The notes below the pieces were generated by a model, which was not told the DNA's origin, did no database searches, and saw only the letters and a program-made list of their open reading frames with translations. A stretch of 64,000 bases of DNA from Trichococcus alkaliphilus (GTDB lineage Bacteria > Bacillota > Bacilli > Lactobacillales > Aerococcaceae): the NCBI RefSeq assembly GCF_003008695.1, contig NZ_PXZT01000001.1, forward strand, positions 62,001 to 126,000. Reading direction: 5' to 3'. Both the position numbers and the translations under genes were made by a program. The first letter of the stretch is position 1. Each line of letters begins with the position of its first letter. This document shows, piece by piece, positions 1-64,000 of this stretch.

Positions 1-775
<775 letters not shown>

Positions 776-793
776 TTATGTTTATCAATAAAA

Positions 794-1330
794 TTATTCT
801 GCCACAATAACCATTGCGGGTCTTAAAACGCGTTCTTTCAAGGTGTAGCCTTTTTGGACTACCGCGACGACTGTATCAGGCGCTTGACCTTCAGCAGCCG
901 GCTGCATTTGAATGGATTGATGGAAATTCGGATCGAAAGGCTGGTCGATCGGATTGATCGGAGAGATCCCTTCTTTGGCGAAAGCTTCCGTGAATAGGTT
1001 CATGACCATTTCCAAACCTTTTTTCAGGTTCAAAGATTTTTCATCTTCCACTTCAATCGCTAATGCACGCTCCAAACTGTCCATCACCGGCAACAATTCC
1101 TGGGCCAATGACTGGGAACGGAATTTCGCCGCATCCTGTCTTTCTTTCGCGTTGCGCTTCTGGATATTGGCAAGTTCTGCCTGCAGGCGCAACAAACGGT
1201 CCTCCGTTTCGGACAAGGTTGCTTTCAAGGTTTCAACCTCACTTGCTTCCGCAACCGTCTCTTGACCCTCCACAACCGTTGTATCAACGGTCGCTTGTTC
1301 CTGGTCCACTAATTCTTCGTTATTATCCAC
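794..1330 (-). CDS. grpE: Nucleotide exchange factor GrpE
   Basis: Releases ADP from DnaK. The 178-residue protein has the family layout: a disordered acidic N-terminus (about 1-35), a long helix forming the dimer coiled coil (about 35-90), and a C-terminal beta domain ending in the conserved run with VVQKGYTLKERVLRPAMV. The start is GTG, with AAGGAG eight bases upstream, and no better ATG follows. It lies between hrcA and dnaK with gaps of 22 and 45 bases, the usual heat-shock order in Firmicutes. Confidence 0.97.
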   Translation of the reverse strand: MDNNEELVDQEQATVDTTVVEGQETVAEASEVETLKATLSETEDRLLRLQAELANIQKRNAKERQDAAKFRSQSLAQELLPVMDSLERALAIEVEDEKSLNLKKGLEMVMNLFTEAFAKEGISPINPIDQPFDPNFHQSIQMQPAAEGQAPDTVVAVVQKGYTLKERVLRPAMVIVAE

Positions 1331-1352
1331 TTCAAAATCTCCTTTGTCGTGC

Positions 1353-2387
1353 TTATTTGTTCAGATCATTCAAGCTATCAGAAAGTTCGTAACGCATAAA
1401 TTTCATGATACTGATCATTTTTTGATAAGGCATATTGGTTGGCCCCAGTAATGCGATCAGGCCCTTACCGTTGCCGGCTGTGTCATAGGTAGCCGTAATC
1501 AGGCTAAAATTATGCAACAGTTCATTGTCCAATTCCGTTCCGATCTTGACGCCGACGCCATCGTTGGGGTTTGAAAAAAGCGCATGGATGTCCGGAGACC
1601 CGTTCAGCATGCTTAAAATGGCTTTGACTTTATTCTTGTCCATCGTCGCATCCAAATGATTCAGGAGGTTCATGCTGCCGCCTACATGGAAGCGGTCATG
1701 CTCCAACTTCGCCACGATGTCATTGAAGATCGCTGTGAAATCGATTTTTGCATCGACGTACTTCCGGATGATCACCGGAATGTCCGTTTGCAGTTTGATG
1801 AATACTTCCTGCAGCGTGCGGCCTACAAGTTCCTGATTGAAGATGTTGACGATTTTTTCTATCTCAGAGGCTGAGAAGCCTGGCGAAACAGAAAAAATTT
1901 GGTTTTCCACATGTCCTTTATCAGTCACCAAGATGGCCATCACATGGCCTTCATTGAGCGCGACCAAGCGGAAGCCCGTCAATCGGCTGTCCTTTGTTTC
2001 GGGGCCGATCGCCAAAGCGGTATAATTCGTCAAAAAGGAAAGCATTTCAGCTGATTTTTCGACGACCTGCTGCACTTCCCGGTAAGGATTCTGAAAACCA
2101 TGCTTGATCGTCTGTTTGACATCGTCAGCGACTTCTTCGCTTTCTTTGCCCATTAGTTGATCGACATAGTAACGGTAGCCTTGGATGGACGGTATCCTGC
2201 CGGATGAAGAATGCATTTTTTCCAGGAAGCCCAGTTCTTCGATCCGCATCATTTCGTTGCGGATCGTAGCGGAACTCAAGGACAATGCAGATTCCTTCAG
2301 AAGCGTCTTCGAACCGATCGGCTCCTCGAATTCGATGTAATGCCTGACAATTAAATCCAAAATTAGCAACTGTCTTTCTGTTAACAA
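1353..2387 (-). CDS. hrcA: Heat-inducible transcription repressor HrcA
   Basis: Represses the dnaK operon, and commonly groESL, by binding CIRCE operators; its activity depends on GroEL. It has an N-terminal winged helix (residues 1-90, with the motif SSATIRNEM near residue 40), then a GAF-like domain and dimerisation segments. I place the start at a TTG, giving MLTERQLLILDLI, because it matches the usual family N-terminus (Bacillus begins MLTNRQ). That TTG also has GAGGTG six bases upstream. A GTG three codons earlier overlaps that Shine-Dalgarno sequence and is less likely. A CIRCE element sits 15 bases upstream, so the gene is probably autoregulated. Length from TTG is 344 residues, normal for the family. 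Confidence 0.95.
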   Translation of the reverse strand: MLTERQLLILDLIVRHYIEFEEPIGSKTLLKESALSLSSATIRNEMMRIEELGFLEKMHSSSGRIPSIQGYRYYVDQLMGKESEEVADDVKQTIKHGFQNPYREVQQVVEKSAEMLSFLTNYTALAIGPETKDSRLTGFRLVALNEGHVMAILVTDKGHVENQIFSVSPGFSASEIEKIVNIFNQELVGRTLQEVFIKLQTDIPVIIRKYVDAKIDFTAIFNDIVAKLEHDRFHVGGSMNLLNHLDATMDKNKVKAILSMLNGSPDIHALFSNPNDGVGVKIGTELDNELLHNFSLITATYDTAGNGKGLIALLGPTNMPYQKMISIMKFMRYELSDSLNDLNK

Positions 2388-2402
2388 GATTTTCACCTCA
2401 CT

Positions 2403-2429
2403 TTAGCACTTGACCATAATGAGTGCTAA
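2403..2429 (-). promoter_or_regulatory. CIRCE operator for HrcA
   Basis: An inverted repeat of nine bases either side of a nine-base spacer: TTAGCACTT on the plus strand at 2403-2411 and GAGTGCTAA at 2421-2429. It differs from the consensus TTAGCACTC-N9-GAGTGCTAA at a single base. It lies between the promoter at 2439-2467 and the hrcA start, where bound HrcA would block transcription and any early transcript would carry the repeat. Confidence 0.95.
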
Positions 2430-2438
2430 CCATAAATA

Positions 2439-2467
2439 AATTTATCATGGGTAACAGGCTTTGTCAA
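2439..2467 (-). promoter_or_regulatory. Sigma-A promoter of hrcA-grpE-dnaK
   Basis: On the minus strand a perfect -35 TTGACA (2462-2467) is followed after 17 bases by -10 TAAATT (2439-2444), which is preceded by TGA as an extended -10. It is the only strong promoter between hemW and hrcA, and the CIRCE operator lies just downstream. Confidence 0.8.
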
Positions 2468-2522
2468 CGGAATACAATCATTTTTCATAAGATTATGGGC
2501 ACCCTACAGGCAACGAAAGGAT

Positions 2523-3653
2523 TCACATCAAGAAAGAGCGGAATACTTCGTTACCGAGGAAAACACCTCTTTGGGTCAAACGGATCCTGTCGCCATCGAC
2601 CAGAAGCAGGCCGTCCGCAACCAAATCCGCGATGACGGCAGCATACTGGTCCAATAGAGGGGTCTGGAATTTATCGGCAAAATGTTTTTGGCTGACGCCA
2701 ACCATCGTACGCAGACCCAGAATCATTTCTTCTTCCATCTGTTCCTGTTTCGACAATTGCTGCTGACGGATGATCGGCAGATTATTTTCGCGCAATGGCG
2801 CCAAATACTGTTGGATCGGTCCATGGTTATGGTAGCGGATCCCATCGATATAGCCATGCGCACCTGCCCCGAAACCGAAATAGGATTCATTTTTCCAATA
2901 GGTAAGATTGTGCTGGGATTCATAGCCCGGCAGCGCAAAGTTGGAGATTTCGTATTGATTCCTGCCATTTTTTGACATCGTCTCGATGGCAAGGGCGTAC
3001 ATATCTGCCTCTGTGTCTTCCGAAGGCAACGGCAGTTTCCCCTGACGCATCAAGTTATAGAAAACCGTTTTATTCTCGAGGATCAAAGCGTAGATCGAGT
3101 AATGCGGCAAATCCAATTCCAAGGCTTTTTTAAGACTGTCTTCAAAATCGGCCATCGTTTGGTTCGGCAGGCGGAAGATCAGATCGATGGTCATATTTTC
3201 GAATCCGGCTCTGCGGGCATCGGCCACGGAAGTGTACACTTGCTCGGCTGTATGGATGCGGCCGATCTTTTTCAGGATGTCGTTATTGAACGATTGGACC
3301 CCCATACTCAAACGGTTGACCCCATAATCACGCATGATCTTCAGCTTCTCGAAAGAAATACTTTCCGGATTGGCTTCCATCGTGAACTCGGCGCCCTTCG
3401 GCAAGGAGTAGGTGCTGCGGATTCCGTTCAGCAGCCTCTCCAGCTGGCGCTCATTCAGTGTCGTCGGTGTGCCGCCGCCGATATAGAAAGTGCTGATTTC
3501 TTCTCGCGGGTGCAGCTGTTTCGACAGCTGCATTTCCTTTATCAAAGCATCCACGTATTCATCGACCGGTTGGCCTTCCAAGAACACTTTATTGAAGTCG
3601 CAATAGAAACAAATATGTTCGCAGAAAGGGATATGCATATAAGCCGCTGCCAT
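2523..3653 (-). CDS. hemW: Radical SAM protein HemW (coproporphyrinogen oxidase-like)
   Basis: A radical S-adenosylmethionine protein. It resembles oxygen-independent coproporphyrinogen III oxidase but is generally regarded as a haem-binding chaperone or trafficking protein rather than that oxidase. The 4Fe-4S motif is Cys11-x3-Cys15-x2-Cys18 (CEHICFYC), followed by GGGTPT at 59-64. The last third is the HemN C-terminal domain. Its ATG abuts the ribF stop codon (TAAATG), and the Shine-Dalgarno GAGGTG lies inside the ribF end, so the two are translationally coupled. No haem biosynthesis genes are in the window, so the haem acceptor here is unknown. Confidence 0.93.
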   Translation of the reverse strand: MAAAYMHIPFCEHICFYCDFNKVFLEGQPVDEYVDALIKEMQLSKQLHPREEISTFYIGGGTPTTLNERQLERLLNGIRSTYSLPKGAEFTMEANPESISFEKLKIMRDYGVNRLSMGVQSFNNDILKKIGRIHTAEQVYTSVADARRAGFENMTIDLIFRLPNQTMADFEDSLKKALELDLPHYSIYALILENKTVFYNLMRQGKLPLPSEDTEADMYALAIETMSKNGRNQYEISNFALPGYESQHNLTYWKNESYFGFGAGAHGYIDGIRYHNHGPIQQYLAPLRENNLPIIRQQQLSKQEQMEEEMILGLRTMVGVSQKHFADKFQTPLLDQYAAVIADLVADGLLLVDGDRIRLTQRGVFLGNEVFRSFLM

Positions 3654-4616
3654 TTAGAGGGTCACCTCATCCAAGGGGTGCTCCTTAAAATAGGCGATCG
3701 TATCCGCTTCATCACTTTTAAGCTGCGAGATCAGTTGGTCGACGCCTGAAAATTTGATTTCGCTGCGGATAAAATGATGCCATCTGACAGTTACATCCTC
3801 ACCGTAGATCATTTTATCGAAGTCCAGTATATATACTTCCACGGATTTATCGCGGCCAGCTTCAAAAGTGATGTTGTGCCCAATCGAAGCCGTGCCGCGG
3901 TACCAGGTTCCGTTCACTCTGATGCTCACGATGTATACGCCATTCCTTGGCAAGCGTGTGTGTTTTTCGGTCTGGATATTGGCAGTCGGAAAACCCAATA
4001 GCCTGCCTCGCGCATCGCCATGGATGACTGTACCGTCGATCTGATAGATATAGCCTAAGTATGCATTCGCTTTTTCCATATCCCCTTCGGCTAATGCTTC
4101 CCGGATATGGGTGGAGCTGATTTTTTCGGCTTCGTTCTTCAATTCGGAAACTTCGATGACTTCGAAGCGGCCTTTTGCATAGTTCACCAATTGCTTCATA
4201 TCCGCGATTTCTCTGGGCCCATAGGTGTAATCGAAACCGGCAACGACTGCGGCAGCATGCAGGCCGCTGATGTATTGGTCGACAAATTCCTGCGGTCTCA
4301 AAGAGGCAAAGGCAGATGTGAATGAGATGACGAAGAAATAATCAACGCCCAAGCTTTCGAATATTTCGGCTTTGCGGTTGACTGTCGACAAATACTGCAT
4401 CGTTTCCGGGTTCATCTTCTGGAAAACGATGCTCGGGTGATGATTGAAGCTCATGACGGCAAGTTTGAGGTTCTTCTTTTCGGCAACTTCCTTTGCCCTT
4501 TTGATCACTTCTTGATGTCCTCGATGGACTCCGTCAAAGTATCCCAACGCCAACACGACTGGCTCGTCTGGTATCAGTTTTTGGTCATAGGGATGATGTA
4601 TATGCATTATTTCCAT
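3654..4616 (-). CDS. ribF: Bifunctional riboflavin kinase / FAD synthetase
   Basis: Converts riboflavin to FMN and FMN to FAD in the cytoplasm. The N-terminal nucleotidyltransferase domain shows GYFDGVHRGHQ at residues 25-35. The C-terminal flavokinase domain shows GRLLGFPTAN near residue 205. I start it at the ATG giving MEIMHIHHPYD, with AAGGAG eleven bases upstream; an in-frame extension of 56 codons further upstream has no family similarity and lies over the truB end. Length 320 residues is typical. It lies between truB and hemW, a common Firmicutes order. It would use the riboflavin imported by RibU (42 kb). Confidence 0.96.
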   Translation of the reverse strand: MEIMHIHHPYDQKLIPDEPVVLALGYFDGVHRGHQEVIKRAKEVAEKKNLKLAVMSFNHHPSIVFQKMNPETMQYLSTVNRKAEIFESLGVDYFFVISFTSAFASLRPQEFVDQYISGLHAAAVVAGFDYTYGPREIADMKQLVNYAKGRFEVIEVSELKNEAEKISSTHIREALAEGDMEKANAYLGYIYQIDGTVIHGDARGRLLGFPTANIQTEKHTRLPRNGVYIVSIRVNGTWYRGTASIGHNITFEAGRDKSVEVYILDFDKMIYGEDVTVRWHHFIRSEIKFSGVDQLISQLKSDEADTIAYFKEHPLDEVTL

Positions 4617-4638
4617 TGCTAAGGCAACTCCTTGCTGT

Positions 4639-5550
4639 TTATGATAGGAACATTTTTCTGGGTTTGATGAAACCGGATTTGGTCGGATGCGGTTCGTACA
4701 TCGCCACGATTTTGCCCTGGTAGGTGAACAAAACGGGGGCATCCATGGTTTCAAATAGTCCCTCTTTCGGAAGAACCGCACCATTTTTCACCTTATCCCA
4801 CAGTTCATCGTCAAGCGCAATCTGATGATACGTTTCGAATACCGAGTCGATCGGCTTCAGGTGCGCGTCAATTTCGTTGTTTGCCATTGCTTCAGCCACT
4901 TGCTGCAGCGTGAGGCAATCATCCTTCGTGAAGGATCCGCTCATCGTGCGCGTCAGGCTGGACATGTACGCCGGATAACCCAATGATGCGCCCAAATCGA
5001 CAGCTAAGGTCCGCACATAGGTCCCTTTTCCGCATGTTACCCGGAAGCTCCAGGACATCGTTTGCTCTTCCGCATGATAGACGGGTTCTGAAATCCGCTC
5101 GAAACTCATGACGTGGATGCTTCTTTGCGGCCTTTCGACGGTCAAACCATTGCGGGCATATTCGTACAGCCTTTTTCCGTTCACCTTGACCGCGGAATAC
5201 ATCGGCGGAACTTGGATGCTTTCGCCAACCATGGCTTCCATCGCAGCGTCGATTTCAGCCAAAGACAGGTCTTGCGCAACCGGCGCCTTCGCAATCGTTT
5301 CGCCTTGGCTGTCCTCTGTCGTTGTGGCGACTCCGATAGTGATTTCCCCTTCGTAAGCTTTGTCCGTGTCAGTCAAAAATTCGACAACTTTGGTGGCTTT
5401 TCCGATGCAGATCGGCAAAACGCCATCAACTTCCGGATCCAGTGTACCGGTATGCCCCACTTTTTTAGTTTTCAGTATTTTTCTCAGTTTGAATACGCAG
5501 TCGTGACTTGTCATGCCGCGTTCTTTCCATAAAGGTAATATTCCGTCCAT
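4639..5550 (-). CDS. truB: tRNA pseudouridine(55) synthase TruB
   Basis: Makes pseudouridine 55 in the T-arm of tRNAs. The catalytic aspartate is Asp38 in GTLDPEVDG, and the other family blocks follow (GKATKVVEFL, YEGEITIG, the RVTCGKGTYVRTL region). The C-terminal RNA-binding extension is present. Length 303 is normal. It is the first gene of truB-ribF-hemW and lies 22 bases before ribF. Confidence 0.97.
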   Translation of the reverse strand: MDGILPLWKERGMTSHDCVFKLRKILKTKKVGHTGTLDPEVDGVLPICIGKATKVVEFLTDTDKAYEGEITIGVATTTEDSQGETIAKAPVAQDLSLAEIDAAMEAMVGESIQVPPMYSAVKVNGKRLYEYARNGLTVERPQRSIHVMSFERISEPVYHAEEQTMSWSFRVTCGKGTYVRTLAVDLGASLGYPAYMSSLTRTMSGSFTKDDCLTLQQVAEAMANNEIDAHLKPIDSVFETYHQIALDDELWDKVKNGAVLPKEGLFETMDAPVLFTYQGKIVAMYEPHPTKSGFIKPRKMFLS

Positions 5551-5584
5551 ATGTCTGCAACCTACTTTCTTCTACAACTAACCT

Positions 5585-5593
5585 ATTATAGCA
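5585..5593 (-). promoter_or_regulatory. Extended -10 promoter for truB operon
   Basis: On the minus strand TGCTATAAT, a perfect -10 with the TGn extension, lies about 35 bases before truB. The -35 position (TTTTCG) is poor, as is usual for extended -10 promoters. Confidence 0.6.
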
Positions 5594-5660
5594 TAATCTA
5601 TTCTACACGAAAAAACATCAACAATAGAAGAATATGCTTACAATCATAGTGATAACTGCG

Positions 5661-5688
5661 TTACTTTTCCTGGAAAATCTGCTATGCT
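5661..5688 (+). promoter_or_regulatory. Possible degV promoter
   Basis: TTACTT (5661-5666) and TATGCT (5683-5688) are separated by 16 bases, 35 bases before the degV start. The match to consensus is moderate. Confidence 0.4.
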
Positions 5689-5722
5689 TAAGGAAATAAG
5701 ACTGCAATGAAGGAGAATCATC

Positions 5723-6574
5723 ATGCCAAACTTCAAAATTGTGACCGATTCCACAACGGAATTGTCCGCAGAAGAAATTGACAGATATGGAATCACCGTA
5801 ATCCCACTTTCATCCATGATCGATAACGTGCTGTATTACGACGGCGTCACCATAACCAAACCCGAATTCCTCGATAAAATGATGAACAGCAAGGAATTGC
5901 CAAAATCATCCCAACCAGCCATGGGCACTTTTTTAGATAAATACAATGAATTGACAGCTGATGGCAGCGAAGTTCTGTCCATCCATGTCACCGAATCATT
6001 GAGCGGAACCGTGAATTCTGCTCTTCAGGCGGCTAAACTTGCCCACGGTAAAGTCACTGTCATTGATTCAAAGTTTTGCGCAAGAGCAGCCGCCTTCCAA
6101 GTATTGGAAGCAGCCAAATGTGCCGTAGAAGGATTGACGGTAGCTGAAGCATTGCCTCGGATCGCTGCCGTTAAGGACCGCACCCTGCTTTACATCTGCG
6201 TCGTCAACCTGGACAATATGGTCAAAGGCGGACGCATCGGAAAAACAATGGGACGCATCACGACGTTGCTGAACATCAAAGCCAACCTGAAAATGATCGA
6301 CGGCGCATTGACTACTGATATCAAAGGCCGCGGCACAAAAGCAATCGTCAAGCGCTATGAAGAGATCATCGAAGAGCTGAAGCAGAAATACTTGGATGTT
6401 GAAGCAATCGGCATTACGCATGTCGGGCTATCGGAATATTCGAACCAAATCATCGACATGCTGAAGGCTGCGTTCCCCAACGCCCAGATGTACACGTCCT
6501 ACGCCAGCGCCAGCGTCATGACCCACGCCGGCCCTGAAGCCGTATCCCTCCAATTCCTAATGAAAAACAAATAA
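5723..6574 (+). CDS. DegV family fatty-acid-binding protein
   Basis: DegV proteins bind a fatty acid between two alpha/beta domains; many serve as FakB, presenting the fatty acid to the kinase FakA. Visible family blocks are KIVTDSTTELS at the N-terminus, KSSQPAMGTF, the SLSGTVNSA phosphate-end loop and the MVKGGRIG segment. ATG is preceded by AAGGAG. Length 283 is normal. No fakA is nearby, so the partner kinase must lie elsewhere and which lipid is bound cannot be told. It is a single-gene unit ended by a shared terminator. Confidence 0.93.
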   Translation: MPNFKIVTDSTTELSAEEIDRYGITVIPLSSMIDNVLYYDGVTITKPEFLDKMMNSKELPKSSQPAMGTFLDKYNELTADGSEVLSIHVTESLSGTVNSALQAAKLAHGKVTVIDSKFCARAAAFQVLEAAKCAVEGLTVAEALPRIAAVKDRTLLYICVVNLDNMVKGGRIGKTMGRITTLLNIKANLKMIDGALTTDIKGRGTKAIVKRYEEIIEELKQKYLDVEAIGITHVGLSEYSNQIIDMLKAAFPNAQMYTSYASASVMTHAGPEAVSLQFLMKNK

Positions 6575-6620
6575 AAAAATGCCGCTATCTCCTGAATGGG
6601 AAATAGCGGCATTTTTTTTC
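6573..6620. terminator. Bidirectional terminator between degV and ysdA
   Basis: Stem ATGCCGCTAT / ATAGCGGCAT with A-run before and an eight-T run after, so it works for degV on the plus strand and for the converging ysdA-like gene on the minus strand. Confidence 0.9.
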
Positions 6621-6882
6621 ATAGGTATAAGAAGTAGGATGTTATCCCCGTTAAAATTGTTCCCAAAGCGAAGACTACCTTGAAACTCAGGTGTTTCGTC
6701 TTATGGCGGAAGTGATGCATCCCCAGCAGGCCACCCAGGCCGCCACCAAAAAATCCGAGCAGGAGCAGATTGCGTTCCGGTATGCGCCAAGCTTTTTGCC
6801 GCGCTTTCTTTTTATCGATGCCCATCAAAATGAATAGCACAAGGTTCACCAGGATGAAGTAAATGATCACTGGATTTCTCAT
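6619..6882 (-). CDS. DUF1294 small membrane protein (YsdA-like)
   Basis: An 87-residue protein of the DUF1294 family; function unknown. It has an N-terminal membrane segment (about 5-20), the conserved middle GIDKKKARQKAWRIPE, a glycine-rich loop and membrane segment GFFGGGLGGLLGM, then HFRHKTKH and a final hydrophobic segment. The start overlaps the pepT stop by four bases (ATGA), so it is translated with pepT. Confidence 0.88.
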   Translation of the reverse strand: MRNPVIIYFILVNLVLFILMGIDKKKARQKAWRIPERNLLLLGFFGGGLGGLLGMHHFRHKTKHLSFKVVFALGTILTGITSYFLYL

Positions 6883-8120
6883 TGTTCTCCGTATCCTTGG
6901 CTCTGTCTGATGATCTCCACGATTACCGCAACTGCCTTTTCCATTGATTGGACAGACACAAATTCATAACGTCCGTGGAAATTTTCTCCCCCGGCAAAGA
7001 TATTCGGAGTGGGCAGACCCATGAAGGACAATTTGGATCCGTCCGTCCCGCCACGGATCGGTTCGATGATTGGGGTGATCCCCAAAGACTTCATCGCCGC
7101 TTCGGCCAGATCGACTGGGCGCATATCTTCCTTCAGCACTTCACCCATGTTGTAGTACTGATCGTGCATTTCGACAGAGATGCGTTCTTCAGCCAATTCC
7201 TTGTTCATGCGCTCCGCCAATGCAAGCATAGTGGTTTTTCTGTTCTCAAAAAGCTCTTTGTCATGATCCCTGATGATGTAGGTCATCTTGCTTTCTTCCA
7301 CATTGCCTTCGATACCCAATAAGTGATAAAAACCTTCGCGCTTTTCGGTTTGTTCAGGCACTTCCTTTTGCGGCAACGCGCTGTCGTAAGCGATGGCCAA
7401 CTTGATTGCATTCACCATCGTGTCTTTGGCAGTGCCTGGATGCACATTTTTGCCACGGATCGTCACGATAGCTTGCGCGGCATTGAAGCTTTCAAATTCA
7501 AGTTCTCCCAATGGTCCGCCATCCATCGTATAGGCAAAGTCGCAGTCGAAACCAGCCACATCAAAAAGATCAGCTCCACGGCCGATTTCCTCATCCGGTC
7601 CGAAAGCGACTTTGATGTCCCCGTGTTCCAAATCATCCGCTGCTTTTATCGCTTCCAACGCTGTGATGATTTCGGCGATGCCGGCTTTGTCGTCCGCACC
7701 CAGCAATGTTTTCCCGTCGGTAGTGATCAAAGTCTGGCCGATGTAGTTCTTCAAAGAAGGAAAGTCCTTCGGTGAAAGGATCAGCTGTGTTTCAGCATTC
7801 AAGATCAGATCGTTGCCCGCATAATGGTCCCAAATAAGCGGATTTACATGCGCCGCTTCAAAATCAGCTGTATCCATATGGGCGATGAACCCGATAGTAG
7901 GGAACGCTTTTTGGGAGTTGCGCGGCAAAAGTGCCGTCACGAAGCCATTGGCCTCATTGTATTGGATATCCGAAAGTCCGATGGCTTCCAGTTCCGGCAT
8001 CAAAACCGTTTTTGCGAATTCCACCTGGTTTTGGGTAGAAGGCACCGTCAGACTTTTTTCATCCGATCTCGTCTCAAATTTAATGTATTTCAAAAAACGG
8101 TCCACTAATTTTTCTTGCAT
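6879..8120 (-). CDS. pepT: Tripeptide aminopeptidase PepT
   Basis: Zinc metallopeptidase (M20B) that removes the N-terminal residue of tripeptides in the cytoplasm. Metal-site residues are visible: His81 and Asp83 in HMDTAD, Asp143 in GADDKAG, and Glu177/Glu178 in GPDEEIGRG. The dimerisation domain follows, with the RGGTDGSKLS block near the C-terminus. Length 413 is typical. It follows nif3 by 14 bases in the trmK-nif3-pepT-ysdA run, an arrangement that probably reflects co-transcription rather than a shared pathway. Confidence 0.96.
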   Translation of the reverse strand: MQEKLVDRFLKYIKFETRSDEKSLTVPSTQNQVEFAKTVLMPELEAIGLSDIQYNEANGFVTALLPRNSQKAFPTIGFIAHMDTADFEAAHVNPLIWDHYAGNDLILNAETQLILSPKDFPSLKNYIGQTLITTDGKTLLGADDKAGIAEIITALEAIKAADDLEHGDIKVAFGPDEEIGRGADLFDVAGFDCDFAYTMDGGPLGELEFESFNAAQAIVTIRGKNVHPGTAKDTMVNAIKLAIAYDSALPQKEVPEQTEKREGFYHLLGIEGNVEESKMTYIIRDHDKELFENRKTTMLALAERMNKELAEERISVEMHDQYYNMGEVLKEDMRPVDLAEAAMKSLGITPIIEPIRGGTDGSKLSFMGLPTPNIFAGGENFHGRYEFVSVQSMEKAVAVIVEIIRQSQGYGEQ

Positions 8121-8134
8121 TCATTGACATCCTC

Positions 8135-9268
8135 TCATAATTGACTGTCGAAAATGAAAGGATCCGTGTTGATTTCGGAAGCGATGACTTCCAGATCCCA
8201 CTCATTTTCCTTTTTCCATTCATTGAATAATTCCAATAATTTCGGTTTGCAAATCTGTTCGATGTGATGGCCCGGATCGATGACGGTCAGCCCATCAGCC
8301 TGCATATCGTGGGCCGTGTGGTAGTAGACATCGCCAGTGATATAGACATCCGCACCCTTTTTGATGGCTTTCCGATAATATTTGCCGGCATCCCCGCCGC
8401 AGATGGCAACACGGGTGATCGTCTGATCCAAATCGGCTGCGATGAAGCGCATGCCTTCGATCTGGAAAACATCCTTCACGTACTGGATAAAGGAACGCAA
8501 CGACATCGGCAAGGCTAAATTACCGACCCTCCCCAGACCGTATTCGCGCTGGAAATTATTGATCGTGTAGATTTCGTAGATGGGTTCTTCGTAAGGATGC
8601 GATTCATACAGCGCCTCCAAAACTTCCGCCAAGTATTTGTCTTCGACGAGCATCTCAATTTTTTTCTCTTGCACCGCTTCGGGTTCATTGATGTGTCCGA
8701 TGGCAGGTTTTGCGCCTTCAAGCGGCGTGAAGCGGCCAACTCCTTGCGCCTCATAGGAGCAGTGGCTGTATTCGTCGGAAATGTTCCCCGCGCCAGCATC
8801 TGTCATAGCCACACGGACACGATTGCATTCCGCATTGGGCACGCAGACGGATATTTTTTTCACAGGCACGCGCTTCGTGACATCCATGATTTCGACATCC
8901 AACAGCCCCAACGATTCAGAGAGCCAATCGTTCATCCCGTTGTTCGCATTGTCCAGATTCGTATGGGCCGCATAGACGCTGATGTCATGTTTCAGCAGAT
9001 CCACGTACATCTTTGTTTGCTTGTCTGAAACGTCCAGATTTTTTAACGGTCTGTAGATCGGCGGATGATGGGAGAAGATAAAATCGACTTGCTTCTCGAT
9101 GGCCTCCTGAACGACTTCCGGACGGACATCAAGCGTCACCAAAATACTACGGACCGGACGGCTTAAGTCTCCCAAATGGAGTCCCACCGGATCCCCCTCC
9201 TCTGCCAGCCAAGTCGGAACATGCGATTCGAATAACTCGATGAATTCATAACCAGTAATGCTTTTCAT
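8135..9268 (-). CDS. Nif3-like dinuclear metal centre protein (YqfO type)
   Basis: The Nif3/DUF34 family has a conserved two-metal site; the molecular function is not settled. The N-terminal half has FSHHPPIYRPL and YAAHTNLDNA. The inserted PII/CutA-like middle domain (about 130-235) ends in YESHPYEEPIYEIY. The C-terminal half carries CGGDAGKY, YITGDVYYHTAHD and PGHHIE. The 377-residue, three-part form is the one found in Bacillus. It overlaps trmK by four bases, the conserved pairing that has led others to suggest a link to methyltransferase function. Confidence 0.93.
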   Translation of the reverse strand: MKSITGYEFIELFESHVPTWLAEEGDPVGLHLGDLSRPVRSILVTLDVRPEVVQEAIEKQVDFIFSHHPPIYRPLKNLDVSDKQTKMYVDLLKHDISVYAAHTNLDNANNGMNDWLSESLGLLDVEIMDVTKRVPVKKISVCVPNAECNRVRVAMTDAGAGNISDEYSHCSYEAQGVGRFTPLEGAKPAIGHINEPEAVQEKKIEMLVEDKYLAEVLEALYESHPYEEPIYEIYTINNFQREYGLGRVGNLALPMSLRSFIQYVKDVFQIEGMRFIAADLDQTITRVAICGGDAGKYYRKAIKKGADVYITGDVYYHTAHDMQADGLTVIDPGHHIEQICKPKLLELFNEWKKENEWDLEVIASEINTDPFIFDSQL

Positions 9269-9975
9269 GACTTCAGCACCTCTTTAATTTCATTGATTTT
9301 ATTGATCACTTGCTGTTCTTTTTCGTTCAGATCATTGCTTGCTTTTTGCATGCTGTCCAATATGTATTGGCATTTGTCGATTTCGGATAACCATTTTTTG
9401 CGGAAAACTTCATTTTTATTCTGAAGCAGGAAACGGCCGAAGCTGTATTCCAGATCAGTGTAGTTGTCCGGTGTCTCTGCCTTTTCGGCAACGATGATTT
9501 CATAAATCTTTCCGTTTTCTTCCAATATCGTTTCGTCGATGATTTTGTATTGGTGGGCGATCAACCATTCACGCAGTTTCTTTTCTCCATTATTGGGCTG
9601 AAGGATCAACCGTTCCACACCGTCCAATTTATCTTTCAGTCTGCCTTTTTCCAGAATTTTGGAAATCAAGTCCCCACCCATCCCGCAGATGGTGACGACG
9701 TTTATATGATCCGTCGGCTCAATCACATCCATGCCATCGCCAAGTCTGGCGCTGACACGATCGCCGACTCCTGATGTTCTGATCTGTTCCGCTGCCGATT
9801 CGAAGGGGCCTTTCACAACTTCCCCTGCCAATGCGTAACTGATGACCTCGCGCGCTGCCAAAACACAAGGCAGATAAGCGTGATCCGAGCCGATATCGGC
9901 CAATCTGGCATTTTCAGGCACAAAACCTGCGACCGTCTCGAGTCTTACGGATAATTGTTGATTATTCAACCTCAT
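9265..9975 (-). CDS. trmK: tRNA (adenine(22)-N1)-methyltransferase TrmK
   Basis: Rossmann-fold methyltransferase that makes m1A22 in tRNA. The SAM-binding loop is DIGSDHAYLP at residues 27-36; the motif CGMGGDLISKIL and the LQPNNGEKKLREWL block identify the family. A C-terminal coiled coil (about 180-236) is present, as in Bacillus YqfN. ATG has GGAGGG directly upstream. It is followed by nif3 with a four-base overlap. Confidence 0.94.
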   Translation of the reverse strand: MRLNNQQLSVRLETVAGFVPENARLADIGSDHAYLPCVLAAREVISYALAGEVVKGPFESAAEQIRTSGVGDRVSARLGDGMDVIEPTDHINVVTICGMGGDLISKILEKGRLKDKLDGVERLILQPNNGEKKLREWLIAHQYKIIDETILEENGKIYEIIVAEKAETPDNYTDLEYSFGRFLLQNKNEVFRKKWLSEIDKCQYILDSMQKASNDLNEKEQQVINKINEIKEVLKS

Positions 9976-10005
9976 CCCTCCATTTCCATTTTTGCTGATA
10001 GTACT

Positions 10006-10014
10006 ATTTTAGCA
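10006..10014 (-). promoter_or_regulatory. Extended -10 promoter for trmK operon
   Basis: TGCTAAAAT on the minus strand, about 30 bases before trmK and after the rpoD terminator. The -35 is poor. Confidence 0.5.
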
Positions 10015-10070
10015 TAATTCCAATTCATATATCCCATTAATCCTAACATCGTTCCGAAAAATGGCATAAG

Positions 10071-10097
10071 AAAAACCCGAGTGCAATACCTCGGGTT
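10071..10097 (-). terminator. Terminator of dnaG-rpoD
   Basis: Eight-base-pair stem AACCCGAG / CTCGGGTT with an eight-base loop and a following T-rich tail on the minus strand, ten bases past the rpoD stop codon. Confidence 0.88.
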
Positions 10098-10107
10098 AGG
10101 GTGCTTA

Positions 10108-11244
10108 TTACTCAAGAAAATCTTTTAATTGTTTCGAGCGGCTTGGGTGGCGCAGTTTGCGCAACGCTTTCGCTTCGATTTGGCGGATCCGTTCGCGGGT
10201 GACGCCGAATACTTTCCCAACTTGCTCCAATGTCCGCACATTGCCGTCATCAAGGCCGAAGCGCAGACGCAGGACATTTTCCTCGCGGTCGGTCAAAGTG
10301 TCCAACACTTCCTCAAGTTGTTCCTTCAGAAGCGTTTGGGCAGTATGGTCAGCCGGACTCAGGACTTCCTGATCTTCGATGAAATCGCCTAAATGGGAAT
10401 CATCTTCTTCCCCGATAGGGGTTTCCAAGGAAACTGGCTCTTGGGCGATTTTCAGGATTTCTCTGACTTTTTCAGTCGGAAGGTCCATTTCGGCACCAAT
10501 TTCTTCCGGTGTCGGTTCGCGTCCCAGATCCTGCAGCAATTGCCGTTGGATACGGACCAATTTATTGATTGTTTCAACCATATGCACAGGGATACGGATT
10601 GTTCTGGCTTGGTCGGCGATGGCACGGGTGATGGCTTGACGGATCCACCAAGTTGCGTAGGTGGAGAATTTGAACCCTTTGGTGTGGTCAAATTTTTCGA
10701 CAGCTTTCATCAGACCCATGTTCCCTTCCTGGATCAGATCCAAGAATTGCATTCCACGGCCCACATAACGTTTTGCGATGGAAACGACCAGACGCAAGTT
10801 GGCTTCAGCCAATTGTTGTTTCGCTTCCTGATCGCCTTCTTTGATGCGGAGAGCCAAATTGACTTCTTCCTCAGCGTTCAACAAAGGCACACGGCCGATT
10901 TCCTTCAGATACATGCGGACCGGGTCGTTGATTTTCACTCCGGGAGGCACAGCCATCGGGTCTTCTTCTTCATCCTTTTTGGCTGCCGCTGGTTTTTCAG
11001 GCTTCACTGTTTCTTTGGCAAGTTGACGGGCAGTCGGACCGCCGTCTGCGTCTACGACACTGACACCGCCATCTTCCATTTTTTGTATCAGCTTATCCAT
11101 TGCATCCGCGTCCAATTGGAAAGGTGTAGCTATCTTATCGGCCAATTCGTCGTAGAAGACTGACCCCAATAATTTGTGTTCTGCGATCAGCTTTTTGGTT
11201 ACCTGTTCTAACGTGAAACCTTGATCATTTTTTTCGATTGCCAT
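10108..11244 (-). CDS. rpoD: Primary sigma factor RpoD (SigA)
   Basis: Housekeeping sigma factor. In order: a short region 1.1 (about 1-75), an acidic lysine-rich linker, region 1.2 with [15 protein letters not shown], region 2 with the -10-recognition helices [15 protein letters not shown], region 3, and region 4 with the helix-turn-helix [23 protein letters not shown]. The 378-residue length is typical of Firmicutes. It follows dnaG by 26 bases, the conserved macromolecular-synthesis pairing (rpsU is not part of this copy). Confidence 0.98.
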
Positions 11245-11270
11245 AAAATGATTCCTCCATTCGATGCGGG

Positions 11271-13148
11271 CTATTTCTTTGTTGCTTTTAATTCTTTTGA
11301 GAGGGAAACGATTTCCAACATGATTGTCTTCAGACGCTCGTTGTCATTTTTCTTTCGGGCTTCCTTCATTTCTGCCTGTTTCTTGGTCAGCTGGTCCTGA
11401 AGGGACGACTTATCCCGGATGATATGGACGAGATCCTGAATTTCCTGATAGGTGACTTCCGAATCCAATTGGAACCATTCAATCTCCGTAATCACATTTT
11501 GAAGAGCTTGATTATTGATGCGGTCCAAAAATTGGTCGATATTCCCGACCAACCCTGTCTGCCTGAAAAACTCTTCATACAGAATGTAGATCGTCTGATA
11601 GTCATCGTGGATGAAATTGAAATCTGCGTCAATCTCATTCAGATACGACCAGACTTCCTCGAAATGAAACAGACGGTAAAGCAGTTGCTTTTCACTTTGC
11701 TCTGCCTGGGTCACTTTGCGTTTGTTCGTGCTTGGATACATTGCATGAGGGGCGGCATCATGCGGCGCGGTTCGCCTGACCGGCTCGCGTTCAGGCCGCT
11801 GCTGAATCACTTCTTGTTGGTATCCCTTCAATTGCTTCTGCAGGATATCTACCGGAATACTGAATTCATCCGCGATATCCTTCATGTAAAGCTCTCTTTC
11901 GATCAGAGAATCCAAGGGAGCCAATGCCTTAAGCATGGTTTCGATATAAGTGATGCGATTTTTTTCGGAATCCAGGTTCAGATTCATCTTGAGGTAGCGT
12001 GAATAGAACTGAATGACTGTTTCCCGGCTGTTTTTCAGTGCTTTAACGAATGACTCCGGACCTTTTTGTTGGATGTATTCATCCGGATCCATGCCTGCTT
12101 CCAGCGGAAAAATCGAGATATCGAAGTGCTTGTTGCGTTCCAATATTTCTATGGCGCGCTTAGTCGCTTCGACACCGGGACGATCGCCATCATAGGCAAT
12201 GACTATTTTATCGGCCGTCTTCGTCAATATCCGGTTCTGTTCATCCGTCAGGCTGGTTCCCATCGAGGCGACGCCATTTTTAACACCCGCTTGCCAAGCG
12301 GATATGACATCCATGTACCCTTCAAAAAGGATCACTTCTGAATGTCTCCGAATTTCACTGCGGGCTTTGTCGAAGTTGAAAAGGAAATCCCGTTTGTTGA
12401 ACAAAAGTGTTTCGGGGCTATTAAGGTATTTTGCTTCATGGTAACCTGTGTCATCCGCAGGGGTAGCCTGCAGAATCCGGCCGGAAAAAGCGACGGTCTT
12501 TCCTTTCGCGTTCCGCAACGGGAAAATGATCCGGGCTGAGAACCGATCGAAAAGTCCGTTTTGGCCTTGCCTATCCGTGAAAATACCACTTTCCTGAAGG
12601 AGTCCTTCATCGAATGCCTTCGCTTTCAGCATTTGAAAGAGCGCCGTCCGATTGGATGGAGAAAAACCTATTTGATATTCTTTCAGTGTCTCCGGCGTGA
12701 AGCCGCGTTCGATCATGTAATCCAGCGCAGCTTGCCCCGTAACGGTATTCATGAGGACCTGATGGTAAAAAGCCGCCGCTTCCTCATGGATTTGGATCAG
12801 TTTTTCTTTCTTCGACTGCAGTGGATTATCCTGCGCATTGTTTTCGTATGAGAAATCCAACTCAATGTTGCTCAATTCGGCTGTCTTAATGACTGCTTCA
12901 ACGAATGAAATACCCTCGACATCCATCAAAAAAGTAAAAACATTCCCTCCTCTTCCGCAGCTGAAACAGTGGAAAATCTGTTTTTCTTCTGCTACAGAAA
13001 AAGAGGGGGTCTTCTCGTCATGGAACGGGCAAAATCCAAAATGATTCTTGCCTCTTTTTTTTAGTTGTACATATTGGCTGACGACATCAACAATATTAGT
13101 TTCGGTTCTGATCTGCGCTAATTTTTCTTCTGAAATACGTTCTGCCAA
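11271..13148 (-). CDS. dnaG: DNA primase DnaG
   Basis: Makes RNA primers at the replication fork with the replicative helicase. The N-terminal CHC2 zinc site is Cys40, His43, Cys61, Cys64 (CPFH, HCFSC). The TOPRIM core has [13 protein letters not shown] near residue 270. The C-terminal helicase-binding domain covers the last 150 residues or so. I start it at a TTG, read as [10 protein letters not shown], with AAGGTGG seven bases upstream. This matches the family N-terminus, whereas in-frame starts further upstream add unrelated sequence lying over the promoter. From TTG the length is 625 residues. Confidence 0.96.
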
Positions 13149-13210
13149 ATGTCTCCCACCTTGAAGAAATATCTTCATTTTATAAAAACGCGCATAAAGA
13201 TGCAAATTAG

Positions 13211-13239
13211 ATTTTACCACATCTGCGCAACACATGCAA
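13211..13239 (-). promoter_or_regulatory. Promoter of dnaG-rpoD
   Basis: On the minus strand TTGCAT (13234-13239), 17 bases, then TAAAAT (13211-13216) preceded by TGG, an extended -10. It lies 63 bases before the proposed TTG start of dnaG and supports that start, because the longer reading would begin within or before the promoter. Confidence 0.75.
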
Positions 13240-13266
13240 ATGTTTTTTCAGACGGTCATCAAGCGT

Positions 13267-14541
13267 TCAGCTCTGCTGTTCTCCTTTCAGATTCGGGACT
13301 TTCACAAAAAACAGCAGTATCCCGCCGATCACGAACAGGATGATCAGGGAAAAAACGCCATCCAACGAGTTTCCGGTCAGCTGCGAGATGAGTCCGACTA
13401 TCAGCGGACCGACCACAGCCGCAAATTTCCCGAAGATGTTGTAAAATCCGAAGAATTCGTTCGCTTGCTCTTTCGGAATCAGTTGGCCGAATAAGGATCG
13501 GCTCAACGCCTGCACGCCTCCTTGGGCTGTACCCACGAGCAGAGCCAAAATGATGAATGTCAGCAATGAGTCCAACTGCAAAGCGTAGATGCAGATAAAA
13601 ATATACGTTACAATACCTACAAAAATCATGTTCTTGTTGCCGAACCGTTTGGATGCACGGCCGTAAAGGATGGAGAACGGGAAAGCCACGAACTGGACAA
13701 CCAGCATGACAACGATCAGTTCATTCGAGGAGAGCCCGATATCCGACCCGACCGCAGTCGCCATTTTGAAGATGGTCCCAACCCCATCGATATAGAAGAA
13801 ATAAGCCAACAAAAACAAAAAGGCTTGTCTGTATTCCTTGATGTTCTTCAGCGTTTCCCATAATCTGATGAAACTCTTGCGGATCACACGCGGTTCTTTT
13901 TCGATGTAATAGTTCTGTTTGACATTCTTCCAATAAGGGATGGTGAAGACGAACCACCAAATCGCGGTAAGGATGAAGCCGCCTTTCACGATGCCGCTCG
14001 TGCCCACTGGCAAAATACCTGTCAATTGGAAAAAAATGAAGATGACGAAAGGGATGGAACTGCCGATATAACCCCAGCCGAATCCCGCAGAGGAAATGCG
14101 GTCCATCCGTTCATCGGTCGTCACGTCCATCAAGGAGCCGTCATAGAAGATATTCGCTCCGGAAAAACCGACAACAGACAACATGTACAGTCCCAACAGA
14201 AACAGCCAATTTGCAGCAGGCACAAATACGAACCCGATCGTTGCGAAAATACCGGCCAATGTAAAGCCCGTAAACAGCGGGTTGCGGAAGCCTTTGTAAT
14301 CCGCGACAGCTCCCAGTACAGGCGCAAGCAGCGACACAACAAGCGTAGCGGCCGCATTCGCATAACCCCAATACGCTGTCGAGTCAGCGTCCGTCAATCC
14401 GCCACTTTCCGCAATCGACTTGAAATACAAAGGGAATACTGCCGTTGTGATCATGATGGAGTATGCCGAATTCGCCCAATCCTGCATGATCCAACTTTTT
14501 TCTTCAGTCGTGTAACGGCTTAGCTTTTTTTCAGTTCCCAT
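13267..14541 (-). CDS. MFS permease of the Atg22/UMF1 type (YxiO-like)
   Basis: A 424-residue membrane protein with about twelve membrane segments of the major facilitator superfamily. The N-terminal WIMQDWANSAYS block and the position of acidic and aromatic residues fit the Atg22/UMF1 group, whose substrate in bacteria is unknown. ATG is taken at MGTEKKLSRY with GGGGAGGG upstream; a longer in-frame reading begins inside a hairpin and adds 35 unlikely residues. It stands alone between dnaG and ysxC. Confidence 0.85.
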   Translation of the reverse strand: MGTEKKLSRYTTEEKSWIMQDWANSAYSIMITTAVFPLYFKSIAESGGLTDADSTAYWGYANAAATLVVSLLAPVLGAVADYKGFRNPLFTGFTLAGIFATIGFVFVPAANWLFLLGLYMLSVVGFSGANIFYDGSLMDVTTDERMDRISSAGFGWGYIGSSIPFVIFIFFQLTGILPVGTSGIVKGGFILTAIWWFVFTIPYWKNVKQNYYIEKEPRVIRKSFIRLWETLKNIKEYRQAFLFLLAYFFYIDGVGTIFKMATAVGSDIGLSSNELIVVMLVVQFVAFPFSILYGRASKRFGNKNMIFVGIVTYIFICIYALQLDSLLTFIILALLVGTAQGGVQALSRSLFGQLIPKEQANEFFGFYNIFGKFAAVVGPLIVGLISQLTGNSLDGVFSLIILFVIGGILLFFVKVPNLKGEQQS

Positions 14542-14612
14542 ATTACCCTCCCCTGTCCTATTCGGTTTGACGACAAGCACCTTGTCTATCCCATCATAAC
14601 GAATGAACGAAG

Positions 14613-14647
14613 AATGGGCAACATCCAATAGTAGGATGTTGCCCATT
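14613..14647. terminator. Long perfect hairpin between ysxC and the MFS gene
   Basis: A 14-base-pair perfect stem (14613-14626 with 14634-14647) and a seven-base loop. It lies 20 bases past the ysxC stop codon and is probably its terminator. The better T-run (GTTTTTCTC) is on the plus strand, where no gene leads into it; on the minus strand the tail is CTTCGTTC. Confidence 0.6.
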
Positions 14648-14666
14648 GTTTTTCTCTTGTTTATCT

Positions 14667-15275
14667 CTATTCCTGTGCCGCTTCATCATACTCGGCCAAT
14701 ATTCCCTCAATAAAGGTCCAGGCTTTTTCAAAACCCTCACCCGTCTCCTTTGAGAACATGATCAAAGACTCATCACTTGGAAGATTCAAAGCTTTCTTGA
14801 TGCGGTAGAAATGTTGATTCCATTTCCCCCGCGGTATTTTATCGCATTTGGTGGCGATGACCGAATAAGGAAGATTATAATATTCGATGAAATCCTTCAT
14901 TTGAATATCGTCTTCGGTAGGCTCGTGACGAAAATCGACGATCAAAAAGACATGTCGCAACGTATCCCTTTGTGTGAAGTACGTCTCCAACATTTGGCCC
15001 CATTTCGCCCGTTCCGTTTTCGAAACTTTCGCATAGCCGTAACCCGGAACATCCACAAAATAAAATGAATTATTGATCAAGTAGAAGTTCAAAGTCTGGG
15101 TCTTCCCCGGTTTGCTTGATGTCCGTGCCAACGCTTTGCGATTGATCAGTTTATTGATGAACGATGACTTGCCCACGTTGGACCGTCCCGCCAAAGCGAT
15201 TTCAGCAAAGCCGGTGGTTGGATATTGTTTGGGATCGACCGCGCTCATTACGATTTCCGCATCTTTTACGTGCAT
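14667..15275 (-). CDS. ysxC: Ribosome biogenesis GTPase YsxC (EngB)
   Basis: Essential TrmE-Era-type GTPase involved in late 50S subunit assembly. G1 is GRSNVGKSS near residue 30, G3 VDVPGYG, G4 TKCDK near residue 145. Length 202 is typical. It lies downstream of clpX as in many Firmicutes, but a terminator-like hairpin separates them. Confidence 0.96.
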
Positions 15276-15357
15276 TTATTTCCACTCCTTTTCAAAGCCG
15301 TCTGCAATTGAAACGACGCTTAAAACTATTTCTGCAACCGACTGCCTTGATTATGCG

Positions 15358-15400
15358 AAAAAATCCGGAAATCAGATTGGAAATTGTCTGATTCGCCGGA
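15358..15400 (-). terminator. Terminator of clpX
   Basis: On the minus strand the imperfect stem TCCGG..AATCAGA / TCTGATT..CCGGA is followed by six T residues, 20 bases past the clpX stop codon. Confidence 0.8.
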
Positions 15401-15420
15401 CTTCAAACGCAAGCTCATGT

Positions 15421-16668
15421 TTAGTTGATCTGTTTGCCGTCTTCATCGAACAGCATCGGCGTACCGATGCCGTTCACTATGTTATCCGTTATGACGCACT
15501 TCACGACATCATCTCTGCTAGGGATATCAAACATGATGTCCAACATGATGTTTTCGATGATGGAGCGCAATCCACGGGCACCCGTGTTTCTTTCCAGTGC
15601 CTTTTTGGCGATGGAGCGCAATGCGTCATCTTCGAATACCAATTCGACGCCATCCAACTCAAGTAATTTTTTGTATTGTTTTACCAAGGCATTTTTTGGT
15701 TGTGTCAGAATATGAACCAAATCGTCTTCTGTCAACTTTTCCAACGCAGCCATTATCGGTAAACGACCGATGAATTCAGGGATCAAACCGAATTTCAATA
15801 AATCCTCCGGTATGATCTGCTGCATGATGCTCTTGTCTTCCAAATGTTTGGCTTGAGGTGAGCCGAACCCGATGACTTTCTCGCCAAGACGCTCTTTCAC
15901 GATCGTTTCGATGCCGTCAAAGGCACCTCCAACGATGAACAGGATGTTCGTCGTGTCGATTTGGATGAACTCTTGCTGCGGGTGTTTTCTGCCCCCTTGC
16001 GGCGGAACGTTCGCAACAGTGCCTTCCAAAATTTTAAGCAGCGCTTGTTGAACCCCTTCGCCACTTACGTCTCTTGTGATCGATACATTTTCACCTTTAC
16101 GGGCGATTTTATCGATCTCGTCGATGTAGATGATTCCCCGTTCAGCCCGTTCGACATCAAATTCGGCAGCCTGAAGCAACTTCAAGAGGATATTTTCGAC
16201 ATCTTCCCCAACATAGCCGGCCTCCGTCAAACTTGTCGCGTCTGCAATCGCAAATGGGACATCCAGGATACGCGCCAATGTTTGGCCAAGGAAGGTTTTA
16301 CCCGAACCTGTCGGGCCTATCAAACAAATATTACTTTTTTGTAACTCTACATTATCGTCTTCTGACATCATGCTCATTTGGCCGATACGCTTGTAGTGAT
16401 TATAGACCGCTACAGACAGCGTCCGTTTGGCTTTTTCTTGGCCAATCACATATTCGCCCAAAATCTTTTGGATTTCCTGCGGTTTTGGCACCTCGGTGAA
16501 TACCGCTTCGCTTGGCGCATAGATCTCTTCTTCGATGATCTCTTTGCATAGATCTACACACTCGTTACAAATATATACATCCGGCCCCGCAATAATCTTT
16601 TTCACTTGGTCCTGAGATTTTCCGCAGAATGAACAATGTATTGTCCCGACACTTTCATCATGGAACAC
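15421..16668 (-). CDS. clpX: ATP-dependent Clp protease ATP-binding subunit ClpX
   Basis: AAA+ unfoldase that feeds ClpP. The N-terminal zinc-binding domain has Cys12, Cys15, Cys34 and Cys37. Walker A is GPTGSGKT, Walker [10 protein letters not shown], and the pore and sensor motifs are in place. I prefer the GTG start, read as [12 protein letters not shown], with GGAGGAG seven bases upstream. It agrees with the usual family N-terminus. An ATG two codons earlier is too close to that Shine-Dalgarno sequence. Length is 415 residues. It follows tig, the order seen in Firmicutes, with a hairpin between. Confidence 0.96.
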
Positions 16669-16862
16669 AATCATTCTCCTCCCTATATACTTACTTTCCG
16701 ATCCAGCAGAACTTACCAGGATCCGCCAATTGTTGTGGCGCGGTGACCCTGACCGCTTTCGAACGGTTTACATCTTAACACAGAAAGGAAAAATTGAAAA
16801 AGAATATGATTCGTTTACCTTGTGGGGTTACAGCCCGAATATATCCCTGAATATAAACAGAT

Positions 16863-16891
16863 GGGACACTGACTATGGAAGACAATGTCCC
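16863..16891 (-). terminator. Probable terminator of tig
   Basis: On the minus strand GGGACATTG pairs with CAGTGTCCC (one G-U), loop 11 bases, then ATCTGTTTATATT. The T-run is weak. The rest of the 16675-16918 gap shows no gene; a TGTTAAGAT extended -10 on the minus strand near 16773-16781 could serve clpX. Confidence 0.55.
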
Positions 16892-16918
16892 GATCTCTTT
16901 ATTCTATTTCAACTTTTC

Positions 16919-18199
16919 TTATTCTTCGATTGCTGAATCAGTGATGATGCTCATCGCTTTCTTCATTTGGATGTCGTTAGTCAACATATCAGGGCTGACC
17001 AATCCACGGACACGGTCTGCATCCATGTTGTATTGTTTTGCTAATTCTTCGATTTCTGCAGCGACTTCTTCTTCAGAAACGACGATGTTTTCATCTTTGA
17101 TGATTTGTTCCAATACTAGTGATGTTTTCGTGCGTACATCAGCATCAGATTCCATTTGGACGTGCAAGTCTTTCTCTGTAGTACCTGTGATTTGGTAGTA
17201 CAATTCAGGAGAGATCCCTTGACGTTGCATATCATTCAGGAATAGATCCATTTGACGGTGCACTTCATCGTGAACCATTACGTGCGGCAATTCAACGATT
17301 TCAGCATTGTCCACTGCTTGTCTCAAAGCCAGATCCTGAACTGCTTCATCAGCTGCAGCCGTTTTGCTTTCTTCCAATTCCCTGCGGATTTTAGCTTTCA
17401 ATTCGTCCAATGACGCTACTTCTTCGTCGACATCTTTTGCGAATTCGTCATCCAAAGCAGGTAATTGTTTTGTCTTGATTTCGTGTACGATTACTTTAAA
17501 CGTAGCTTCTTTTCCTTTAAGATCTTCAGCTTGATAATCTTCAGGGAAAGTCACGACAACTTCTTTTTCTTCTCCAGCTTTAACGCCGACCAATTGTTCT
17601 TCGAAACCTGGGATGAATTGATTAGATCCCAACTCTAAAGAATGGTTTTGATCTTTGCCGCCTTCAAAAGCCACACCGTCAACGAATCCTTCGTAGTCGA
17701 TTACAGCTGTGTCGCCAAGTTCTGCGCCTTCTTCTTTAAGGACTAATTCAGCTTGACGCTCTTGTTTTTCTTTCAAGTTGTTTTCTACATCCTCATCTGT
17801 AACGACGCGGTCTTGTTTTTCAACTTTAAGATTTTTGTATTCTCCAAGCTTCACTTCAGGTTTCACTGTAACTTCAGCAGCGATGACCCAAGGTTGGCCT
17901 TTTTCCATGCTCTTGATGTCAATTTTTGGTTGAGAAACAGGATCCAATCCAGCTTCTTCGATAGCTTGTGAATAAGCATCAGGCAAAGCGCCATTCAATG
18001 CATCTTCGAATAAAGACTCTTCACCATAGATATTGTTGAATACGTGACGAGGAACTTTACCTTTACGGAATCCAGGAACGGAAACGTTCTTTTTCACTTT
18101 GTTGAAGACCTTATCCATTTCTTGTTTGATGATTTCTTCTGAAATTTCAAATGTTAAGACACCATCGTTAGTGCCTGTTTTTTCCCAGTTTGCAGTCAT
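16919..18199 (-). CDS. tig: Trigger factor
   Basis: Ribosome-bound chaperone and prolyl isomerase that meets nascent chains. The N-terminal ribosome-binding domain carries GFRKGKVPRHV (about 43-53). The FKBP-type isomerase domain covers about 150-245 with GDTAVIDYEGFVDG and FIPGFEEQLVGVKAGEE. The helical C-terminal domain follows. Length 426 is normal and ATG has GGAGG upstream. It reads divergently from recU. Confidence 0.97.
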   Translation of the reverse strand: MTANWEKTGTNDGVLTFEISEEIIKQEMDKVFNKVKKNVSVPGFRKGKVPRHVFNNIYGEESLFEDALNGALPDAYSQAIEEAGLDPVSQPKIDIKSMEKGQPWVIAAEVTVKPEVKLGEYKNLKVEKQDRVVTDEDVENNLKEKQERQAELVLKEEGAELGDTAVIDYEGFVDGVAFEGGKDQNHSLELGSNQFIPGFEEQLVGVKAGEEKEVVVTFPEDYQAEDLKGKEATFKVIVHEIKTKQLPALDDEFAKDVDEEVASLDELKAKIRRELEESKTAAADEAVQDLALRQAVDNAEIVELPHVMVHDEVHRQMDLFLNDMQRQGISPELYYQITGTTEKDLHVQMESDADVRTKTSLVLEQIIKDENIVVSEEEVAAEIEELAKQYNMDADRVRGLVSPDMLTNDIQMKKAMSIITDSAIEE

Positions 18200-18258
18200 T
18201 TACTTTCCTCCAAAAATCTTGATTTTATTGCAATTAATTTGATATTGCACACTCTCCA

Positions 18259-18287
18259 ATACTACACTAGAAAAGCGGTGTTGTAAA
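18259..18287 (-). promoter_or_regulatory. Promoter of tig
   Basis: On the minus strand TTTACA (18282-18287), 17 bases, TAGTAT (18259-18264), 60 bases before the tig start. Both boxes are close to consensus. Confidence 0.7.
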
Positions 18288-18392
18288 CAAAAAGTGCTTA
18301 ATTATTCCGTATTCATGCAAAAAATGTGCCCGCTATCAACGCTTTGACCTTCGATTTTAATGCTTTCTTAGATTTCTTTCAGCATATGTTTT

Positions 18393-18401
18393 TGGTATAA
18401 T
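18393..18401 (+). promoter_or_regulatory. Extended -10 promoter for recU-ponA
   Basis: TGGTATAAT, a perfect extended -10, lies 22 bases before the recU start. The -35 is weak. It reads away from tig. Confidence 0.65.
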
Positions 18402-18423
18402 CATTCAATGGGGGTGATCGTCA

Positions 18424-19038
18424 GTGGCCGTAAATTATCCGAACGGCAAAAAGTTCCATGCCGAGTCGCATATACCGAAAACTGCAAAGAGGAAAGACTT
18501 CGTATACAGCAACCGGGGAATGACGCTTGAAGAAGAGATCAACAGCAGCAATGAGCATTACCTTTCATCAGGCAAAGCCGTCATCCATAAAAAGCCGACG
18601 CCTATCCAAGTCGTCAAAGTGGATTACCCCAAAAGAAGCGCAGCCGTCATAAAAGAAGCCTATTATCGGCAGTCCTCCACTACCGACTACAATGGCGTCT
18701 ACAAAGGGCTATACCTGGACTTTGAGGCCAAAGAAACAAAAAATAAGACAGCCATACCTTTGAGCAACTTCCACGAGCACCAGATTGTCCACATGAAAAG
18801 GTGTATCCAACAGCAAGGAATCACGTTCGTACTGATCCGGTTTTCCTGCTTTAACCGCGTTTTCTTACTGAACAGTTCCTATCTGATTGACTTTTGGGAG
18901 AATACATTGAATAATGGCCGTAAATCGATTCCATTGGCTTTTATTGAGGACAATGGGATCGAAGTGGCATACGGATTCAATCCCCGACTGGATTATCTGG
19001 ATGCAGTGGATAAAATGCTTGAACGCACTATCAAATAA
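18424..19038 (+). CDS. recU: Holliday junction resolvase RecU
   Basis: Gram-positive Holliday junction endonuclease that also modulates RecA and partners RuvAB (ruvAB is at 60.6-62.3 kb). The conserved start NYPNGKKF, the GMTLEEEINSSNEHYL segment and the catalytic block DFEAKETKNKTAIPL near residue 100 identify it. The start is GTG with GGGGGTGA upstream. Length 204 is normal. It precedes ponA by 16 bases, an order conserved with Bacillus. Confidence 0.96.
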   Translation: MAVNYPNGKKFHAESHIPKTAKRKDFVYSNRGMTLEEEINSSNEHYLSSGKAVIHKKPTPIQVVKVDYPKRSAAVIKEAYYRQSSTTDYNGVYKGLYLDFEAKETKNKTAIPLSNFHEHQIVHMKRCIQQQGITFVLIRFSCFNRVFLLNSSYLIDFWENTLNNGRKSIPLAFIEDNGIEVAYGFNPRLDYLDAVDKMLERTIK

Positions 19039-19054
19039 TTAAGAGGTGAACCAC

Positions 19055-21619
19055 ATGCCGAATGAAGGCAATAATACACGATCACGCGCAAACAACAGGA
19101 AGAAGAACGGAACAACGCAAGGCCCACGCAAAACGGCCGTGAAAGCTAAAACGAAAGCGAAGGCGAAGAAAACCGGGATGCCGCTCTGGAAGAAAATTTT
19201 CTTAGGTGTTTTGGCCTTGGGGATTATCGGACTCGCTTCCGGAGCAGGTCTCTTCTTCTACTATGTTTCTTCCGCTCCCGAACTGACCGAAGAAAAGTTG
19301 GTCGGAACGGTGGCATCGACCATTTTGGACGCGGACGGAAATGAGATCAAGGAAATCGGAGGCAACGATCAGAACCGGACATTGGTCACCGCTGATGAAA
19401 TCCCGCAAGTCTTGAAGGACGCCATCGTATCGATAGAAGATCAGCGTTTCTACGATCATAACGGTGTCGATCCGATCCGGATCATCGGCGCCCTGTTCGC
19501 GAATCTCCAGCAAGGCGGCATCTCGCAAGGCGGAAGCACCATCACCCAGCAATTGATAAAATTATCCTATTTTTCAACCAGTTCCGAAGACCAGACATTG
19601 GAACGAAAGGCGCAGGAAGCCTGGATGTCCATGCAGCTGGAACGCGAATATACGAAAGACGAGATTTTGGCATTCTACATCAACAAAGTCTACATGTCCA
19701 ACAACGTCTACGGCATGGGTACAGCCGCTGAATACTTTTTCGGCAAATCCATCACCGATGTGACGCTCGCAGAAGCAGCCACTTTGGCGGGCATGCCGCA
19801 AGCCCCTTCCCAGTATGATCCGATCTATAATCCGTCGGCCACTCAAGCCAGACGCGATCTTGTTCTGGACATGATGGTCGAGAACGAAAAAATCACAGCC
19901 GAAGAAAGCGCTGAAGCTAAGACGGTACAAATAGAAGGCAGCATCATCGATCACACCGGCGATGTCAACACATCACTTGTGATCGACCCTTATATCCAAC
20001 TCGTCATCGATGAAGTCACGGAGAAAACCGGCTTGGACGTCTACGAAGGCGGACTGACGATTACGACCAACATCGATATGGATGCGCAGCAACATCTGTA
20101 CGATATCGTGAATACTTACGACTATATCGAATTCCCTGACGATCTGCTGCAGACCGGTGTTTCCATGGTCGATGTCAACACCGGCGCCATCCAAGCAGTC
20201 ATCGGCGGGCGCAACCAGAATGTCCAGCTTGGGCTCAATCGCGCCTCCACGCTTGAGCGCAGCATCGGTTCGACAATGAAACCATTGGCGGTCTACGGAC
20301 CGGCAATCGAATACTTGGATTACTCGACAGGCACATTGGTCGTCGACGAGGAATACAGTTACTCTGATGGCAGCGAAATAAACAACTACGACAACGAGTA
20401 CAAAGGCGACCAAACCATCCGCGAAGCATTGGTCGATTCGCGCAATATTCCGGCATTGAAGACTTTCCAGGAAGTCGGCGCGGATAACGCCTTTTCGTTC
20501 CTGCAAAAATTGGGTATCACGATCACAAACGATGACCAGGAATATTTGGTTGAATCCAATGCCATCGGCGGTGAAGCGACACCGATCGAGCTTTCTGCAG
20601 CTTATGCTGCCTTCGCCAACGGGGGCACTTACTACGAGCCTTATACGGTCCAATCCGTAACGACTGCTGAAGGCGAAGAATTCACCTTCGAACCGACCGG
20701 AACCGAAGCGATGAAGGAATCCACGGCCTACATGATCACTGATATGCTGAAGGACGTCATCACCGAAGGAACGGCTAAGAACGCCCAGATATCCGGCTTG
20801 CCTCAGGCCGGCAAAACCGGTACAACCAACTACACGGATGATGAATTGGCCGCAGTCGGCGGGACAAACGTGCCTTATGCCGCTCCTGATGCCTGGTTTG
20901 CCGGATATTCGACAAGCTACTCCATTTCGGTATGGGTCGGTTATGACAATTCCAAGGAATACGGAAACTTTTTGGATTACCCGACTCAAAGTCTGACGCG
21001 CGATATTTATCGTGAGTTGATGTCCTACGTCTCCGAGGATACCGATTATGCCGATTGGACGCTGCCTGCATCGGTCAGCCAAGTCTCAATCGAAAAGTAC
21101 ACTGATCCGATCATGAAGCCCGGTCCAAATACGCCGAGCAGCCTGATTGCCACAGAACTTTTCGTCAAAGGAACGGAACCTACTTCCACATCCAAGAAGT
21201 ACGGTGTGACGCTGTTGGCGCCTTCCGGTTTGAAGGCCAGCTACAATACTGATAAGGACGAATTGACCGTCGAATGGGATAAATATTCAGCCAGCGGCAC
21301 CGACTCCAATGCACAAGCGCAATACACGGTGACAGCAGGCGGCACATCCGAAACGACAACGGATACCAAAGTCGTCATTGATAATCCTGATAAAGGCACA
21401 ATCACGATTTCGTTGCTCGTCAAAGTCGGCTCAAGCACATCACCGGCTTCAACCATCCAGTTGACCATCGCCGATCCGGCGCAAGAATCGTCCGAAGAGG
21501 ATTCCAAAGACGACGAAGCAAGTGACTCCTCCTCTTCTTCATCATCCAGCTCTTCAGCGGAAAGCGACCAAGCATCCTCCGTTGCACAGGATGACGAAGA
21601 AGAAAATCAGAATCCATAA
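19055..21619 (+). CDS. ponA: Class A penicillin-binding protein 1A
   Basis: Bifunctional peptidoglycan synthase anchored in the membrane. Order: a basic cytoplasmic N-terminus (1-45), one membrane segment (about 47-70), a GT51 glycosyltransferase with EDQRFYDHNGVD near residue 128 and GGSTITQQLIKL, then the transpeptidase with SxxK motif STMK near residue 405 and KTGTTNY near residue 585. A fibronectin type III-like domain covers about 720-805, and a final acidic serine-rich tail includes ten serines in a row. ATG 19055 has AAGAGGTG upstream; a GTG three codons before it is part of that Shine-Dalgarno sequence. Length is 854 residues. Confidence 0.96.
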   Translation: MPNEGNNTRSRANNRKKNGTTQGPRKTAVKAKTKAKAKKTGMPLWKKIFLGVLALGIIGLASGAGLFFYYVSSAPELTEEKLVGTVASTILDADGNEIKEIGGNDQNRTLVTADEIPQVLKDAIVSIEDQRFYDHNGVDPIRIIGALFANLQQGGISQGGSTITQQLIKLSYFSTSSEDQTLERKAQEAWMSMQLEREYTKDEILAFYINKVYMSNNVYGMGTAAEYFFGKSITDVTLAEAATLAGMPQAPSQYDPIYNPSATQARRDLVLDMMVENEKITAEESAEAKTVQIEGSIIDHTGDVNTSLVIDPYIQLVIDEVTEKTGLDVYEGGLTITTNIDMDAQQHLYDIVNTYDYIEFPDDLLQTGVSMVDVNTGAIQAVIGGRNQNVQLGLNRASTLERSIGSTMKPLAVYGPAIEYLDYSTGTLVVDEEYSYSDGSEINNYDNEYKGDQTIREALVDSRNIPALKTFQEVGADNAFSFLQKLGITITNDDQEYLVESNAIGGEATPIELSAAYAAFANGGTYYEPYTVQSVTTAEGEEFTFEPTGTEAMKESTAYMITDMLKDVITEGTAKNAQISGLPQAGKTGTTNYTDDELAAVGGTNVPYAAPDAWFAGYSTSYSISVWVGYDNSKEYGNFLDYPTQSLTRDIYRELMSYVSEDTDYADWTLPASVSQVSIEKYTDPIMKPGPNTPSSLIATELFVKGTEPTSTSKKYGVTLLAPSGLKASYNTDKDELTVEWDKYSASGTDSNAQAQYTVTAGGTSETTTDTKVVIDNPDKGTITISLLVKVGSSTSPASTIQLTIADPAQESSEEDSKDDEASDSSSSSSSSSSAESDQASSVAQDDEEENQNP

Positions 21620-21620
21620 A

Positions 21621-21659
21621 AAACAGCCAGTTCCTTTATCGGGAACTGGCTGTTTTTTT
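21621..21659. terminator. Bidirectional terminator between ponA and nth
   Basis: Stem AAACAGCCAGTTCC / GGAACTGGCTGTTT with T-runs on both strands, ending the converging ponA and nth transcripts. Confidence 0.92.
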
Positions 21660-21691
21660 GTTCCGGATGCCGAAAGCTACACGGATCCGTA

Positions 21692-22339
21692 TCATTTCAA
21701 ACCCAAACGCTTCTGCCCTTCCTGGCACATCGAAAGCAATGGGCAAACGTCGCACTTGGGGTTTCTGGCTGTGCAATGATATCTGCCGAAGAAAATCATC
21801 TGGTGATGCGCATCTGACCATCGCTCCTTCGGAATTTTTTTCATCAGCAACTCTTCCACTTCCAGAACCGATGCTTTCTGGGGAGCGATCCGCAATCGTT
21901 TGGATATCCGTTCCACATGGGTATCCACCGCGATCGCCGGGATATGGAAACCGACACTCATGACGACATTAGCTGTTTTGCGCCCCACTCCGGGCAACTT
22001 GGTCAATTCCTCAAGAGTGCGCGGCACTTCGCCGCCGAAGTCCTCCAGCAGCATTTTGCAGCATTTTTGGATGTTGGCGGCTTTGTTCCGGTACAAGCCG
22101 ATCGTCCTGATTTCTTGCATGATCGACTCAAGCGGGGCCGCAATGAAAGCCTCGGGCGTAGGGAATCGGCCGAACAGGCTTGGCGTAACTTTGTTGACGG
22201 AAACATCCGTTGCCTGGGCGCTGAGGAGCGTCGCAATCAACAGCTGAAACACGTTCTGATGCAGCAGTTCGCACTGCGCGTTCGGGAATAGCGCCGCCAT
22301 CTCATCCAGCGCTTCTACAGTCTTTTTTTTCGATAACAT
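21692..22339 (-). CDS. nth: Endonuclease III
   Basis: Base-excision DNA glycosylase and AP lyase for oxidised pyrimidines. The helix-hairpin-helix motif LPGVGRKTANVVM near residue 115 holds the catalytic lysine, with the catalytic aspartate in AVDTHVERIS. The 4Fe-4S cluster motif C-x6-C-x2-C-x5-C is complete near the C-terminus. Length 215. It follows dnaD by 11 bases, as in Bacillus. Confidence 0.97.
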   Translation of the reverse strand: MLSKKKTVEALDEMAALFPNAQCELLHQNVFQLLIATLLSAQATDVSVNKVTPSLFGRFPTPEAFIAAPLESIMQEIRTIGLYRNKAANIQKCCKMLLEDFGGEVPRTLEELTKLPGVGRKTANVVMSVGFHIPAIAVDTHVERISKRLRIAPQKASVLEVEELLMKKIPKERWSDAHHQMIFFGRYHCTARNPKCDVCPLLSMCQEGQKRLGLK

Positions 22340-22350
22340 ATTTCACCCAC

Positions 22351-23058
22351 CTATGCGTCCGCGTCAGTGTCCAGCCAATTGTAAAGCGGCACTTCCATCG
22401 GCGCATCCGTTCCTGCTTTTTCATCGAACTTGTCCTGATTGCTTTGGGGCCGCGTCGACTGTTGCTGGATCAGATCTTTTACGCTTTTGATGTTTTTCTT
22501 CTCCCAGGCCAACAGGATGCGGTCGATGTATTTAAGGCTGTAGACGCGATTCAACACCGCTTCTTTCAAAGCCGATTCGATCAGTTCGAGCGGATAGTGG
22601 TCCATATCGATCCAGCTCGCAATGGTCTGCATCTCGATGGGCGATAAATTCCGCCCGAATTCCTGTTCGAACATGGTCATGATATTCTTGCCCTGTTGCT
22701 GGATGGGCTGTTTTTTCTCGGAACGCTCCATCAATTGGAAAAGCCGTTGATAGATCGGGTCCAAGGAATAGGAATCCTCCACTTTGCCGGCGAGATCATT
22801 TTTCGTCTCCATCAAGATCATTTGCTTCTGCATCAGATTATGCAGCAAGGAAAAGACATCCTTTTCGGCAATGCCCATATTTTCGGCGATCAGTGCCAGA
22901 TTCGGAAACGGTATGTTCTTATCGATGTACGCTTTCAGCTGCAGCACAAAGATGAATTCCGTATCCGCAAGCCCGATCCTTTTGTAGTTCTGCAGCAAAA
23001 AATTAGGGATCAGCGTCTGCCCAGATTCGATCCATTTGGTTAATTCATTGTATGACAT
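22351..23058 (-). CDS. dnaD: Replication initiation protein DnaD
   Basis: Primosomal protein of Firmicutes acting with DnaB and DnaI to load the helicase. It has an N-terminal winged helix (about 1-105, containing LLQNYKRIGLADTEF and PFPNLALIAENMG) and a C-terminal DnaB/DnaD domain (about 120-205) ending in LKYIDRILLAWEKKNIKSV. Length 235 and the asnS-dnaD-nth order agree with the family. Confidence 0.94.
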   Translation of the reverse strand: MSYNELTKWIESGQTLIPNFLLQNYKRIGLADTEFIFVLQLKAYIDKNIPFPNLALIAENMGIAEKDVFSLLHNLMQKQMILMETKNDLAGKVEDSYSLDPIYQRLFQLMERSEKKQPIQQQGKNIMTMFEQEFGRNLSPIEMQTIASWIDMDHYPLELIESALKEAVLNRVYSLKYIDRILLAWEKKNIKSVKDLIQQQSTRPQSNQDKFDEKAGTDAPMEVPLYNWLDTDADA

Positions 23059-23083
23059 CTTATCAAAAAACTCCTTTGGGAAA

Positions 23084-23130
23084 ACAGAAAGTGGAACAAA
23101 TAGCTGCTATTTGCCCCACTCCCATTCTGT
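23084..23130 (-). terminator. Terminator-like hairpin after asnS
   Basis: On the minus strand a long imperfect stem runs from ACAGAA to TTCTGT, with the inner stem CAAATAG / CTATTTG, followed by TTTTCCC. It lies between asnS and dnaD and probably weakens or ends transcription into dnaD. Confidence 0.65.
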
Positions 23131-23163
23131 TGTGATTAAATTCAGATTTACGAAACGCCCTGA

Positions 23164-24462
23164 TTAAGGGTAGATTCTGTTCAGTAGACGAGGGAACGGA
23201 ATCGACTCACGGATGTGTTCGGTTCCGGAGATCCAAGTCACCATTCTTTCAAGTCCCAATCCGAATCCGGAATGAGGCACTGAACCGTATTTGCGCAGAT
23301 CCAAATACCATGAATAGTCATCCTTGCTCAGCCCAAATTTCTCGATCTGTTCGCTTAGGCGTTGGTAGTCTACTTCACGTTCGCTGCCGCCGATTATTTC
23401 TCCGTATCCTTCCGGAGCGATCATATCCGCGCACAGAACGACTTCCGGACGATCCGGATGCTCTTTCATGTAGAAAGGCTTGATCGCTTTCGGGTAATTA
23501 AGGATGAATACCGGTCTTTCCGATTGGTTCGCGATAAAGGTTTCATGAGGCGAACCGAAATCATCGCCCCAGACGATATCGTCGAATCCATTAGCGTTCA
23601 ATAAGGCCACGGCATCATCATAGCTGATGCGCTCGTACGGCAACTGCGTGTATTTTTTCAGCAATTCCTTATCGCGCTCCAGCGTATCCAAGTAGATTTC
23701 ACAATTATCCAGCACCGATTGGACCAGATAAGCGACATACTTTTCCTGGACTTCCAGACTTTGGTCCTGATGCATGAAAGCCATTTCCGGCTCCATCATC
23801 CAAAATTCGATCAGATGGCGGCGCGTCTTCGATTTTTCGGCACGGAATGTCGGACCGAATGAAAATACTTTTCCGAAGGCCATCGCTGCCGCCTCCATGT
23901 ACAATTGTCCACTCTGGGACAAGTATGCTTCCTCATCGAAATACTTGGTATGGAACAACTCGGTCGTCCCTTCAGGTGCGCTGCCGGTCAGAATCGGCGG
24001 ATCCACCTTGATGAAGCCTTCTTGATTGAAGAATTCATAAGTGGCGCGGATGATTTCGTTGCGGACCTTCATGATGGCGTGCTGTCTGGATGAACGCAGC
24101 CAGAGATGACGATGGTCCATCAGGAAATCTGTCCCGTGCTCTTTAGGCGTGATCGGATAATCTTGGCTTTCTCCCAGCACTTCGATACCGGTGACGAGCA
24201 ATTCGTATCCAAGCTTTGAACGGGTATCTTCTTGGATGATCCCTTTGACGATCAAAGAAGTTTCCTGCGTCAGCGATTTTGCGACGTCGAACAACTCTTC
24301 GCCGACATCATTTTTCATAACGATGCCTTGGAAATAATGAGTGCCGTCACGTAATTGCAGAAAAGCGATTTTCCCGCTGCTTCTTTTGTTGGTTACCCAA
24401 GCACCAATGGAAATCTCTTGCCCTAAATATTCTTTCGCTTGATCCATTGTGATAAGTGTCAA
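23164..24462 (-). CDS. asnS: Asparaginyl-tRNA synthetase
   Basis: Class IIb aminoacyl-tRNA synthetase that charges tRNA-Asn. An N-terminal OB-fold anticodon-binding domain (about 15-105, [20 protein letters not shown]) precedes the class II catalytic domain. Motif 2 is [21 protein letters not shown] near residue 205 and motif 3 is [10 protein letters not shown] near the end. The start is a TTG with AAGGGG nine bases upstream; an ATG five codons later is the alternative. No T-box leader fits in the 32-base gap to aspB. Confidence 0.96.
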
Positions 24463-24494
24463 TCTAGTCTACCCCTTTTTCCACAAAAAACAGT

Positions 24495-25685
24495 TTATTT
24501 TTTATGGGTTTCGATAAATTTTTTGATGCGATCTACTGCTTCTGCAAGTAGCTCTTCTCTGACAGTATAACTTATTCTGGCGTAATCAGGGTATCCAAAA
24601 CCATCGCCTGAAACCAAAGCGACATTTGCCTCCTCGATCAGAGCCAGCGTAAAGTCTTTCACTTCTGCAAAACCGCACATCTCGGCGGCTTCCTTCACAT
24701 TCGGGAACAGGTAAAAGGCTCCTTGAGGTTTCGTTACCTTGAAACCAGGAATGCTCGCAACAAGCGGATAGAAGAAGTTCAATCGCGCCTCGAATGCTGC
24801 GCGCATTTCCTCAACAAAATCCTGTGGTCCGGTCAAAGCAGCCAGCGCGCCATATTGGCTTGGTCCGGCAGGGTTGCTTGTCGAATGGCTGGACAATTCG
24901 ATCATTTTGCTGATGATTTCCGCATTTCCGATTGCATATCCGATTCTCCAGCCTGTCATTGCGTAGGTTTTGGAGATTCCGTTGATGATGATCGTTTGGT
25001 TCTTGATTTCTTCTGATAGGGAAGCGATTGAGATGGCTTCATTTCCGTTATAAGTCAATCGATAGTAAATTTCATCGGCGATGATCAAGACATCGTGTTC
25101 AACTGCCCACTCGCCGATCGCCTTCAGTTCTTCAGGCGTATAGATCATACCGGTAGGGTTCGATGGCGAATTCAAAAGCAAAGCAACCGTTTTTTCGGTG
25201 CGATGTTTTTCCAAGTCTTCAACAGTCAGTTTAAAGCCTTTTTCAGGCGCTGTTTCGACAAGAACGTTTACGCCGCCAGCCAGTTTGATCTGTTCCGTAT
25301 AGCTTACCCAGTACGGTGCAGGGACGATGACTTCATCTCCGGGATTAAGAATGACCTGGAATAGCGCAAACAAAGCATTTTTGGCACCTTCGGTCACGAT
25401 GACCTGATTGACGGCGAAAGTGACTCCGTCATACTTCTGATGATAATCAACAATTGCTTGACGCAATGGCAGGATACCGGCAGTCGGGGTGTAGTGGTTT
25501 GCTTTGTTCGATTGGATCGCCTCTACTGCAGCATTCAGAATTGAAACGTGCGTATCGAAGTCCGGTTCCCCTACGGTCAAGTTCAGGATATCCTTCCCTT
25601 GCGCTTTCATGACGTTGACTTTAGCTGACGTCGCCAATGTCGGGGATTCGCTTATTTTTTTCATTCTTTCAGAAATTTTTACCAT
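24495..25685 (-). CDS. aspB: Aspartate aminotransferase, class I
   Basis: Pyridoxal-phosphate enzyme interconverting aspartate/2-oxoglutarate and oxaloacetate/glutamate. It belongs to the class Ib aspartate aminotransferase group: LTVGEPDFDT near residue 40, the SPSNPTG motif, and the PLP lysine in INGISKTYAMTGWRIGY near residue 237. ATG 25685 has GGAGTG upstream; an in-frame GTG three codons earlier is part of that site. Length 396. Aspartate supply fits with asnS next to it, though the enzyme could act on other amino acids. Confidence 0.93.
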   Translation of the reverse strand: MVKISERMKKISESPTLATSAKVNVMKAQGKDILNLTVGEPDFDTHVSILNAAVEAIQSNKANHYTPTAGILPLRQAIVDYHQKYDGVTFAVNQVIVTEGAKNALFALFQVILNPGDEVIVPAPYWVSYTEQIKLAGGVNVLVETAPEKGFKLTVEDLEKHRTEKTVALLLNSPSNPTGMIYTPEELKAIGEWAVEHDVLIIADEIYYRLTYNGNEAISIASLSEEIKNQTIIINGISKTYAMTGWRIGYAIGNAEIISKMIELSSHSTSNPAGPSQYGALAALTGPQDFVEEMRAAFEARLNFFYPLVASIPGFKVTKPQGAFYLFPNVKEAAEMCGFAEVKDFTLALIEEANVALVSGDGFGYPDYARISYTVREELLAEAVDRIKKFIETHKK

Positions 25686-25700
25686 CTCAATCACTCCAAT

Positions 25701-26186
25701 TTATATGTTTTCTATATCTTTGAGCCATTTACCAGAAATAGCGGATATCAAATAGTAACCAATCGTATCATTTGCATTTTTGTAGGTGACTTCCCAAACC
25801 GGTTCTTCGTTCTCTATCCCCAGTCTTGCCTCCAGAATCCGTTCAGGGTTCTTGTCCGCTTGAGTGATTGACTTGGCTTCACTTTCGGTGATGACTTCCG
25901 CCGTGTTCAGGATAGTGGTTTCACCGCCGTCTTTCTTGATGATGACATATAATTCTTCGTTGTTGTCATCGATGCCAGCTAGCGTGAAATAAGTCTCCGA
26001 TCCATTGTACCAATAAAAATCCTGGACTTTCTGGATATTGGCGTTCGTTTCCGCAATGGCTGTTGCTTCTTTTTCCGCTTGCAGCATCGGCTGCTGGCTT
26101 CGGTAAAATATCGTGTAGGAGCTGACGATCATCAGGAAAAGAAGCACAATCGTCCCAACAATGACATTCTTCTTCACATCTTCCAC
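25701..26186 (-). CDS. ypmB: YpmB-like membrane-anchored protein with PepSY/DUF5590 fold
   Basis: A 161-residue protein of unknown function. One N-terminal membrane segment (about 8-28) is followed by an extracytoplasmic region of two PepSY-like repeats (about 35-95 and 95-160). It has the place and size of Bacillus YpmB, between dinG and aspB. The GTG start is uncertain; a second GTG three codons later is nearly as good. Confidence 0.8.
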   Translation of the reverse strand: MEDVKKNVIVGTIVLLFLMIVSSYTIFYRSQQPMLQAEKEATAIAETNANIQKVQDFYWYNGSETYFTLAGIDDNNEELYVIIKKDGGETTILNTAEVITESEAKSITQADKNPERILEARLGIENEEPVWEVTYKNANDTIGYYLISAISGKWLKDIENI

Positions 26187-26274
26187 TTCCTTGTCTTTGG
26201 TTGAAATTTAATCGCAATCTCACCTAATTATTAATGATACCTTAAACTTCATGCTGATGGAATATCCCGCCGCA

Positions 26275-29022
26275 TTATTTTTTCAGAAATTCTTGAATTT
26301 CCGCATTTATTTCCGCTTGACCGGCTACTTTTATCCCTACGCCCTCCGGAAGCATCTGTTGCATCCGTTTGGAATAATTGCTTTTAATCAATCTGTCGTC
26401 CAGGCAAATGACGACACCTTTCGTATTTCTGGAGCGGACGAGCCTGCCTATCCCCTGTTTCAGGCGGATCATCGCTCGCGGAAGAAACTCTTCATAGAAT
26501 GCCTTCTTGCCTTTGTCGTGGTGATACGCTTGGAAGGCGGCATTTTCCGGACGATGCGGCGGATCGAACGGCAGTCTGGTGATCACCAGGATCTCAACAG
26601 CTTGATCGGAAAAGTCGATGCCTTCCCAGTAAGAAGCAGAGCCCAGCAAAATCGCAGCCTCAGCCGACATGAAACGATTGTGCATCCTTCTCCGGCTGCC
26701 GGAGAAACCTTGCGCGAGTATTTCCGTACCCGGGAATCCGGAAGAGACAGCATTTTTGAGCTGGTTATGGACTTCCTCCAGCAAGCGGTTGGAGGTGAAC
26801 AGAACCAAAGCTTTGCCTTGTTGCGGGAGTACGATTTCCTGCATAGTCGAAACGATCTGTCTGGCCGCTTGTTTGTCATCCAACGACGTGATGGCAGCGA
26901 TGTCTGTCGGAAGGAAGATCCGTAAGCGTTCGCTCAACTTGTAGGGTGAAGCAAAATACGCTTCCTGTAATTCGGCTTCGCCGATTTTGTTTTTGAAATA
27001 GTCGATCGAGCCATCCACTCTGAGCGTCGAACTCAAATAAACGGTTCTGCTGAATCGCTCATTTATTTTGGAGTGGATTTCTTCCGAAAGGTCGATCTGG
27101 TTGATTTCGATCGCCAACGAAAGCAGGTCATTATCCCAAGTGTAGTGCAGCACATGATACGTGCCTAAGCGATCTTCAGAAAAATAGTGCAGATTGCTTT
27201 GGACCGCATCCAAGTCATCCAGCAGCGCCTTTGCGCGCGGACCCATAACCGGATCATTCCTCAAGCCGGCTTTATCCAGGCAACGCGTGGCGGCAAGCCT
27301 AGTCTCCTGTATGTACTGGTACATTTTCTTGAAGATTTTCTTCAGGCCGTTTTCAACCAGAAAATTCTCATCGAGATAAACTTCACCCTTTTCCCCCACC
27401 TCATGGATTAGGGAAAGCATCAATACTTCTTCTGACTGGGCACATTCCTGCTGTAATTGATCGATTGCGAATTCGAGGTTGAACAAATCATAGTCCAAGG
27501 AATCGCCATTCGGCGCCTTCTCTATTGCCTCGCGATAATCCCGCAGGAAGTAGCCGAAGCGCTTCAATCGCCGTTTCAGGAGGGACAGAGCCACACTTTT
27601 CTTGTGCGCATCCTGATAGACGCGCGGAAACTGATGTGCTTCATCGAGGATCAGGTTTATGGATTCACAATGGTCAAAAATAGCCAAATCATCGATGTGA
27701 TGACTCAAAAAGGAATGGTTCGTGACGATCAGGCTGGATTGTTCCGCTCTCTTGTTGTTGAAGGCAAAAAAATCGTCAGCTGCCCATTTTCCCTTCAAAG
27801 GGGCCTCGTGGCTGTCAAAGGTCAACTTTTCCCCGAGAAAATCAAAGTTCTGGGCTTGGCTCAATTCGCTGATATCCCCGGTTTCCGTCTCGGTCAACCA
27901 GACATAAATGCTCATCATGATCAAGGATTCTTTTTTGGTGAGGGCTTCCAGGGTCAATTCGGCCAATTTCTCCAGATGGATGATGTTCGTCTTCCCTTTC
28001 AATGAGCTTACCTGCAGCTCAAAAGGCAGCATTTTGCGCAACCGGGTCATCTCGTTATCCATGATCTGTTCCTGCAAAAGGAGCGTGGAGGTGCTGATAA
28101 GGACTTTGTTTGCGGGCGTCGCCTGATAAGCGGCAGGCAACAGATAGGCTAAAGTCTTCCCGATGCCAGGCGCAGCCTCGATTGCCAGATTTTGGGAAGT
28201 TTCGGCTTGGTGGAAGTCAAAAAGCGATTGCATCATCTCGATCTGCTCTGAACGGATTTCCAAGCCGTGATTTCCCATCAGGCTTTTTGCCACTTCCGAG
28301 AAATCGGAAATTTCTTTTTCCCTGTAAGCGGTCTGTTCCAAGAGTAAGTCCTTTTCCTTCAGCGCCAACCCATTTTTGACGTAGATTTTCTGCGGAAGAG
28401 GCGAGCGCATCTCTTTGGCGGTTTCATAGCTCTCATAGAAAAAGGAATCGTTGTCCACCTGACAATGCGCCGATAAGAAATTCAGCTTTTCAAGCGTGAC
28501 CAACGGCAAGTTGTTGGCCTTCTCCTTCAAATGGAGAAAAAGTTCCGCAGTTGCATGCGCATCGCTTGCGGCATCATGAGCACTGTCATGCGTCAGAACG
28601 AAGTGGTTTGATAAATCACCCAACCGATAGCTGGACAAGGTCGGATACAGGATTTTCGTCAACTCCACCGTGTCCATCGCGCGCAGCGAAAGCGGCGGCA
28701 TGCCGACTTCATGGAAGGAGTTGTCCAAAAAATGGTAATCGAAATGCACGTTATGCGCTACAAAAATGCAGCCTTCGAGCGTGTTATAGATGAAATCGCA
28801 GACGTCCTCAAAATAAGGCGCCTCTTTGACGTCCTTATTCCTGATTCCCGTCAACTTCTCGATGATATCCGGGATTTTTCTGCCCGGATTGATGGTTATA
28901 TTGATTTCCTGAACTATTTTGCCGGCCTGAAGCAAGGTACACCCGAATTGAATGATCCGATCCCCCCGCTTGAAGCTGGATCCCGTTGTCTCAAGATCGA
29001 CAATGGCATAGGTTTTCTTCAT
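26275..29022 (-). CDS. dinG: DnaQ-like exonuclease / DinG-family helicase
   Basis: A fusion typical of Firmicutes. The N-terminal DEDDh 3'-5' exonuclease (about 1-165) has Asp9 and Glu11 in IVDLETTG and the closing HDSAHDAASDAHAT block. The C-terminal XPD/DinG-type superfamily 2 module has Walker A AAPGIGKTLAYLL near residue 286 and DEAH near residue 460. The four iron-sulfur cysteines of Gram-negative DinG are not evident, as in Bacillus and Staphylococcus, where the protein acts mainly as a nuclease. Length 915. It heads the run dinG-ypmB-aspB-asnS-dnaD-nth. Confidence 0.94.
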   Translation of the reverse strand: MKKTYAIVDLETTGSSFKRGDRIIQFGCTLLQAGKIVQEINITINPGRKIPDIIEKLTGIRNKDVKEAPYFEDVCDFIYNTLEGCIFVAHNVHFDYHFLDNSFHEVGMPPLSLRAMDTVELTKILYPTLSSYRLGDLSNHFVLTHDSAHDAASDAHATAELFLHLKEKANNLPLVTLEKLNFLSAHCQVDNDSFFYESYETAKEMRSPLPQKIYVKNGLALKEKDLLLEQTAYREKEISDFSEVAKSLMGNHGLEIRSEQIEMMQSLFDFHQAETSQNLAIEAAPGIGKTLAYLLPAAYQATPANKVLISTSTLLLQEQIMDNEMTRLRKMLPFELQVSSLKGKTNIIHLEKLAELTLEALTKKESLIMMSIYVWLTETETGDISELSQAQNFDFLGEKLTFDSHEAPLKGKWAADDFFAFNNKRAEQSSLIVTNHSFLSHHIDDLAIFDHCESINLILDEAHQFPRVYQDAHKKSVALSLLKRRLKRFGYFLRDYREAIEKAPNGDSLDYDLFNLEFAIDQLQQECAQSEEVLMLSLIHEVGEKGEVYLDENFLVENGLKKIFKKMYQYIQETRLAATRCLDKAGLRNDPVMGPRAKALLDDLDAVQSNLHYFSEDRLGTYHVLHYTWDNDLLSLAIEINQIDLSEEIHSKINERFSRTVYLSSTLRVDGSIDYFKNKIGEAELQEAYFASPYKLSERLRIFLPTDIAAITSLDDKQAARQIVSTMQEIVLPQQGKALVLFTSNRLLEEVHNQLKNAVSSGFPGTEILAQGFSGSRRRMHNRFMSAEAAILLGSASYWEGIDFSDQAVEILVITRLPFDPPHRPENAAFQAYHHDKGKKAFYEEFLPRAMIRLKQGIGRLVRSRNTKGVVICLDDRLIKSNYSKRMQQMLPEGVGIKVAGQAEINAEIQEFLKK

Positions 29023-29023
29023 A

Positions 29024-29120
29024 AAAACAATCTCCTAAATAAACAGAAGCTTCTCCTGTTCCGGTATTTCTTTCTGCAAGACTTTCCCTGAAAATATCTC
29101 ATAAAAACAGGAGCCTCTCC
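29024..29120 (-). repeat. Imperfect direct repeat in the dinG leader
   Basis: Two related blocks, 29024-29056 and 29091-29120, 34 bases apart. On the minus strand each reads GGAGA-purine-GCT..., then TGTTT, then an A/T-rich stretch ending GAGAT..TTTT. Both can fold small hairpins (GGAG/CTCC in one, GAAGCTTC in the other). The copy next to dinG includes its Shine-Dalgarno sequence GGAGA. Confidence 0.6.
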
Positions 29121-29152
29121 GATCAAACTGTGCATTGTATGCAGCTGACCTC

Positions 29153-29181
29153 ATTATATCCTATGTCGTGGATATTGTTAC
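29153..29181 (-). promoter_or_regulatory. Promoter of dinG
   Basis: On the minus strand GTAACA (29176-29181), 17 bases, TATAAT (29153-29158). It would give a leader of about 125 bases containing the repeated block. Confidence 0.65.
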
Positions 29182-29253
29182 CGTAAAATCGATAATTGTC
29201 GGATTTTTTTGATGGCTTGCAGGGATAGGTTGCCTAGCCGACACCACAAAAAC

Positions 29254-29286
29254 GGGCCCTCGCTTTATCAGCAAGGGCCCATTTTT
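29254..29286. terminator. Terminator of the 158-residue hypothetical gene
   Basis: Stem GGGCCCTcGC / GCaAGGGCCC with a seven-base loop; five A residues lie on one side and six T residues on the other, so it can stop transcription in both directions. Confidence 0.88.
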
Positions 29287-29295
29287 TAAGATCCG

Positions 29296-29772
29296 TTAAA
29301 CGATGTCAGGATAAATATCTTTTACATTTTTTTCCGGATCGATTACGATATATAATTTGTTTTCGGATGAAACGAATGAAGATTGATGTTCATTGTCGAA
29401 TCCATCGGTATCCGTAGCTTTATACGGGAAGTAGATGCGGTCCACTTCCACAATGACGTCGGATTTTGGGTGATCCTCATCCTGGTACAGGATATCCATT
29501 TTTTCGATGTCTTGATGGCTCGCAACGCGATCGAACATGCCTTGCTCAAGTCCGCCCAAGTTGATATCGCTCGTGTTGACATGATCCGCTTCTTGGTTAA
29601 TTTCGATACGCAAAGATTCGCAAGGGTGAATTTCTTGGAAATCACTGTTTCCGATTCGGCCATAGCTTGTTGTGACTTGTTTGATCCATAGATCTCCGAT
29701 ATATTCACGCTTGATCGTCCATGTTTCGCCGTTTCTAAAAATAAATCTCAAACCTGTCATTACTTTTTTCAT
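29296..29772 (-). CDS. Hypothetical protein, 158 residues, unrecognised
   Basis: I do not recognise a family. The protein is acidic and soluble, with no signal peptide or membrane segment. Its N-terminal third looks like beta strands (MTGLRFIFRNGETWTIKREY, then GDLWIKQVTTSYGRIG). Near the middle is LGGLEQGMFDRVASHQDIEK, and the C-terminal half is rich in Asp and Glu with VDRIYFPYKA and LYIVIDPEKNVKDIYPD. ATG 29772 has CAGGAGTG six bases upstream. It has its own promoter and terminator. Codon use looks like that of its neighbours, so recent transfer is not suggested. Confidence 0.8.
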   Translation of the reverse strand: MKKVMTGLRFIFRNGETWTIKREYIGDLWIKQVTTSYGRIGNSDFQEIHPCESLRIEINQEADHVNTSDINLGGLEQGMFDRVASHQDIEKMDILYQDEDHPKSDVIVEVDRIYFPYKATDTDGFDNEHQSSFVSSENKLYIVIDPEKNVKDIYPDIV

Positions 29773-29813
29773 CGAAATCACTCCTGATATATTTACTTTT
29801 TGAATATATAACT

Positions 29814-29822
29814 ATTTTATCA
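29814..29822 (-). promoter_or_regulatory. Extended -10 promoter of the hypothetical gene
   Basis: TGATAAAAT on the minus strand in an A/T-rich stretch, about 42 bases before the start. No convincing -35. Confidence 0.5.
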
Positions 29823-29883
29823 TATTTTTTAAAAAGTGGGTACAAATACACTTCCGAAGACTAGAAAAAAGTAAGTTAAGCTG

Positions 29884-30255
29884 CTACAGGCTAGCCATGA
29901 ATTCATTTGCGTTGACGACTGCCCTTGTGTGCTTCGCCGATGCGATTTCATGACCTTGTGAATGGGCTGCGCATTCGAAGAAATATTTGTTTCCTCTGTG
30001 CTCCGTAACTCTGACCGTCACCGTTATTTCTGCGTGGATGGGAGAAGCTTTTTTATGATGCAGATCGCAGTGTATCCCGACTGTCGTGTCGCCTTCGGAA
30101 AGATGTTCCTTAACGATTCCCATGCAGGCATTTTCGATCATGGCCAGCAATGCCGGAGTTGCCAGAACCGACAATGTCCCAGAACCGATTTCGGAAGCTA
30201 AATCTTTTTGCCCGACGGTATAAACGGCGGCGAATGTCTCATCCAAATAAATCAT
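29884..30255 (-). other. Fused FlK-type hot-dog thioesterase domain of Cca
   Basis: Residues 399-521 of the Cca product. Compared from memory with FlK of Streptomyces cattleya, the pattern is clear. [17 protein letters not shown] aligns with the FlK helix, placing Thr431 at FlK Thr42 and Glu439 at Glu50. LHHKKASP puts His465 at His76, and KHTRAVV puts Arg509 at Arg120. These are the four residues described for the FlK active site. Two in-frame ATG codons (30267, 30255) lie at the junction, the upstream one with AAGGG eight bases before it, so a separate short product by internal initiation is possible. Substrate cannot be told. Confidence 0.8.
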
Positions 30256-31449
30256 CCTTCTTTTCATAATGAAATCCCTTAGCGCGGGGTGATTATTCTC
30301 CAGTTTGTTTGCCAAGACCAGCGTTTTCAATTCTTCGAATATCTCGCCCACGAAAGGGCCGCCACGTTGGATGCCCAATAAGGACATCAATTCTTTTCCG
30401 TCCAAGGCCAGGTCTTTCAGCGTATGGATCGGCATGGACTCATTCAATTCGATCAAATTTTCGCTCTGGTTCGGCAAACCGAACCCTTCGATGATGGCTT
30501 CTATCTGCATGGCGATTTCGATCCCTGTTTCGAATAGGAGTGGATAGTCCCAGAATTGTTGCAGGCGTTTGTTGAGTGCCTGCACGCCTATGCGAATATC
30601 CATGATTTCCTTGCGGGAACACTTCCATTGGCGCAAAAATGGCTCGATTGCTTCGTCCTTCAGATCAAGGAAATGGATCAACACAGTCCAAGCGATCGTC
30701 GTCCCTTTGAATTGCAGCGGAAACAGGGCCAAATCGATCAATGCCTTCTCCCGATTTTGGAAGCCTGGACACATCTGGAATAAACGTGTTTCGACAAAAA
30801 ACTTGATTCCGCCCTTGCGGTTCCTTCCGATGAGAAGCTTGTTCCACTCTTCGCGCACACGCTCTACCGCGATTTTTGATAGGAGCGGATGATACTCAAT
30901 GATGGCTTCCTTCGTCGCTTGCTCGATTTCAAAATCCAACTGGCTCACAAACCTGGCTGCGCGCATCATGCGCAAGGCATCTTCCCTGAAGCGTTCTTCC
31001 GGATTGCCGACTGCCCGAATCAATTTATTCGCCAAGTCCTCCTGCCCGTTGAAGTAGTCTTTTATGTTCCCGTGGCGGTCGATCGCAATCGCATTGATCG
31101 TAAAATCGCGCCTTTTCAAGTCGTCCTGCAGACTGCGCACATACTGGACTTTCTCTGGTCTGCGGAACTTTTCATACTTTGATTCTGTCCGGAAAGTTGT
31201 TATTTCGTATGTCTCACGCTCATGTAAAACCATCACCGTTCCATGTTGGATGCCTACATCAAAGGTGATCGGGAATATCCGCTGAATTTCTTCAGGCATG
31301 GCGCTTGATGCGATGTCGACATCCGAAATATCCAGATGCAGCAGCGTATCACGCACACTTCCCCCAACAAAGTAGGCTTCATATCCAGCCCGTTCGATGG
31401 CTTCGATGATCGGTATCGCTTTTTGAAATTCCGGTGCGTTTATGATCAT
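29884..31449 (-). CDS. cca: CCA tRNA nucleotidyltransferase fused to a FlK-like hot-dog thioesterase domain
   Basis: Residues 1 to about 396 are a complete class II CCA-adding enzyme, which builds or repairs the CCA end of tRNA. Visible motifs are GGSVRD (29-34), the metal-binding DVD (43-45), RRDFTINA (113-120) and [12 protein letters not shown] (156-167), then the neck, body and tail helices. Bacillus Cca is about this long (397). The reading frame continues for about 123 residues into a second domain that resembles fluoroacetyl-CoA thioesterase FlK (see separate entry). I see no frameshift or stop between the two. ATG overlaps the dapB stop by four bases (ATGA). The Cca assignment is certain; the role of the extension is unknown. 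Confidence 0.93.
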
Positions 31450-32234
31450 AGGAAGTTTTCCAATCCATAGATCAGACGATCGATTTCCATTACTTTTCTG
31501 CAGGAAAGGGCTACACCGTTCATGAAAGAGTCACGGTCATATGAATCGTGGCGGATGATCAAACCTTCACCGGCACTTCCGAATTGCACTTGCTGGTGCG
31601 CAACCAGGCCCGGCAGGCGGACACTGTGGATTTTCATGCCGTGGTAATCAGCCCCTCTTGCACCTTCGATCAATTCTTTCTCTTCCGGATGCCCTTGTGG
31701 ATGGTCGCCCCTCACTTCGTAAATCAATTCGGCTGTTTTGATGGCTGTTCCGCTCGGCGCATCCAATTTGTTCTCATGATGCAATTCCATGATTTCCACA
31801 TCCGGGAAATATTTCGCTGCTTTTGCTGCGAATTCCATCATCAACACGGCACCGATCGCAAAATTCGGGGCAATCAAGCCGCCTAAACCCAACTCTTTAG
31901 AGTAGTTGGTCAATTCCTCAAGTTGTTCGCTGGAAAAGCCGGTAGTGCCGATTACGGGGCGCATGCCGTTTTCAAGTGCGAAACGCGTGTTGTCATAGGC
32001 TGCGTCCGGTCTTGAGAAATCGATCCAAACATCAGCTTCGACTTCCTTGACGAGCGTCGCTTTGTCACTGAACACTTTCACAGGATGTCCGGCATATTGC
32101 GGTAATTCATTCAGTTGTTTCTCTGTTGCGAAAGGATCGTATACAGCTGCCAGAATAAAGTCTTCCTGACGCAAGACCATATTTGTGCAGGCTGTTCCCA
32201 TTTTGCCTTTAAATCCCGAAACTACAATTTTCAT
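31446..32234 (-). CDS. dapB: 4-hydroxy-tetrahydrodipicolinate reductase
   Basis: Lysine/diaminopimelate pathway reductase, needed for cell-wall precursor synthesis. The nucleotide-binding loop is GFKGKMG near residue 8, and the catalytic block is [15 protein letters not shown] near residue 150. ATG 32234 gives [13 protein letters not shown], with GAAGGGAA upstream; a longer in-frame reading adds 19 residues with no family match. Length 262. The dapB-cca adjacency resembles Bacillus, though the genes found between them there are missing. Confidence 0.95.
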
Positions 32235-32297
32235 TCTACACGTTCCCTTCCGTTCAACGCTGCCGGCACGCTTGTTCCGCGCCATATCCACGTTGTA

Positions 32298-32849
32298 TCA
32301 GATCATATTTTTTTCTTCCAACTCTTTTAATTCTTTCGTGAACTTTCTGAAGCTGGTTTCATCGTATTGGATCAGCGCGATATCGATCTGTTTTTTCAGA
32401 TAATGGATGCGATCCTTCACCGCCAACTTTTCCAATGATTTTTCTACAATCTCTTCCAGATCCTTATCGAAAATTTCGGATTCTTGGATGTACGGATTGT
32501 CCTCCAGAACACCAAAAAATGAAAGGACTTGGTAGGATTGATCAAAGAACAACTCCAGATAAAAATCCTCTTTCCAATTCAAGCGCAGATCGTGGAATGC
32601 CTGTTCGGGATCTTCGAAAGTCTTTCCTTCTTTGTAGTACATGAAGGCATCTCTTGGATTACCGACTACGGCAAACCCCATTCCTCTGTTCGTTGTATGG
32701 ACTTCCTCAATCAGATGGATATTCTTCAATAAAATCTCATGATTGAGCAGGTAATTGAGTATCCATAGGGACTCTCTGCGCTTCAATTGATAATTCTGAA
32801 TAAACCAAGAAATAAAATTTTTTTTCTCCTCCAAAGTAGGATTCATCAT
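32298..32849 (-). CDS. ypiB: YpiB family protein (UPF0302)
   Basis: A 183-residue protein of unknown function widespread in Firmicutes. The N-terminal domain holds KKNFISWFIQNYQLKRRE and the conserved segment HLIEEVHTTNRGM; the C-terminal helical part ends with QIDIALIQYDETSFRKFTKEL, the UPF0302 C-terminal motif. ATG 32849 has ATAGGAGG upstream; in-frame sequence further upstream runs into the TPR gene and is rejected. It follows the TPR gene by 31 bases, the Bacillus ypiA-ypiB order. Confidence 0.88.
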   Translation of the reverse strand: MMNPTLEEKKNFISWFIQNYQLKRRESLWILNYLLNHEILLKNIHLIEEVHTTNRGMGFAVVGNPRDAFMYYKEGKTFEDPEQAFHDLRLNWKEDFYLELFFDQSYQVLSFFGVLEDNPYIQESEIFDKDLEEIVEKSLEKLAVKDRIHYLKKQIDIALIQYDETSFRKFTKELKELEEKNMI

Positions 32850-32880
32850 TTTAAAACCTCCTATCCGATGGGATGATGAC

Positions 32881-34164
32881 TTATTGATCTGAATCGTGCA
32901 GATCATCATGGAGTTGAAGCAACTCAGTATTGGCCGGATAAAGAGCCAAACCTTGGTGGATGACCTCACTCAATTTTTCCCAATTGCCTTCTTCTCTCAA
33001 GAATGCTGCATACTCCAGTAAAAATGACTCATTATCGGCAAAATGCGGATAAGCCGCCATGTATTCTTTGTTTGCCGAGTCAAAGTCCTCCAAGGCATTA
33101 TGGCTGGCTGCCAGCAACCAATTGTATTGCGGATCGTTGTCTTCCTGATCTGCCCGGTCTGCAATCAAAGCAATCAATTCCTCAAACCTTTCTTGTTTCA
33201 GCAACAGATTTCCCAGGGCCAAATGGATACTGGCAAGATCCGGTTCAAGCGCTGCGGCTTCGCGCAAATTACGTTCCGCATCCTGCTCTCTGTTCAGTTT
33301 CAATTGCAGTTTGGCCGCTGTCGTATAAAATTCATGCTGATAAGGATTCCGTAGGATGGCCTGCTCCATCACTGCGAGCGCTTCTTCCAACTCCAATTCA
33401 GCCTCAAGTGCATTCGCCAAATACAAATATGCGCTCAGGTAAGCATTGTCTGCTTCGAGCAATTTATTAAAAATGGTGATGGCGCGTGCATATTCCTTAA
33501 GTTGGAAATAGGTGAAGCCGAGTTGGAAATAGCTGTCCGGGAAATGTTCATCGGCCGGGATTTTTTCCAGATACTGCAAAGCCGTCTCGAACGCACCGAT
33601 AGCATTGTGGCAGTCGCCCAGGAAAAAATTCAGCTGGGTTGCGGATGCGATTTCGCCGTTTCCGTATGAAAGTTCTTCATAGATCGGGATTGCCTTCTTG
33701 TACTCCCCGATCGAATGGTAAAGCTGCGCCAAAGCATAATCCAATATGGGTTCATCCGGCAACAGCGCCATTGCTTCAAAAATTTTCTTTTCGCTGACTT
33801 CGTACAAACCTTGTACTTGATAAGCATCAGCCATCGTCAACAAAGCCTGAGGATACACGTCACTTTCTTTATCGATCGTTAGGAGTATATCCAAAGCTTG
33901 ATCGTAATCGTCTTCGTCGATGGCGATTTCTGCCAAGGCGATATTCCACTCCTGTATATGCGGGGCAAGGTAGTTCAATGCTCCATATGCCTCTTTTGCT
34001 TCACTCAGGAAGCCCAAGGCATGCATCGTTTCTGCCAATTCGGCCAAATCAGCGCTGTTGTTCTCCAGGACGGATTGCTCAACTGATTGTTTGAACAGTT
34101 GAACAGCCGCATCCAAATCATTCTTTTGAATGGCTTCTATCATTGCATGTGCTTCATTATTCAT
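32881..34164 (-). CDS. ypiA: Tetratricopeptide repeat protein (YpiA-like)
   Basis: A 427-residue soluble protein made almost entirely of helical TPR units, about ten to twelve, with the alanine, tyrosine and leucine spacing typical of the repeat (for example QLGFTYFQLKEYARAITIFNKLLEADN). Such proteins serve as binding scaffolds; the partner is unknown. ATG has AAGGAG ten bases upstream. It is first in the run TPR-ypiB-dapB-cca. Confidence 0.88.
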   Translation of the reverse strand: MNNEAHAMIEAIQKNDLDAAVQLFKQSVEQSVLENNSADLAELAETMHALGFLSEAKEAYGALNYLAPHIQEWNIALAEIAIDEDDYDQALDILLTIDKESDVYPQALLTMADAYQVQGLYEVSEKKIFEAMALLPDEPILDYALAQLYHSIGEYKKAIPIYEELSYGNGEIASATQLNFFLGDCHNAIGAFETALQYLEKIPADEHFPDSYFQLGFTYFQLKEYARAITIFNKLLEADNAYLSAYLYLANALEAELELEEALAVMEQAILRNPYQHEFYTTAAKLQLKLNREQDAERNLREAAALEPDLASIHLALGNLLLKQERFEELIALIADRADQEDNDPQYNWLLAASHNALEDFDSANKEYMAAYPHFADNESFLLEYAAFLREEGNWEKLSEVIHQGLALYPANTELLQLHDDLHDSDQ

Positions 34165-34215
34165 TCGTCTACTGCTCCTTCAAATACACTCTGCTTGCTG
34201 GTGCTCTTCCTTTAT

Positions 34216-34244
34216 ATTTTATCATAAAGTTCAGCATCTGTATC
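34216..34244 (-). promoter_or_regulatory. Promoter of the TPR-ypiB-dapB-cca run
   Basis: On the minus strand GATACA (34239-34244), 17 bases, TAAAAT (34216-34221) with TGA just upstream of the -10. Confidence 0.6.
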
Positions 34245-34317
34245 TATTTGTTCCTCAGGCTTTTCTCCGTCAAGGCCATAGCAAACACACCTGAAAGACG
34301 CACTCATCAATGTCAAA

Positions 34318-34355
34318 AAAAAATAAAGTTGAAGCCCCGTAAGGCCCCAACTTCA
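34318..34355 (-). terminator. Terminator of hup
   Basis: On the minus strand the stem AAGTTG..GCC / GG..CAACTT is followed by TATTTTTTTTT, ten bases after the hup stop codon. Confidence 0.88.
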
Positions 34356-34365
34356 TTTTTACTGA

Positions 34366-34641
34366 TTATTTAACTGCATCTTTCAATGCTTTACCTGGTT
34401 TGAATGCAGGGATTTTGCTTGCTTCGATTTGGATTTCTTCCCCAGTTTGAGGATTGCGTCCTTTACGAGCTGCACGATCACGAACTTCAAAATTACCAAA
34501 ACCGATGACTTGAACTTTTTCACCGTCTTTTAATGCTTCTTGAATCACTTCAAATAATGCATCAACGCTTGCTGTAACATCCTTTTTAGTCAAGTTTGTT
34601 TTTCCAGCAACTCTTTCGATTAATTCAGCTTTGTTTGCCAT
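34366..34641 (-). CDS. hup: DNA-binding protein HU
   Basis: Small nucleoid protein that bends and compacts DNA as a dimer. The 91 residues include the dimerisation helices ([20 protein letters not shown]), the signature [22 protein letters not shown], and the DNA-binding arms with the intercalating proline region. ATG is preceded by AAAGGAGGTGA, an almost perfect anti-16S match, as expected for a highly expressed gene. It is monocistronic with a long leader. Confidence 0.98.
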
Positions 34642-34710
34642 GTTGTCCTTTCACCTCCTTTAAAGAAGAAGAATACATGCTTTCTTTGATAACACAACAA
34701 AACATGGAAT

Positions 34711-34739
34711 AACTATTTTTGAGTGGTCCAAAAATAGTT
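34711..34739 (-). other. Perfect hairpin in the hup leader
   Basis: An 11-base-pair perfect inverted repeat (AACTATTTTTG / CAAAAATAGTT) with a seven-base loop, between the hup promoter and start. No T-run follows on the minus strand, so it is not an ordinary terminator. Confidence 0.75.
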
Positions 34740-34779
34740 CTGAAATACCGCAGTCAAGTTGAAAAGATATTTCTAATAA

Positions 34780-34808
34780 AGAATATCACACAAACCGTGC
34801 TACTGCAA
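34780..34808 (-). promoter_or_regulatory. Promoter of hup
   Basis: On the minus strand TTGCAG (34803-34808), 17 bases, TATTCT (34780-34785) with TGA upstream of the -10. It gives a leader of about 130 bases. Confidence 0.6.
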
Positions 34809-34844
34809 CGATTATAGTGTATTTAATGCCTTCGGGAAGGTAAT

Positions 34845-36158
34845 TTATTTTTTTTGTCGGGCAATCAAATGGAATGGTGTTCCTTCAAAATCAAACGAAT
34901 CCCGAATTCTGTTTTCAAGGAAACGCTCATAAGAGAAATGCAGCAATTCCGGGTCGTTGACAAAAACAACAAATGTCGGCGGTTTTACGGCCACTTGCGT
35001 CATGTAGTAAATCTTCAGACGACGTCCTTTGTCGGACGGCGTCGGATTGTGCGCGACAGCATCCATCAGGACATCATTCAATAAGGATGAAGAAATACGA
35101 CGGTTTTGATTTTCGCTGATTTCCTTGATTTTAGCGGGAATGTTTGATAATCGCTGTTTCGTTACTGCGGAAACATACATGATAGGCGCATAAGAAAGAT
35201 ACTGGAATTCTTTACGGATTTTTTCCTCGAATTCCTTCATTGTATGATTGTCTTTTTCCAAGGTATCCCATTTGTTCACAAGAATGATGATCCCTTTGCC
35301 TGCTTCATGCGCGTATCCGGCAACCTTTTTGTCCTGCTCCTGGATGCCCTCTTCCGCATTCAGCACGACCATAACGATATCCGAACGCTCGATGGCACGG
35401 ATGGCACGCATGACGCTGTATTTTTCCGTTGATTCGTATACTTTGCCTTTTTTGCGGATTCCGGCTGTATCGATCATTCGGAATTTGGCACCTTCATCAT
35501 CAATGAACATCGTATCGATTGCGTCACGGGTAGTGCCCGCAATATCCGATACGATAACGCGCTCTTCTCCCAAAATGGCATTCACCAAGGAAGATTTGCC
35601 TACATTCGGACGGCCGATAAAGCTGAAGTTGATGATGCCTTCTTCTTCCGCATTCTCTTCTTCTGATGGGAAATTCGCTACAACCGCATCAAGCAGATCC
35701 CCAAGACCTAAGCCGTGGCTGCCTGATACTGGATAGGGTTCGCCTAATCCCAGACTGTAAAAATCGAATATTTCGGCGCGCATTTCCGGGTTATCCACTT
35801 TGTTTACCGCCAATATGACAGGTTTATCGGATTGGTACAGGATTCTTGCGACATTTTCATCTGCATCCGTCACACCTTCTCTGACGCATGTCAAAAAGAT
35901 GATGACGTCTGCTTCCTCGATCGCCACTTGCGCCTGCAATTTGATTTGGCTCATAAAAGGCTCATCCGTGATATCGATCCCACCTGTATCGATGATATTG
36001 AACGTTTTGCCCAGCCATTCTCCTTTTGCATAAATTCTGTCGCGTGTGACACCTGAGACATCATCGACTATGGAGATTCTCTCTCCTGCCAGTCTATTGA
36101 ATATTGTTGATTTTCCTACGTTTGGTCTGCCTACTATGGCTACTACTGGATTTGGCAT
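34845..36158 (-). CDS. der: Ribosome-associated GTPase Der (EngA)
   Basis: Essential GTPase for 50S assembly with two G domains in tandem. G1 GRPNVGKST is near residue 10 and GRPNVGKSS near residue 183. Each is followed by DTAG-type G3 motifs ([14 protein letters not shown]) and NKVD/NKWD G4 motifs. A KH-like domain (about 350-437) closes the protein. Length 437. It lies between the S1 gene and hup, as in Bacillus. Confidence 0.97.
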
Positions 36159-36249
36159 CTAACCTCCGCCTTTCTTTTCCTCTACAACACAAAACTTTTT
36201 GGGTATTTGCTCACTGTGTATGGTTTTCTCAATGTTTTCGTCCATGTCA

Positions 36250-36279
36250 GTTATAACACACATCCGTCAATAATAACAA
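36250..36279 (-). promoter_or_regulatory. Possible promoter of der
   Basis: On the minus strand TTGTTA (36274-36279), 18 bases, TATAAC (36250-36255) with TGT upstream of the -10, just past the terminator of the S1 gene. Confidence 0.5.
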
Positions 36280-36280
36280 C

Positions 36281-36312
36281 AAAAAAAGGGCATGGATGGA
36301 ATTCCATGCCCT
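36281..36312 (-). terminator. Terminator of the S1-like gene
   Basis: Ten-base-pair stem AGGGCATGGA / TCCATGCCCT, loop six bases, then seven T residues on the minus strand. Confidence 0.92.
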
Positions 36313-36335
36313 CACATGTTCATTTTCCTTGCTGA

Positions 36336-37598
36336 TTAGGCTTCAGAATCGTCTTTCAAACCTGAAAGCTTGTCGCCTAATAAATCTGCTAATGTGAAGT
36401 TTCCGTCCGAATCGTCAGCAACATATTCTTCGGTTTTCTTCTCTTTTTTCTCTCTTTTTTCTTCAGCTGCAGGCGCTTCATTCGCAGCTTTTTCTTCCAA
36501 AGCCTTGATGCTTAAAGATAGGCGTTGTTCATCTTCTTTTGCATCCAACACTTTGACTTGAATTTCTTGCCCTTCTTGCAGCACTTCATGCGGAGTAGCA
36601 ATGTGTTGATGGGAAATTTGGGAAATGTGCACCAAACCTTCAACGCCAGGGAAAACTTCCACAAATGCACCGAAGCTTGTCAAACGTTTGACAACACCAG
36701 TCAATACAGCTCCGATCGGTGCTTTTTCAGCGATCGCATTCCAAGGACCAGCCAATGTGTCTTTGATGCTTAAGGATACACGGCCATTTTCTTTGTCGAT
36801 GGATAAAATTTTGACTTTGACGGATTGGCCGATTGCCAAAACGTCACCAGGATTTTTCACATGCTCGTGGGCAATTTGAGAGATGTGGACCAAACCATCC
36901 ACGCCGCCTAAATCGACGAATGCACCAAAGTTGGTCAGACGAGCGACAGTTCCTTCGACAATGTCTCCGGCAACCAATTCGTCCATCAATTTGCCTTTAT
37001 TGGCTTCTTTTTCTGTTTCCACAACCGCTTTATGCGATAAAATCAGGCGGTTTTCGCTAGGTTCAAGTTCAACGATCTTGAAGGTCATTACTTTTCCTTT
37101 GTAAGAACTGAAGTCTTCCACAAAATGGTCTTCAACCATTGAAGCCGGAACAAAACCTCTCACGCCGACATCAACGACCAATCCGCCTTTTACGACGTCT
37201 TTGACTGGCGCTTCGATGATTTCGTTGTTTTCGAATTTATCTTGGATATCTTTCCAAACGATTTTAGCATCAACGCGACGCTTCGAAAGTAAAAAGCTTC
37301 CATTTTCTTTATCTTTGATTTGTTTTATGACAACCAGATCCACAACGTCACCTACGTTTAGGATTTCTGTAACTTCATCGAATGGTTTTGCAGATAATTC
37401 GTTGTAAGGAATGACTCCTTCAACCCCGCCCCCAATGATTCCTACGATGGCTTGTCTATCTTGGATGCTTAAAACTTCCCCCTTGACAGTATCGCCCACC
37501 TCAATGGATAATGCTTCATCCAACACATCTTGCATAGTCTGCTCAACATTATTGGACTCTTCTTCATTTAACTCTGGGTTTTCAATGTAATCTGACAT
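36336..37598 (-). CDS. rpsA: Ribosomal protein S1-like protein (YpfD type), four S1 domains
   Basis: RNA-binding protein with four S1 domains after an acidic N-terminus: about 35-105, 120-190, 205-275 and 290-360. The last two carry the strong forms [18 protein letters not shown] and [20 protein letters not shown] Lys/Glu-rich low-complexity stretch precedes the C-terminus. Four domains rather than six is the Firmicutes form, whose ribosomal role is less clear than in Proteobacteria. ATG 37598 has TAGGAGG upstream; an in-frame TTG ten codons earlier is rejected. Length 420. Confidence 0.93.
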
Positions 37599-37719
37599 GT
37601 AACTATTCCTCCTAAAAGTCTGCGGCAACCGATTGGCTAGTTCCCTTAACTCCTCGCCTTACGGCTAAGAAATTAATCCTTGACTCTATATTTTTGAAAG
37701 CGTAATACTGCATACAATC

Positions 37720-37748
37720 ATTCTAACATCTTTGCTTAAAATCGTCTA
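37720..37748 (-). promoter_or_regulatory. Promoter of the S1-like gene
   Basis: On the minus strand TAGACG (37743-37748), 17 bases, TAGAAT (37720-37725) with TGT upstream. It begins just past the cmk stop codon and gives a leader of about 115 bases with several short G/C-rich inverted repeats (37619-37662). Confidence 0.5.
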
Positions 37749-37754
37749 GTATTG

Positions 37755-38447
37755 TTAATCCAATGTTTGTAAGGGTTTTAGGTTCGCTTCGATAATGCCG
37801 AGAATCCTCTTCACCACTTCGTCGATTTCCAGATGCGTTGAGTCCAAAACGATGGCATCATCCGCTTTTTTCAACGGTGAAATCGTCCGGGTGCTGTCCA
37901 AATGGTCGCGGCGCTTCATGTCTTCCGTCAACTCTTCCAAGGAAGTGGTCATACCCTTCGCCATGTTTTCTTTGTAGCGACGCAGCGCTCTTTCTTCGGC
38001 TGTGGCTGTCATGAATATCTTGACCTCAGCATCAGGCAACACGACAGTCCCGATGTCCCGTCCATCCATAACGACGCCGCCGGACCGTGCGATGCTTTTC
38101 TGGCGGGCAACCATCTCTTCACGCACTTTCGCAAACGACGAAACCAGCGAGACGTTTTGGGTCACTTGCTCCGATCTGATCGATTCGGTCACGTCCTCCT
38201 CATTCAGAAAAACACGTTGCATTTCGTTTTCGGCAGTCGAAAAGGTTATCCTGATTCCTTGCAACAACTTATGCAATGCCTCTTCATCTTGAAGATCGCT
38301 TCCGTTGGATAAAGCCGCATAAGTCAACGTTCGGTACATCGCGCCTGTGTCCAGATAGATGTATCCCAACTTTTCCGCAACTTTTTTCGCTATGGTGCTT
38401 TTTCCTGCCGATGCTGGACCATCGATGGCAATATTCATTTTTTTCAC
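37755..38447 (-). CDS. cmk: Cytidylate kinase
   Basis: Phosphorylates CMP and dCMP. P-loop [13 protein letters not shown] near residue 10; the segment [16 protein letters not shown] and the [19 protein letters not shown] block identify the family. The start is GTG with GGAGG six bases upstream; an ATG three codons later is too far from it. Length 230. It precedes the S1 gene, a very widespread pairing. Confidence 0.96.
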
Positions 38448-38482
38448 AATAAACCTCCGACTTCGTTCTGTTCGATTTCATT

Positions 38483-38509
38483 GAAAAAGCCGCCTTGTCA
38501 GACGGCTTT
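38483..38509 (-). terminator. Terminator of the LysM gene
   Basis: Ten-base-pair stem on the minus strand, AAAGCCGTCT / AGGCGGCTTT (one G-U), four-base loop, five T residues, three bases after the stop codon. The G-U pair fits a minus-strand RNA. Confidence 0.85.
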
Positions 38510-38511
38510 CG

Positions 38512-39108
38512 CTATTTAACTTTCAATGCCATACCGATTTGTGCTTCAGTGCTGCTCAACCCGTTGGCCTGCATCAATTCATCCAATGTCATCCCATGGT
38601 TCAGAGCAATCCGGTAAAGGTTGTCACCCGCTTGGATGGTGTATGAATTATTGTATACCCCGGTAGCCGTTTCCGGTTCTTTAACTGTTTCAACCGGTGT
38701 TTCGACCACTGCAGGCGCTGCGCTCGAACTTGGTGTTTCCGCAATCGAAGATTCGGGCTCCACTGTGCTCTCCACAACTTCGCTCGAAACTACTTCTGAG
38801 GTCTCTTCGGAAGACGCTTCTTCACTGCTTTCGACACTGGAGCTGGCCACTCGTTTGTTGATCATCACTTGTTCAGCACTCTTGGGTGCGGGAGTATTTT
38901 GATTCTGTTTATTAAAATAGATGGTTGCAAAAGGAATAATCAGAATAGCCAAAAAGAGAAACAGCAATACTTTTAATAGAGGTGCTACTTCTTTATTTTT
39001 TGTATTTCTGGCCGAACGTGAATACTGCCGGCTCTTCAGATTTTCATCTTCGCCGAATTTACGTGACCATGGCTCTCCATTATTGCGATTGCGATTCTTT
39101 TTATCCAT
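38512..39108 (-). CDS. Membrane-anchored LysM domain protein (YpbE-like)
   Basis: A basic cytoplasmic head (1-42) precedes one membrane segment (about 44-66, VLLFLFLAILIIPFATIYF). An extracytoplasmic linker rich in Ser, Glu and Val (about 80-148) leads to a single C-terminal LysM domain (about 152-198, YTIQAGDNLYRIALNHGMTL) that binds peptidoglycan glycan strands. It has the layout and position of Bacillus YpbE beside recQ. Function beyond wall binding is unknown. Confidence 0.88.
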   Translation of the reverse strand: MDKKNRNRNNGEPWSRKFGEDENLKSRQYSRSARNTKNKEVAPLLKVLLFLFLAILIIPFATIYFNKQNQNTPAPKSAEQVMINKRVASSSVESSEEASSEETSEVVSSEVVESTVEPESSIAETPSSSAAPAVVETPVETVKEPETATGVYNNSYTIQAGDNLYRIALNHGMTLDELMQANGLSSTEAQIGMALKVK

Positions 39109-39138
39109 TCGGGTTCCTCCTATAAGTGATTCATGCTA

Positions 39139-39147
39139 ATTGTAGCA
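39139..39147 (-). promoter_or_regulatory. Extended -10 promoter of the LysM gene
   Basis: TGCTACAAT on the minus strand, 30 bases before the start; the -35 is poor. Confidence 0.5.
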
Positions 39148-39173
39148 CATTTTCGCAATTTTTGGGTTAAATT

Positions 39174-40613
39174 TTATAAAAGAAAAAGGTCTGACAGGAT
39201 TTTTTCCCAATGCGGCGCTTCTGTCATTGGAACCGTATTCCTCGACCTGACTTCCCCTGATAGCGATGGATCCTCGTTCCCGCAGCTATCACAGCAGTAT
39301 TCAGGTTTGCCGAGATTGTTTTTCCCGAAATAGGCGGAGATGTAATCACGTCTGCATGCGTCGGTTTCGGCAAATCCCTTCATGCTCCTCAGCAAGTTTT
39401 TCTTCAGATTGTGGCGGGCGGCAATAAATTGCTTCGCTTCCGCTTTTGTGAAATTTTGACGCAGGATATGCAACAACAAAGTGTGCTCGGTCGGACTCCC
39501 ATATTCTGGATTAATCGCCTTGTTTTTGAGGGCACTTTCAAGCGCATAATCATTCGGAAAATCGCTTTGCAGCATCTTCACTTTAAAGTTGAAGTCCGTT
39601 TCCGAATACAACAGTACCGCCGTGCTCTGTTGCCCATCCCGCCCGGCTCTCCCTATCTCCTGCACATATTCCTCAAGCGAATTCGGCATATGGTAATGGA
39701 TTACGTAGCGGATGTTCGGCTTATTGATCCCCATTCCGAATGCACTGGTGGCGCAAATGACGTCCAACTCATCCTGAAGGAATTGATGCTGGATGGTGAT
39801 CCTGTCTTCATTTGTCCGGTCGGCATGATAGGCTTCCGCGCGCAAATTTGTTTTTTTCCGGATCATGAATGCGACCGCATCAGCTTGTGCCTTGCTTGAG
39901 AAGTAAATGATGCCCGGAGATGGATACTTCTCCAAAAGTCCCAGGAGGTACTCGTTTTTCCCTTCTGGAGGCACTGCGGCGACTTTGTAGTATATATTGG
40001 CACGGTCGACCGGGCCCTCAAATACGTTCAAGTCATTCCCGTCGATATGCAGGGAAGCGATGATATCGTCCATCACGGCCGGCGTCGCTGTCGCAGTGAG
40101 CGCCAACGTCAGAGGATTGCCCAATGCTTGCCTTGCCGCCCCCAAAAATAGATAATCGGACCGGAAATCCAAGCCCCACTGGGAAATGCAATGCGCCTCA
40201 TCGACCACAAACAAAGCGAGCGGGATCTGCTTGAGTTTGTTCAATACAACTTGGTTCTGCAGCATCTCGGGGGAAAGGAACAAAAACTTGATCTGATCCA
40301 GGTTGCTCAATAATCTTTGCCTTTCCTCGAACTGCAGCATGCTGTTCAATGAGGCCGTCCTTTTTTCACCCATGAATTTCAGTTGGGCCACTTGATCTTC
40401 CATCAAAGACAACAGAGGCGAAACGATAACGACAATCCCCTCCAAAAGGTAGCCGCTCAATTGGTATATCAAGGATTTCCCTGTTCCCGTCGGCAGAGTC
40501 GCCAAGGTGTGCTTGCCTGCCAAAACGGATTGGATGGGCTCCAATTGTCCTTCCTTGAATGCCGTATAGCCGAAATGTTTCTGAAGTTCCGATTTCAATT
40601 TTGCTTCATCCAT
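39174..40613 (-). CDS. recQ: RecQ-family ATP-dependent DNA helicase (RecS-like)
   Basis: A 3'-5' superfamily 2 helicase for DNA repair. Walker A TLPTGTGKSLIYQ, Walker B/DEAH VVDEAHCISQWG, motif VI IGRAGRDGQQS, and a short RecQ zinc-binding region with four cysteines near the C-terminus (CRRD..CCDSCG). There is no HRDC domain; at 479 residues it matches the shorter Bacillus RecS. The ATG overlaps the end of ypbB by eight bases; an upstream GTG six codons earlier is possible. Its partner ypbB is directly upstream. Confidence 0.93.
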   Translation of the reverse strand: MDEAKLKSELQKHFGYTAFKEGQLEPIQSVLAGKHTLATLPTGTGKSLIYQLSGYLLEGIVVIVSPLLSLMEDQVAQLKFMGEKRTASLNSMLQFEERQRLLSNLDQIKFLFLSPEMLQNQVVLNKLKQIPLALFVVDEAHCISQWGLDFRSDYLFLGAARQALGNPLTLALTATATPAVMDDIIASLHIDGNDLNVFEGPVDRANIYYKVAAVPPEGKNEYLLGLLEKYPSPGIIYFSSKAQADAVAFMIRKKTNLRAEAYHADRTNEDRITIQHQFLQDELDVICATSAFGMGINKPNIRYVIHYHMPNSLEEYVQEIGRAGRDGQQSTAVLLYSETDFNFKVKMLQSDFPNDYALESALKNKAINPEYGSPTEHTLLLHILRQNFTKAEAKQFIAARHNLKKNLLRSMKGFAETDACRRDYISAYFGKNNLGKPEYCCDSCGNEDPSLSGEVRSRNTVPMTEAPHWEKILSDLFLL

Positions 40614-41676
40614 GTTTAGCAGCAACCTCACTTCTTATTTGTATCAACCGGGACTCGAAAAAGTTGATTTCGGGAAATACTTTTTGGATTTCCCGGTAAT
40701 CGACACGAACTTTGTGTTCCACGAGTTGTTGCAGATACTGTATTTTCTCTTTATCCAAAAATTTTTGCGTCGGGAATTCCGGATAGATCAGGGCGATTTC
40801 GGCAAAGTGATCTTGGATCGTGCTCTGTTTCAATCCCCGCATTGAAATGATTTCCTCCATGCCATGCCCGTTCATGAAATAACCCATGGTCGTTTCAGCG
40901 CTGGCGGAAGCCAAGCCGTTTTCCTTTATTGTCATCAACATGACCGAAGAAAGGACAGGGAATTTTCCCGGTTCCTTTTCCAATGCGCCATACAGCCTCA
41001 GCCAATTTTGGTGCAGCAGTATTTTCACTTCCGCTTCCTCGAACGAGAACAGTCCAGCCATTTGACCGGTCGTTTTCCTCAAGTGGTCAGTGCCTTCAAA
41101 TTGCAGCGCAAAGAGCCCGGCATCCCTTTCGGGCAACCGTGACAAGTAGGTACGCCATTCTTCTCCATAAGCGCGTGCAAAAGTGGCTTTATCTCCGGCA
41201 TGCTGCGTCAACAACCGCTTCATCCAAAGCTGTTCCTTCGCTTCTCTCTCAATGGGATAATAGTGTTTATTTTTATGCAGCATTTCGGAAAGGATTTGGA
41301 TCAGAAACAGCATCCGGCGGCGTAAAACGCCTTGCACGAGGGCAAATTCCATTTGGCTTCCTAAAGAAAAATGCGCGTGACGGCTGAAAAAATCTGCTTT
41401 TTTCGCGCTGCCGGCTTCGGTGAGAAGAAAGCCCTCGCCATCGTTGCCGCTGATCAGACCATCCGAAACCAAACGCTCGAGGCCTTTTTTCAACGCTGTC
41501 GGTTTCATGCCCGGCATGACAGTGAAATAGGCTTCCAGATCATATTGGCGGCACTGGAGCATGGTGGACACGGTCCGCTTGCCGATCAGGTTATAGAAAA
41601 GAGTCGCTTCCTTGATGGGGCGCCCGGTTGAAATGCAATCCAAAAAAAGATACTCTATGTATGTCAAACCTTTCAT
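40606..41676 (-). CDS. ypbB: Helicase-associated helix-turn-helix protein (YpbB-like)
   Basis: A 356-residue protein. The C-terminal 95 residues (about 255-345) are a helicase-type helix-turn-helix domain (TMGYFMNGHGMEEIISMRGLKQSTIQDHF), like the one that often follows RecQ HRDC regions. The N-terminal part is alpha-helical and has no family I can name. It sits directly before recQ with overlapping frames, which suggests the pair works as a split RecQ with its accessory domain. Function is otherwise unknown. Confidence 0.85.
   Translation of the reverse strand: MKGLTYIEYLFLDCISTGRPIKEATLFYNLIGKRTVSTMLQCRQYDLEAYFTVMPGMKPTALKKGLERLVSDGLISGNDGEGFLLTEAGSAKKADFFSRHAHFSLGSQMEFALVQGVLRRRMLFLIQILSEMLHKNKHYYPIEREAKEQLWMKRLLTQHAGDKATFARAYGEEWRTYLSRLPERDAGLFALQFEGTDHLRKTTGQMAGLFSFEEAEVKILLHQNWLRLYGALEKEPGKFPVLSSVMLMTIKENGLASASAETTMGYFMNGHGMEEIISMRGLKQSTIQDHFAEIALIYPEFPTQKFLDKEKIQYLQQLVEHKVRVDYREIQKVFPEINFFESRLIQIRSEVAAKHG
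41628..41656 (+). promoter_or_regulatory. Possible promoter of fer
   Basis: TTGAAA (41628-41633), 17 bases, TACTCT (41651-41656). It lies inside the start of ypbB on the other strand, 57 bases before fer. Confidence 0.45.
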
Positions 41677-41713
41677 ATCATCACCACCAAATTTTTGTAA
41701 AGAAGGTTACTGT

Positions 41714-41950
41714 ATGTATTATACCAAAGTAAATCAGGATAACTGCATCGCTTGTGGACTTTGCCAAATAATTTCACCGGATCTCTTCGACTACACTTCC
41801 GAAGGGATAGCTTTCACCAAAATGGATTCAAATGCGGGAAACGCACCGATACCTGCCGAACGCTTTGATGCGTTTCTGGATGCCTACCGCAAATGCCCGA
41901 CCGGTGCCATCTTGCGTTCAGAATCACCGTTCCCTCCAACGGAACAGTGA
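41714..41950 (+). CDS. fer: Ferredoxin with one 4Fe-4S cluster
   Basis: A 78-residue acidic electron carrier. Cys11, Cys14, Cys17 (CIACGLC) and Cys61 (CPTGAI) supply a single 4Fe-4S cluster, the Bacillus Fer pattern. I use ATG 41714, with AGAAGG upstream; an in-frame reading starting 102 bases earlier overlaps ypbB and adds unrelated residues. It reads divergently from ypbB-recQ, as in Bacillus. Redox partners are not in the window. Confidence 0.93.
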   Translation: MYYTKVNQDNCIACGLCQIISPDLFDYTSEGIAFTKMDSNAGNAPIPAERFDAFLDAYRKCPTGAILRSESPFPPTEQ

Positions 41951-41975
41951 TTCTGAACTCTCTTTGTTGTACCAA

Positions 41976-42026
41976 AAGAGGCTGCACCCGGAATCATCAC
42001 TGATTCGGGTGCAGCCTCTTGTTTTT
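41976..42026. terminator. Bidirectional terminator between fer and ribU
   Basis: A stem of about 19 base pairs from AAGAGGCTGCACCCG to its complement (one bulge), with GTTTTTG on the plus strand and TTTTGG on the minus strand. Confidence 0.9.
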
Positions 42027-42055
42027 GAAAAGATCAATTCAGAAACCGAAAATTA

Positions 42056-42628
42056 TTACTGAGCAAACGGAACTTTATTATGCGCCAGCCAAGGTTTCAA
42101 CTTCGGCATCACCAAGAGGATGACTGCACTGACGACAAGTCCTTTGATAATATTGAAAGGCACTATGCCAGCCAATACCAACTCTTTGACAGAACCCATT
42201 TCAAAATTCAACAAGTACATGTACAACGGGGTGATGATGAACCAGTTGGCTACCGATAAGACAACCGTCAAAACCAAAGTACCCGTCAACAGCGCCAGAA
42301 TGACGGCTGTTTTTGTTTTAGCTTTGTTCAATAGGTAGTAGACAGGCAAAGTGTAAGAGAGCGTCGCCAACAGACTTGCGAAGTCCCCGATTGGATAGCC
42401 CATATCCCCGCCTGTTTGAAGGTAGTGCAAAACGGATCGGATGACAGCGGAGATGATTCCCCCGGCTGGACCGTAAAGGAAAAATGAAAGCAGAATCGGT
42501 AAATCGCTGAAGTCAATCTTCAGATACGAAAATGCTGGAATTACCGGGAATGCGATGAACATCAGCACAAATGCCAATGCCCCAAATAGTGAAATACCGA
42601 CCAATCTTTTTGTTTTGTTTTGTTGCAT
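42056..42628 (-). CDS. ribU: Riboflavin ECF transporter substrate-binding subunit RibU
   Basis: Integral membrane S-component of an energy-coupling factor transporter, about six membrane segments in 190 residues. It needs the shared EcfA1A2T module, which is not in the window. Family features include the N-terminal LVGISLFGALAFVLMFIAFP, the loop YLKIDFSDLPILLSFFLYGP and the amphipathic segment with HYLQTGGDMGYPIGDFASLLAT. Identity as the riboflavin carrier is supported by the FMN riboswitch in its leader. ATG has GGGAGG nine bases upstream. Confidence 0.95.
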   Translation of the reverse strand: MQQNKTKRLVGISLFGALAFVLMFIAFPVIPAFSYLKIDFSDLPILLSFFLYGPAGGIISAVIRSVLHYLQTGGDMGYPIGDFASLLATLSYTLPVYYLLNKAKTKTAVILALLTGTLVLTVVLSVANWFIITPLYMYLLNFEMGSVKELVLAGIVPFNIIKGLVVSAVILLVMPKLKPWLAHNKVPFAQ

Positions 42629-42760
42629 GTTAATGAATCCTCCCTGTTGACTGTCTCAGAGATGGGTTTCTCCAAATCCAAAAAGACCCTATCCTTATCA
42701 TCCGCTAATGGACACATAAAAATAGAGCCTTTGAAATTGCAATTCAAAGAAACCCCATCT

Positions 42761-42875
42761 TCTTCCATCCAGACTGTACTGTCGGTACTGGAATTACACC
42801 AGTTCAGCCCGCAATGAAACATTGCGAGGTCGTGGACTTTTACCACCGGTCGGGAATTTCACCCTGCCCTGAAGA
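42761..42875 (-). promoter_or_regulatory. FMN riboswitch (RFN element) controlling ribU
   Basis: Read on the minus strand, the aptamer has the conserved blocks CAGGGCAGGGTGAAATTCCC, then GACCGGTGGTAAAAGTCCACGA, the hypervariable hairpin, CTGGTGTAATTCCAGTACCG and ACAGTACAGTCTGGATGG. P1 closes with TCTTC (42871-42875) and GAAGA (42761-42765). FMN binding should lower ribU expression. The rest of the 42629-42990 gap holds the promoter upstream and about 130 bases of leader downstream, including a CTTTGAA/TTCAAAG hairpin at 42728-42748 followed by CTATTTTTA, a candidate terminator. Confidence 0.97.
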
Positions 42876-42905
42876 CGAATCTTATTTATATTTTGTTATA
42901 TACAA

Positions 42906-42934
42906 ACTATAAGCGATGCACGCATGATTGTCAA
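42906..42934 (-). promoter_or_regulatory. Promoter of ribU
   Basis: On the minus strand a perfect TTGACA (42929-42934), 17 bases, TATAGT (42906-42911), about 30 bases before the aptamer. Confidence 0.85.
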
Positions 42935-42990
42935 GAAGAATATCACAGTTTCGAGATATTTATTTTAAGACTATCTTCGGATCGCTTTCC

Positions 42991-44790
42991 TCAACCCGCG
43001 TGGAATGGAAAACGGGCCAAGAAAGTCGTCCCTACACCCGGTTCGCTATGGACTTCTATTTCCCCGTCATGCGCCTCCACGATTGTCTTTACGATCGAAA
43101 GCCCGATGCCGGTTCCTTTTTGTTTCGAGTATGTCCGCGATTTATCATTTTTGTAAAAACGCTCGAAAATGAAAGGCAAACTTTCCGCTTGGATACCGAT
43201 GCCGTTATCGCTGATTTCAAAGACAACTTTATCCAACATGTCCTCCAAACGGACAGTGATATGGATGAATTTTTGCCTGCGGGTGCCGATTTCGGCTGAA
43301 TAACGTACCGCATTGTCGATCAGATTGTAAAATACCTGATTCATTTTCTCTTCGTCAAAAGGATAGGTTTTGATGCCATCCGCAAGTTCATAAGAGAATT
43401 GGATGCCTGCTTCTTTGAAACTGTTTTCGAACCTGCCCGCCAAATGGTTGAAGAAAGTTGCGAGATCGACAGTTTGCCGGTTCAGGTCAATATACCCCGC
43501 TTGCATGCGAGACAGATCAAGAAGGTTGTTCACCATTTTGTTCATTTCGGTCGTTTCGTCCAAAATGATTTGGGCCATTTCAATTTTCTCGTCATTGCTT
43601 TCGGCAATGTTGTCGATAATGGCTTCGCTGTACCCTTTGATCATCTGCAACGGCGTCCGCAAGTCATGGGATACATTCGTGATGAAATCACCGCGGATAA
43701 TATCCAATTGCCGTTCATTCGTCACATCCTGCAACACAATCAGGACGCCGGCAGTTTTTTGCAGATCGGTTTGGATGACCGGCGTCACTTTTACGTTGTA
43801 ATGCCGCTGAGACCAGCTGAGATCCGCTTCCGATCCGGCTGTCGTGGTGAAGGCTTGCTGTACCATTTCCTTGAACTGATGCGGTATCGCTTTAGCTTCC
43901 GCATCGGGATCCACCCTTCGCCAAAAATCCAAAAACTCTTGTCCAGGTCCGTTCACTAATTTCAGATGAAAATTTTGGTCAAAGTAAAGGATCCCTGCCG
44001 GCAAAGAATCAAACAGATGATTCAACAGTTCGCGTTCCTCCCTGTTCATCAGCGTCGTGGCTTGGAGGGTCTTTCCCAACTTATTCATGGCGGTGCCCAA
44101 TCCGGATATCTCATCATAGGATTCGAACGTGATCCTCTTGGAAAAATCATTCCGTGAGTATTTGAAGGCGATGTCCGTCATGACCTCCAACGGTTCGGCA
44201 ACATTCCTGATCAGATACTGATAGTAGATGATCGTCCCCATGAGATAGACGGTCAACAACAACAAAGTGATGCTTTTTGCGTTCAGATCATAAGCCTGAA
44301 ATTCATCCAGCTCGTAACCGATGACGAGCATTCCGGCTTGTCCCTGCAATTCAAAAGTATGAACAAAAACCATCAAAAGCAAGGGATTATTTTCCTCATC
44401 CTCTATGGTGATCCTGCTGAAATCATCAACGCTACTGTCGATCGCATCCAAAATTTCATCATTCGCCAGAATGTTCTCGAGAAGCAGCTCGGACTGCCCT
44501 TGCAGATCCGGGTTTTGTACGACAAAACGGCTCTGATCCGCTATTTTGATGAAATAGGACAATTCTGGATCCAGCGATTGCGCGACCTCAGCTTGGGTGA
44601 GATAAACTTCAGGATCGGTCATAATCGTATCCTTGTACGCTGTGATTTTCTCCTGCAGCAGTTTGTTATAAGTATCTTCGATCGAGTTCACACTGATGAT
44701 TGCGTGGCCGATATACATCAAAGTCATGATGGCTACAGTCAAAAAAGTCAATAGGACCCATGATTTGAGGAATATGCTCGTCCTTTTCAT
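42991..44790 (-). CDS. resE: Sensor histidine kinase of ResE/SrrB type
   Basis: Membrane sensor paired with the regulator just upstream. Two membrane segments (about 10-32 and 172-195) flank an extracytoplasmic domain of about 140 residues. HAMP (about 195-248) and a PAS domain (about 260-355) follow. The HisKA box SHDLRTPLQMIKGY has phospho-acceptor His near residue 373, and the HATPase domain shows NLIDNAVRYS, DNGIGI and GTGIGLSIV. Length 599. The layout is that of ResE/SrrB, which senses the redox or respiratory state; the PAS domain and gene order support this, but the signal here is inferred. The gene overlaps resD by four bases. Confidence 0.9.
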   Translation of the reverse strand: MKRTSIFLKSWVLLTFLTVAIMTLMYIGHAIISVNSIEDTYNKLLQEKITAYKDTIMTDPEVYLTQAEVAQSLDPELSYFIKIADQSRFVVQNPDLQGQSELLLENILANDEILDAIDSSVDDFSRITIEDEENNPLLLMVFVHTFELQGQAGMLVIGYELDEFQAYDLNAKSITLLLLTVYLMGTIIYYQYLIRNVAEPLEVMTDIAFKYSRNDFSKRITFESYDEISGLGTAMNKLGKTLQATTLMNREERELLNHLFDSLPAGILYFDQNFHLKLVNGPGQEFLDFWRRVDPDAEAKAIPHQFKEMVQQAFTTTAGSEADLSWSQRHYNVKVTPVIQTDLQKTAGVLIVLQDVTNERQLDIIRGDFITNVSHDLRTPLQMIKGYSEAIIDNIAESNDEKIEMAQIILDETTEMNKMVNNLLDLSRMQAGYIDLNRQTVDLATFFNHLAGRFENSFKEAGIQFSYELADGIKTYPFDEEKMNQVFYNLIDNAVRYSAEIGTRRQKFIHITVRLEDMLDKVVFEISDNGIGIQAESLPFIFERFYKNDKSRTYSKQKGTGIGLSIVKTIVEAHDGEIEVHSEPGVGTTFLARFPFHAG

Positions 44791-45512
44791 TGTTTGTCGT
44801 CTGCTGCTTGGTCATCATTCGGAGAAAATTTATAACCCATCCCCCAAACGGTCACTATCATTTTCGAAACAGCTTTCGATTGCTTCAACAGCTTTTCACG
44901 CAACCGCTTGACGTGCGTGTCGACTGTGCGGAGATCCCCGAAAAATTCATATTTCCAGACTTCTTTCAAAAGAACTTCCCTCGTAAAAATTTTCTCTGGG
45001 GACTTTGAAAGATAAAGAAGCAATTCAAATTCTTTGGGCGTCAAATTGATGGCCACCTCGTCAACCAGCACTTTTCTGGCATCCGGAAAAATCTTCAGCA
45101 GCGGATATTCGATTGTGCTCGATTCCGATTCTGAAGGCTTCGTCCGCTTCAGGATGGCTGCGACCCGCAACATGACTTCCCTTGGACTGAACGGCTTCAC
45201 GATGTAGTCATCCGCTCCGGACAAGAATCCTTCCACGCGATTGTTCTCTTCGCCGCGGGCAGTGATCATCATGATCGGTATTTCTTTTTCCTTGCGGACA
45301 ACTTTGGCTACTTCAATGCCTGTCATCCCAGGAAGCATGATATCCAACAACACCAAATCGTAATGGTTGTTCAAGATCATTTCCACCGCTGTTGTTCCAT
45401 CCTCTGCCTCGGCTGTTTCGTAGCCATCCTTTTCCAGATAGAGTTTCAATAATCTACGGATACGTTCCTCGTCATCCACAATCAATATTTTCCCGCTGGA
45501 ATTTGTCATCAT
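44787..45512 (-). CDS. resD: OmpR-family response regulator of ResD/SrrA type
   Basis: DNA-binding regulator of the neighbouring kinase. Receiver domain (about 8-125) with phospho-acceptor Asp57 in LVLLDIMLPG and the Lys of IVKPFSPREV. Winged-helix DNA-binding domain (about 145-235) with NLTPKEFELLLYL and DLRTVDTHVKRLREKL. ATG 45512 has GAGAGG upstream; an in-frame extension of 19 codons is rejected. Order rluB-resD-resE matches Bacillus except that resABC (cytochrome c maturation) are missing between rluB and resD. Confidence 0.92.
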   Translation of the reverse strand: MMTNSSGKILIVDDEERIRRLLKLYLEKDGYETAEAEDGTTAVEMILNNHYDLVLLDIMLPGMTGIEVAKVVRKEKEIPIMMITARGEENNRVEGFLSGADDYIVKPFSPREVMLRVAAILKRTKPSESESSTIEYPLLKIFPDARKVLVDEVAINLTPKEFELLLYLSKSPEKIFTREVLLKEVWKYEFFGDLRTVDTHVKRLREKLLKQSKAVSKMIVTVWGMGYKFSPNDDQAADDKQ

Positions 45513-45540
45513 GATCATCCTCTCTGATTCGATAAGAAAA

Positions 45541-46278
45541 CTACCTTTTCGATGCCTTTTCGTTCGCAAGAGCCATGTTCTTCAGCTTCTCGATTTCAAA
45601 CGCCTTCAGCTCTCGGTGTTGCCCCGGTTTCAGATCGCCGAGCGTAAGGAAACCGAACGATTCCCTTTTCAGTTTTTCGACGGGACAATCAATTTTTTCG
45701 AACATTTTTTTGACTTGATGGTTCCAGCCTTCATGGATGGTCAATTCAATGATTGCTGTATTTTTTTGGGAATTGGCAGAAATCAACTTAGCTCGCGCTT
45801 TCGCAGTTTTTTTGCCGTCGATCACGATCCCGTTCTCCAATTTGTTCAGATCGGAGCGCGTAGGGATGCAACCTACCTTAGCGACATATGTTTTGTCGAT
45901 GTGGTATTTCGGATGGGTCAGCAGATTCGCAAACTCGCCATCATTGGTCAAAAGAAGCAGACCGGTCGTATCATAGTCCAATCTTCCGATCGGATAAATC
46001 CGCTCTTTTACATTAAAGAAATCAGTGACGACAGTCCGATCTTTATCATCTTTAACGGAAGAGAGGGTATTCTTTGGTTTGTAGAACAAGTAGTAAACAG
46101 GCTGTTCACGATAAATCGGTAAGCCATTCACTTCCACTCTGTCATTTTTTGAAACTTTTACGCCTAATTCCGTTACCTTGATTCCGTTTACGCTGACTGC
46201 ACCAGAAGTGATCAGTTCTTCGGCTTTCCGCCGTGAAGCTATTCCTGCATGTGCAATGACTTTCTGTAATCTTTCCAT
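45541..46278 (-). CDS. rluB: 23S rRNA pseudouridine synthase RluB
   Basis: Makes a pseudouridine in 23S rRNA domain V (position 2605 in E. coli numbering for RluB). An N-terminal S4 domain (about 1-60, MERLQKVIAHAGIASRRKAEELI) precedes the catalytic domain with GRLDYDTTGLLLLTNDG near residue 100. Length 245. It follows scpB by 34 bases. Confidence 0.93.
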   Translation of the reverse strand: MERLQKVIAHAGIASRRKAEELITSGAVSVNGIKVTELGVKVSKNDRVEVNGLPIYREQPVYYLFYKPKNTLSSVKDDKDRTVVTDFFNVKERIYPIGRLDYDTTGLLLLTNDGEFANLLTHPKYHIDKTYVAKVGCIPTRSDLNKLENGIVIDGKKTAKARAKLISANSQKNTAIIELTIHEGWNHQVKKMFEKIDCPVEKLKRESFGFLTLGDLKPGQHRELKAFEIEKLKNMALANEKASKR

Positions 46279-46312
46279 TTATTCACCTATTATTCTTATT
46301 TGTTTTTTTCGG

Positions 46313-46933
46313 TCATTCTTGTTCCGATATGATGGAATCTTTCTTAAAAAAAGCAAGTTGGTTATCTGTATCTTCGTCCGCAGGAAAATCAAAAAGATCG
46401 AAGGATTCATTATCCTGCATCTGGAATAATTCGTCCACATTCGGCAGATCATCAATTGTGGTCAACCCGAAATAATTCATGAAATAATCGGTTGTGCCGT
46501 AAATGATTGGTCTTCCTGGTGTTTCCGAACGGCCGATTTCCTTTATCAAGCCTCTCAGCAACAGCCTTTGGACCAATCCTGCTGACTGCACACCGCGGAT
46601 CTGATCGATTTCCATCCGCGTCAAGGGTTGCTTGTATGCGATGATCGCCAGCGTCTCCAGGGCAGCTTGCGACAAGTGGGTCGCGAATGGCGAAACAGCG
46701 TACATTTTTATGAGCTCTGCATACTCTCTTTTTGTGGCGAGTTGGTATCTTTTGCGGGTTTCGATAAGCGTCAAACCGGAGTGGATGTTGTCGTTATGAC
46801 TCGCCCGCATTTCGGTCAACAAATTTTGCGCTTCCAATGGGGTGGTCTCCAATAAAGAGGTGATTTCATCCATACTCAAGCCGTCATCCCCTGCCACAAA
46901 CAGCAGACTCTCCAGTGCCCCTTTTTTATTCAT
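46313..46933 (-). CDS. scpB: Segregation and condensation protein B
   Basis: Subunit of the SMC-ScpAB condensin, which organises newly replicated chromosome. The protein has two winged-helix domains, with LETLAIIAYKQPLTRMEIDQIRGV near residue 95 and the GRPIIYGTTDYFMNYFGL segment. The C-terminal 50 residues are acidic and disordered. It overlaps scpA by eight bases. Length 206. Confidence 0.95.
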   Translation of the reverse strand: MNKKGALESLLFVAGDDGLSMDEITSLLETTPLEAQNLLTEMRASHNDNIHSGLTLIETRKRYQLATKREYAELIKMYAVSPFATHLSQAALETLAIIAYKQPLTRMEIDQIRGVQSAGLVQRLLLRGLIKEIGRSETPGRPIIYGTTDYFMNYFGLTTIDDLPNVDELFQMQDNESFDLFDFPADEDTDNQLAFFKKDSIISEQE

Positions 46934-47699
46934 TTGCTAAAACTCCCATATTGCGTAGTATATAAATGTCTCCATATGTGTTCTCTTGCGAAAAATTGAT
47001 TTTTCTTTCTTTGACCAATTCCAGCATCGCCAAAAATGTATTCACGATCTGCGATTTGGTCTGCACTTCAAAGAAAGCCGTAAATGGTAGCCTTTGGTCA
47101 GAATCATGCGGCAGGTTCTCCAACTTCTCCATGATCCAGCTCATCGTCTGATCCACCGTATATTGATCTTGTTCCATTCTGGCCTGAAGCGGCTTTTTCT
47201 TCTGCAGTTTCTGATACATTTTCTGAAGAGCGGCAATCAGATCCGCCGCAGAAACTTCGCCTGGAGCAAGCGGGACTGCTTGTTGGAGGTCCTCCAGATC
47301 CGTTGCCGGCTTTGTGAAATACAGGCCGCGTTCTTGTTCCATGGTTTTCAATGCCTTGGCGGCTTCCTGGAATTGCTTGTATTCCACCAATTGTTGAATC
47401 AAGCTTTCCCTTGGATCTTCGCCCTCTTCATAGAACTCCTCTTCGAAGGTCACTTCTTTTTTCGGAAGCAACATGCGGCTCTTTATCTCCAACAACGTCG
47501 CAGCCATCAGCAGATAATCGCCGGCGATATCCAATTTCATCTCCTGCATCGTGTCCAAGTAACGCAGATATTGAAAAGTCACTTCCGCAATCGGAATATC
47601 GAAAATATCGACTTTCAGCTCTTTGATCAAGTGCAGGAGCAGATCCAGTGGCCCCTCAAAATCCGGCAATATGAGGGTGAGTTCATTTTGTTCGCTCAC
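46926..47699 (-). CDS. scpA: Segregation and condensation protein A (kleisin)
   Basis: Kleisin that bridges the SMC heads and binds an ScpB dimer. N-terminal FEGPLDLLLHLIKELKVDI is the family signature; the middle is charged and helical (KKEVTFEEEFYEEGEDP), and the C-terminal winged helix covers about 170-257. Length 257. It overlaps ribT by four bases and scpB by eight, so the three are translated together. Confidence 0.96.
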   Translation of the reverse strand: MSEQNELTLILPDFEGPLDLLLHLIKELKVDIFDIPIAEVTFQYLRYLDTMQEMKLDIAGDYLLMAATLLEIKSRMLLPKKEVTFEEEFYEEGEDPRESLIQQLVEYKQFQEAAKALKTMEQERGLYFTKPATDLEDLQQAVPLAPGEVSAADLIAALQKMYQKLQKKKPLQARMEQDQYTVDQTMSWIMEKLENLPHDSDQRLPFTAFFEVQTKSQIVNTFLAMLELVKERKINFSQENTYGDIYILRNMGVLANE

Positions 47700-48088
47700 A
47701 ATGATCCACTCGTTTCCTCATCGTTTCGGTTCTGCTGTTTCTGGTTCCATTTGGCGATGAACGGCGCGGTTTCCAGAGTCCCGTTGATTGCGCTTGTTGG
47801 ATAGTTTTGCTGCAAGCCATCCAGCAACCGATGCACGATGCCTTCCTTCCGGAAAGAAGGCGAGACAGCGATATGACGAACCAACACCATTGCTTCATGT
47901 ATTTGCACACCTATCAAAGCAACGATGTTATCTGTCTCTTCATCTTTCCACAAGAATAGTTTCCTATCGACATTTTCAATGTAGCTTTCCATTTCCGGCT
48001 TCAGCCTCGCTACATTTTTTAGATCTGTCACATAAGAAAGCAGACCCATAGCTATTTTTTCACATGATTGATTATAAGAAATGAACAC
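47696..48088 (-). CDS. ribT: GNAT acetyltransferase RibT
   Basis: A 130-residue GNAT-fold protein matching Bacillus RibT in sequence pattern: SCEKIAMGLLSYV, then ENVDRKLFLWKDEE, then VRHIAVSPSFRKEGI as the acetyl-CoA loop. RibT lies in the riboflavin operon of Bacillus, but its substrate is unknown and no rib biosynthesis genes are here. GTG start with GAAGGAG six bases upstream. It heads ribT-scpA-scpB; in Bacillus ribT also lies just before scpA. Confidence 0.88.
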   Translation of the reverse strand: MFISYNQSCEKIAMGLLSYVTDLKNVARLKPEMESYIENVDRKLFLWKDEETDNIVALIGVQIHEAMVLVRHIAVSPSFRKEGIVHRLLDGLQQNYPTSAINGTLETAPFIAKWNQKQQNRNDEETSGSL

Positions 48089-48124
48089 TTCAATCTCCTT
48101 CTCACTTTGTATTTACCCCGACAG

Positions 48125-48187
48125 CCGTTCTGGGATGCATCATTCTGAACGGTTGCGACTCTTCGCAGCGACGCTGTGCGAGAGAGT
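48125..48187 (-). other. Stem-loops between punA and ribT
   Basis: Two inverted repeats follow the punA stop on the minus strand: an imperfect one at 48158-48187 (ACTCT ... AGAGT with an inner CAGC/GCTG) and CCGTTC / GAACGG at 48125-48152. Neither has a T-run on the minus strand, so termination is uncertain. Confidence 0.4.
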
Positions 48188-48206
48188 TGTTTTCATGACC
48201 CGTCTG

Positions 48207-49025
48207 TTACAGAGCAGCCAATACATTCTTCAGTAAGGCTTTGAATGTTTCTTTGACTCGGGTAGTCGTTTCGACGACTTCTTCATGATTTAGGGTCGCT
48301 TGCATGCCTGAAGCTAAATTAGTTATACAGGAAACACCAAAAATGCGCAAACCTGCATGACGCGCTACTATGGCTTCCGGCACTGTGGACATGCCGACAG
48401 CGTCAGCACCCAGCCCCCGGCACATGCGGATTTCGGCTGGCGTTTCATAAGTCGGACCTGTCAGTCCAAGATAAACGCCTTCCTTCAGATCCAATCCCAT
48501 CTCAGCAGCGACTTGTTTGACTGTCTCTTGATATTCGGCATCGTAGGCTTGGCTCATATCCGTGAAACGCGGACCCTGCTCGGGGTCATTCGGACCGATC
48601 AATGGGTTTTGGCCCGTCAGATTGATGTGGTCCGTGATCAGCATCAGATCCCCGGGCGTGAAGGCATAACTGATACCTCCGGCCGCATTTGTCAGCGCCA
48701 AGGAATGGATGCCCAGATGCTTCATTACCCTGATCGGAAAAGTGACCGCTTCGAGCCCGTAGCCTTCATAGAAATGAAAGCGCCCTTGCATGGCAATGAC
48801 TTTTTTCCCGCTCAGGTTCCCGTACACAAGTTGGCCTTTATGTCCTTCAACCGTCGATACGGGGAAATAAGGGATTTCCTCATACGGGATCGCAATCGCA
48901 TCCGTTATTTCATCAGCCAACTCACCCAAGCCTGAACCCAAAATCAGGCCGAATTCAGGTTCCAATAAGCCTTTTTCTTCCAAAAATTCGGCGGCTATCC
49001 GCACATTGTTTTGATCATTTGTCAT
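48207..49025 (-). CDS. punA: Purine-nucleoside phosphorylase, PunA/PupG type
   Basis: Trimeric phosphorylase that splits inosine, guanosine and their deoxy forms to base and ribose 1-phosphate. Phosphate-binding GLILGSGLGELAD near residue 30, the signature YGNLSGKKVIAMQGRFHFYEG, and the base-binding block MSTVPEAIVARHAGLRIFGVSC. ATG 49025 has GAGGTG upstream. Length 272. It lies 14 bases after deoB, whose enzyme handles the sugar phosphate produced. Confidence 0.96.
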   Translation of the reverse strand: MTNDQNNVRIAAEFLEEKGLLEPEFGLILGSGLGELADEITDAIAIPYEEIPYFPVSTVEGHKGQLVYGNLSGKKVIAMQGRFHFYEGYGLEAVTFPIRVMKHLGIHSLALTNAAGGISYAFTPGDLMLITDHINLTGQNPLIGPNDPEQGPRFTDMSQAYDAEYQETVKQVAAEMGLDLKEGVYLGLTGPTYETPAEIRMCRGLGADAVGMSTVPEAIVARHAGLRIFGVSCITNLASGMQATLNHEEVVETTTRVKETFKALLKNVLAAL

Positions 49026-49039
49026 ATTCCCACACCTCA

Positions 49040-50209
49040 CTAGTCCAATTCATCCAAAAAGCTGCGGCCATTTTGAGTAGCGGCCACCCGAAAATTATCG
49101 GATACGGTCGCGCCGATATCCGCAAACTTGCCTTGATCCATCTTACCGCGGCCTGCCATTTTTTTCGAATAAGCCAACAATGGAACATATTCGCGCGTAT
49201 GATCTGTTCCCGGAAACGTTGGATCATTCCCGTGATCTGCTGTGATCAGCAGCAAATCATCATCCGCTAAAGCAGCCAATATTTCCGGAATGCGCGCATC
49301 AAAATCTTCGATTGCCTCAGCATACCCTTTCACATCCCGGCGATGCCCGAACAGAGCATCGAAATCAACCAAGTTCAAGAAACTCAGGCCCCGGAAATCT
49401 TTTTCCATGACCATCAGCAGCTGGTCGACGCCGTCCATATTGCTTTTCGTACGCACATATTCCGTGATGCCTTGGCCGTTGTAGATGTCATTGATTTTAC
49501 CGATTGCGATGACATCGTAGCCGGCTTCCTTCAAATGATCCAATGTTGTTTGCCCGAATGGGTCCAAGGCGTAATCGTGCCGATTGCTTGTGCGGGTAAA
49601 ATGACCTGGAGTCCCGATATACGGTCTGGCGATGATCCGGCCGATCATATAGGGGTCTTCCAAAGTGATTGCTCTGACATATTCGCAGATTGCATACAAT
49701 TCTTCAAGCGGAATGATGTCTTCGTGTGCAGCAATCTGCAGCACCGGATCCGCCGAGGTGTAGACGATCAGATCACCGGTCTTCATTTGGTGCTCACCGA
49801 ACTCATCCAGGATTTCGGTCCCGCTTGCCGGCTTGTTCCCGATAATCTTCCGGCCTGTATGGTTTTCGATTTTCTCGATCAATTCCTGCGGGAACCCTTC
49901 AGGAAAAACGCGGAATGGCGACTGAATGTTCAGCCCCATGATTTCCCAATGGCCTGTCATCGTATCTTTACCGACGGACTGCTCCTCGAGTTTTGTATAG
50001 TAGCCGATGGATGCGCTGTCCGGCTTGACGCCGCTCAGTTCGCGGATGTTGCCCAAACCCAACTTTTCCAGATTAGGAATTGCCAGTCCGGCAACTTCAG
50101 CGATATGCCCAAGCGTATCCGAGCCGACATCGCCGAATTTGTCGGCATCAGGGGCTTCACCGATTCCGACTGAATCCAACACAATCAAATGGATGCGATT
50201 AAATTTCAT
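49040..50209 (-). CDS. deoB: Phosphopentomutase
   Basis: Converts ribose 1-phosphate and deoxyribose 1-phosphate to the 5-phosphates, linking nucleoside salvage to central metabolism. Alkaline phosphatase-superfamily metal sites are visible: [16 protein letters not shown] at the N-terminus, the phospho-acceptor Thr in [10 protein letters not shown] near residue 88, and [19 protein letters not shown] near the end. Length 389. Between xerD and punA, the Bacillus ripX-drm-pupG order. Confidence 0.97.
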
Positions 50210-50254
50210 GATCCTGTTCCTCCCTTATCCTCAGCGGACTTGATCCGTTGCGCT

Positions 50255-51163
50255 TCAAGCACGAGGATGATACTTTTGATAGATTTCTGCCATTCTTTCT
50301 GTTGTGATGTGCGTATAAATCTGGGTTGTGGAAATATCGGCATGCCCCAACAGTTCCTGCACGATCCGCAGATCCGCCCCGTTTTCCAGAATATGCGTCG
50401 CAAAGGAATGGCGCAGCATGTGCGGCGATACATTTTTTTGGATGCCGGCATCCCGCACGGTTTGCTTAAGGTTTTTCCAGATCCCTTGACGGGTGAACCC
50501 ATTGCCATGGAAATTCAGGAACAGGAAGGCCGTTTCTTTCCTCCCATGCGCCAAAGCCGGACGACTGTCCGACAAGTATTCCGCAATCCAGAAGGCGGCC
50601 TCCTCCCCCAAAGGCACGATTCTTTCCTTATCGCCCTTGCCGATCGTTTGGATGAACCCGATATCCAGATGGATTTCGCTCATCGTAATGTGGATGAGTT
50701 CACTGACGCGAAGACCGGTGGCATACAACAGTTCCAATATGGCGCGATCCCTCAGGCCCAGGACGGTTTTGACATCCGGAGCAGCCATCAAGCGTTCGAT
50801 TTCAGCCATCGAGAGCACTTTCGGCAACTTTTGTTGTTTTTTCGGCAGCTGGATGGTGACCATCGGATCGTTGGCGATCAATCCTTCTTGCTTCAAATAT
50901 TGATGGAATCTCCGGAGACTCGTGATCATCCTGCCGATAGAAGCTGTCGCCAATTTTTCTTCATTCAAAAATTGAAGATACAAAAGCACATCCGGCTTGG
51001 TCACATCCCCGAATGCGTGAATGGCATTCTTTTCCAAAAAATGGCTGTATTTTCTGAGGTCCCGCTGATAACTGATGATTGTATTGTCGGACAACCCGCG
51101 CTCGATCCTCAAATAACGCCCATATTCATTGATTTCTTCTTCCATGTCGGTAACCCATTTCAT
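50255..51163 (-). CDS. xerD: Site-specific tyrosine recombinase XerD
   Basis: Resolves chromosome dimers at dif together with a second Xer protein. The SAM-like core-binding domain (about 8-95, RGLSDNTIISYQRDLRKY) is followed by the catalytic domain with Arg in ATGLRVSELI, HMLRHSFATHIL, and the nucleophile Tyr in ISTTQIYTHI. Length 302. The start is uncertain: the first ATG lies directly against AAAAGG, and a second ATG six codons later better fits the family N-terminus but is far from any Shine-Dalgarno sequence. Confidence 0.95.
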   Translation of the reverse strand: MKWVTDMEEEINEYGRYLRIERGLSDNTIISYQRDLRKYSHFLEKNAIHAFGDVTKPDVLLYLQFLNEEKLATASIGRMITSLRRFHQYLKQEGLIANDPMVTIQLPKKQQKLPKVLSMAEIERLMAAPDVKTVLGLRDRAILELLYATGLRVSELIHITMSEIHLDIGFIQTIGKGDKERIVPLGEEAAFWIAEYLSDSRPALAHGRKETAFLFLNFHGNGFTRQGIWKNLKQTVRDAGIQKNVSPHMLRHSFATHILENGADLRIVQELLGHADISTTQIYTHITTERMAEIYQKYHPRA

Positions 51164-51173
51164 CCTTTTGAGG

Positions 51174-51629
51174 CTATTTATTCCTCAGTTTTTGTTGGCA
51201 TTCGCGGCAGATGCCATGGAAAGTCAAGCGATGGTCTTTTACCACGAATTGATAGCGGGCTTCGACATCTTTTTCGACCTCACCCAGCAGATCCTCGTGT
51301 ATTTCCTCGATGTTGCCGCATTCGATGCACAAAAGATGATGATGGAAATGCTCATTGCTGGTCCTTCTTAAATCGTAGCGGGATAAGCCATCTTCGAACA
51401 CTACTTTGTACGTGATGTTCAATTCGGTCAAGATTTCCAATGTACGATAGACCGTCGCAAGGCCGATATCAGGATGTTTAAGCCGCAACAGCAGGAAAAT
51501 CTCCTCCGCACTGAGATGCTCCTTTTCCTTTTCCAGCAGCACGCCGACAGTCGCTTCCCGTTGTGGAGTGAGCTTGAATCCTGCCTCTTGCAATTGTTTT
51601 TTGATGGTGTTTAATGACAATTCCGTCAC
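51174..51629 (-). CDS. fur: Fur-family transcription regulator
   Basis: Metal-dependent repressor, 151 residues. The N-terminal winged helix has FKLTPQREATVGVLL and GLATVYRTLEILTEL; the metal-binding and dimer domain has HFHHHLLCIECGNIEEI and a second CxxC near the end (CREC), the structural zinc site. Position beside xerD-deoB-punA matches Bacillus fur, so iron is the likely signal, but PerR or Zur type cannot be excluded from sequence alone. Confidence 0.9.
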   Translation of the reverse strand: MTELSLNTIKKQLQEAGFKLTPQREATVGVLLEKEKEHLSAEEIFLLLRLKHPDIGLATVYRTLEILTELNITYKVVFEDGLSRYDLRRTSNEHFHHHLLCIECGNIEEIHEDLLGEVEKDVEARYQFVVKDHRLTFHGICRECQQKLRNK

Positions 51630-51662
51630 TGCTGTCGGCTCCTTTGAGGACAGGTTGAAGAC

Positions 51663-52529
51663 CTAATCCTTTTTGATTAATTTAGTGTGTCCATCTTCTT
51701 GGATGATCAGTCTGGCCTTCAATAAATGGCCCAAGGCTCTTTTGAATTGCGCTTTGCTGATGCCAAAGTATTCTTTGATTGCTTCCGGATCACTCTTGTC
51801 CCAATAAGGCAAACTGTGCGTGGGGCTCTGCTCCAACAATACCAAAATCATGGCTGCATCCTCACTGATCGCTTCATGCGCACGCGGCTTCAAGGACAGA
51901 TTCAGCATGCCGTGTTGACTGATGCCGACGACCCGCCCGCTGACGACTTCGCCCAAGCGCGGTTCAATCTCCCGCTCGGATGGGTGGATGAATCCGATGT
52001 AACCATCGTCCGTCAAGATGAACGTCCCTATTAATTTCAAACGGAAGACGGTTCCGGTAATGTCCTTGTTTTTCAATTCCTCACCCGGAATACGGGAAAT
52101 GGAACGGAATACCGGTTCGTCGGCGATGATGCCCCACAAACGGTCTTTGCTGTCCTGCTCCAGGGCGATCAGAAGTCGGTCTCCCTTTTTCGGCCAGAGC
52201 GATTTGATGTCGGGCAAGTTATCCAAGGAAACAACAATTTCTTTGTCGTCCAGGCCGATGTCCACAAACACGCCTAAGTCTTTCCGGACAGCCACAACTG
52301 TTCCCCAACCATATTGGCCCACTTGGCTCGCTGGCTCCTTTAAGGTCATGCGAAGTTGCTTGTTCATCCCTTCGTACACAAATCCTTTGACAGTGTCACC
52401 CAATTGCAATGCCGTTTCCGACTCTTCTTTATCCAATCTGTAGGTGATGCCGTCTTTCTGAACGAACACACTTTTTTCGTTCTCGTCCACGATCACACCT
52501 GTAATGATTGTACCCAGTACTTTACTCAT
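51663..52529 (-). CDS. cvfB: S1-domain RNA-binding regulator CvfB
   Basis: RNA-binding protein of the CvfB/YitL family, in Staphylococcus a virulence and RNA-stability regulator. Three tandem S1-like domains (about 1-65, 70-135 with GVFVDIGLDDKEIVVS, 145-215) and a C-terminal winged helix (about 225-288, DPEAIKEYFGISKAQFKRALGHLLK). ATG 52529 gives MSKVLGTIITG with TGGAGG upstream; an in-frame extension of 38 codons overlaps the promoter and is rejected. Length 288. Confidence 0.92.
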   Translation of the reverse strand: MSKVLGTIITGVIVDENEKSVFVQKDGITYRLDKEESETALQLGDTVKGFVYEGMNKQLRMTLKEPASQVGQYGWGTVVAVRKDLGVFVDIGLDDKEIVVSLDNLPDIKSLWPKKGDRLLIALEQDSKDRLWGIIADEPVFRSISRIPGEELKNKDITGTVFRLKLIGTFILTDDGYIGFIHPSEREIEPRLGEVVSGRVVGISQHGMLNLSLKPRAHEAISEDAAMILVLLEQSPTHSLPYWDKSDPEAIKEYFGISKAQFKRALGHLLKARLIIQEDGHTKLIKKD

Positions 52530-52570
52530 ATTTTTCCTCCAGACGGTCTTTCCGTCGCTGTATTTCTTCC

Positions 52571-52599
52571 ATTTTATCATATCACAAAATGATTTCCAA
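52571..52599 (-). promoter_or_regulatory. Promoter of the cvfB-fur-xerD-deoB-punA run
   Basis: On the minus strand TTGGAA (52594-52599), 17 bases, TAAAAT (52571-52576) with TGA upstream, 42 bases before cvfB. Confidence 0.75.
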
Positions 52600-52651
52600 A
52601 GCGTCGTTGTTGTGAGCTTGTCATATTTTTGATATTTATGCATTATATCCC

Positions 52652-52677
52652 ATCGGCCTGTTGAAACAGAGGCCGAT
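52652..52677 (-). other. Second hairpin downstream of pyk
   Basis: Inverted repeat ATCGGCC / GGCCGAT with a twelve-base loop, between the pyk terminator and the cvfB promoter. No T-run follows. Confidence 0.5.
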
Positions 52678-52690
52678 TATGCTTAAGCAA

Positions 52691-52724
52691 AGCAAATGGG
52701 TCCGAGACTCTCGTCCCAGACCCA
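52691..52724 (-). terminator. Terminator of pfkA-pyk
   Basis: A 12-base-pair stem with a four-base loop (52697-52708 with 52713-52724). On the minus strand all twelve positions pair, two of them as G-U; on the plus strand those two are mismatches, so the structure belongs to the minus-strand RNA. The tail ATTTGCTTT is T-rich rather than a pure T-run. Confidence 0.8.
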
Positions 52725-52749
52725 AAGATGCTCTCTAATTTAGTTAAAC

Positions 52750-54507
52750 TTAGATGGTAGTAGTTGCACCGCGGTAGATGATGCCGCGACGAGAATCGAT
52801 CGTGATCAATTCATTGTCTTGCACTAATGTAGTCGCATTTTCTGCTCCTACGATTACCGGAATGCCGCTTGCGATGCCGACTACAGCAGCATGACTTGTC
52901 AAGCCGCCAGCTTCAACGATTACCGCTGCAGCTTTTTCAAATGCAGGCGTATAGTCTTTATCAGAGTTCTTCAACACTAAGATGCAGTCCTCTGTCACTT
53001 TAGCGATTGCTTCTTCAGCTGAAAGGGCCACGACAGCTTTACCGATGACAGATTTGTCGCCGATACCTTGGCCGGAAGTCAATTTCGTTCCGATCAATTG
53101 GATCTTCATCAAGTTGGTAGTGCCGCGTTCGCCTACTGGTACGCCGGCAGTGATGATGATCAAGTCGCCTTCTTTAGCGAAGTTTTCTTCTTTGGCAACT
53201 TTTGCAGCCAATTCCATCATTTCATCAGTGGAATCTGGTTTTTCGGTTACGAACGGATACACACCCCATGAAAGGGCCAATCCACGTCTTTGACGCTCCG
53301 AGAAAGTGATTGCAACGATGTGTGATTTCGGACGGTATTTAGAGATCATGCGCGCTGTATGTCCAGACTCAGTAGCGGCAACGATTGTTTGAATGTTAAG
53401 ATTGCGTGCAGTATGTCCAACTGATTGACCGATTGCTTCAGCCATATCTGTGTTGCTGTATGCTTTCAAAGCAAATGCATCTTGTCCAACGATCGCTTCT
53501 TCAGTACGGATAGCGATTGTAGCCATTGTCGTAACAGCTTCAACCGGGTAATCACCAGCAGCTGTTTCTCCGGATAGCATAACTGCATCCGTTCCGTCGA
53601 AGATAGCGTTGGCAACGTCTCCTGCTTCAGCACGTGTAGGACGTGGGTTGCGTTGCATAGAATCCAGCATTTGAGTTGCTGTAATGACTGGTTTGCCTAA
53701 AGCGTTACATTTTTTGATCAACATTTTTTGTGCGATAGGAACTTCTTCAGTAGGGATTTCCACTCCTAAGTCACCACGGGCAACCATCAAACCTTGAGAA
53801 ACTTTCAAGATTTCGTCGATGTTATCAAGACCTTCTTGGTTTTCGATTTTAGGGATGATTTGGATGTGGGTTGCATTATGTTTTTCCAAAATTTCAGTGA
53901 TAGCCAATACATCACTTGCGCGACGCACGAAGCTTGCTGCGATGAAATCAACATCATTTTCGATACCGAAGATGATATCGTCAGCATCTTTTTGTGTAAG
54001 ACCAGGGAAGTTTGTTTTGATACCAGGAAGATTGACACCTTTTTTGTTTTTCAAGATACCTGAGTTTTTGATCAAAGTAACAATTTCATTGTTCTCTTTG
54101 TCAAGTTCAGTCACTTCAAGGTCAATCAAGCCGTCATCCAATAGAATGTGGTTTCCGACAACAACATCGTTGATCAATTCTGGGTAAGTGATAGAGAATT
54201 TATCTTTCGTACCCTCAACTTCTGTCATGGAGATTCTTACTGTTTCGCCGGTGATCAAGGAAACGATGCCGTCCTTCATGTTGTTTGTACGGATTTCAGG
54301 CCCTTTTGTATCCAATAGGATAGCGCACATTTTACCTGTGATTTTTGATGCTTCGCGGATGTTGACGATACGAGCGCCGTGCTCTTCAAAGTCACCGTGC
54401 GAGAAGTTCAAGCGGGCAACGTTCATGCCTGCGTTCATCAATTTAACAAGTGTTTCTACAGATTCACTGGCAGGCCCGATCGTACATACAATTTTTGTCT
54501 TTTTCAT
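52750..54507 (-). CDS. pyk: Pyruvate kinase
   Basis: Last step of glycolysis: phosphoenolpyruvate plus ADP to pyruvate plus ATP. N-terminal [13 protein letters not shown], catalytic block around [17 protein letters not shown] with the metal ligands, and [10 protein letters not shown]. At 585 residues it has the extra C-terminal domain of many Firmicutes, resembling the PEP-utilising swivel domain ([21 protein letters not shown] near residue 545). ATG 54507 is chosen over an in-frame start six codons upstream. It follows pfkA by 50 bases. Confidence 0.97.
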
Positions 54508-54557
54508 AGAAAATAAGCACCTCATTTTATATTTTGTAAAACGTAATCAACTTCTGG

Positions 54558-55842
<1,285 letters not shown>

Positions 55843-58800
55843 TCATTTGACAGCAACATTTCCGCTCCCAAAAATGGCCTGCAGTGAATCAAGCAGATCG
55901 GCCGAAATGTCGACCCAGTTTTCTGCCGTCAAGCGCATCGTTTGTTTTGTGGCCTCATTGTAAAGGATGACAGGATGATCCCCTGGTTGCTTGTTCAGGA
56001 TCCGATACATTTTTCCGAACAATTCAGGCGTGTTGTTTTCCGCCGTCAAACGGATGAAGACATTCTCCTTTTTTTTACCCATCATTTCCTGATAGGCTTC
56101 GGCATCCCAAATATGCGTGACCAAAAAATTCGTTTTGTCGGCTTGTTTCGACCGCTCCAGCTTGCCTTCGACGACAAGCAACTGGTTTGCTTTCAGCAGT
56201 TTCATGAACCGGATATAGTACTCGGGGAAAATCGTGACGCTGATTTCGCCGGTACTGTCTGTCATGTTTGCGAATGCCATTGGGTCGCCCTTCTTTGTCT
56301 GGATTCTTCGGATGTCTTTGATCAATCCCATCGTGCGCATTTTTTTGTCGTATGCCAGCTCGGTGATGTACACAACTGCACCGTTGTTGTACAAATTGCC
56401 GAACTGGTCGATCGGATGGCCCTTCAAAGAATGGCCCAGTGCAGCTTCCTCCAAATCCAGCAATTCCAACAGGGGCAGTTCTTCCGTTTCGACATATTTC
56501 GGTTCCAGTATCGAAAAGAGATCGATGTTGTTTCCGCTGTAATCGATGCTGTTCAGCATACCCGGCAGCGACTCAAGCAGCGTCGCGCGCGAATGCCCGA
56601 AACTGTCGAACGCCCCGCTATAGATGAGCGGTGTGATATTTTCGTTCCTCAGCCACTTCGGATGGATCCTTCTCAAAAATTGAACGAAATCCTTATAGTG
56701 CCCATGACCTTGGCGTTCTTTGATGATTTCCTGGATAAAATCGCGTCTGAGACCTTTGATCCCGCCCAAGCCGAATTGGATTGTCTGCTGCTGCAGCGCA
56801 AACTTCCAGTTGCTTGTGTTGATGTCCGGATAGGAAATGCTGATGTTGCGCCTTTTCAGTTCGATGAAATACTCCCTCATCTTATCCGAGTGTTGGTTGA
56901 CGGAATTTAGCAAAGCGGCGAAAAATGCTTCCGGGAAGTGCGCCTTCATGTAGGCAAGTTGGTAGGCTATGAAAGAATAGGCGACCGAATGCGAACGGTT
57001 GAACCCGTAATTGGCGAACCGCTCGATGTAATCGTACACTTGCTCGGCTGTCTGCTCGGAATAGCCTTGTTGCAGCGAACCTTCAATAAAGTGTCTTCTT
57101 TCTTCATCAATGGCCGATTTTTGTTTTTTGCCTATCGCTCTTCTGAGGATATCCGCTTCCCCCAAACTGAAGCCAGCCATCCGGGAAGCCACCTGCATGA
57201 CCTGTTCCTGATAGACCATTACCCCGTAGGTTACCTCGAGGATCGATTTCAGATCGGGATGGAGATAATCGATTTCGGCCAACCCTTTTTTCCGCGAAAT
57301 GAAGAGGTCGATCTGTTCCATCGGACCCGGCCGGTAAAGCGCATTGACGGCGGCGACATCTTCGATCGATTCCGGCCCGAGCTTGCGCAACACATTTTTT
57401 ATGCCTGGGGATTCAAACTGGAACACCCCGTTCGTATCCGCTTTTCGGAATATATCGAGCGTCCGATCATCATCCATCGGTATTTCCCAAATGTTGATGC
57501 TCTCATTGTGCGCAGCGCTGGCCAACTGCACCGCATCGTTCAGTATCGTCAGATTTTTCAGCCCCAGGAAGTCCATTTTGAGCAGGCCGATTTCTTCGAT
57601 GTTGCCCATCGTGTATTGCGTCAGATACAGATCGCTGTTTTTCTTCTGCAAAGGCACAATGTCCCTTAACGGATTGTCGCTGATGACGACGCCAGCCGCA
57701 TGAGTGGAGACATGCCGCGGGACGCCTTCGATTTTTTCGGCAGTCTCATACAGGAGGCGATTCACATCGTTCGTGCTGATCAGATGCTGCAGTTCTTTCG
57801 ATTTCTGTCTTGCCTCCGCCAGACTGATGCCCAATTGATTCGGGATTGCATTCGACCAGGCTTGCGCCTCCGCAACCGTTAGTCCGAATACTCTGGCGGT
57901 ATCCCGCAAAGACATTTTTGCTGCCAGCGTCCCAAATGTGGCTATCTGGGCGACATGGTCCGAACCGTATTTGTCCCTGACATAATGCAGAATATCATCC
58001 CTTCGGTTATCCGGGAAATCCAAATCGATATCCGGCAGGTTGTAGCGTTCTTTGTTCAAAAAACGCTCAAACAACAGATTGTATTTGATGGGATCGACAT
58101 GGGTGATGCGCAGGACGTATGACACGAGCGAACCGGCGGCAGATCCCCGGCCGGCTCCCGGCATGATTTTCGCTTTTCTGGCATACGCCATCACATCCCA
58201 AACGATAAGGAAGTAATCATCGAAGCCCATTTCATGGATGACTTCCAATTCGTATGCCAAGCGTTTTTCATATGCTGCATCCGGGGCAGTGATCCGCTGA
58301 CGCAGCCCTTCTTCGCAGAGTCTCCTGAGGTATGCTTGGGGTGTCGTCCCGGCAGGCAGCGGGTAGCGCGGCAACAACGACTGATGCAGCGGCAGATCGA
58401 TTTCGATTTCGTCCGCAATTTTCTGGGTCGTTTCAGCCGACTCGACCAAATCAGCTTCCCGGAATTTTCTTTCTATTTCTCCGCAAGACGGCAAGTAATA
58501 CGTACCGTCCAAAGCTTCCGACTGCAGATCCACCTTTTCGTTCGCTTCGATCGCTTTCAGGACACGGCAACTGAAATTGTCGCTCGGTTCCAGATATCTG
58601 ACATCATGCATAGCTGTTGTCGGAATGTTTGTCGCCTGCGATAAACGCTTCAATTGCGGAATGATCTGTTTCATTTTCTCGTGGAGCTGAACGCCTATAT
58701 AAAAATTGCCGTGGTTGAAGATTTTTTTCCAGGCCAAACTGGCTGCTTTGGCGTTCTCCTGATCGTTTCCGTTCAAAAAGCTTTCGATCTCGCCCTTTTC

Positions 58801-59181
58801 TCCTGGGGTGATCGCGATGATGCGGCTTGAATCATCCTCCAAAAGGGAAAGCAATTCCCTATCCGAAGCGTCCTGATTCCTGACAGTCGACAAAGCCATC
58901 AACTTTTTGTAGCCCTCAAAATCCTTCGCCAACAAGACCAGAGGAAAGGGGCGATCTTTACTGATGATTCCGGGCAAATCCAGTTGGATCCCCAGAATGG
59001 GTTGGATAGCGTACTTTTTGCAAAGTTTGAAGAAGTCGACTTGACCATAAAGGACATTTTGGTCCGTCAATGCGATGGCCTGATAGCCTTTTGCCTTGGC
59101 GCTGCGCACCAAATCCTCTATTCGGGTAGTCGTCTGCAAAAGAGAATAGGCACTGATGACCTGCAAATGCACAAAAGACAT
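55843..59181 (-). CDS. dnaE: DNA polymerase III alpha subunit DnaE
   Basis: Family C polymerase. In Gram-positives it extends primers before PolC takes over. N-terminal PHP domain (about 1-200, FVHLQVISAYSLLQTT), catalytic core with the two aspartates in LPDIDLDFPDNRR near residue 386 and the GSAAGSLVSYVLRIT block, helix-hairpin-helix, and a C-terminal OB-fold (about 970-1050). Length 1112, without the exonuclease insertion of PolC. It reads divergently from yjzD. Confidence 0.97.
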   Translation of the reverse strand: MSFVHLQVISAYSLLQTTTRIEDLVRSAKAKGYQAIALTDQNVLYGQVDFFKLCKKYAIQPILGIQLDLPGIISKDRPFPLVLLAKDFEGYKKLMALSTVRNQDASDRELLSLLEDDSSRIIAITPGEKGEIESFLNGNDQENAKAASLAWKKIFNHGNFYIGVQLHEKMKQIIPQLKRLSQATNIPTTAMHDVRYLEPSDNFSCRVLKAIEANEKVDLQSEALDGTYYLPSCGEIERKFREADLVESAETTQKIADEIEIDLPLHQSLLPRYPLPAGTTPQAYLRRLCEEGLRQRITAPDAAYEKRLAYELEVIHEMGFDDYFLIVWDVMAYARKAKIMPGAGRGSAAGSLVSYVLRITHVDPIKYNLLFERFLNKERYNLPDIDLDFPDNRRDDILHYVRDKYGSDHVAQIATFGTLAAKMSLRDTARVFGLTVAEAQAWSNAIPNQLGISLAEARQKSKELQHLISTNDVNRLLYETAEKIEGVPRHVSTHAAGVVISDNPLRDIVPLQKKNSDLYLTQYTMGNIEEIGLLKMDFLGLKNLTILNDAVQLASAAHNESINIWEIPMDDDRTLDIFRKADTNGVFQFESPGIKNVLRKLGPESIEDVAAVNALYRPGPMEQIDLFISRKKGLAEIDYLHPDLKSILEVTYGVMVYQEQVMQVASRMAGFSLGEADILRRAIGKKQKSAIDEERRHFIEGSLQQGYSEQTAEQVYDYIERFANYGFNRSHSVAYSFIAYQLAYMKAHFPEAFFAALLNSVNQHSDKMREYFIELKRRNISISYPDINTSNWKFALQQQTIQFGLGGIKGLRRDFIQEIIKERQGHGHYKDFVQFLRRIHPKWLRNENITPLIYSGAFDSFGHSRATLLESLPGMLNSIDYSGNNIDLFSILEPKYVETEELPLLELLDLEEAALGHSLKGHPIDQFGNLYNNGAVVYITELAYDKKMRTMGLIKDIRRIQTKKGDPMAFANMTDSTGEISVTIFPEYYIRFMKLLKANQLLVVEGKLERSKQADKTNFLVTHIWDAEAYQEMMGKKKENVFIRLTAENNTPELFGKMYRILNKQPGDHPVILYNEATKQTMRLTAENWVDISADLLDSLQAIFGSGNVAVK

Positions 59182-59270
59182 GTCTGAGACCTCCTTTTTC
59201 TAATCAATATTATCATTATAGCGTACCCGTCCTAATCCAAGAAGCGAAAAAGTCGTTGGGCAAGTAATGC

Positions 59271-59298
59271 TTGTCATCTCCAAAAAAAGTGATAAAAT
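59271..59298 (+). promoter_or_regulatory. Promoter of yjzD
   Basis: TTGTCA (59271-59276), 16 bases, TAAAAT (59293-59298), 26 bases before the start codon. Confidence 0.75.
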
Positions 59299-59324
59299 GA
59301 ATTTCGAGAAGAGGTGTAAACGAC

Positions 59325-59504
59325 ATGAAATATATTGCAATCATTTTTTGGGGATTTATCTTAGGGCAAGTATCTGTTTATCTGGGCAGCGCCTTATCCG
59401 GCGGCAGCTACGACTTTATGATCGCAACCATGACGGGTATCTTTACCGCGCTGATCGTAGTTCTTGTTTCTGCGTTGATGCCGAAGACGGCCTCCGATAA
59501 ATAA
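59325..59504 (+). CDS. yjzD: Small membrane protein YjzD (DUF2929)
   Basis: A 59-residue protein with two membrane segments (about 3-25 and 32-52) and a short polar tail ending MPKTASDK. The aromatic start MKYIAIIFWGFILGQVSVYL followed by a YDF turn fits the DUF2929/YjzD family; its function is unknown. ATG has AGAGGTG eight bases upstream, a good promoter lies ahead and a terminator follows, so it is a real monocistronic gene despite its size. Confidence 0.85.
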   Translation: MKYIAIIFWGFILGQVSVYLGSALSGGSYDFMIATMTGIFTALIVVLVSALMPKTASDK

Positions 59505-59540
59505 CCGACAGTTCGTTCCAAAGTCGGCATTAAAATCGAA

Positions 59541-59577
59541 AAAACCTTCAGGGATCAATTTCCTGAAGGTTTTTTTC
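59541..59577. terminator. Bidirectional terminator between yjzD and queA
   Basis: Stem AAAACCTTCAGG / CCTGAAGGTTTT with T-runs on both sides, ending the converging yjzD and queA transcripts. Confidence 0.9.
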
Positions 59578-60605
59578 TATTTGATGAACATGGCATCGCC
59601 GAAGCTGAAGAATCGGTACTTTTCTTTGACTGCGTGCTCGTAGGCGGACAGGACGTTGTCTCTGCCGGCAAAAGCGCTGACCAGCATGACCAAGGTCGAT
59701 TTCGGCAGATGAAAATTGGTGATGATGCCTTGGACAACCTTGAATGAATAGCCGGGCGAAATGAAAATTTTGGTCCATCCGCTATCCGCCTTGATTTCCC
59801 CATCAAATTTCGTGCCGATCGTTTCCAGTGTCCGCACGGAAGTCGTGCCCACAGCGACTATTTTGCCTCCGTTGGAACGGACCTCATTCAGCGTTTGCGC
59901 CGCCTCGTCCGTCAGCTGGTAGAATTCCGAATGCATTTCGTGGCTGGCGATATCATCGACCGATACCGGACGGAAAGTCCCCAAGCCCACATGCAACGTC
60001 AGATAGACGATCTTGACGCCTTTATTGGCTACTTCCTCAAGCAGTTCGGGCGTGAAATGGAGCCCTGCTGTCGGGGCAGCTGCGGAGCCGACTTCTTTGG
60101 CGTAAACGGTCTGATAACGTTCCTGATCATCCAGCGTCTCTTTGATGTATGGCGGCAAAGGCATTTCGCCCAGCGATTCCAGTATTTCCAAAAATACGCC
60201 GTCATATTTGAAATTCAAAATGCGGCCACCGTGATCCAACGATTGCGTCACTTCCGCAGTCAAACGTCCGTCCCCGAAAGAGATGACTGTCCCGACTTTG
60301 ACCCGTTTTCCTGGTTTGACGAGCGTCTCCCACTCATCCCCTTGGATATTGTTCAAAAGCAGGACTTCGATATGCCCGCCGGTATCCGGTTTGACGCCAT
60401 GCAGTCGCGCAGGCAGCACACGTGTGTTGTTCAGTACCAACGCGTCACCTTCCTGAAGTTCCTCCACCATGTCGGTGAAATGTTTGTCCGTGATTTCTCC
60501 AGTCTTGGAGTCCAGGGCAAGAAGCCGGGATGACGAACGATCCATCAGCGGTGTCTGCGCAATCAGTTCTTCCGGCAAATAAAAATCAAAATCACTTGTC
60601 CTCAT
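59577..60605 (-). CDS. queA: S-adenosylmethionine:tRNA ribosyltransferase-isomerase
   Basis: Adds the epoxycyclopentane part to the 7-aminomethyl-7-deazaguanine of tRNA, making epoxyqueuosine. Family blocks: [15 protein letters not shown] at the start, [29 protein letters not shown] near residue 180, and [12 protein letters not shown]-type segment [18 protein letters not shown]. Length 342. It follows ruvB by 16 bases, the widespread ruvAB-queA order. Confidence 0.97.
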
Positions 60606-60621
60606 TGATAAAATACCTCAC

Positions 60622-61635
60622 TTATTTTTCTGTATCATACGTGATCCCCAAATGGTCATATGCCATAGGGGTCGCTACCCTGCCGCGCGGGGTGCGCTGC
60701 AGGAATCCCAATTGGAGCAGATAGGGTTCGTACATGTCCTCTATCGTTTCCATTTCTTCGCCGATGTTGGCGGCTATCGTCGAAAGACCGACGGGGCCGC
60801 CGTTATAGAATCGGATCATCGTCATCAATATTTGCCGATCCAAGTCATCAAGCCCTTTGTTGTCCACGCTCAAAATGGACAAAGCTTTGTCAGCGATTTC
60901 CTTAGTGATCAGGCCATCGCGATAGACTTGGGCGAAATCGCGCACACGGCGGAGCAGCCTGTTGGCAACACGCGGGGTGCCTCTGGATCTCAAGGCGATT
61001 TCGACAGCGCCTGACTCATCGATTTTCGTGGACAAAACATCCGAAGAGCGATGGACGATCTGTCGGAGATCTTCAAGGCTGTAATATTCCATCCGCGAAA
61101 CAATCCCGAACCGGTCACGCAAGGGGGCCGACAGACTGCCGGCTTTGGTCGTGGCACCTACCAGCGTGAACGGCGGCAAGGTAAAGTGGACGGGATGGGC
61201 TGTCGGCCCTTGCCCGATGATGATGTCCACATAATAATCCTCCATGGCAGAGTAGAGCACTTCTTCCACAATCCGCGGCAAGCGATGGATTTCATCGATG
61301 AAGAGGACATCCCCCGCTTCCAGCTCATTGAGCAATACCATCAAATCGCCTGGCCGCTCGATTGCGGGCCCGCTCGTGCTGTGGATGCGGACATCCAATT
61401 CCTTGGCGATGACCATTGCCAGTGTCGTTTTCCCCAACCCGGGCGGCCCGTACAACAACACATGATCCAAAGCTTCACTTCGCGCTTTAGCGGCCTGGAT
61501 ATACACTTTCAGTTCATTTTTCACTTTATCTTGGCCGATATATTGCGCCATCATTTGCGGCCGCAATGTTTTTTCAATCAAATCTTCAGTTAGGTCTTCC
61601 GTATTTCCGGAAACGATCCTGTTTTCAGCTGTCAT
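60622..61635 (-). CDS. ruvB: Holliday junction helicase motor RuvB
   Basis: AAA+ motor that drives branch migration with RuvA; in Gram-positives the junction is cut by RecU (18.4 kb). Walker [12 protein letters not shown] near residue 64, Walker [10 protein letters not shown], arginine finger region and the C-terminal winged helix with [15 protein letters not shown]. Length 337, five bases after ruvA. Confidence 0.98.
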
Positions 61636-61640
61636 CTATA

Positions 61641-62255
61641 TCACCCTTTTAAAAGTAGCTTGAACGCCGTACGAAGCACTTCTTCTGCGCTGGAATAGTT
61701 TTCTTTTTCTAATGTCGGCAAGATTTTCTTCACTTCACGGTCCGAATATCCCAACCCGGCCAATGCCTCCAATGCTTCCGTCAACACAGCGGACTGTCCG
61801 CCAGCAGTTTCGTGGACAGGATGCTCTTCCATCCAATACGTATCGGGCAGCAATTCGCCTAGTTTGCCTTTCAAGTCCAAGATGATCTGCGAGGCTGTCT
61901 TTTTGCCCACACCCGGGAATTTCACCAAATAACCCACATTATCCGTTTCGATCGCTTGGATCAGACCCAGATGATCATCGCTCGCCAATATCGACAAGCC
62001 GCTTTTCGGTCCGATTCCGGAGACGCTGATCAGTTTCAAGTACAACTGCTTTTCCGTGTAGTCCTTGAAACCGAACAGTGTGATCGCATCCTCGCGGACC
62101 GCCTGATAGATGTAAAACGTCAGCTCTTGGTTTAGGCTTCCGGAAAACCGGAAAGGATTAGCCACCTGCAATTGGTAGCCGATGCCACCGTTCTCCAGCA
62201 CCACATAAAGCGGCCCCACATAGACTAATTTACCTTTTATATATTCGTACATCAT
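61641..62255 (-). CDS. ruvA: Holliday junction binding protein RuvA
   Basis: Tetramer that holds the four-way junction for RuvB. OB-fold at 1-65 (MMYEYIKGKLVYVG), two helix-hairpin-helix motifs (SGIGPKSGLSIL, FPGVGKKTASQIILDLKGKL) and the small C-terminal domain that touches RuvB (about 155-204). ATG 62255 has AGTAGGAG upstream; an in-frame ATG twelve codons earlier is less likely. Length 204. Confidence 0.96.
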   Translation of the reverse strand: MMYEYIKGKLVYVGPLYVVLENGGIGYQLQVANPFRFSGSLNQELTFYIYQAVREDAITLFGFKDYTEKQLYLKLISVSGIGPKSGLSILASDDHLGLIQAIETDNVGYLVKFPGVGKKTASQIILDLKGKLGELLPDTYWMEEHPVHETAGGQSAVLTEALEALAGLGYSDREVKKILPTLEKENYSSAEEVLRTAFKLLLKG

Positions 62256-62377
62256 TTGGCTCCTACTCTTCATTTCCTGATTGTCATTCATTTTCTATCA
62301 TAACATAAAACGGAATGGAAATGACAGCCGTTGTGTCATCTTCTGTGCGGGAACATTCGTTTGGCAGGTGCAAGCAA

Positions 62378-62407
62378 CAAAAAATCCCAGGACCGGTAGC
62401 CATGGGA
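62378..62407 (-). terminator. Terminator of msrB
   Basis: On the minus strand TCCCA / TGGGA with an inner GG/CC extension past one mismatch, then six T residues, 15 bases past the msrB stop. Confidence 0.75.
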
Positions 62408-62421
62408 CTTTCCTTTGCTGC

Positions 62422-62847
62422 TTATTCGAATAATTGTTTGTATTCAGAGTAGCCTTCCGCGTCCAATTGGTCGTAAGGAACGAAGCGCATCGCTGCCGAA
62501 TTGATGCAATAGCGCAGACCGCCCAACTCTGCAGGGCCGTCCTCAAAGACATGCCCCAGGTGGGAGTCGCCTTGAGGGCTGCGGACTTCTGTGCGTTTAC
62601 GCATCAGTTTGCGGTCCTCCAACTCCTTCAGAGTGGAAATCGGTTTTGCAAAAGAAGGCCAACCGCAGCCGGCATCGTACTTGTCGGCAGAACTGAACAA
62701 CGGCTCTCCGCTCACGACATCAACATAGATGCCTTTTTCATAAAAATCATCGTACTCGCCGGAAAAAGGTCTCTCCGTAGCTTCGTTCTGTGTCACTTCA
62801 TATTGTAAAGGCGTCAAGCGCTTCAATTGTTCCTCTTTATTATCCAT
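62422..62847 (-). CDS. msrB: Peptide methionine-R-sulfoxide reductase MsrB
   Basis: Repairs methionine-R-sulfoxide in proteins. [20 protein letters not shown], the block [31 protein letters not shown] and the catalytic Cys in [14 protein letters not shown] near residue 118 are present. The CxxC pairs that bind zinc in other MsrB forms are absent, normal for this group. ATG 62847 gives [11 protein letters not shown], length 141. It lies between ruvA and the DUF937 gene; no msrA partner is near. Confidence 0.95.
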
Positions 62848-62895
62848 CGTGATATCTGACCCCTTTCTTTTCATTGCTTCAGTATATCAAAAAAT

Positions 62896-62930
62896 ACAAA
62901 AAAGCAGAACAAAAAAGTCTTGTTCTGCTT
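62896..62930 (-). terminator. Terminator of the DUF937 gene
   Basis: Eleven-base-pair perfect stem AAGCAGAACAA / TTGTTCTGCTT, then a six-T run on the minus strand. Confidence 0.92.
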
Positions 62931-62954
62931 CAACCATGTGTCATCAGGAGTGGA

Positions 62955-63560
62955 TCAGAATAGGTTCCCCAAAATGCTTCCCAGAATGCCGCCCAATCCG
63001 CCCGTTGCAGCTGGCGTCGTCGTTCCGGATTGCTTAGGGAAGAGGTCGGTGATGTCGAAATTTTTCGTGGCTGCTTCTTCAGCTTCTTTGGAGAAGATGT
63101 CGGTCTGTTTGGCCACACCGTCGGAATCCAATCCGTCAGCAGCCTTTTTGTCCGCCAGCATGCCCAGAATCATCGGCGCCATGGAAGCCAAAACCTTGGA
63201 AACCTCGGATTTGCTGATGCCTGTTTGGGCAGCAATCTGATCCACGACCTTATCTTTGTCACCGAAGGCATGATCCAATATTTTATCGCCATCATCCGTA
63301 TCGGCTTTCTTGACCACATCTTCGATCGAGGACACGTCTTTGGTTTGACCTTTGTGTTTTTCCAATGCATTTGATAAGGAATCTTTCCCTGCTTTTGACT
63401 CTGCGTTTTTACTTAATGCCCGAAGGATCAAGGGAATTGCAACGACAGCCAATTTCGGCAAAATGCTTGCATCAACGCCCGTCTTGCTGCCCAAGGCCTG
63501 GATTGAACTTTCTTTGTTCAGCTCGCCCATCATTTCGGAAATGTCATTGATTTGCACCAT
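62955..63560 (-). CDS. DUF937 domain protein
   Basis: A 201-residue protein of the DUF937 (YidB-like) family, function unknown. The helical body contains LPKLAVVAIPLILRALSKNAES near residue 38 and QIAAQTGISKSEVSKVLASMAPMILGML near residue 110, the family repeats. A Gly/Leu-rich tail ends GGLGGILGSILGNLF and may insert in or touch the membrane. ATG 63560 has ATAGGAGTG upstream. A TAAAAT -10 at 63595-63600 could be its own promoter, since mutL ends 74 bases before. Confidence 0.88.
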   Translation of the reverse strand: MVQINDISEMMGELNKESSIQALGSKTGVDASILPKLAVVAIPLILRALSKNAESKAGKDSLSNALEKHKGQTKDVSSIEDVVKKADTDDGDKILDHAFGDKDKVVDQIAAQTGISKSEVSKVLASMAPMILGMLADKKAADGLDSDGVAKQTDIFSKEAEEAATKNFDITDLFPKQSGTTTPAATGGLGGILGSILGNLF

Positions 63561-63634
63561 TTTTTCCACTCCTATCTGTTATTTAACTATCCTGATTTTA
63601 CAATAAATAAGCAGAAATAAGAAATGATACGCTC

Positions 63635-64000
63635 TCAGTGCGGGTCCTGGATCCGCTTGAACATCTTCTCCATATCCTGGTTGGAGAATTGGATCAGCAC
63701 CGGTCTGCCGTGCGGGCAATTGTAGGGATTATCCGTTTGGGCAAGATCGGCCAACAGTTGGCGCGCTTCTTTGTCGCTGAGGAAATGATTCGCCTTGATC
63801 GAGCGCTTGCAGCTCATCATGATGGCTGTTGCTTCCCGAAGTTTTTTGATGGAGATATCGCCTTCAGCCAAAAACATCTCCACCAGCTCCTTCAGAATGT
63901 CTTCCTCCTCACCCGGAGTGAACCAAGCAGGATGCTTTTCGACGATGAAACTGTTCTGGCCGAACGGTTCCAGGAACAAGCCCATCGATTCCAGCACCTC
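63635..64000 (-). CDS. mutL: DNA mismatch repair protein MutL, C-terminal end, cut by window edge
   Basis: The last 121 residues of MutL, including the C-terminal dimerisation domain. The block NPYNCPHGRPVLIQFSNQDMEKMF is the conserved CPHGRP metal-site motif of endonuclease-active MutL, found in bacteria lacking MutH. ACKRSIKANHFLS-type segment SCKRSIKANHFLSDKEAR also fits. The ATPase half lies beyond position 64000. The order mutL...ruvA-ruvB-queA supports the call. Confidence 0.95.
   Translation of the reverse strand, partial: EVLESMGLFLEPFGQNSFIVEKHPAWFTPGEEEDILKELVEMFLAEGDISIKKLREATAIMMSCKRSIKANHFLSDKEARQLLADLAQTDNPYNCPHGRPVLIQFSNQDMEKMFKRIQDPH

Follow-up and report, generated by a model that had tools for sequence, protein, structure and literature searches.

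Fusion of the CCA-adding enzyme to an FlK-family thioesterase in Trichococcus and a second genus, with a candidate internal start in the linker

In Trichococcus the CCA-adding enzyme is joined in frame to a hot-dog thioesterase domain of the FlK family, and this is a genuine, lineage-wide gene fusion that also occurs in a second genus (g12), which we suspect to be Jeotgalibaca. We analysed it in the window, a stretch of 64,000 nucleotides of Trichococcus alkaliphilus (contig NZ_PXZT01000001.1), and in related genomes. The explanation that serves best as a whole, to which we give a probability of roughly two in three, is that two neighbouring genes were fused in place, that the two domains retain independent chemistries and that an internal start has been kept between them.

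The fused gene and its two parts

The fusion is encoded by one open reading frame of 521 amino acids on the minus strand (29884..31449, ATG start at 31449), while the plus strand of the same positions, read in frame 1, contains many stops; the earlier note had placed the gene correctly and had given no strand. Upstream lies dapB (31446..32291, minus strand; Pfam DapB_N and DapB_C), which overlaps the start of the fusion gene by four bases (31446-31449), and thus the start of the fusion itself is probably coupled to dapB translation. On the other side, also on the minus strand, lie a conserved gene for a 161-aa protein (29296..29781), which serves as a marker of shared synteny, and then a dinG-type exonuclease/helicase gene (26275..29022), the next in the conserved order. 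The 161-aa protein has no Pfam match at E 0.01; it adjoins cca or FlK in loci of Trichococcus, g12, Vagococcus, Enterococcus and Granulicatella.

The CCA part (30256..31449, minus strand, about residues 1-398) is a class II CCA-adding enzyme. Pfam assigns PolyA_pol to residues 25-145, PolyA_pol_RNAbd to 172-226 and tRNA_NucTran2_2 to 246-394, and the NCBIfam model NF009814 (CCA tRNA nucleotidyltransferase) covers residues 7-398 with 472.7 bits against a cut-off of 290. The best structural counterpart found by Foldseek is the CCA-adding enzyme of B. stearothermophilus (1miv_A, E 5.4e-32, 40% identity, TM-score by target 0.88), and between them Pfam and Foldseek show the head, the RNA-binding and the tail domain as well as the fold of class II. 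AlphaFold2 gave a mean pLDDT of 86.2 for the whole protein; the values exceed 90 in most blocks of the CCA part, are about 72 in the blocks of the linker (residues 391-410) and fall below 50 at residues 89-102 and 420-426. The fused enzyme very likely adds CCA to tRNA, because it is the only match to the query in its genome; the head and neck would perform this reaction.

The C-terminal domain (29887..30216, minus strand, residues 412-521) belongs to the FlK family, as the earlier note had proposed together with a search of the tail against Pfam and the FlK structures, and such a search returned both profile and structure matches. Pfam model PF22636 matches residues 412-514 (E 7.9e-27, 93.9 bits, cut-off 27), and the tail alone retrieves the FlK structure 3p3f by sequence (E 6.3e-8) and nothing from NCBIfam. 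AlphaFold2 modelled the domain alone with a pLDDT of 96.6, and the best Foldseek match of this hot-dog fold is again FlK (3p3i, E 1.8e-10, TMq 0.93); in a profile search of the PDB, FlK came first, followed by TM0581, Taci_0573 and TTHA0967-type entries and by weaker entries of the thioesterase superfamily. The four residues singled out in the earlier note, Thr431, Glu439, His465 and Arg509, pair in a gapless alignment with the identical residues 42, 50, 76 and 120 of 3kv7, which we take to be the catalytic residues of FlK, and all four are intact in 13/13 Trichococcus genomes. One further alignment was set aside, since the rows with a thioesterase alone shared just 14-20% identity with its first row and seemed to be misaligned. 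Within Trichococcus the domain is under purifying selection (pN 0.082 vs. pS 0.460).

The domain appears to be a member of the FlK family and not FlK proper. The window protein and the other aligned rows have a six-residue gap at the Phe33/Phe36 segment of FlK (part of the FlK row of this alignment was entered by hand), a segment that presumably has a role in fluoroacetyl specificity; the structure of an F36A mutant is among the PDB entry titles. Fluoroacetyl-CoA specificity is therefore not expected. We infer that the fused domain is a general acyl-CoA thioesterase, which would hydrolyse a small acyl-CoA thioester.

Distribution and origin of the fusion

A search of the family gave a cca match in 76/76 genomes and the fusion, each time free of internal stops, in 19 of them: 13/13 genomes of one genus, identified as Trichococcus by named records carrying the fusion, and 6/6 genomes of g12. 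The earlier note had held that absence of the extension from close relatives, or a stop near the junction, would speak against the fusion, and neither was found. The search of named records yielded 80 loci, nine of them fused, and several of these nine are the same assemblies as genomes of the family search. One record, MUZD01000002.1 (L095), titled Sedimentibacter sp. SX930, carries a cca-FlK protein 99% identical to that of the window and is probably a mislabelled Trichococcus genome. Among open-licence PMC papers, the searches brought up no description of a fusion between cca and a thioesterase.

Among the 71 unfused named loci, FlK is a separate open reading frame directly after cca in nine (three Vagococcus and six Enterococcus); the remaining 62, which include other Enterococcus species, have no FlK frame of at least 60 codons within the stretch covered. 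A set of 60 relatives comprised 14 fused genomes and 46 unfused ones, six of the latter with an FlK match beside cca (G042, G045, G049, G051, G056 and G059); in this set FlK was over the cut-off in 33/60. In G056, G049 and Vagococcus bubulae, cca and FlK even share one frame with a single stop between them. A separate FlK match is present in 26 of the 57 unfused family genomes, in 11 on the same contig but far from cca and in 15 on another contig, and by the listed coordinates none of the 26 lies beside cca. Order-wide, in 295 genomes drawn evenly, full-length stop-free matches came from at least five Trichococcus and at least three g12 genomes, and at least 14 more matches span both parts with one to three stops between. 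In the phylum FlK was over the cut-off in 109/348 genomes; among the matches listed, most lie in short frames and some in open frames of 262-593 codons.

Two lines of evidence bear on the origin. In a tree of 47 rows that took in 11 of the 19 fused proteins (five of Trichococcus and six of g12), the fused CCA parts form one clade with support 100/100. The gene order rpsA, der, hup, TPR gene, UPF0302 gene, (dapB), cca, FlK, the gene at 29296, (dinG) is common, in whole or in part, to Trichococcus, g12, three Vagococcus and five Enterococcus loci, and in those Vagococcus and Enterococcus loci FlK is a separate gene. A separate FlK at the same position in the syntenic loci indicates that the fusion joined neighbours in place. 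The tree built from FlK sequences (38 rows, 121 columns) is a weak one: its best version puts the fused domains in two places, and a single clade of them is not rejected (p-AU 0.365). The simplest history would be that cca and the FlK-family gene downstream of it, originally separate, were fused where they stood, once, in the common ancestor of Trichococcus and its sister genus g12, as the tree of CCA parts suggests, and we regard such a single-origin fusion of neighbours as nearly certain. The joining of neighbours had been offered in the earlier note as one of two alternatives, and it accords with the separate FlK gene directly after cca in Vagococcus, Enterococcus and other genomes of the order.

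The g12 loci show some differences in layout. No match for dapB was obtained in the five that were read (L175-L179), where cca directly follows the UPF0302 gene; in G093 (L177:9030-12805) about 3.8 kb separate cca-FlK from the 29296-type gene, a distance of about 100-150 bases in the other four.

The linker and a candidate internal start

The linker (30238..30270, minus strand, residues 394-404) follows the pattern I.[KR]R[RK].IY[LM]DE in 19/19 fusions and in 0/33 aligned unfused CCA enzymes, whose C termini lie 1 to 10 residues beyond the K396 column. In Trichococcus its DNA reads AGAAGG, nine bases and TTG-GAT-GAG, and separate FlK proteins begin close to the point of TTG-GAT-GAG. Read from its DNA, the linker has the appearance of the retained start region of the old thioesterase gene: a candidate Shine-Dalgarno (SD) sequence (30256..30261, minus strand), read as Arg397-Arg398 in the fusion, and a candidate TTG start at codon 402 (30244..30246, minus strand), which would give a free thioesterase of 120 amino acids ending at 29884.

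Codon 402 is TTG in 13/13 Trichococcus genomes, with an SD duplex energy of -8.1 or stronger in each, as computed, like all such energies here, against an assumed anti-SD sequence. TTG is a weak start codon. Among the 21 columns of the gene that have a start-type codon in at least 12/13 Trichococcus genomes, column 402 has the strongest SD (mean -8.28, the true start having -5.98). A wider control took in 69 in-frame internal columns from 10 genes of the region (9 or 10 Trichococcus sequences), all of them columns where every member has a start-type codon. Column 402 ranks third in it by mean SD, and no other column reaches -8 or below in every member. T. palustris (G009) has the two Arg codons in the opposite order, AGG-AGA for AGA-AGG, yet its SD is strong (-10.4). 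In g12 column 402 is TTG in G094, G093 and G092 (SD energies -9.4, -8.1 and -13.7), ATG in G095 (-6.6), CTG in G023 (-2.4) and TTA in G091 (-1.5); start codon and SD are thus both kept in 4/6 and both lost in 2/6 genomes.

The earlier note had seen room for a separate thioesterase product starting at two in-frame ATG codons. The room is there, and the ATG at 30267 with AAGGG eight bases upstream is indeed present in the window; the better candidate for a start is the TTG at 30246-30244. The ATG at 30267 (codon 395) is ATG in only 7/13 Trichococcus genomes, and the one at 30255 (codon 399) is conserved in 13/13 but has a poor SD at usable distance (mean -1.78, rank 17 of 21).

Diversity at synonymous sites was compared in sliding sets of codons. 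Among 12 sequences (G009 left out) codons 396-407 are the lowest of all 12-codon sets (0.063 vs. a mean of 0.355); with all 13 sequences the minimum shifts to sets at the 5' end and at residue 35, the junction coming tenth with its best set (394; 0.198). In a control of 10 genes (about 3100-3200 sets, first 40 and last 25 codons excluded) the best junction set ranks 3, 4 and 10 for lengths of 9, 12 and 15 codons with T. palustris; leaving that species out changes the ranks to 6 (tied at zero), 1 and 3. Other genes of the region have sets as low, and therefore the synonymous dip counts as support and not as proof.

These data have to be weighed against a plain fusion with one product, in which the stop was lost, no internal start is used, the linker protein packs the hot-dog domain against the CCA tail and the resemblance to an SD arises incidentally from Lys-Arg-Arg codons. 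Such codons (AGA/AGG) readily give SD-like DNA: with the amino acids fixed and the codon usage of the window, the probability of the SD alone is 0.069-0.087, and that of an SD of -8.1 or below together with a start codon is 0.028-0.036 per lineage, the lineages sharing ancestry. The linker amino acids persist in G023 and G091, both of which have lost the start and the SD, so the conservation may be due in part to selection on the protein. Other genes of the region show equal synonymous dips. However, start codon and SD covary across g12, the TTG is kept throughout Trichococcus, no other column of the 69-column control has so strong an SD in every member, and the moderate model confidence of the linker (block means of 72 at residues 391-410) does not suggest a tight interface. 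On balance a single product seems to us unlikely, and use of the internal start is moderately favoured.

According to the reading with a retained start, the old ribosome-binding site and start codon of the thioesterase appear to survive inside the linker, and ribosomes probably also initiate at TTG402. The fusion gene would then probably make a free thioesterase beside the joined form, and the free protein may form dimers, either with a second free subunit or with the fused copy. One could go further and suppose that the KRRxIYLDE linker is the SD, spacer and start of the swallowed gene read as protein, that free subunits dimerise with the tail, so that each fused enzyme would have a complete hot-dog dimer and need not associate with a second CCA enzyme, and that acyl-CoA binding could tune the repair of tRNA 3' ends; this extension of the idea is unlikely, and we offer it as speculation.

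Decay of the fused domain in the second genus

A second FlK gene, which stands free, occurs in three of the g12 genomes (G023, G091 and G092); none was found over the cut-off in G093, G094 and G095, with sub-threshold matches in G094 and G095. The free-standing proteins keep the GSG loop, which is lost from the fused domains of the same three genomes and kept in those of G093, G094 and G095. The family scores of the fused domains are 77.8, 66.0 and 58.0 with a spare FlK gene vs. 102.8, 99.5 and 91.3 without one, the fused domain of G091 has Tyr in place of the catalytic His, and both species that lack the start and SD (G023 and G091) are among those with another FlK gene. The three genomes are one clade in the CCA tree, and therefore the correlation of decay with a spare gene has to be counted as one event. 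Dividing pN of the FlK part by pN of the CCA part gives 2.6-2.8 among the decayed three and 1.1-1.6 among the other three g12 genomes; since pairs of Trichococcus give 1.7, 2.3 and 5.2, this measure says little by itself. On the simplest interpretation, a free-standing copy is able to take over from the fused domain, and thus the thioesterase task would not depend on the CCA enzyme.

The catalytic Thr (residue 431) is Ser in 5/6 g12 fusions. The PDB contains a T42S mutant of FlK (3kuv, by its title), which indicates that this change may be tolerated.

Role of the thioesterase

The hot-dog domain of FapR senses malonyl-CoA, is non-catalytic and is joined to a DNA-binding domain. By analogy, the fused domain could sense a ligand and adjust CCA addition to the acyl-CoA state, with no need of catalysis. 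Its position after the tRNA-binding tail would suit such a role, and the domain is still there in g12 fusions with the Ser and Tyr replacements. Against this, the four residues are intact in all Trichococcus genomes, Thr to Ser may keep activity, and the decay accompanies a spare FlK gene, as one would expect if function were being lost and not altered; we hold a pure sensor to be very improbable. The preferred reading is that both domains have retained their folds and, in Trichococcus, their active-site residues, and that each most likely still carries out its own chemistry.

We scanned 20 neighbouring open reading frames of 12 free-standing FlK loci in the order and found no common theme. 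An aldo/keto reductase gene occurs in two loci, ferric-reductase-like and helix-turn-helix genes in two, and an M20 peptidase gene in two, each time next to an AddB-type gene that was recognised by Pfam in one locus and by eye in the other. Single cases are DUF1697, multicopper-oxidase-family, GHMP kinase, Methyltransf_4 and acyl-CoA dehydrogenase genes. The acyl-CoA dehydrogenase gene is in G026 (L054:42-1833), where FlK lies downstream of it on the same strand, a possible hint at the substrate. The Methyltransf_4 gene, of what we take to be the family of tRNA m7G methyltransferases, faces one of the 12 FlK genes from the other strand. Judged from these genes, the former neighbour fits acyl-CoA chemistry and the latter would fit an action on tRNA.

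The earlier note had suggested that the thioesterase might act on tRNA, clearing acyl groups or a wrong acyl-tRNA near the CCA end. The physical fusion, the adjacency to cca in several genera and the single Methyltransf_4 neighbour are in line with this. However, by the listed coordinates FlK lies apart from cca wherever it was found in unfused family genomes, the neighbours of the 12 free-standing genes are mixed, with one acyl-CoA dehydrogenase just upstream, and the fused domain decays beside a spare gene. The position of the junction also speaks against it: in a class II A-adding enzyme the tail serves to fix the elbow of the tRNA and the 3' end enters between head and neck, as stated in the portion of PMC3925840 consulted, and likewise in that of the review PMC4810234. 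A domain attached after the elbow-binding tail is, by these excerpts, not placed at the CCA end by default. A tRNA-directed role is therefore unsupported and, in our estimate, even less probable than a sensor, and a function independent of tRNA is quite probable. In E. faecalis, two thioesterases of unknown specificity rise with sulfide, according to an excerpt of PMC9405070.

Lastly, loss of the stop through an assembly or sequencing error has a negligible probability and is ruled out by the same fusion in 19 genomes of two genera and in the nine named records, several of them the same assemblies.

Significance and comparison with known systems

If the internal start is used, the gene is a clear natural case of operon neighbours that became one protein while the second is still made separately, and the lineage would display the stages of this process: separate genes, fused genes with the start, and fused genes that have lost the start and are decaying. 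The fusion also warns against inferring a metabolic link from the fusion of domains.

The closest comparison is with the FlK proteins encoded beside cca in Vagococcus and Enterococcus, which share 33-39% identity with the fused domain (eight compared) and the same position after cca. Unlike the fusion, they have their own start and stop codons and are separate proteins. With the B. stearothermophilus enzyme (1miv) the CCA part shares the nucleotidyltransferase, RNA-binding and tail domains at 40% identity over the match; contrastingly, the fusion bears a C-terminal linker, whose motif the aligned unfused enzymes lack, and a hot-dog domain. FlK itself (3kv7, 3p3f), which we assume to be from Streptomyces cattleya, has the same Pfam family and fold with Thr, Glu, His and Arg conserved, and differs by 24% identity, by the six-residue gap at the Phe33/Phe36 segment and by not being fused to a tRNA enzyme. 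FapR, the subject of PMC3536700 and PMC5052256, is a further comparison. Like it, the fusion has a hot-dog domain joined to a nucleic-acid-binding protein; unlike that sensor, the Trichococcus fusion keeps its catalytic residues. Finally, in clpB-type genes, as presented in an excerpt of PMC6168691, a full-length product is accompanied by an N-terminally shorter one, and the fusion gene may likewise have a short form, predicted in the same frame. The difference from the genes of that excerpt is that here the internal start is apparently the old start of a once separate gene.
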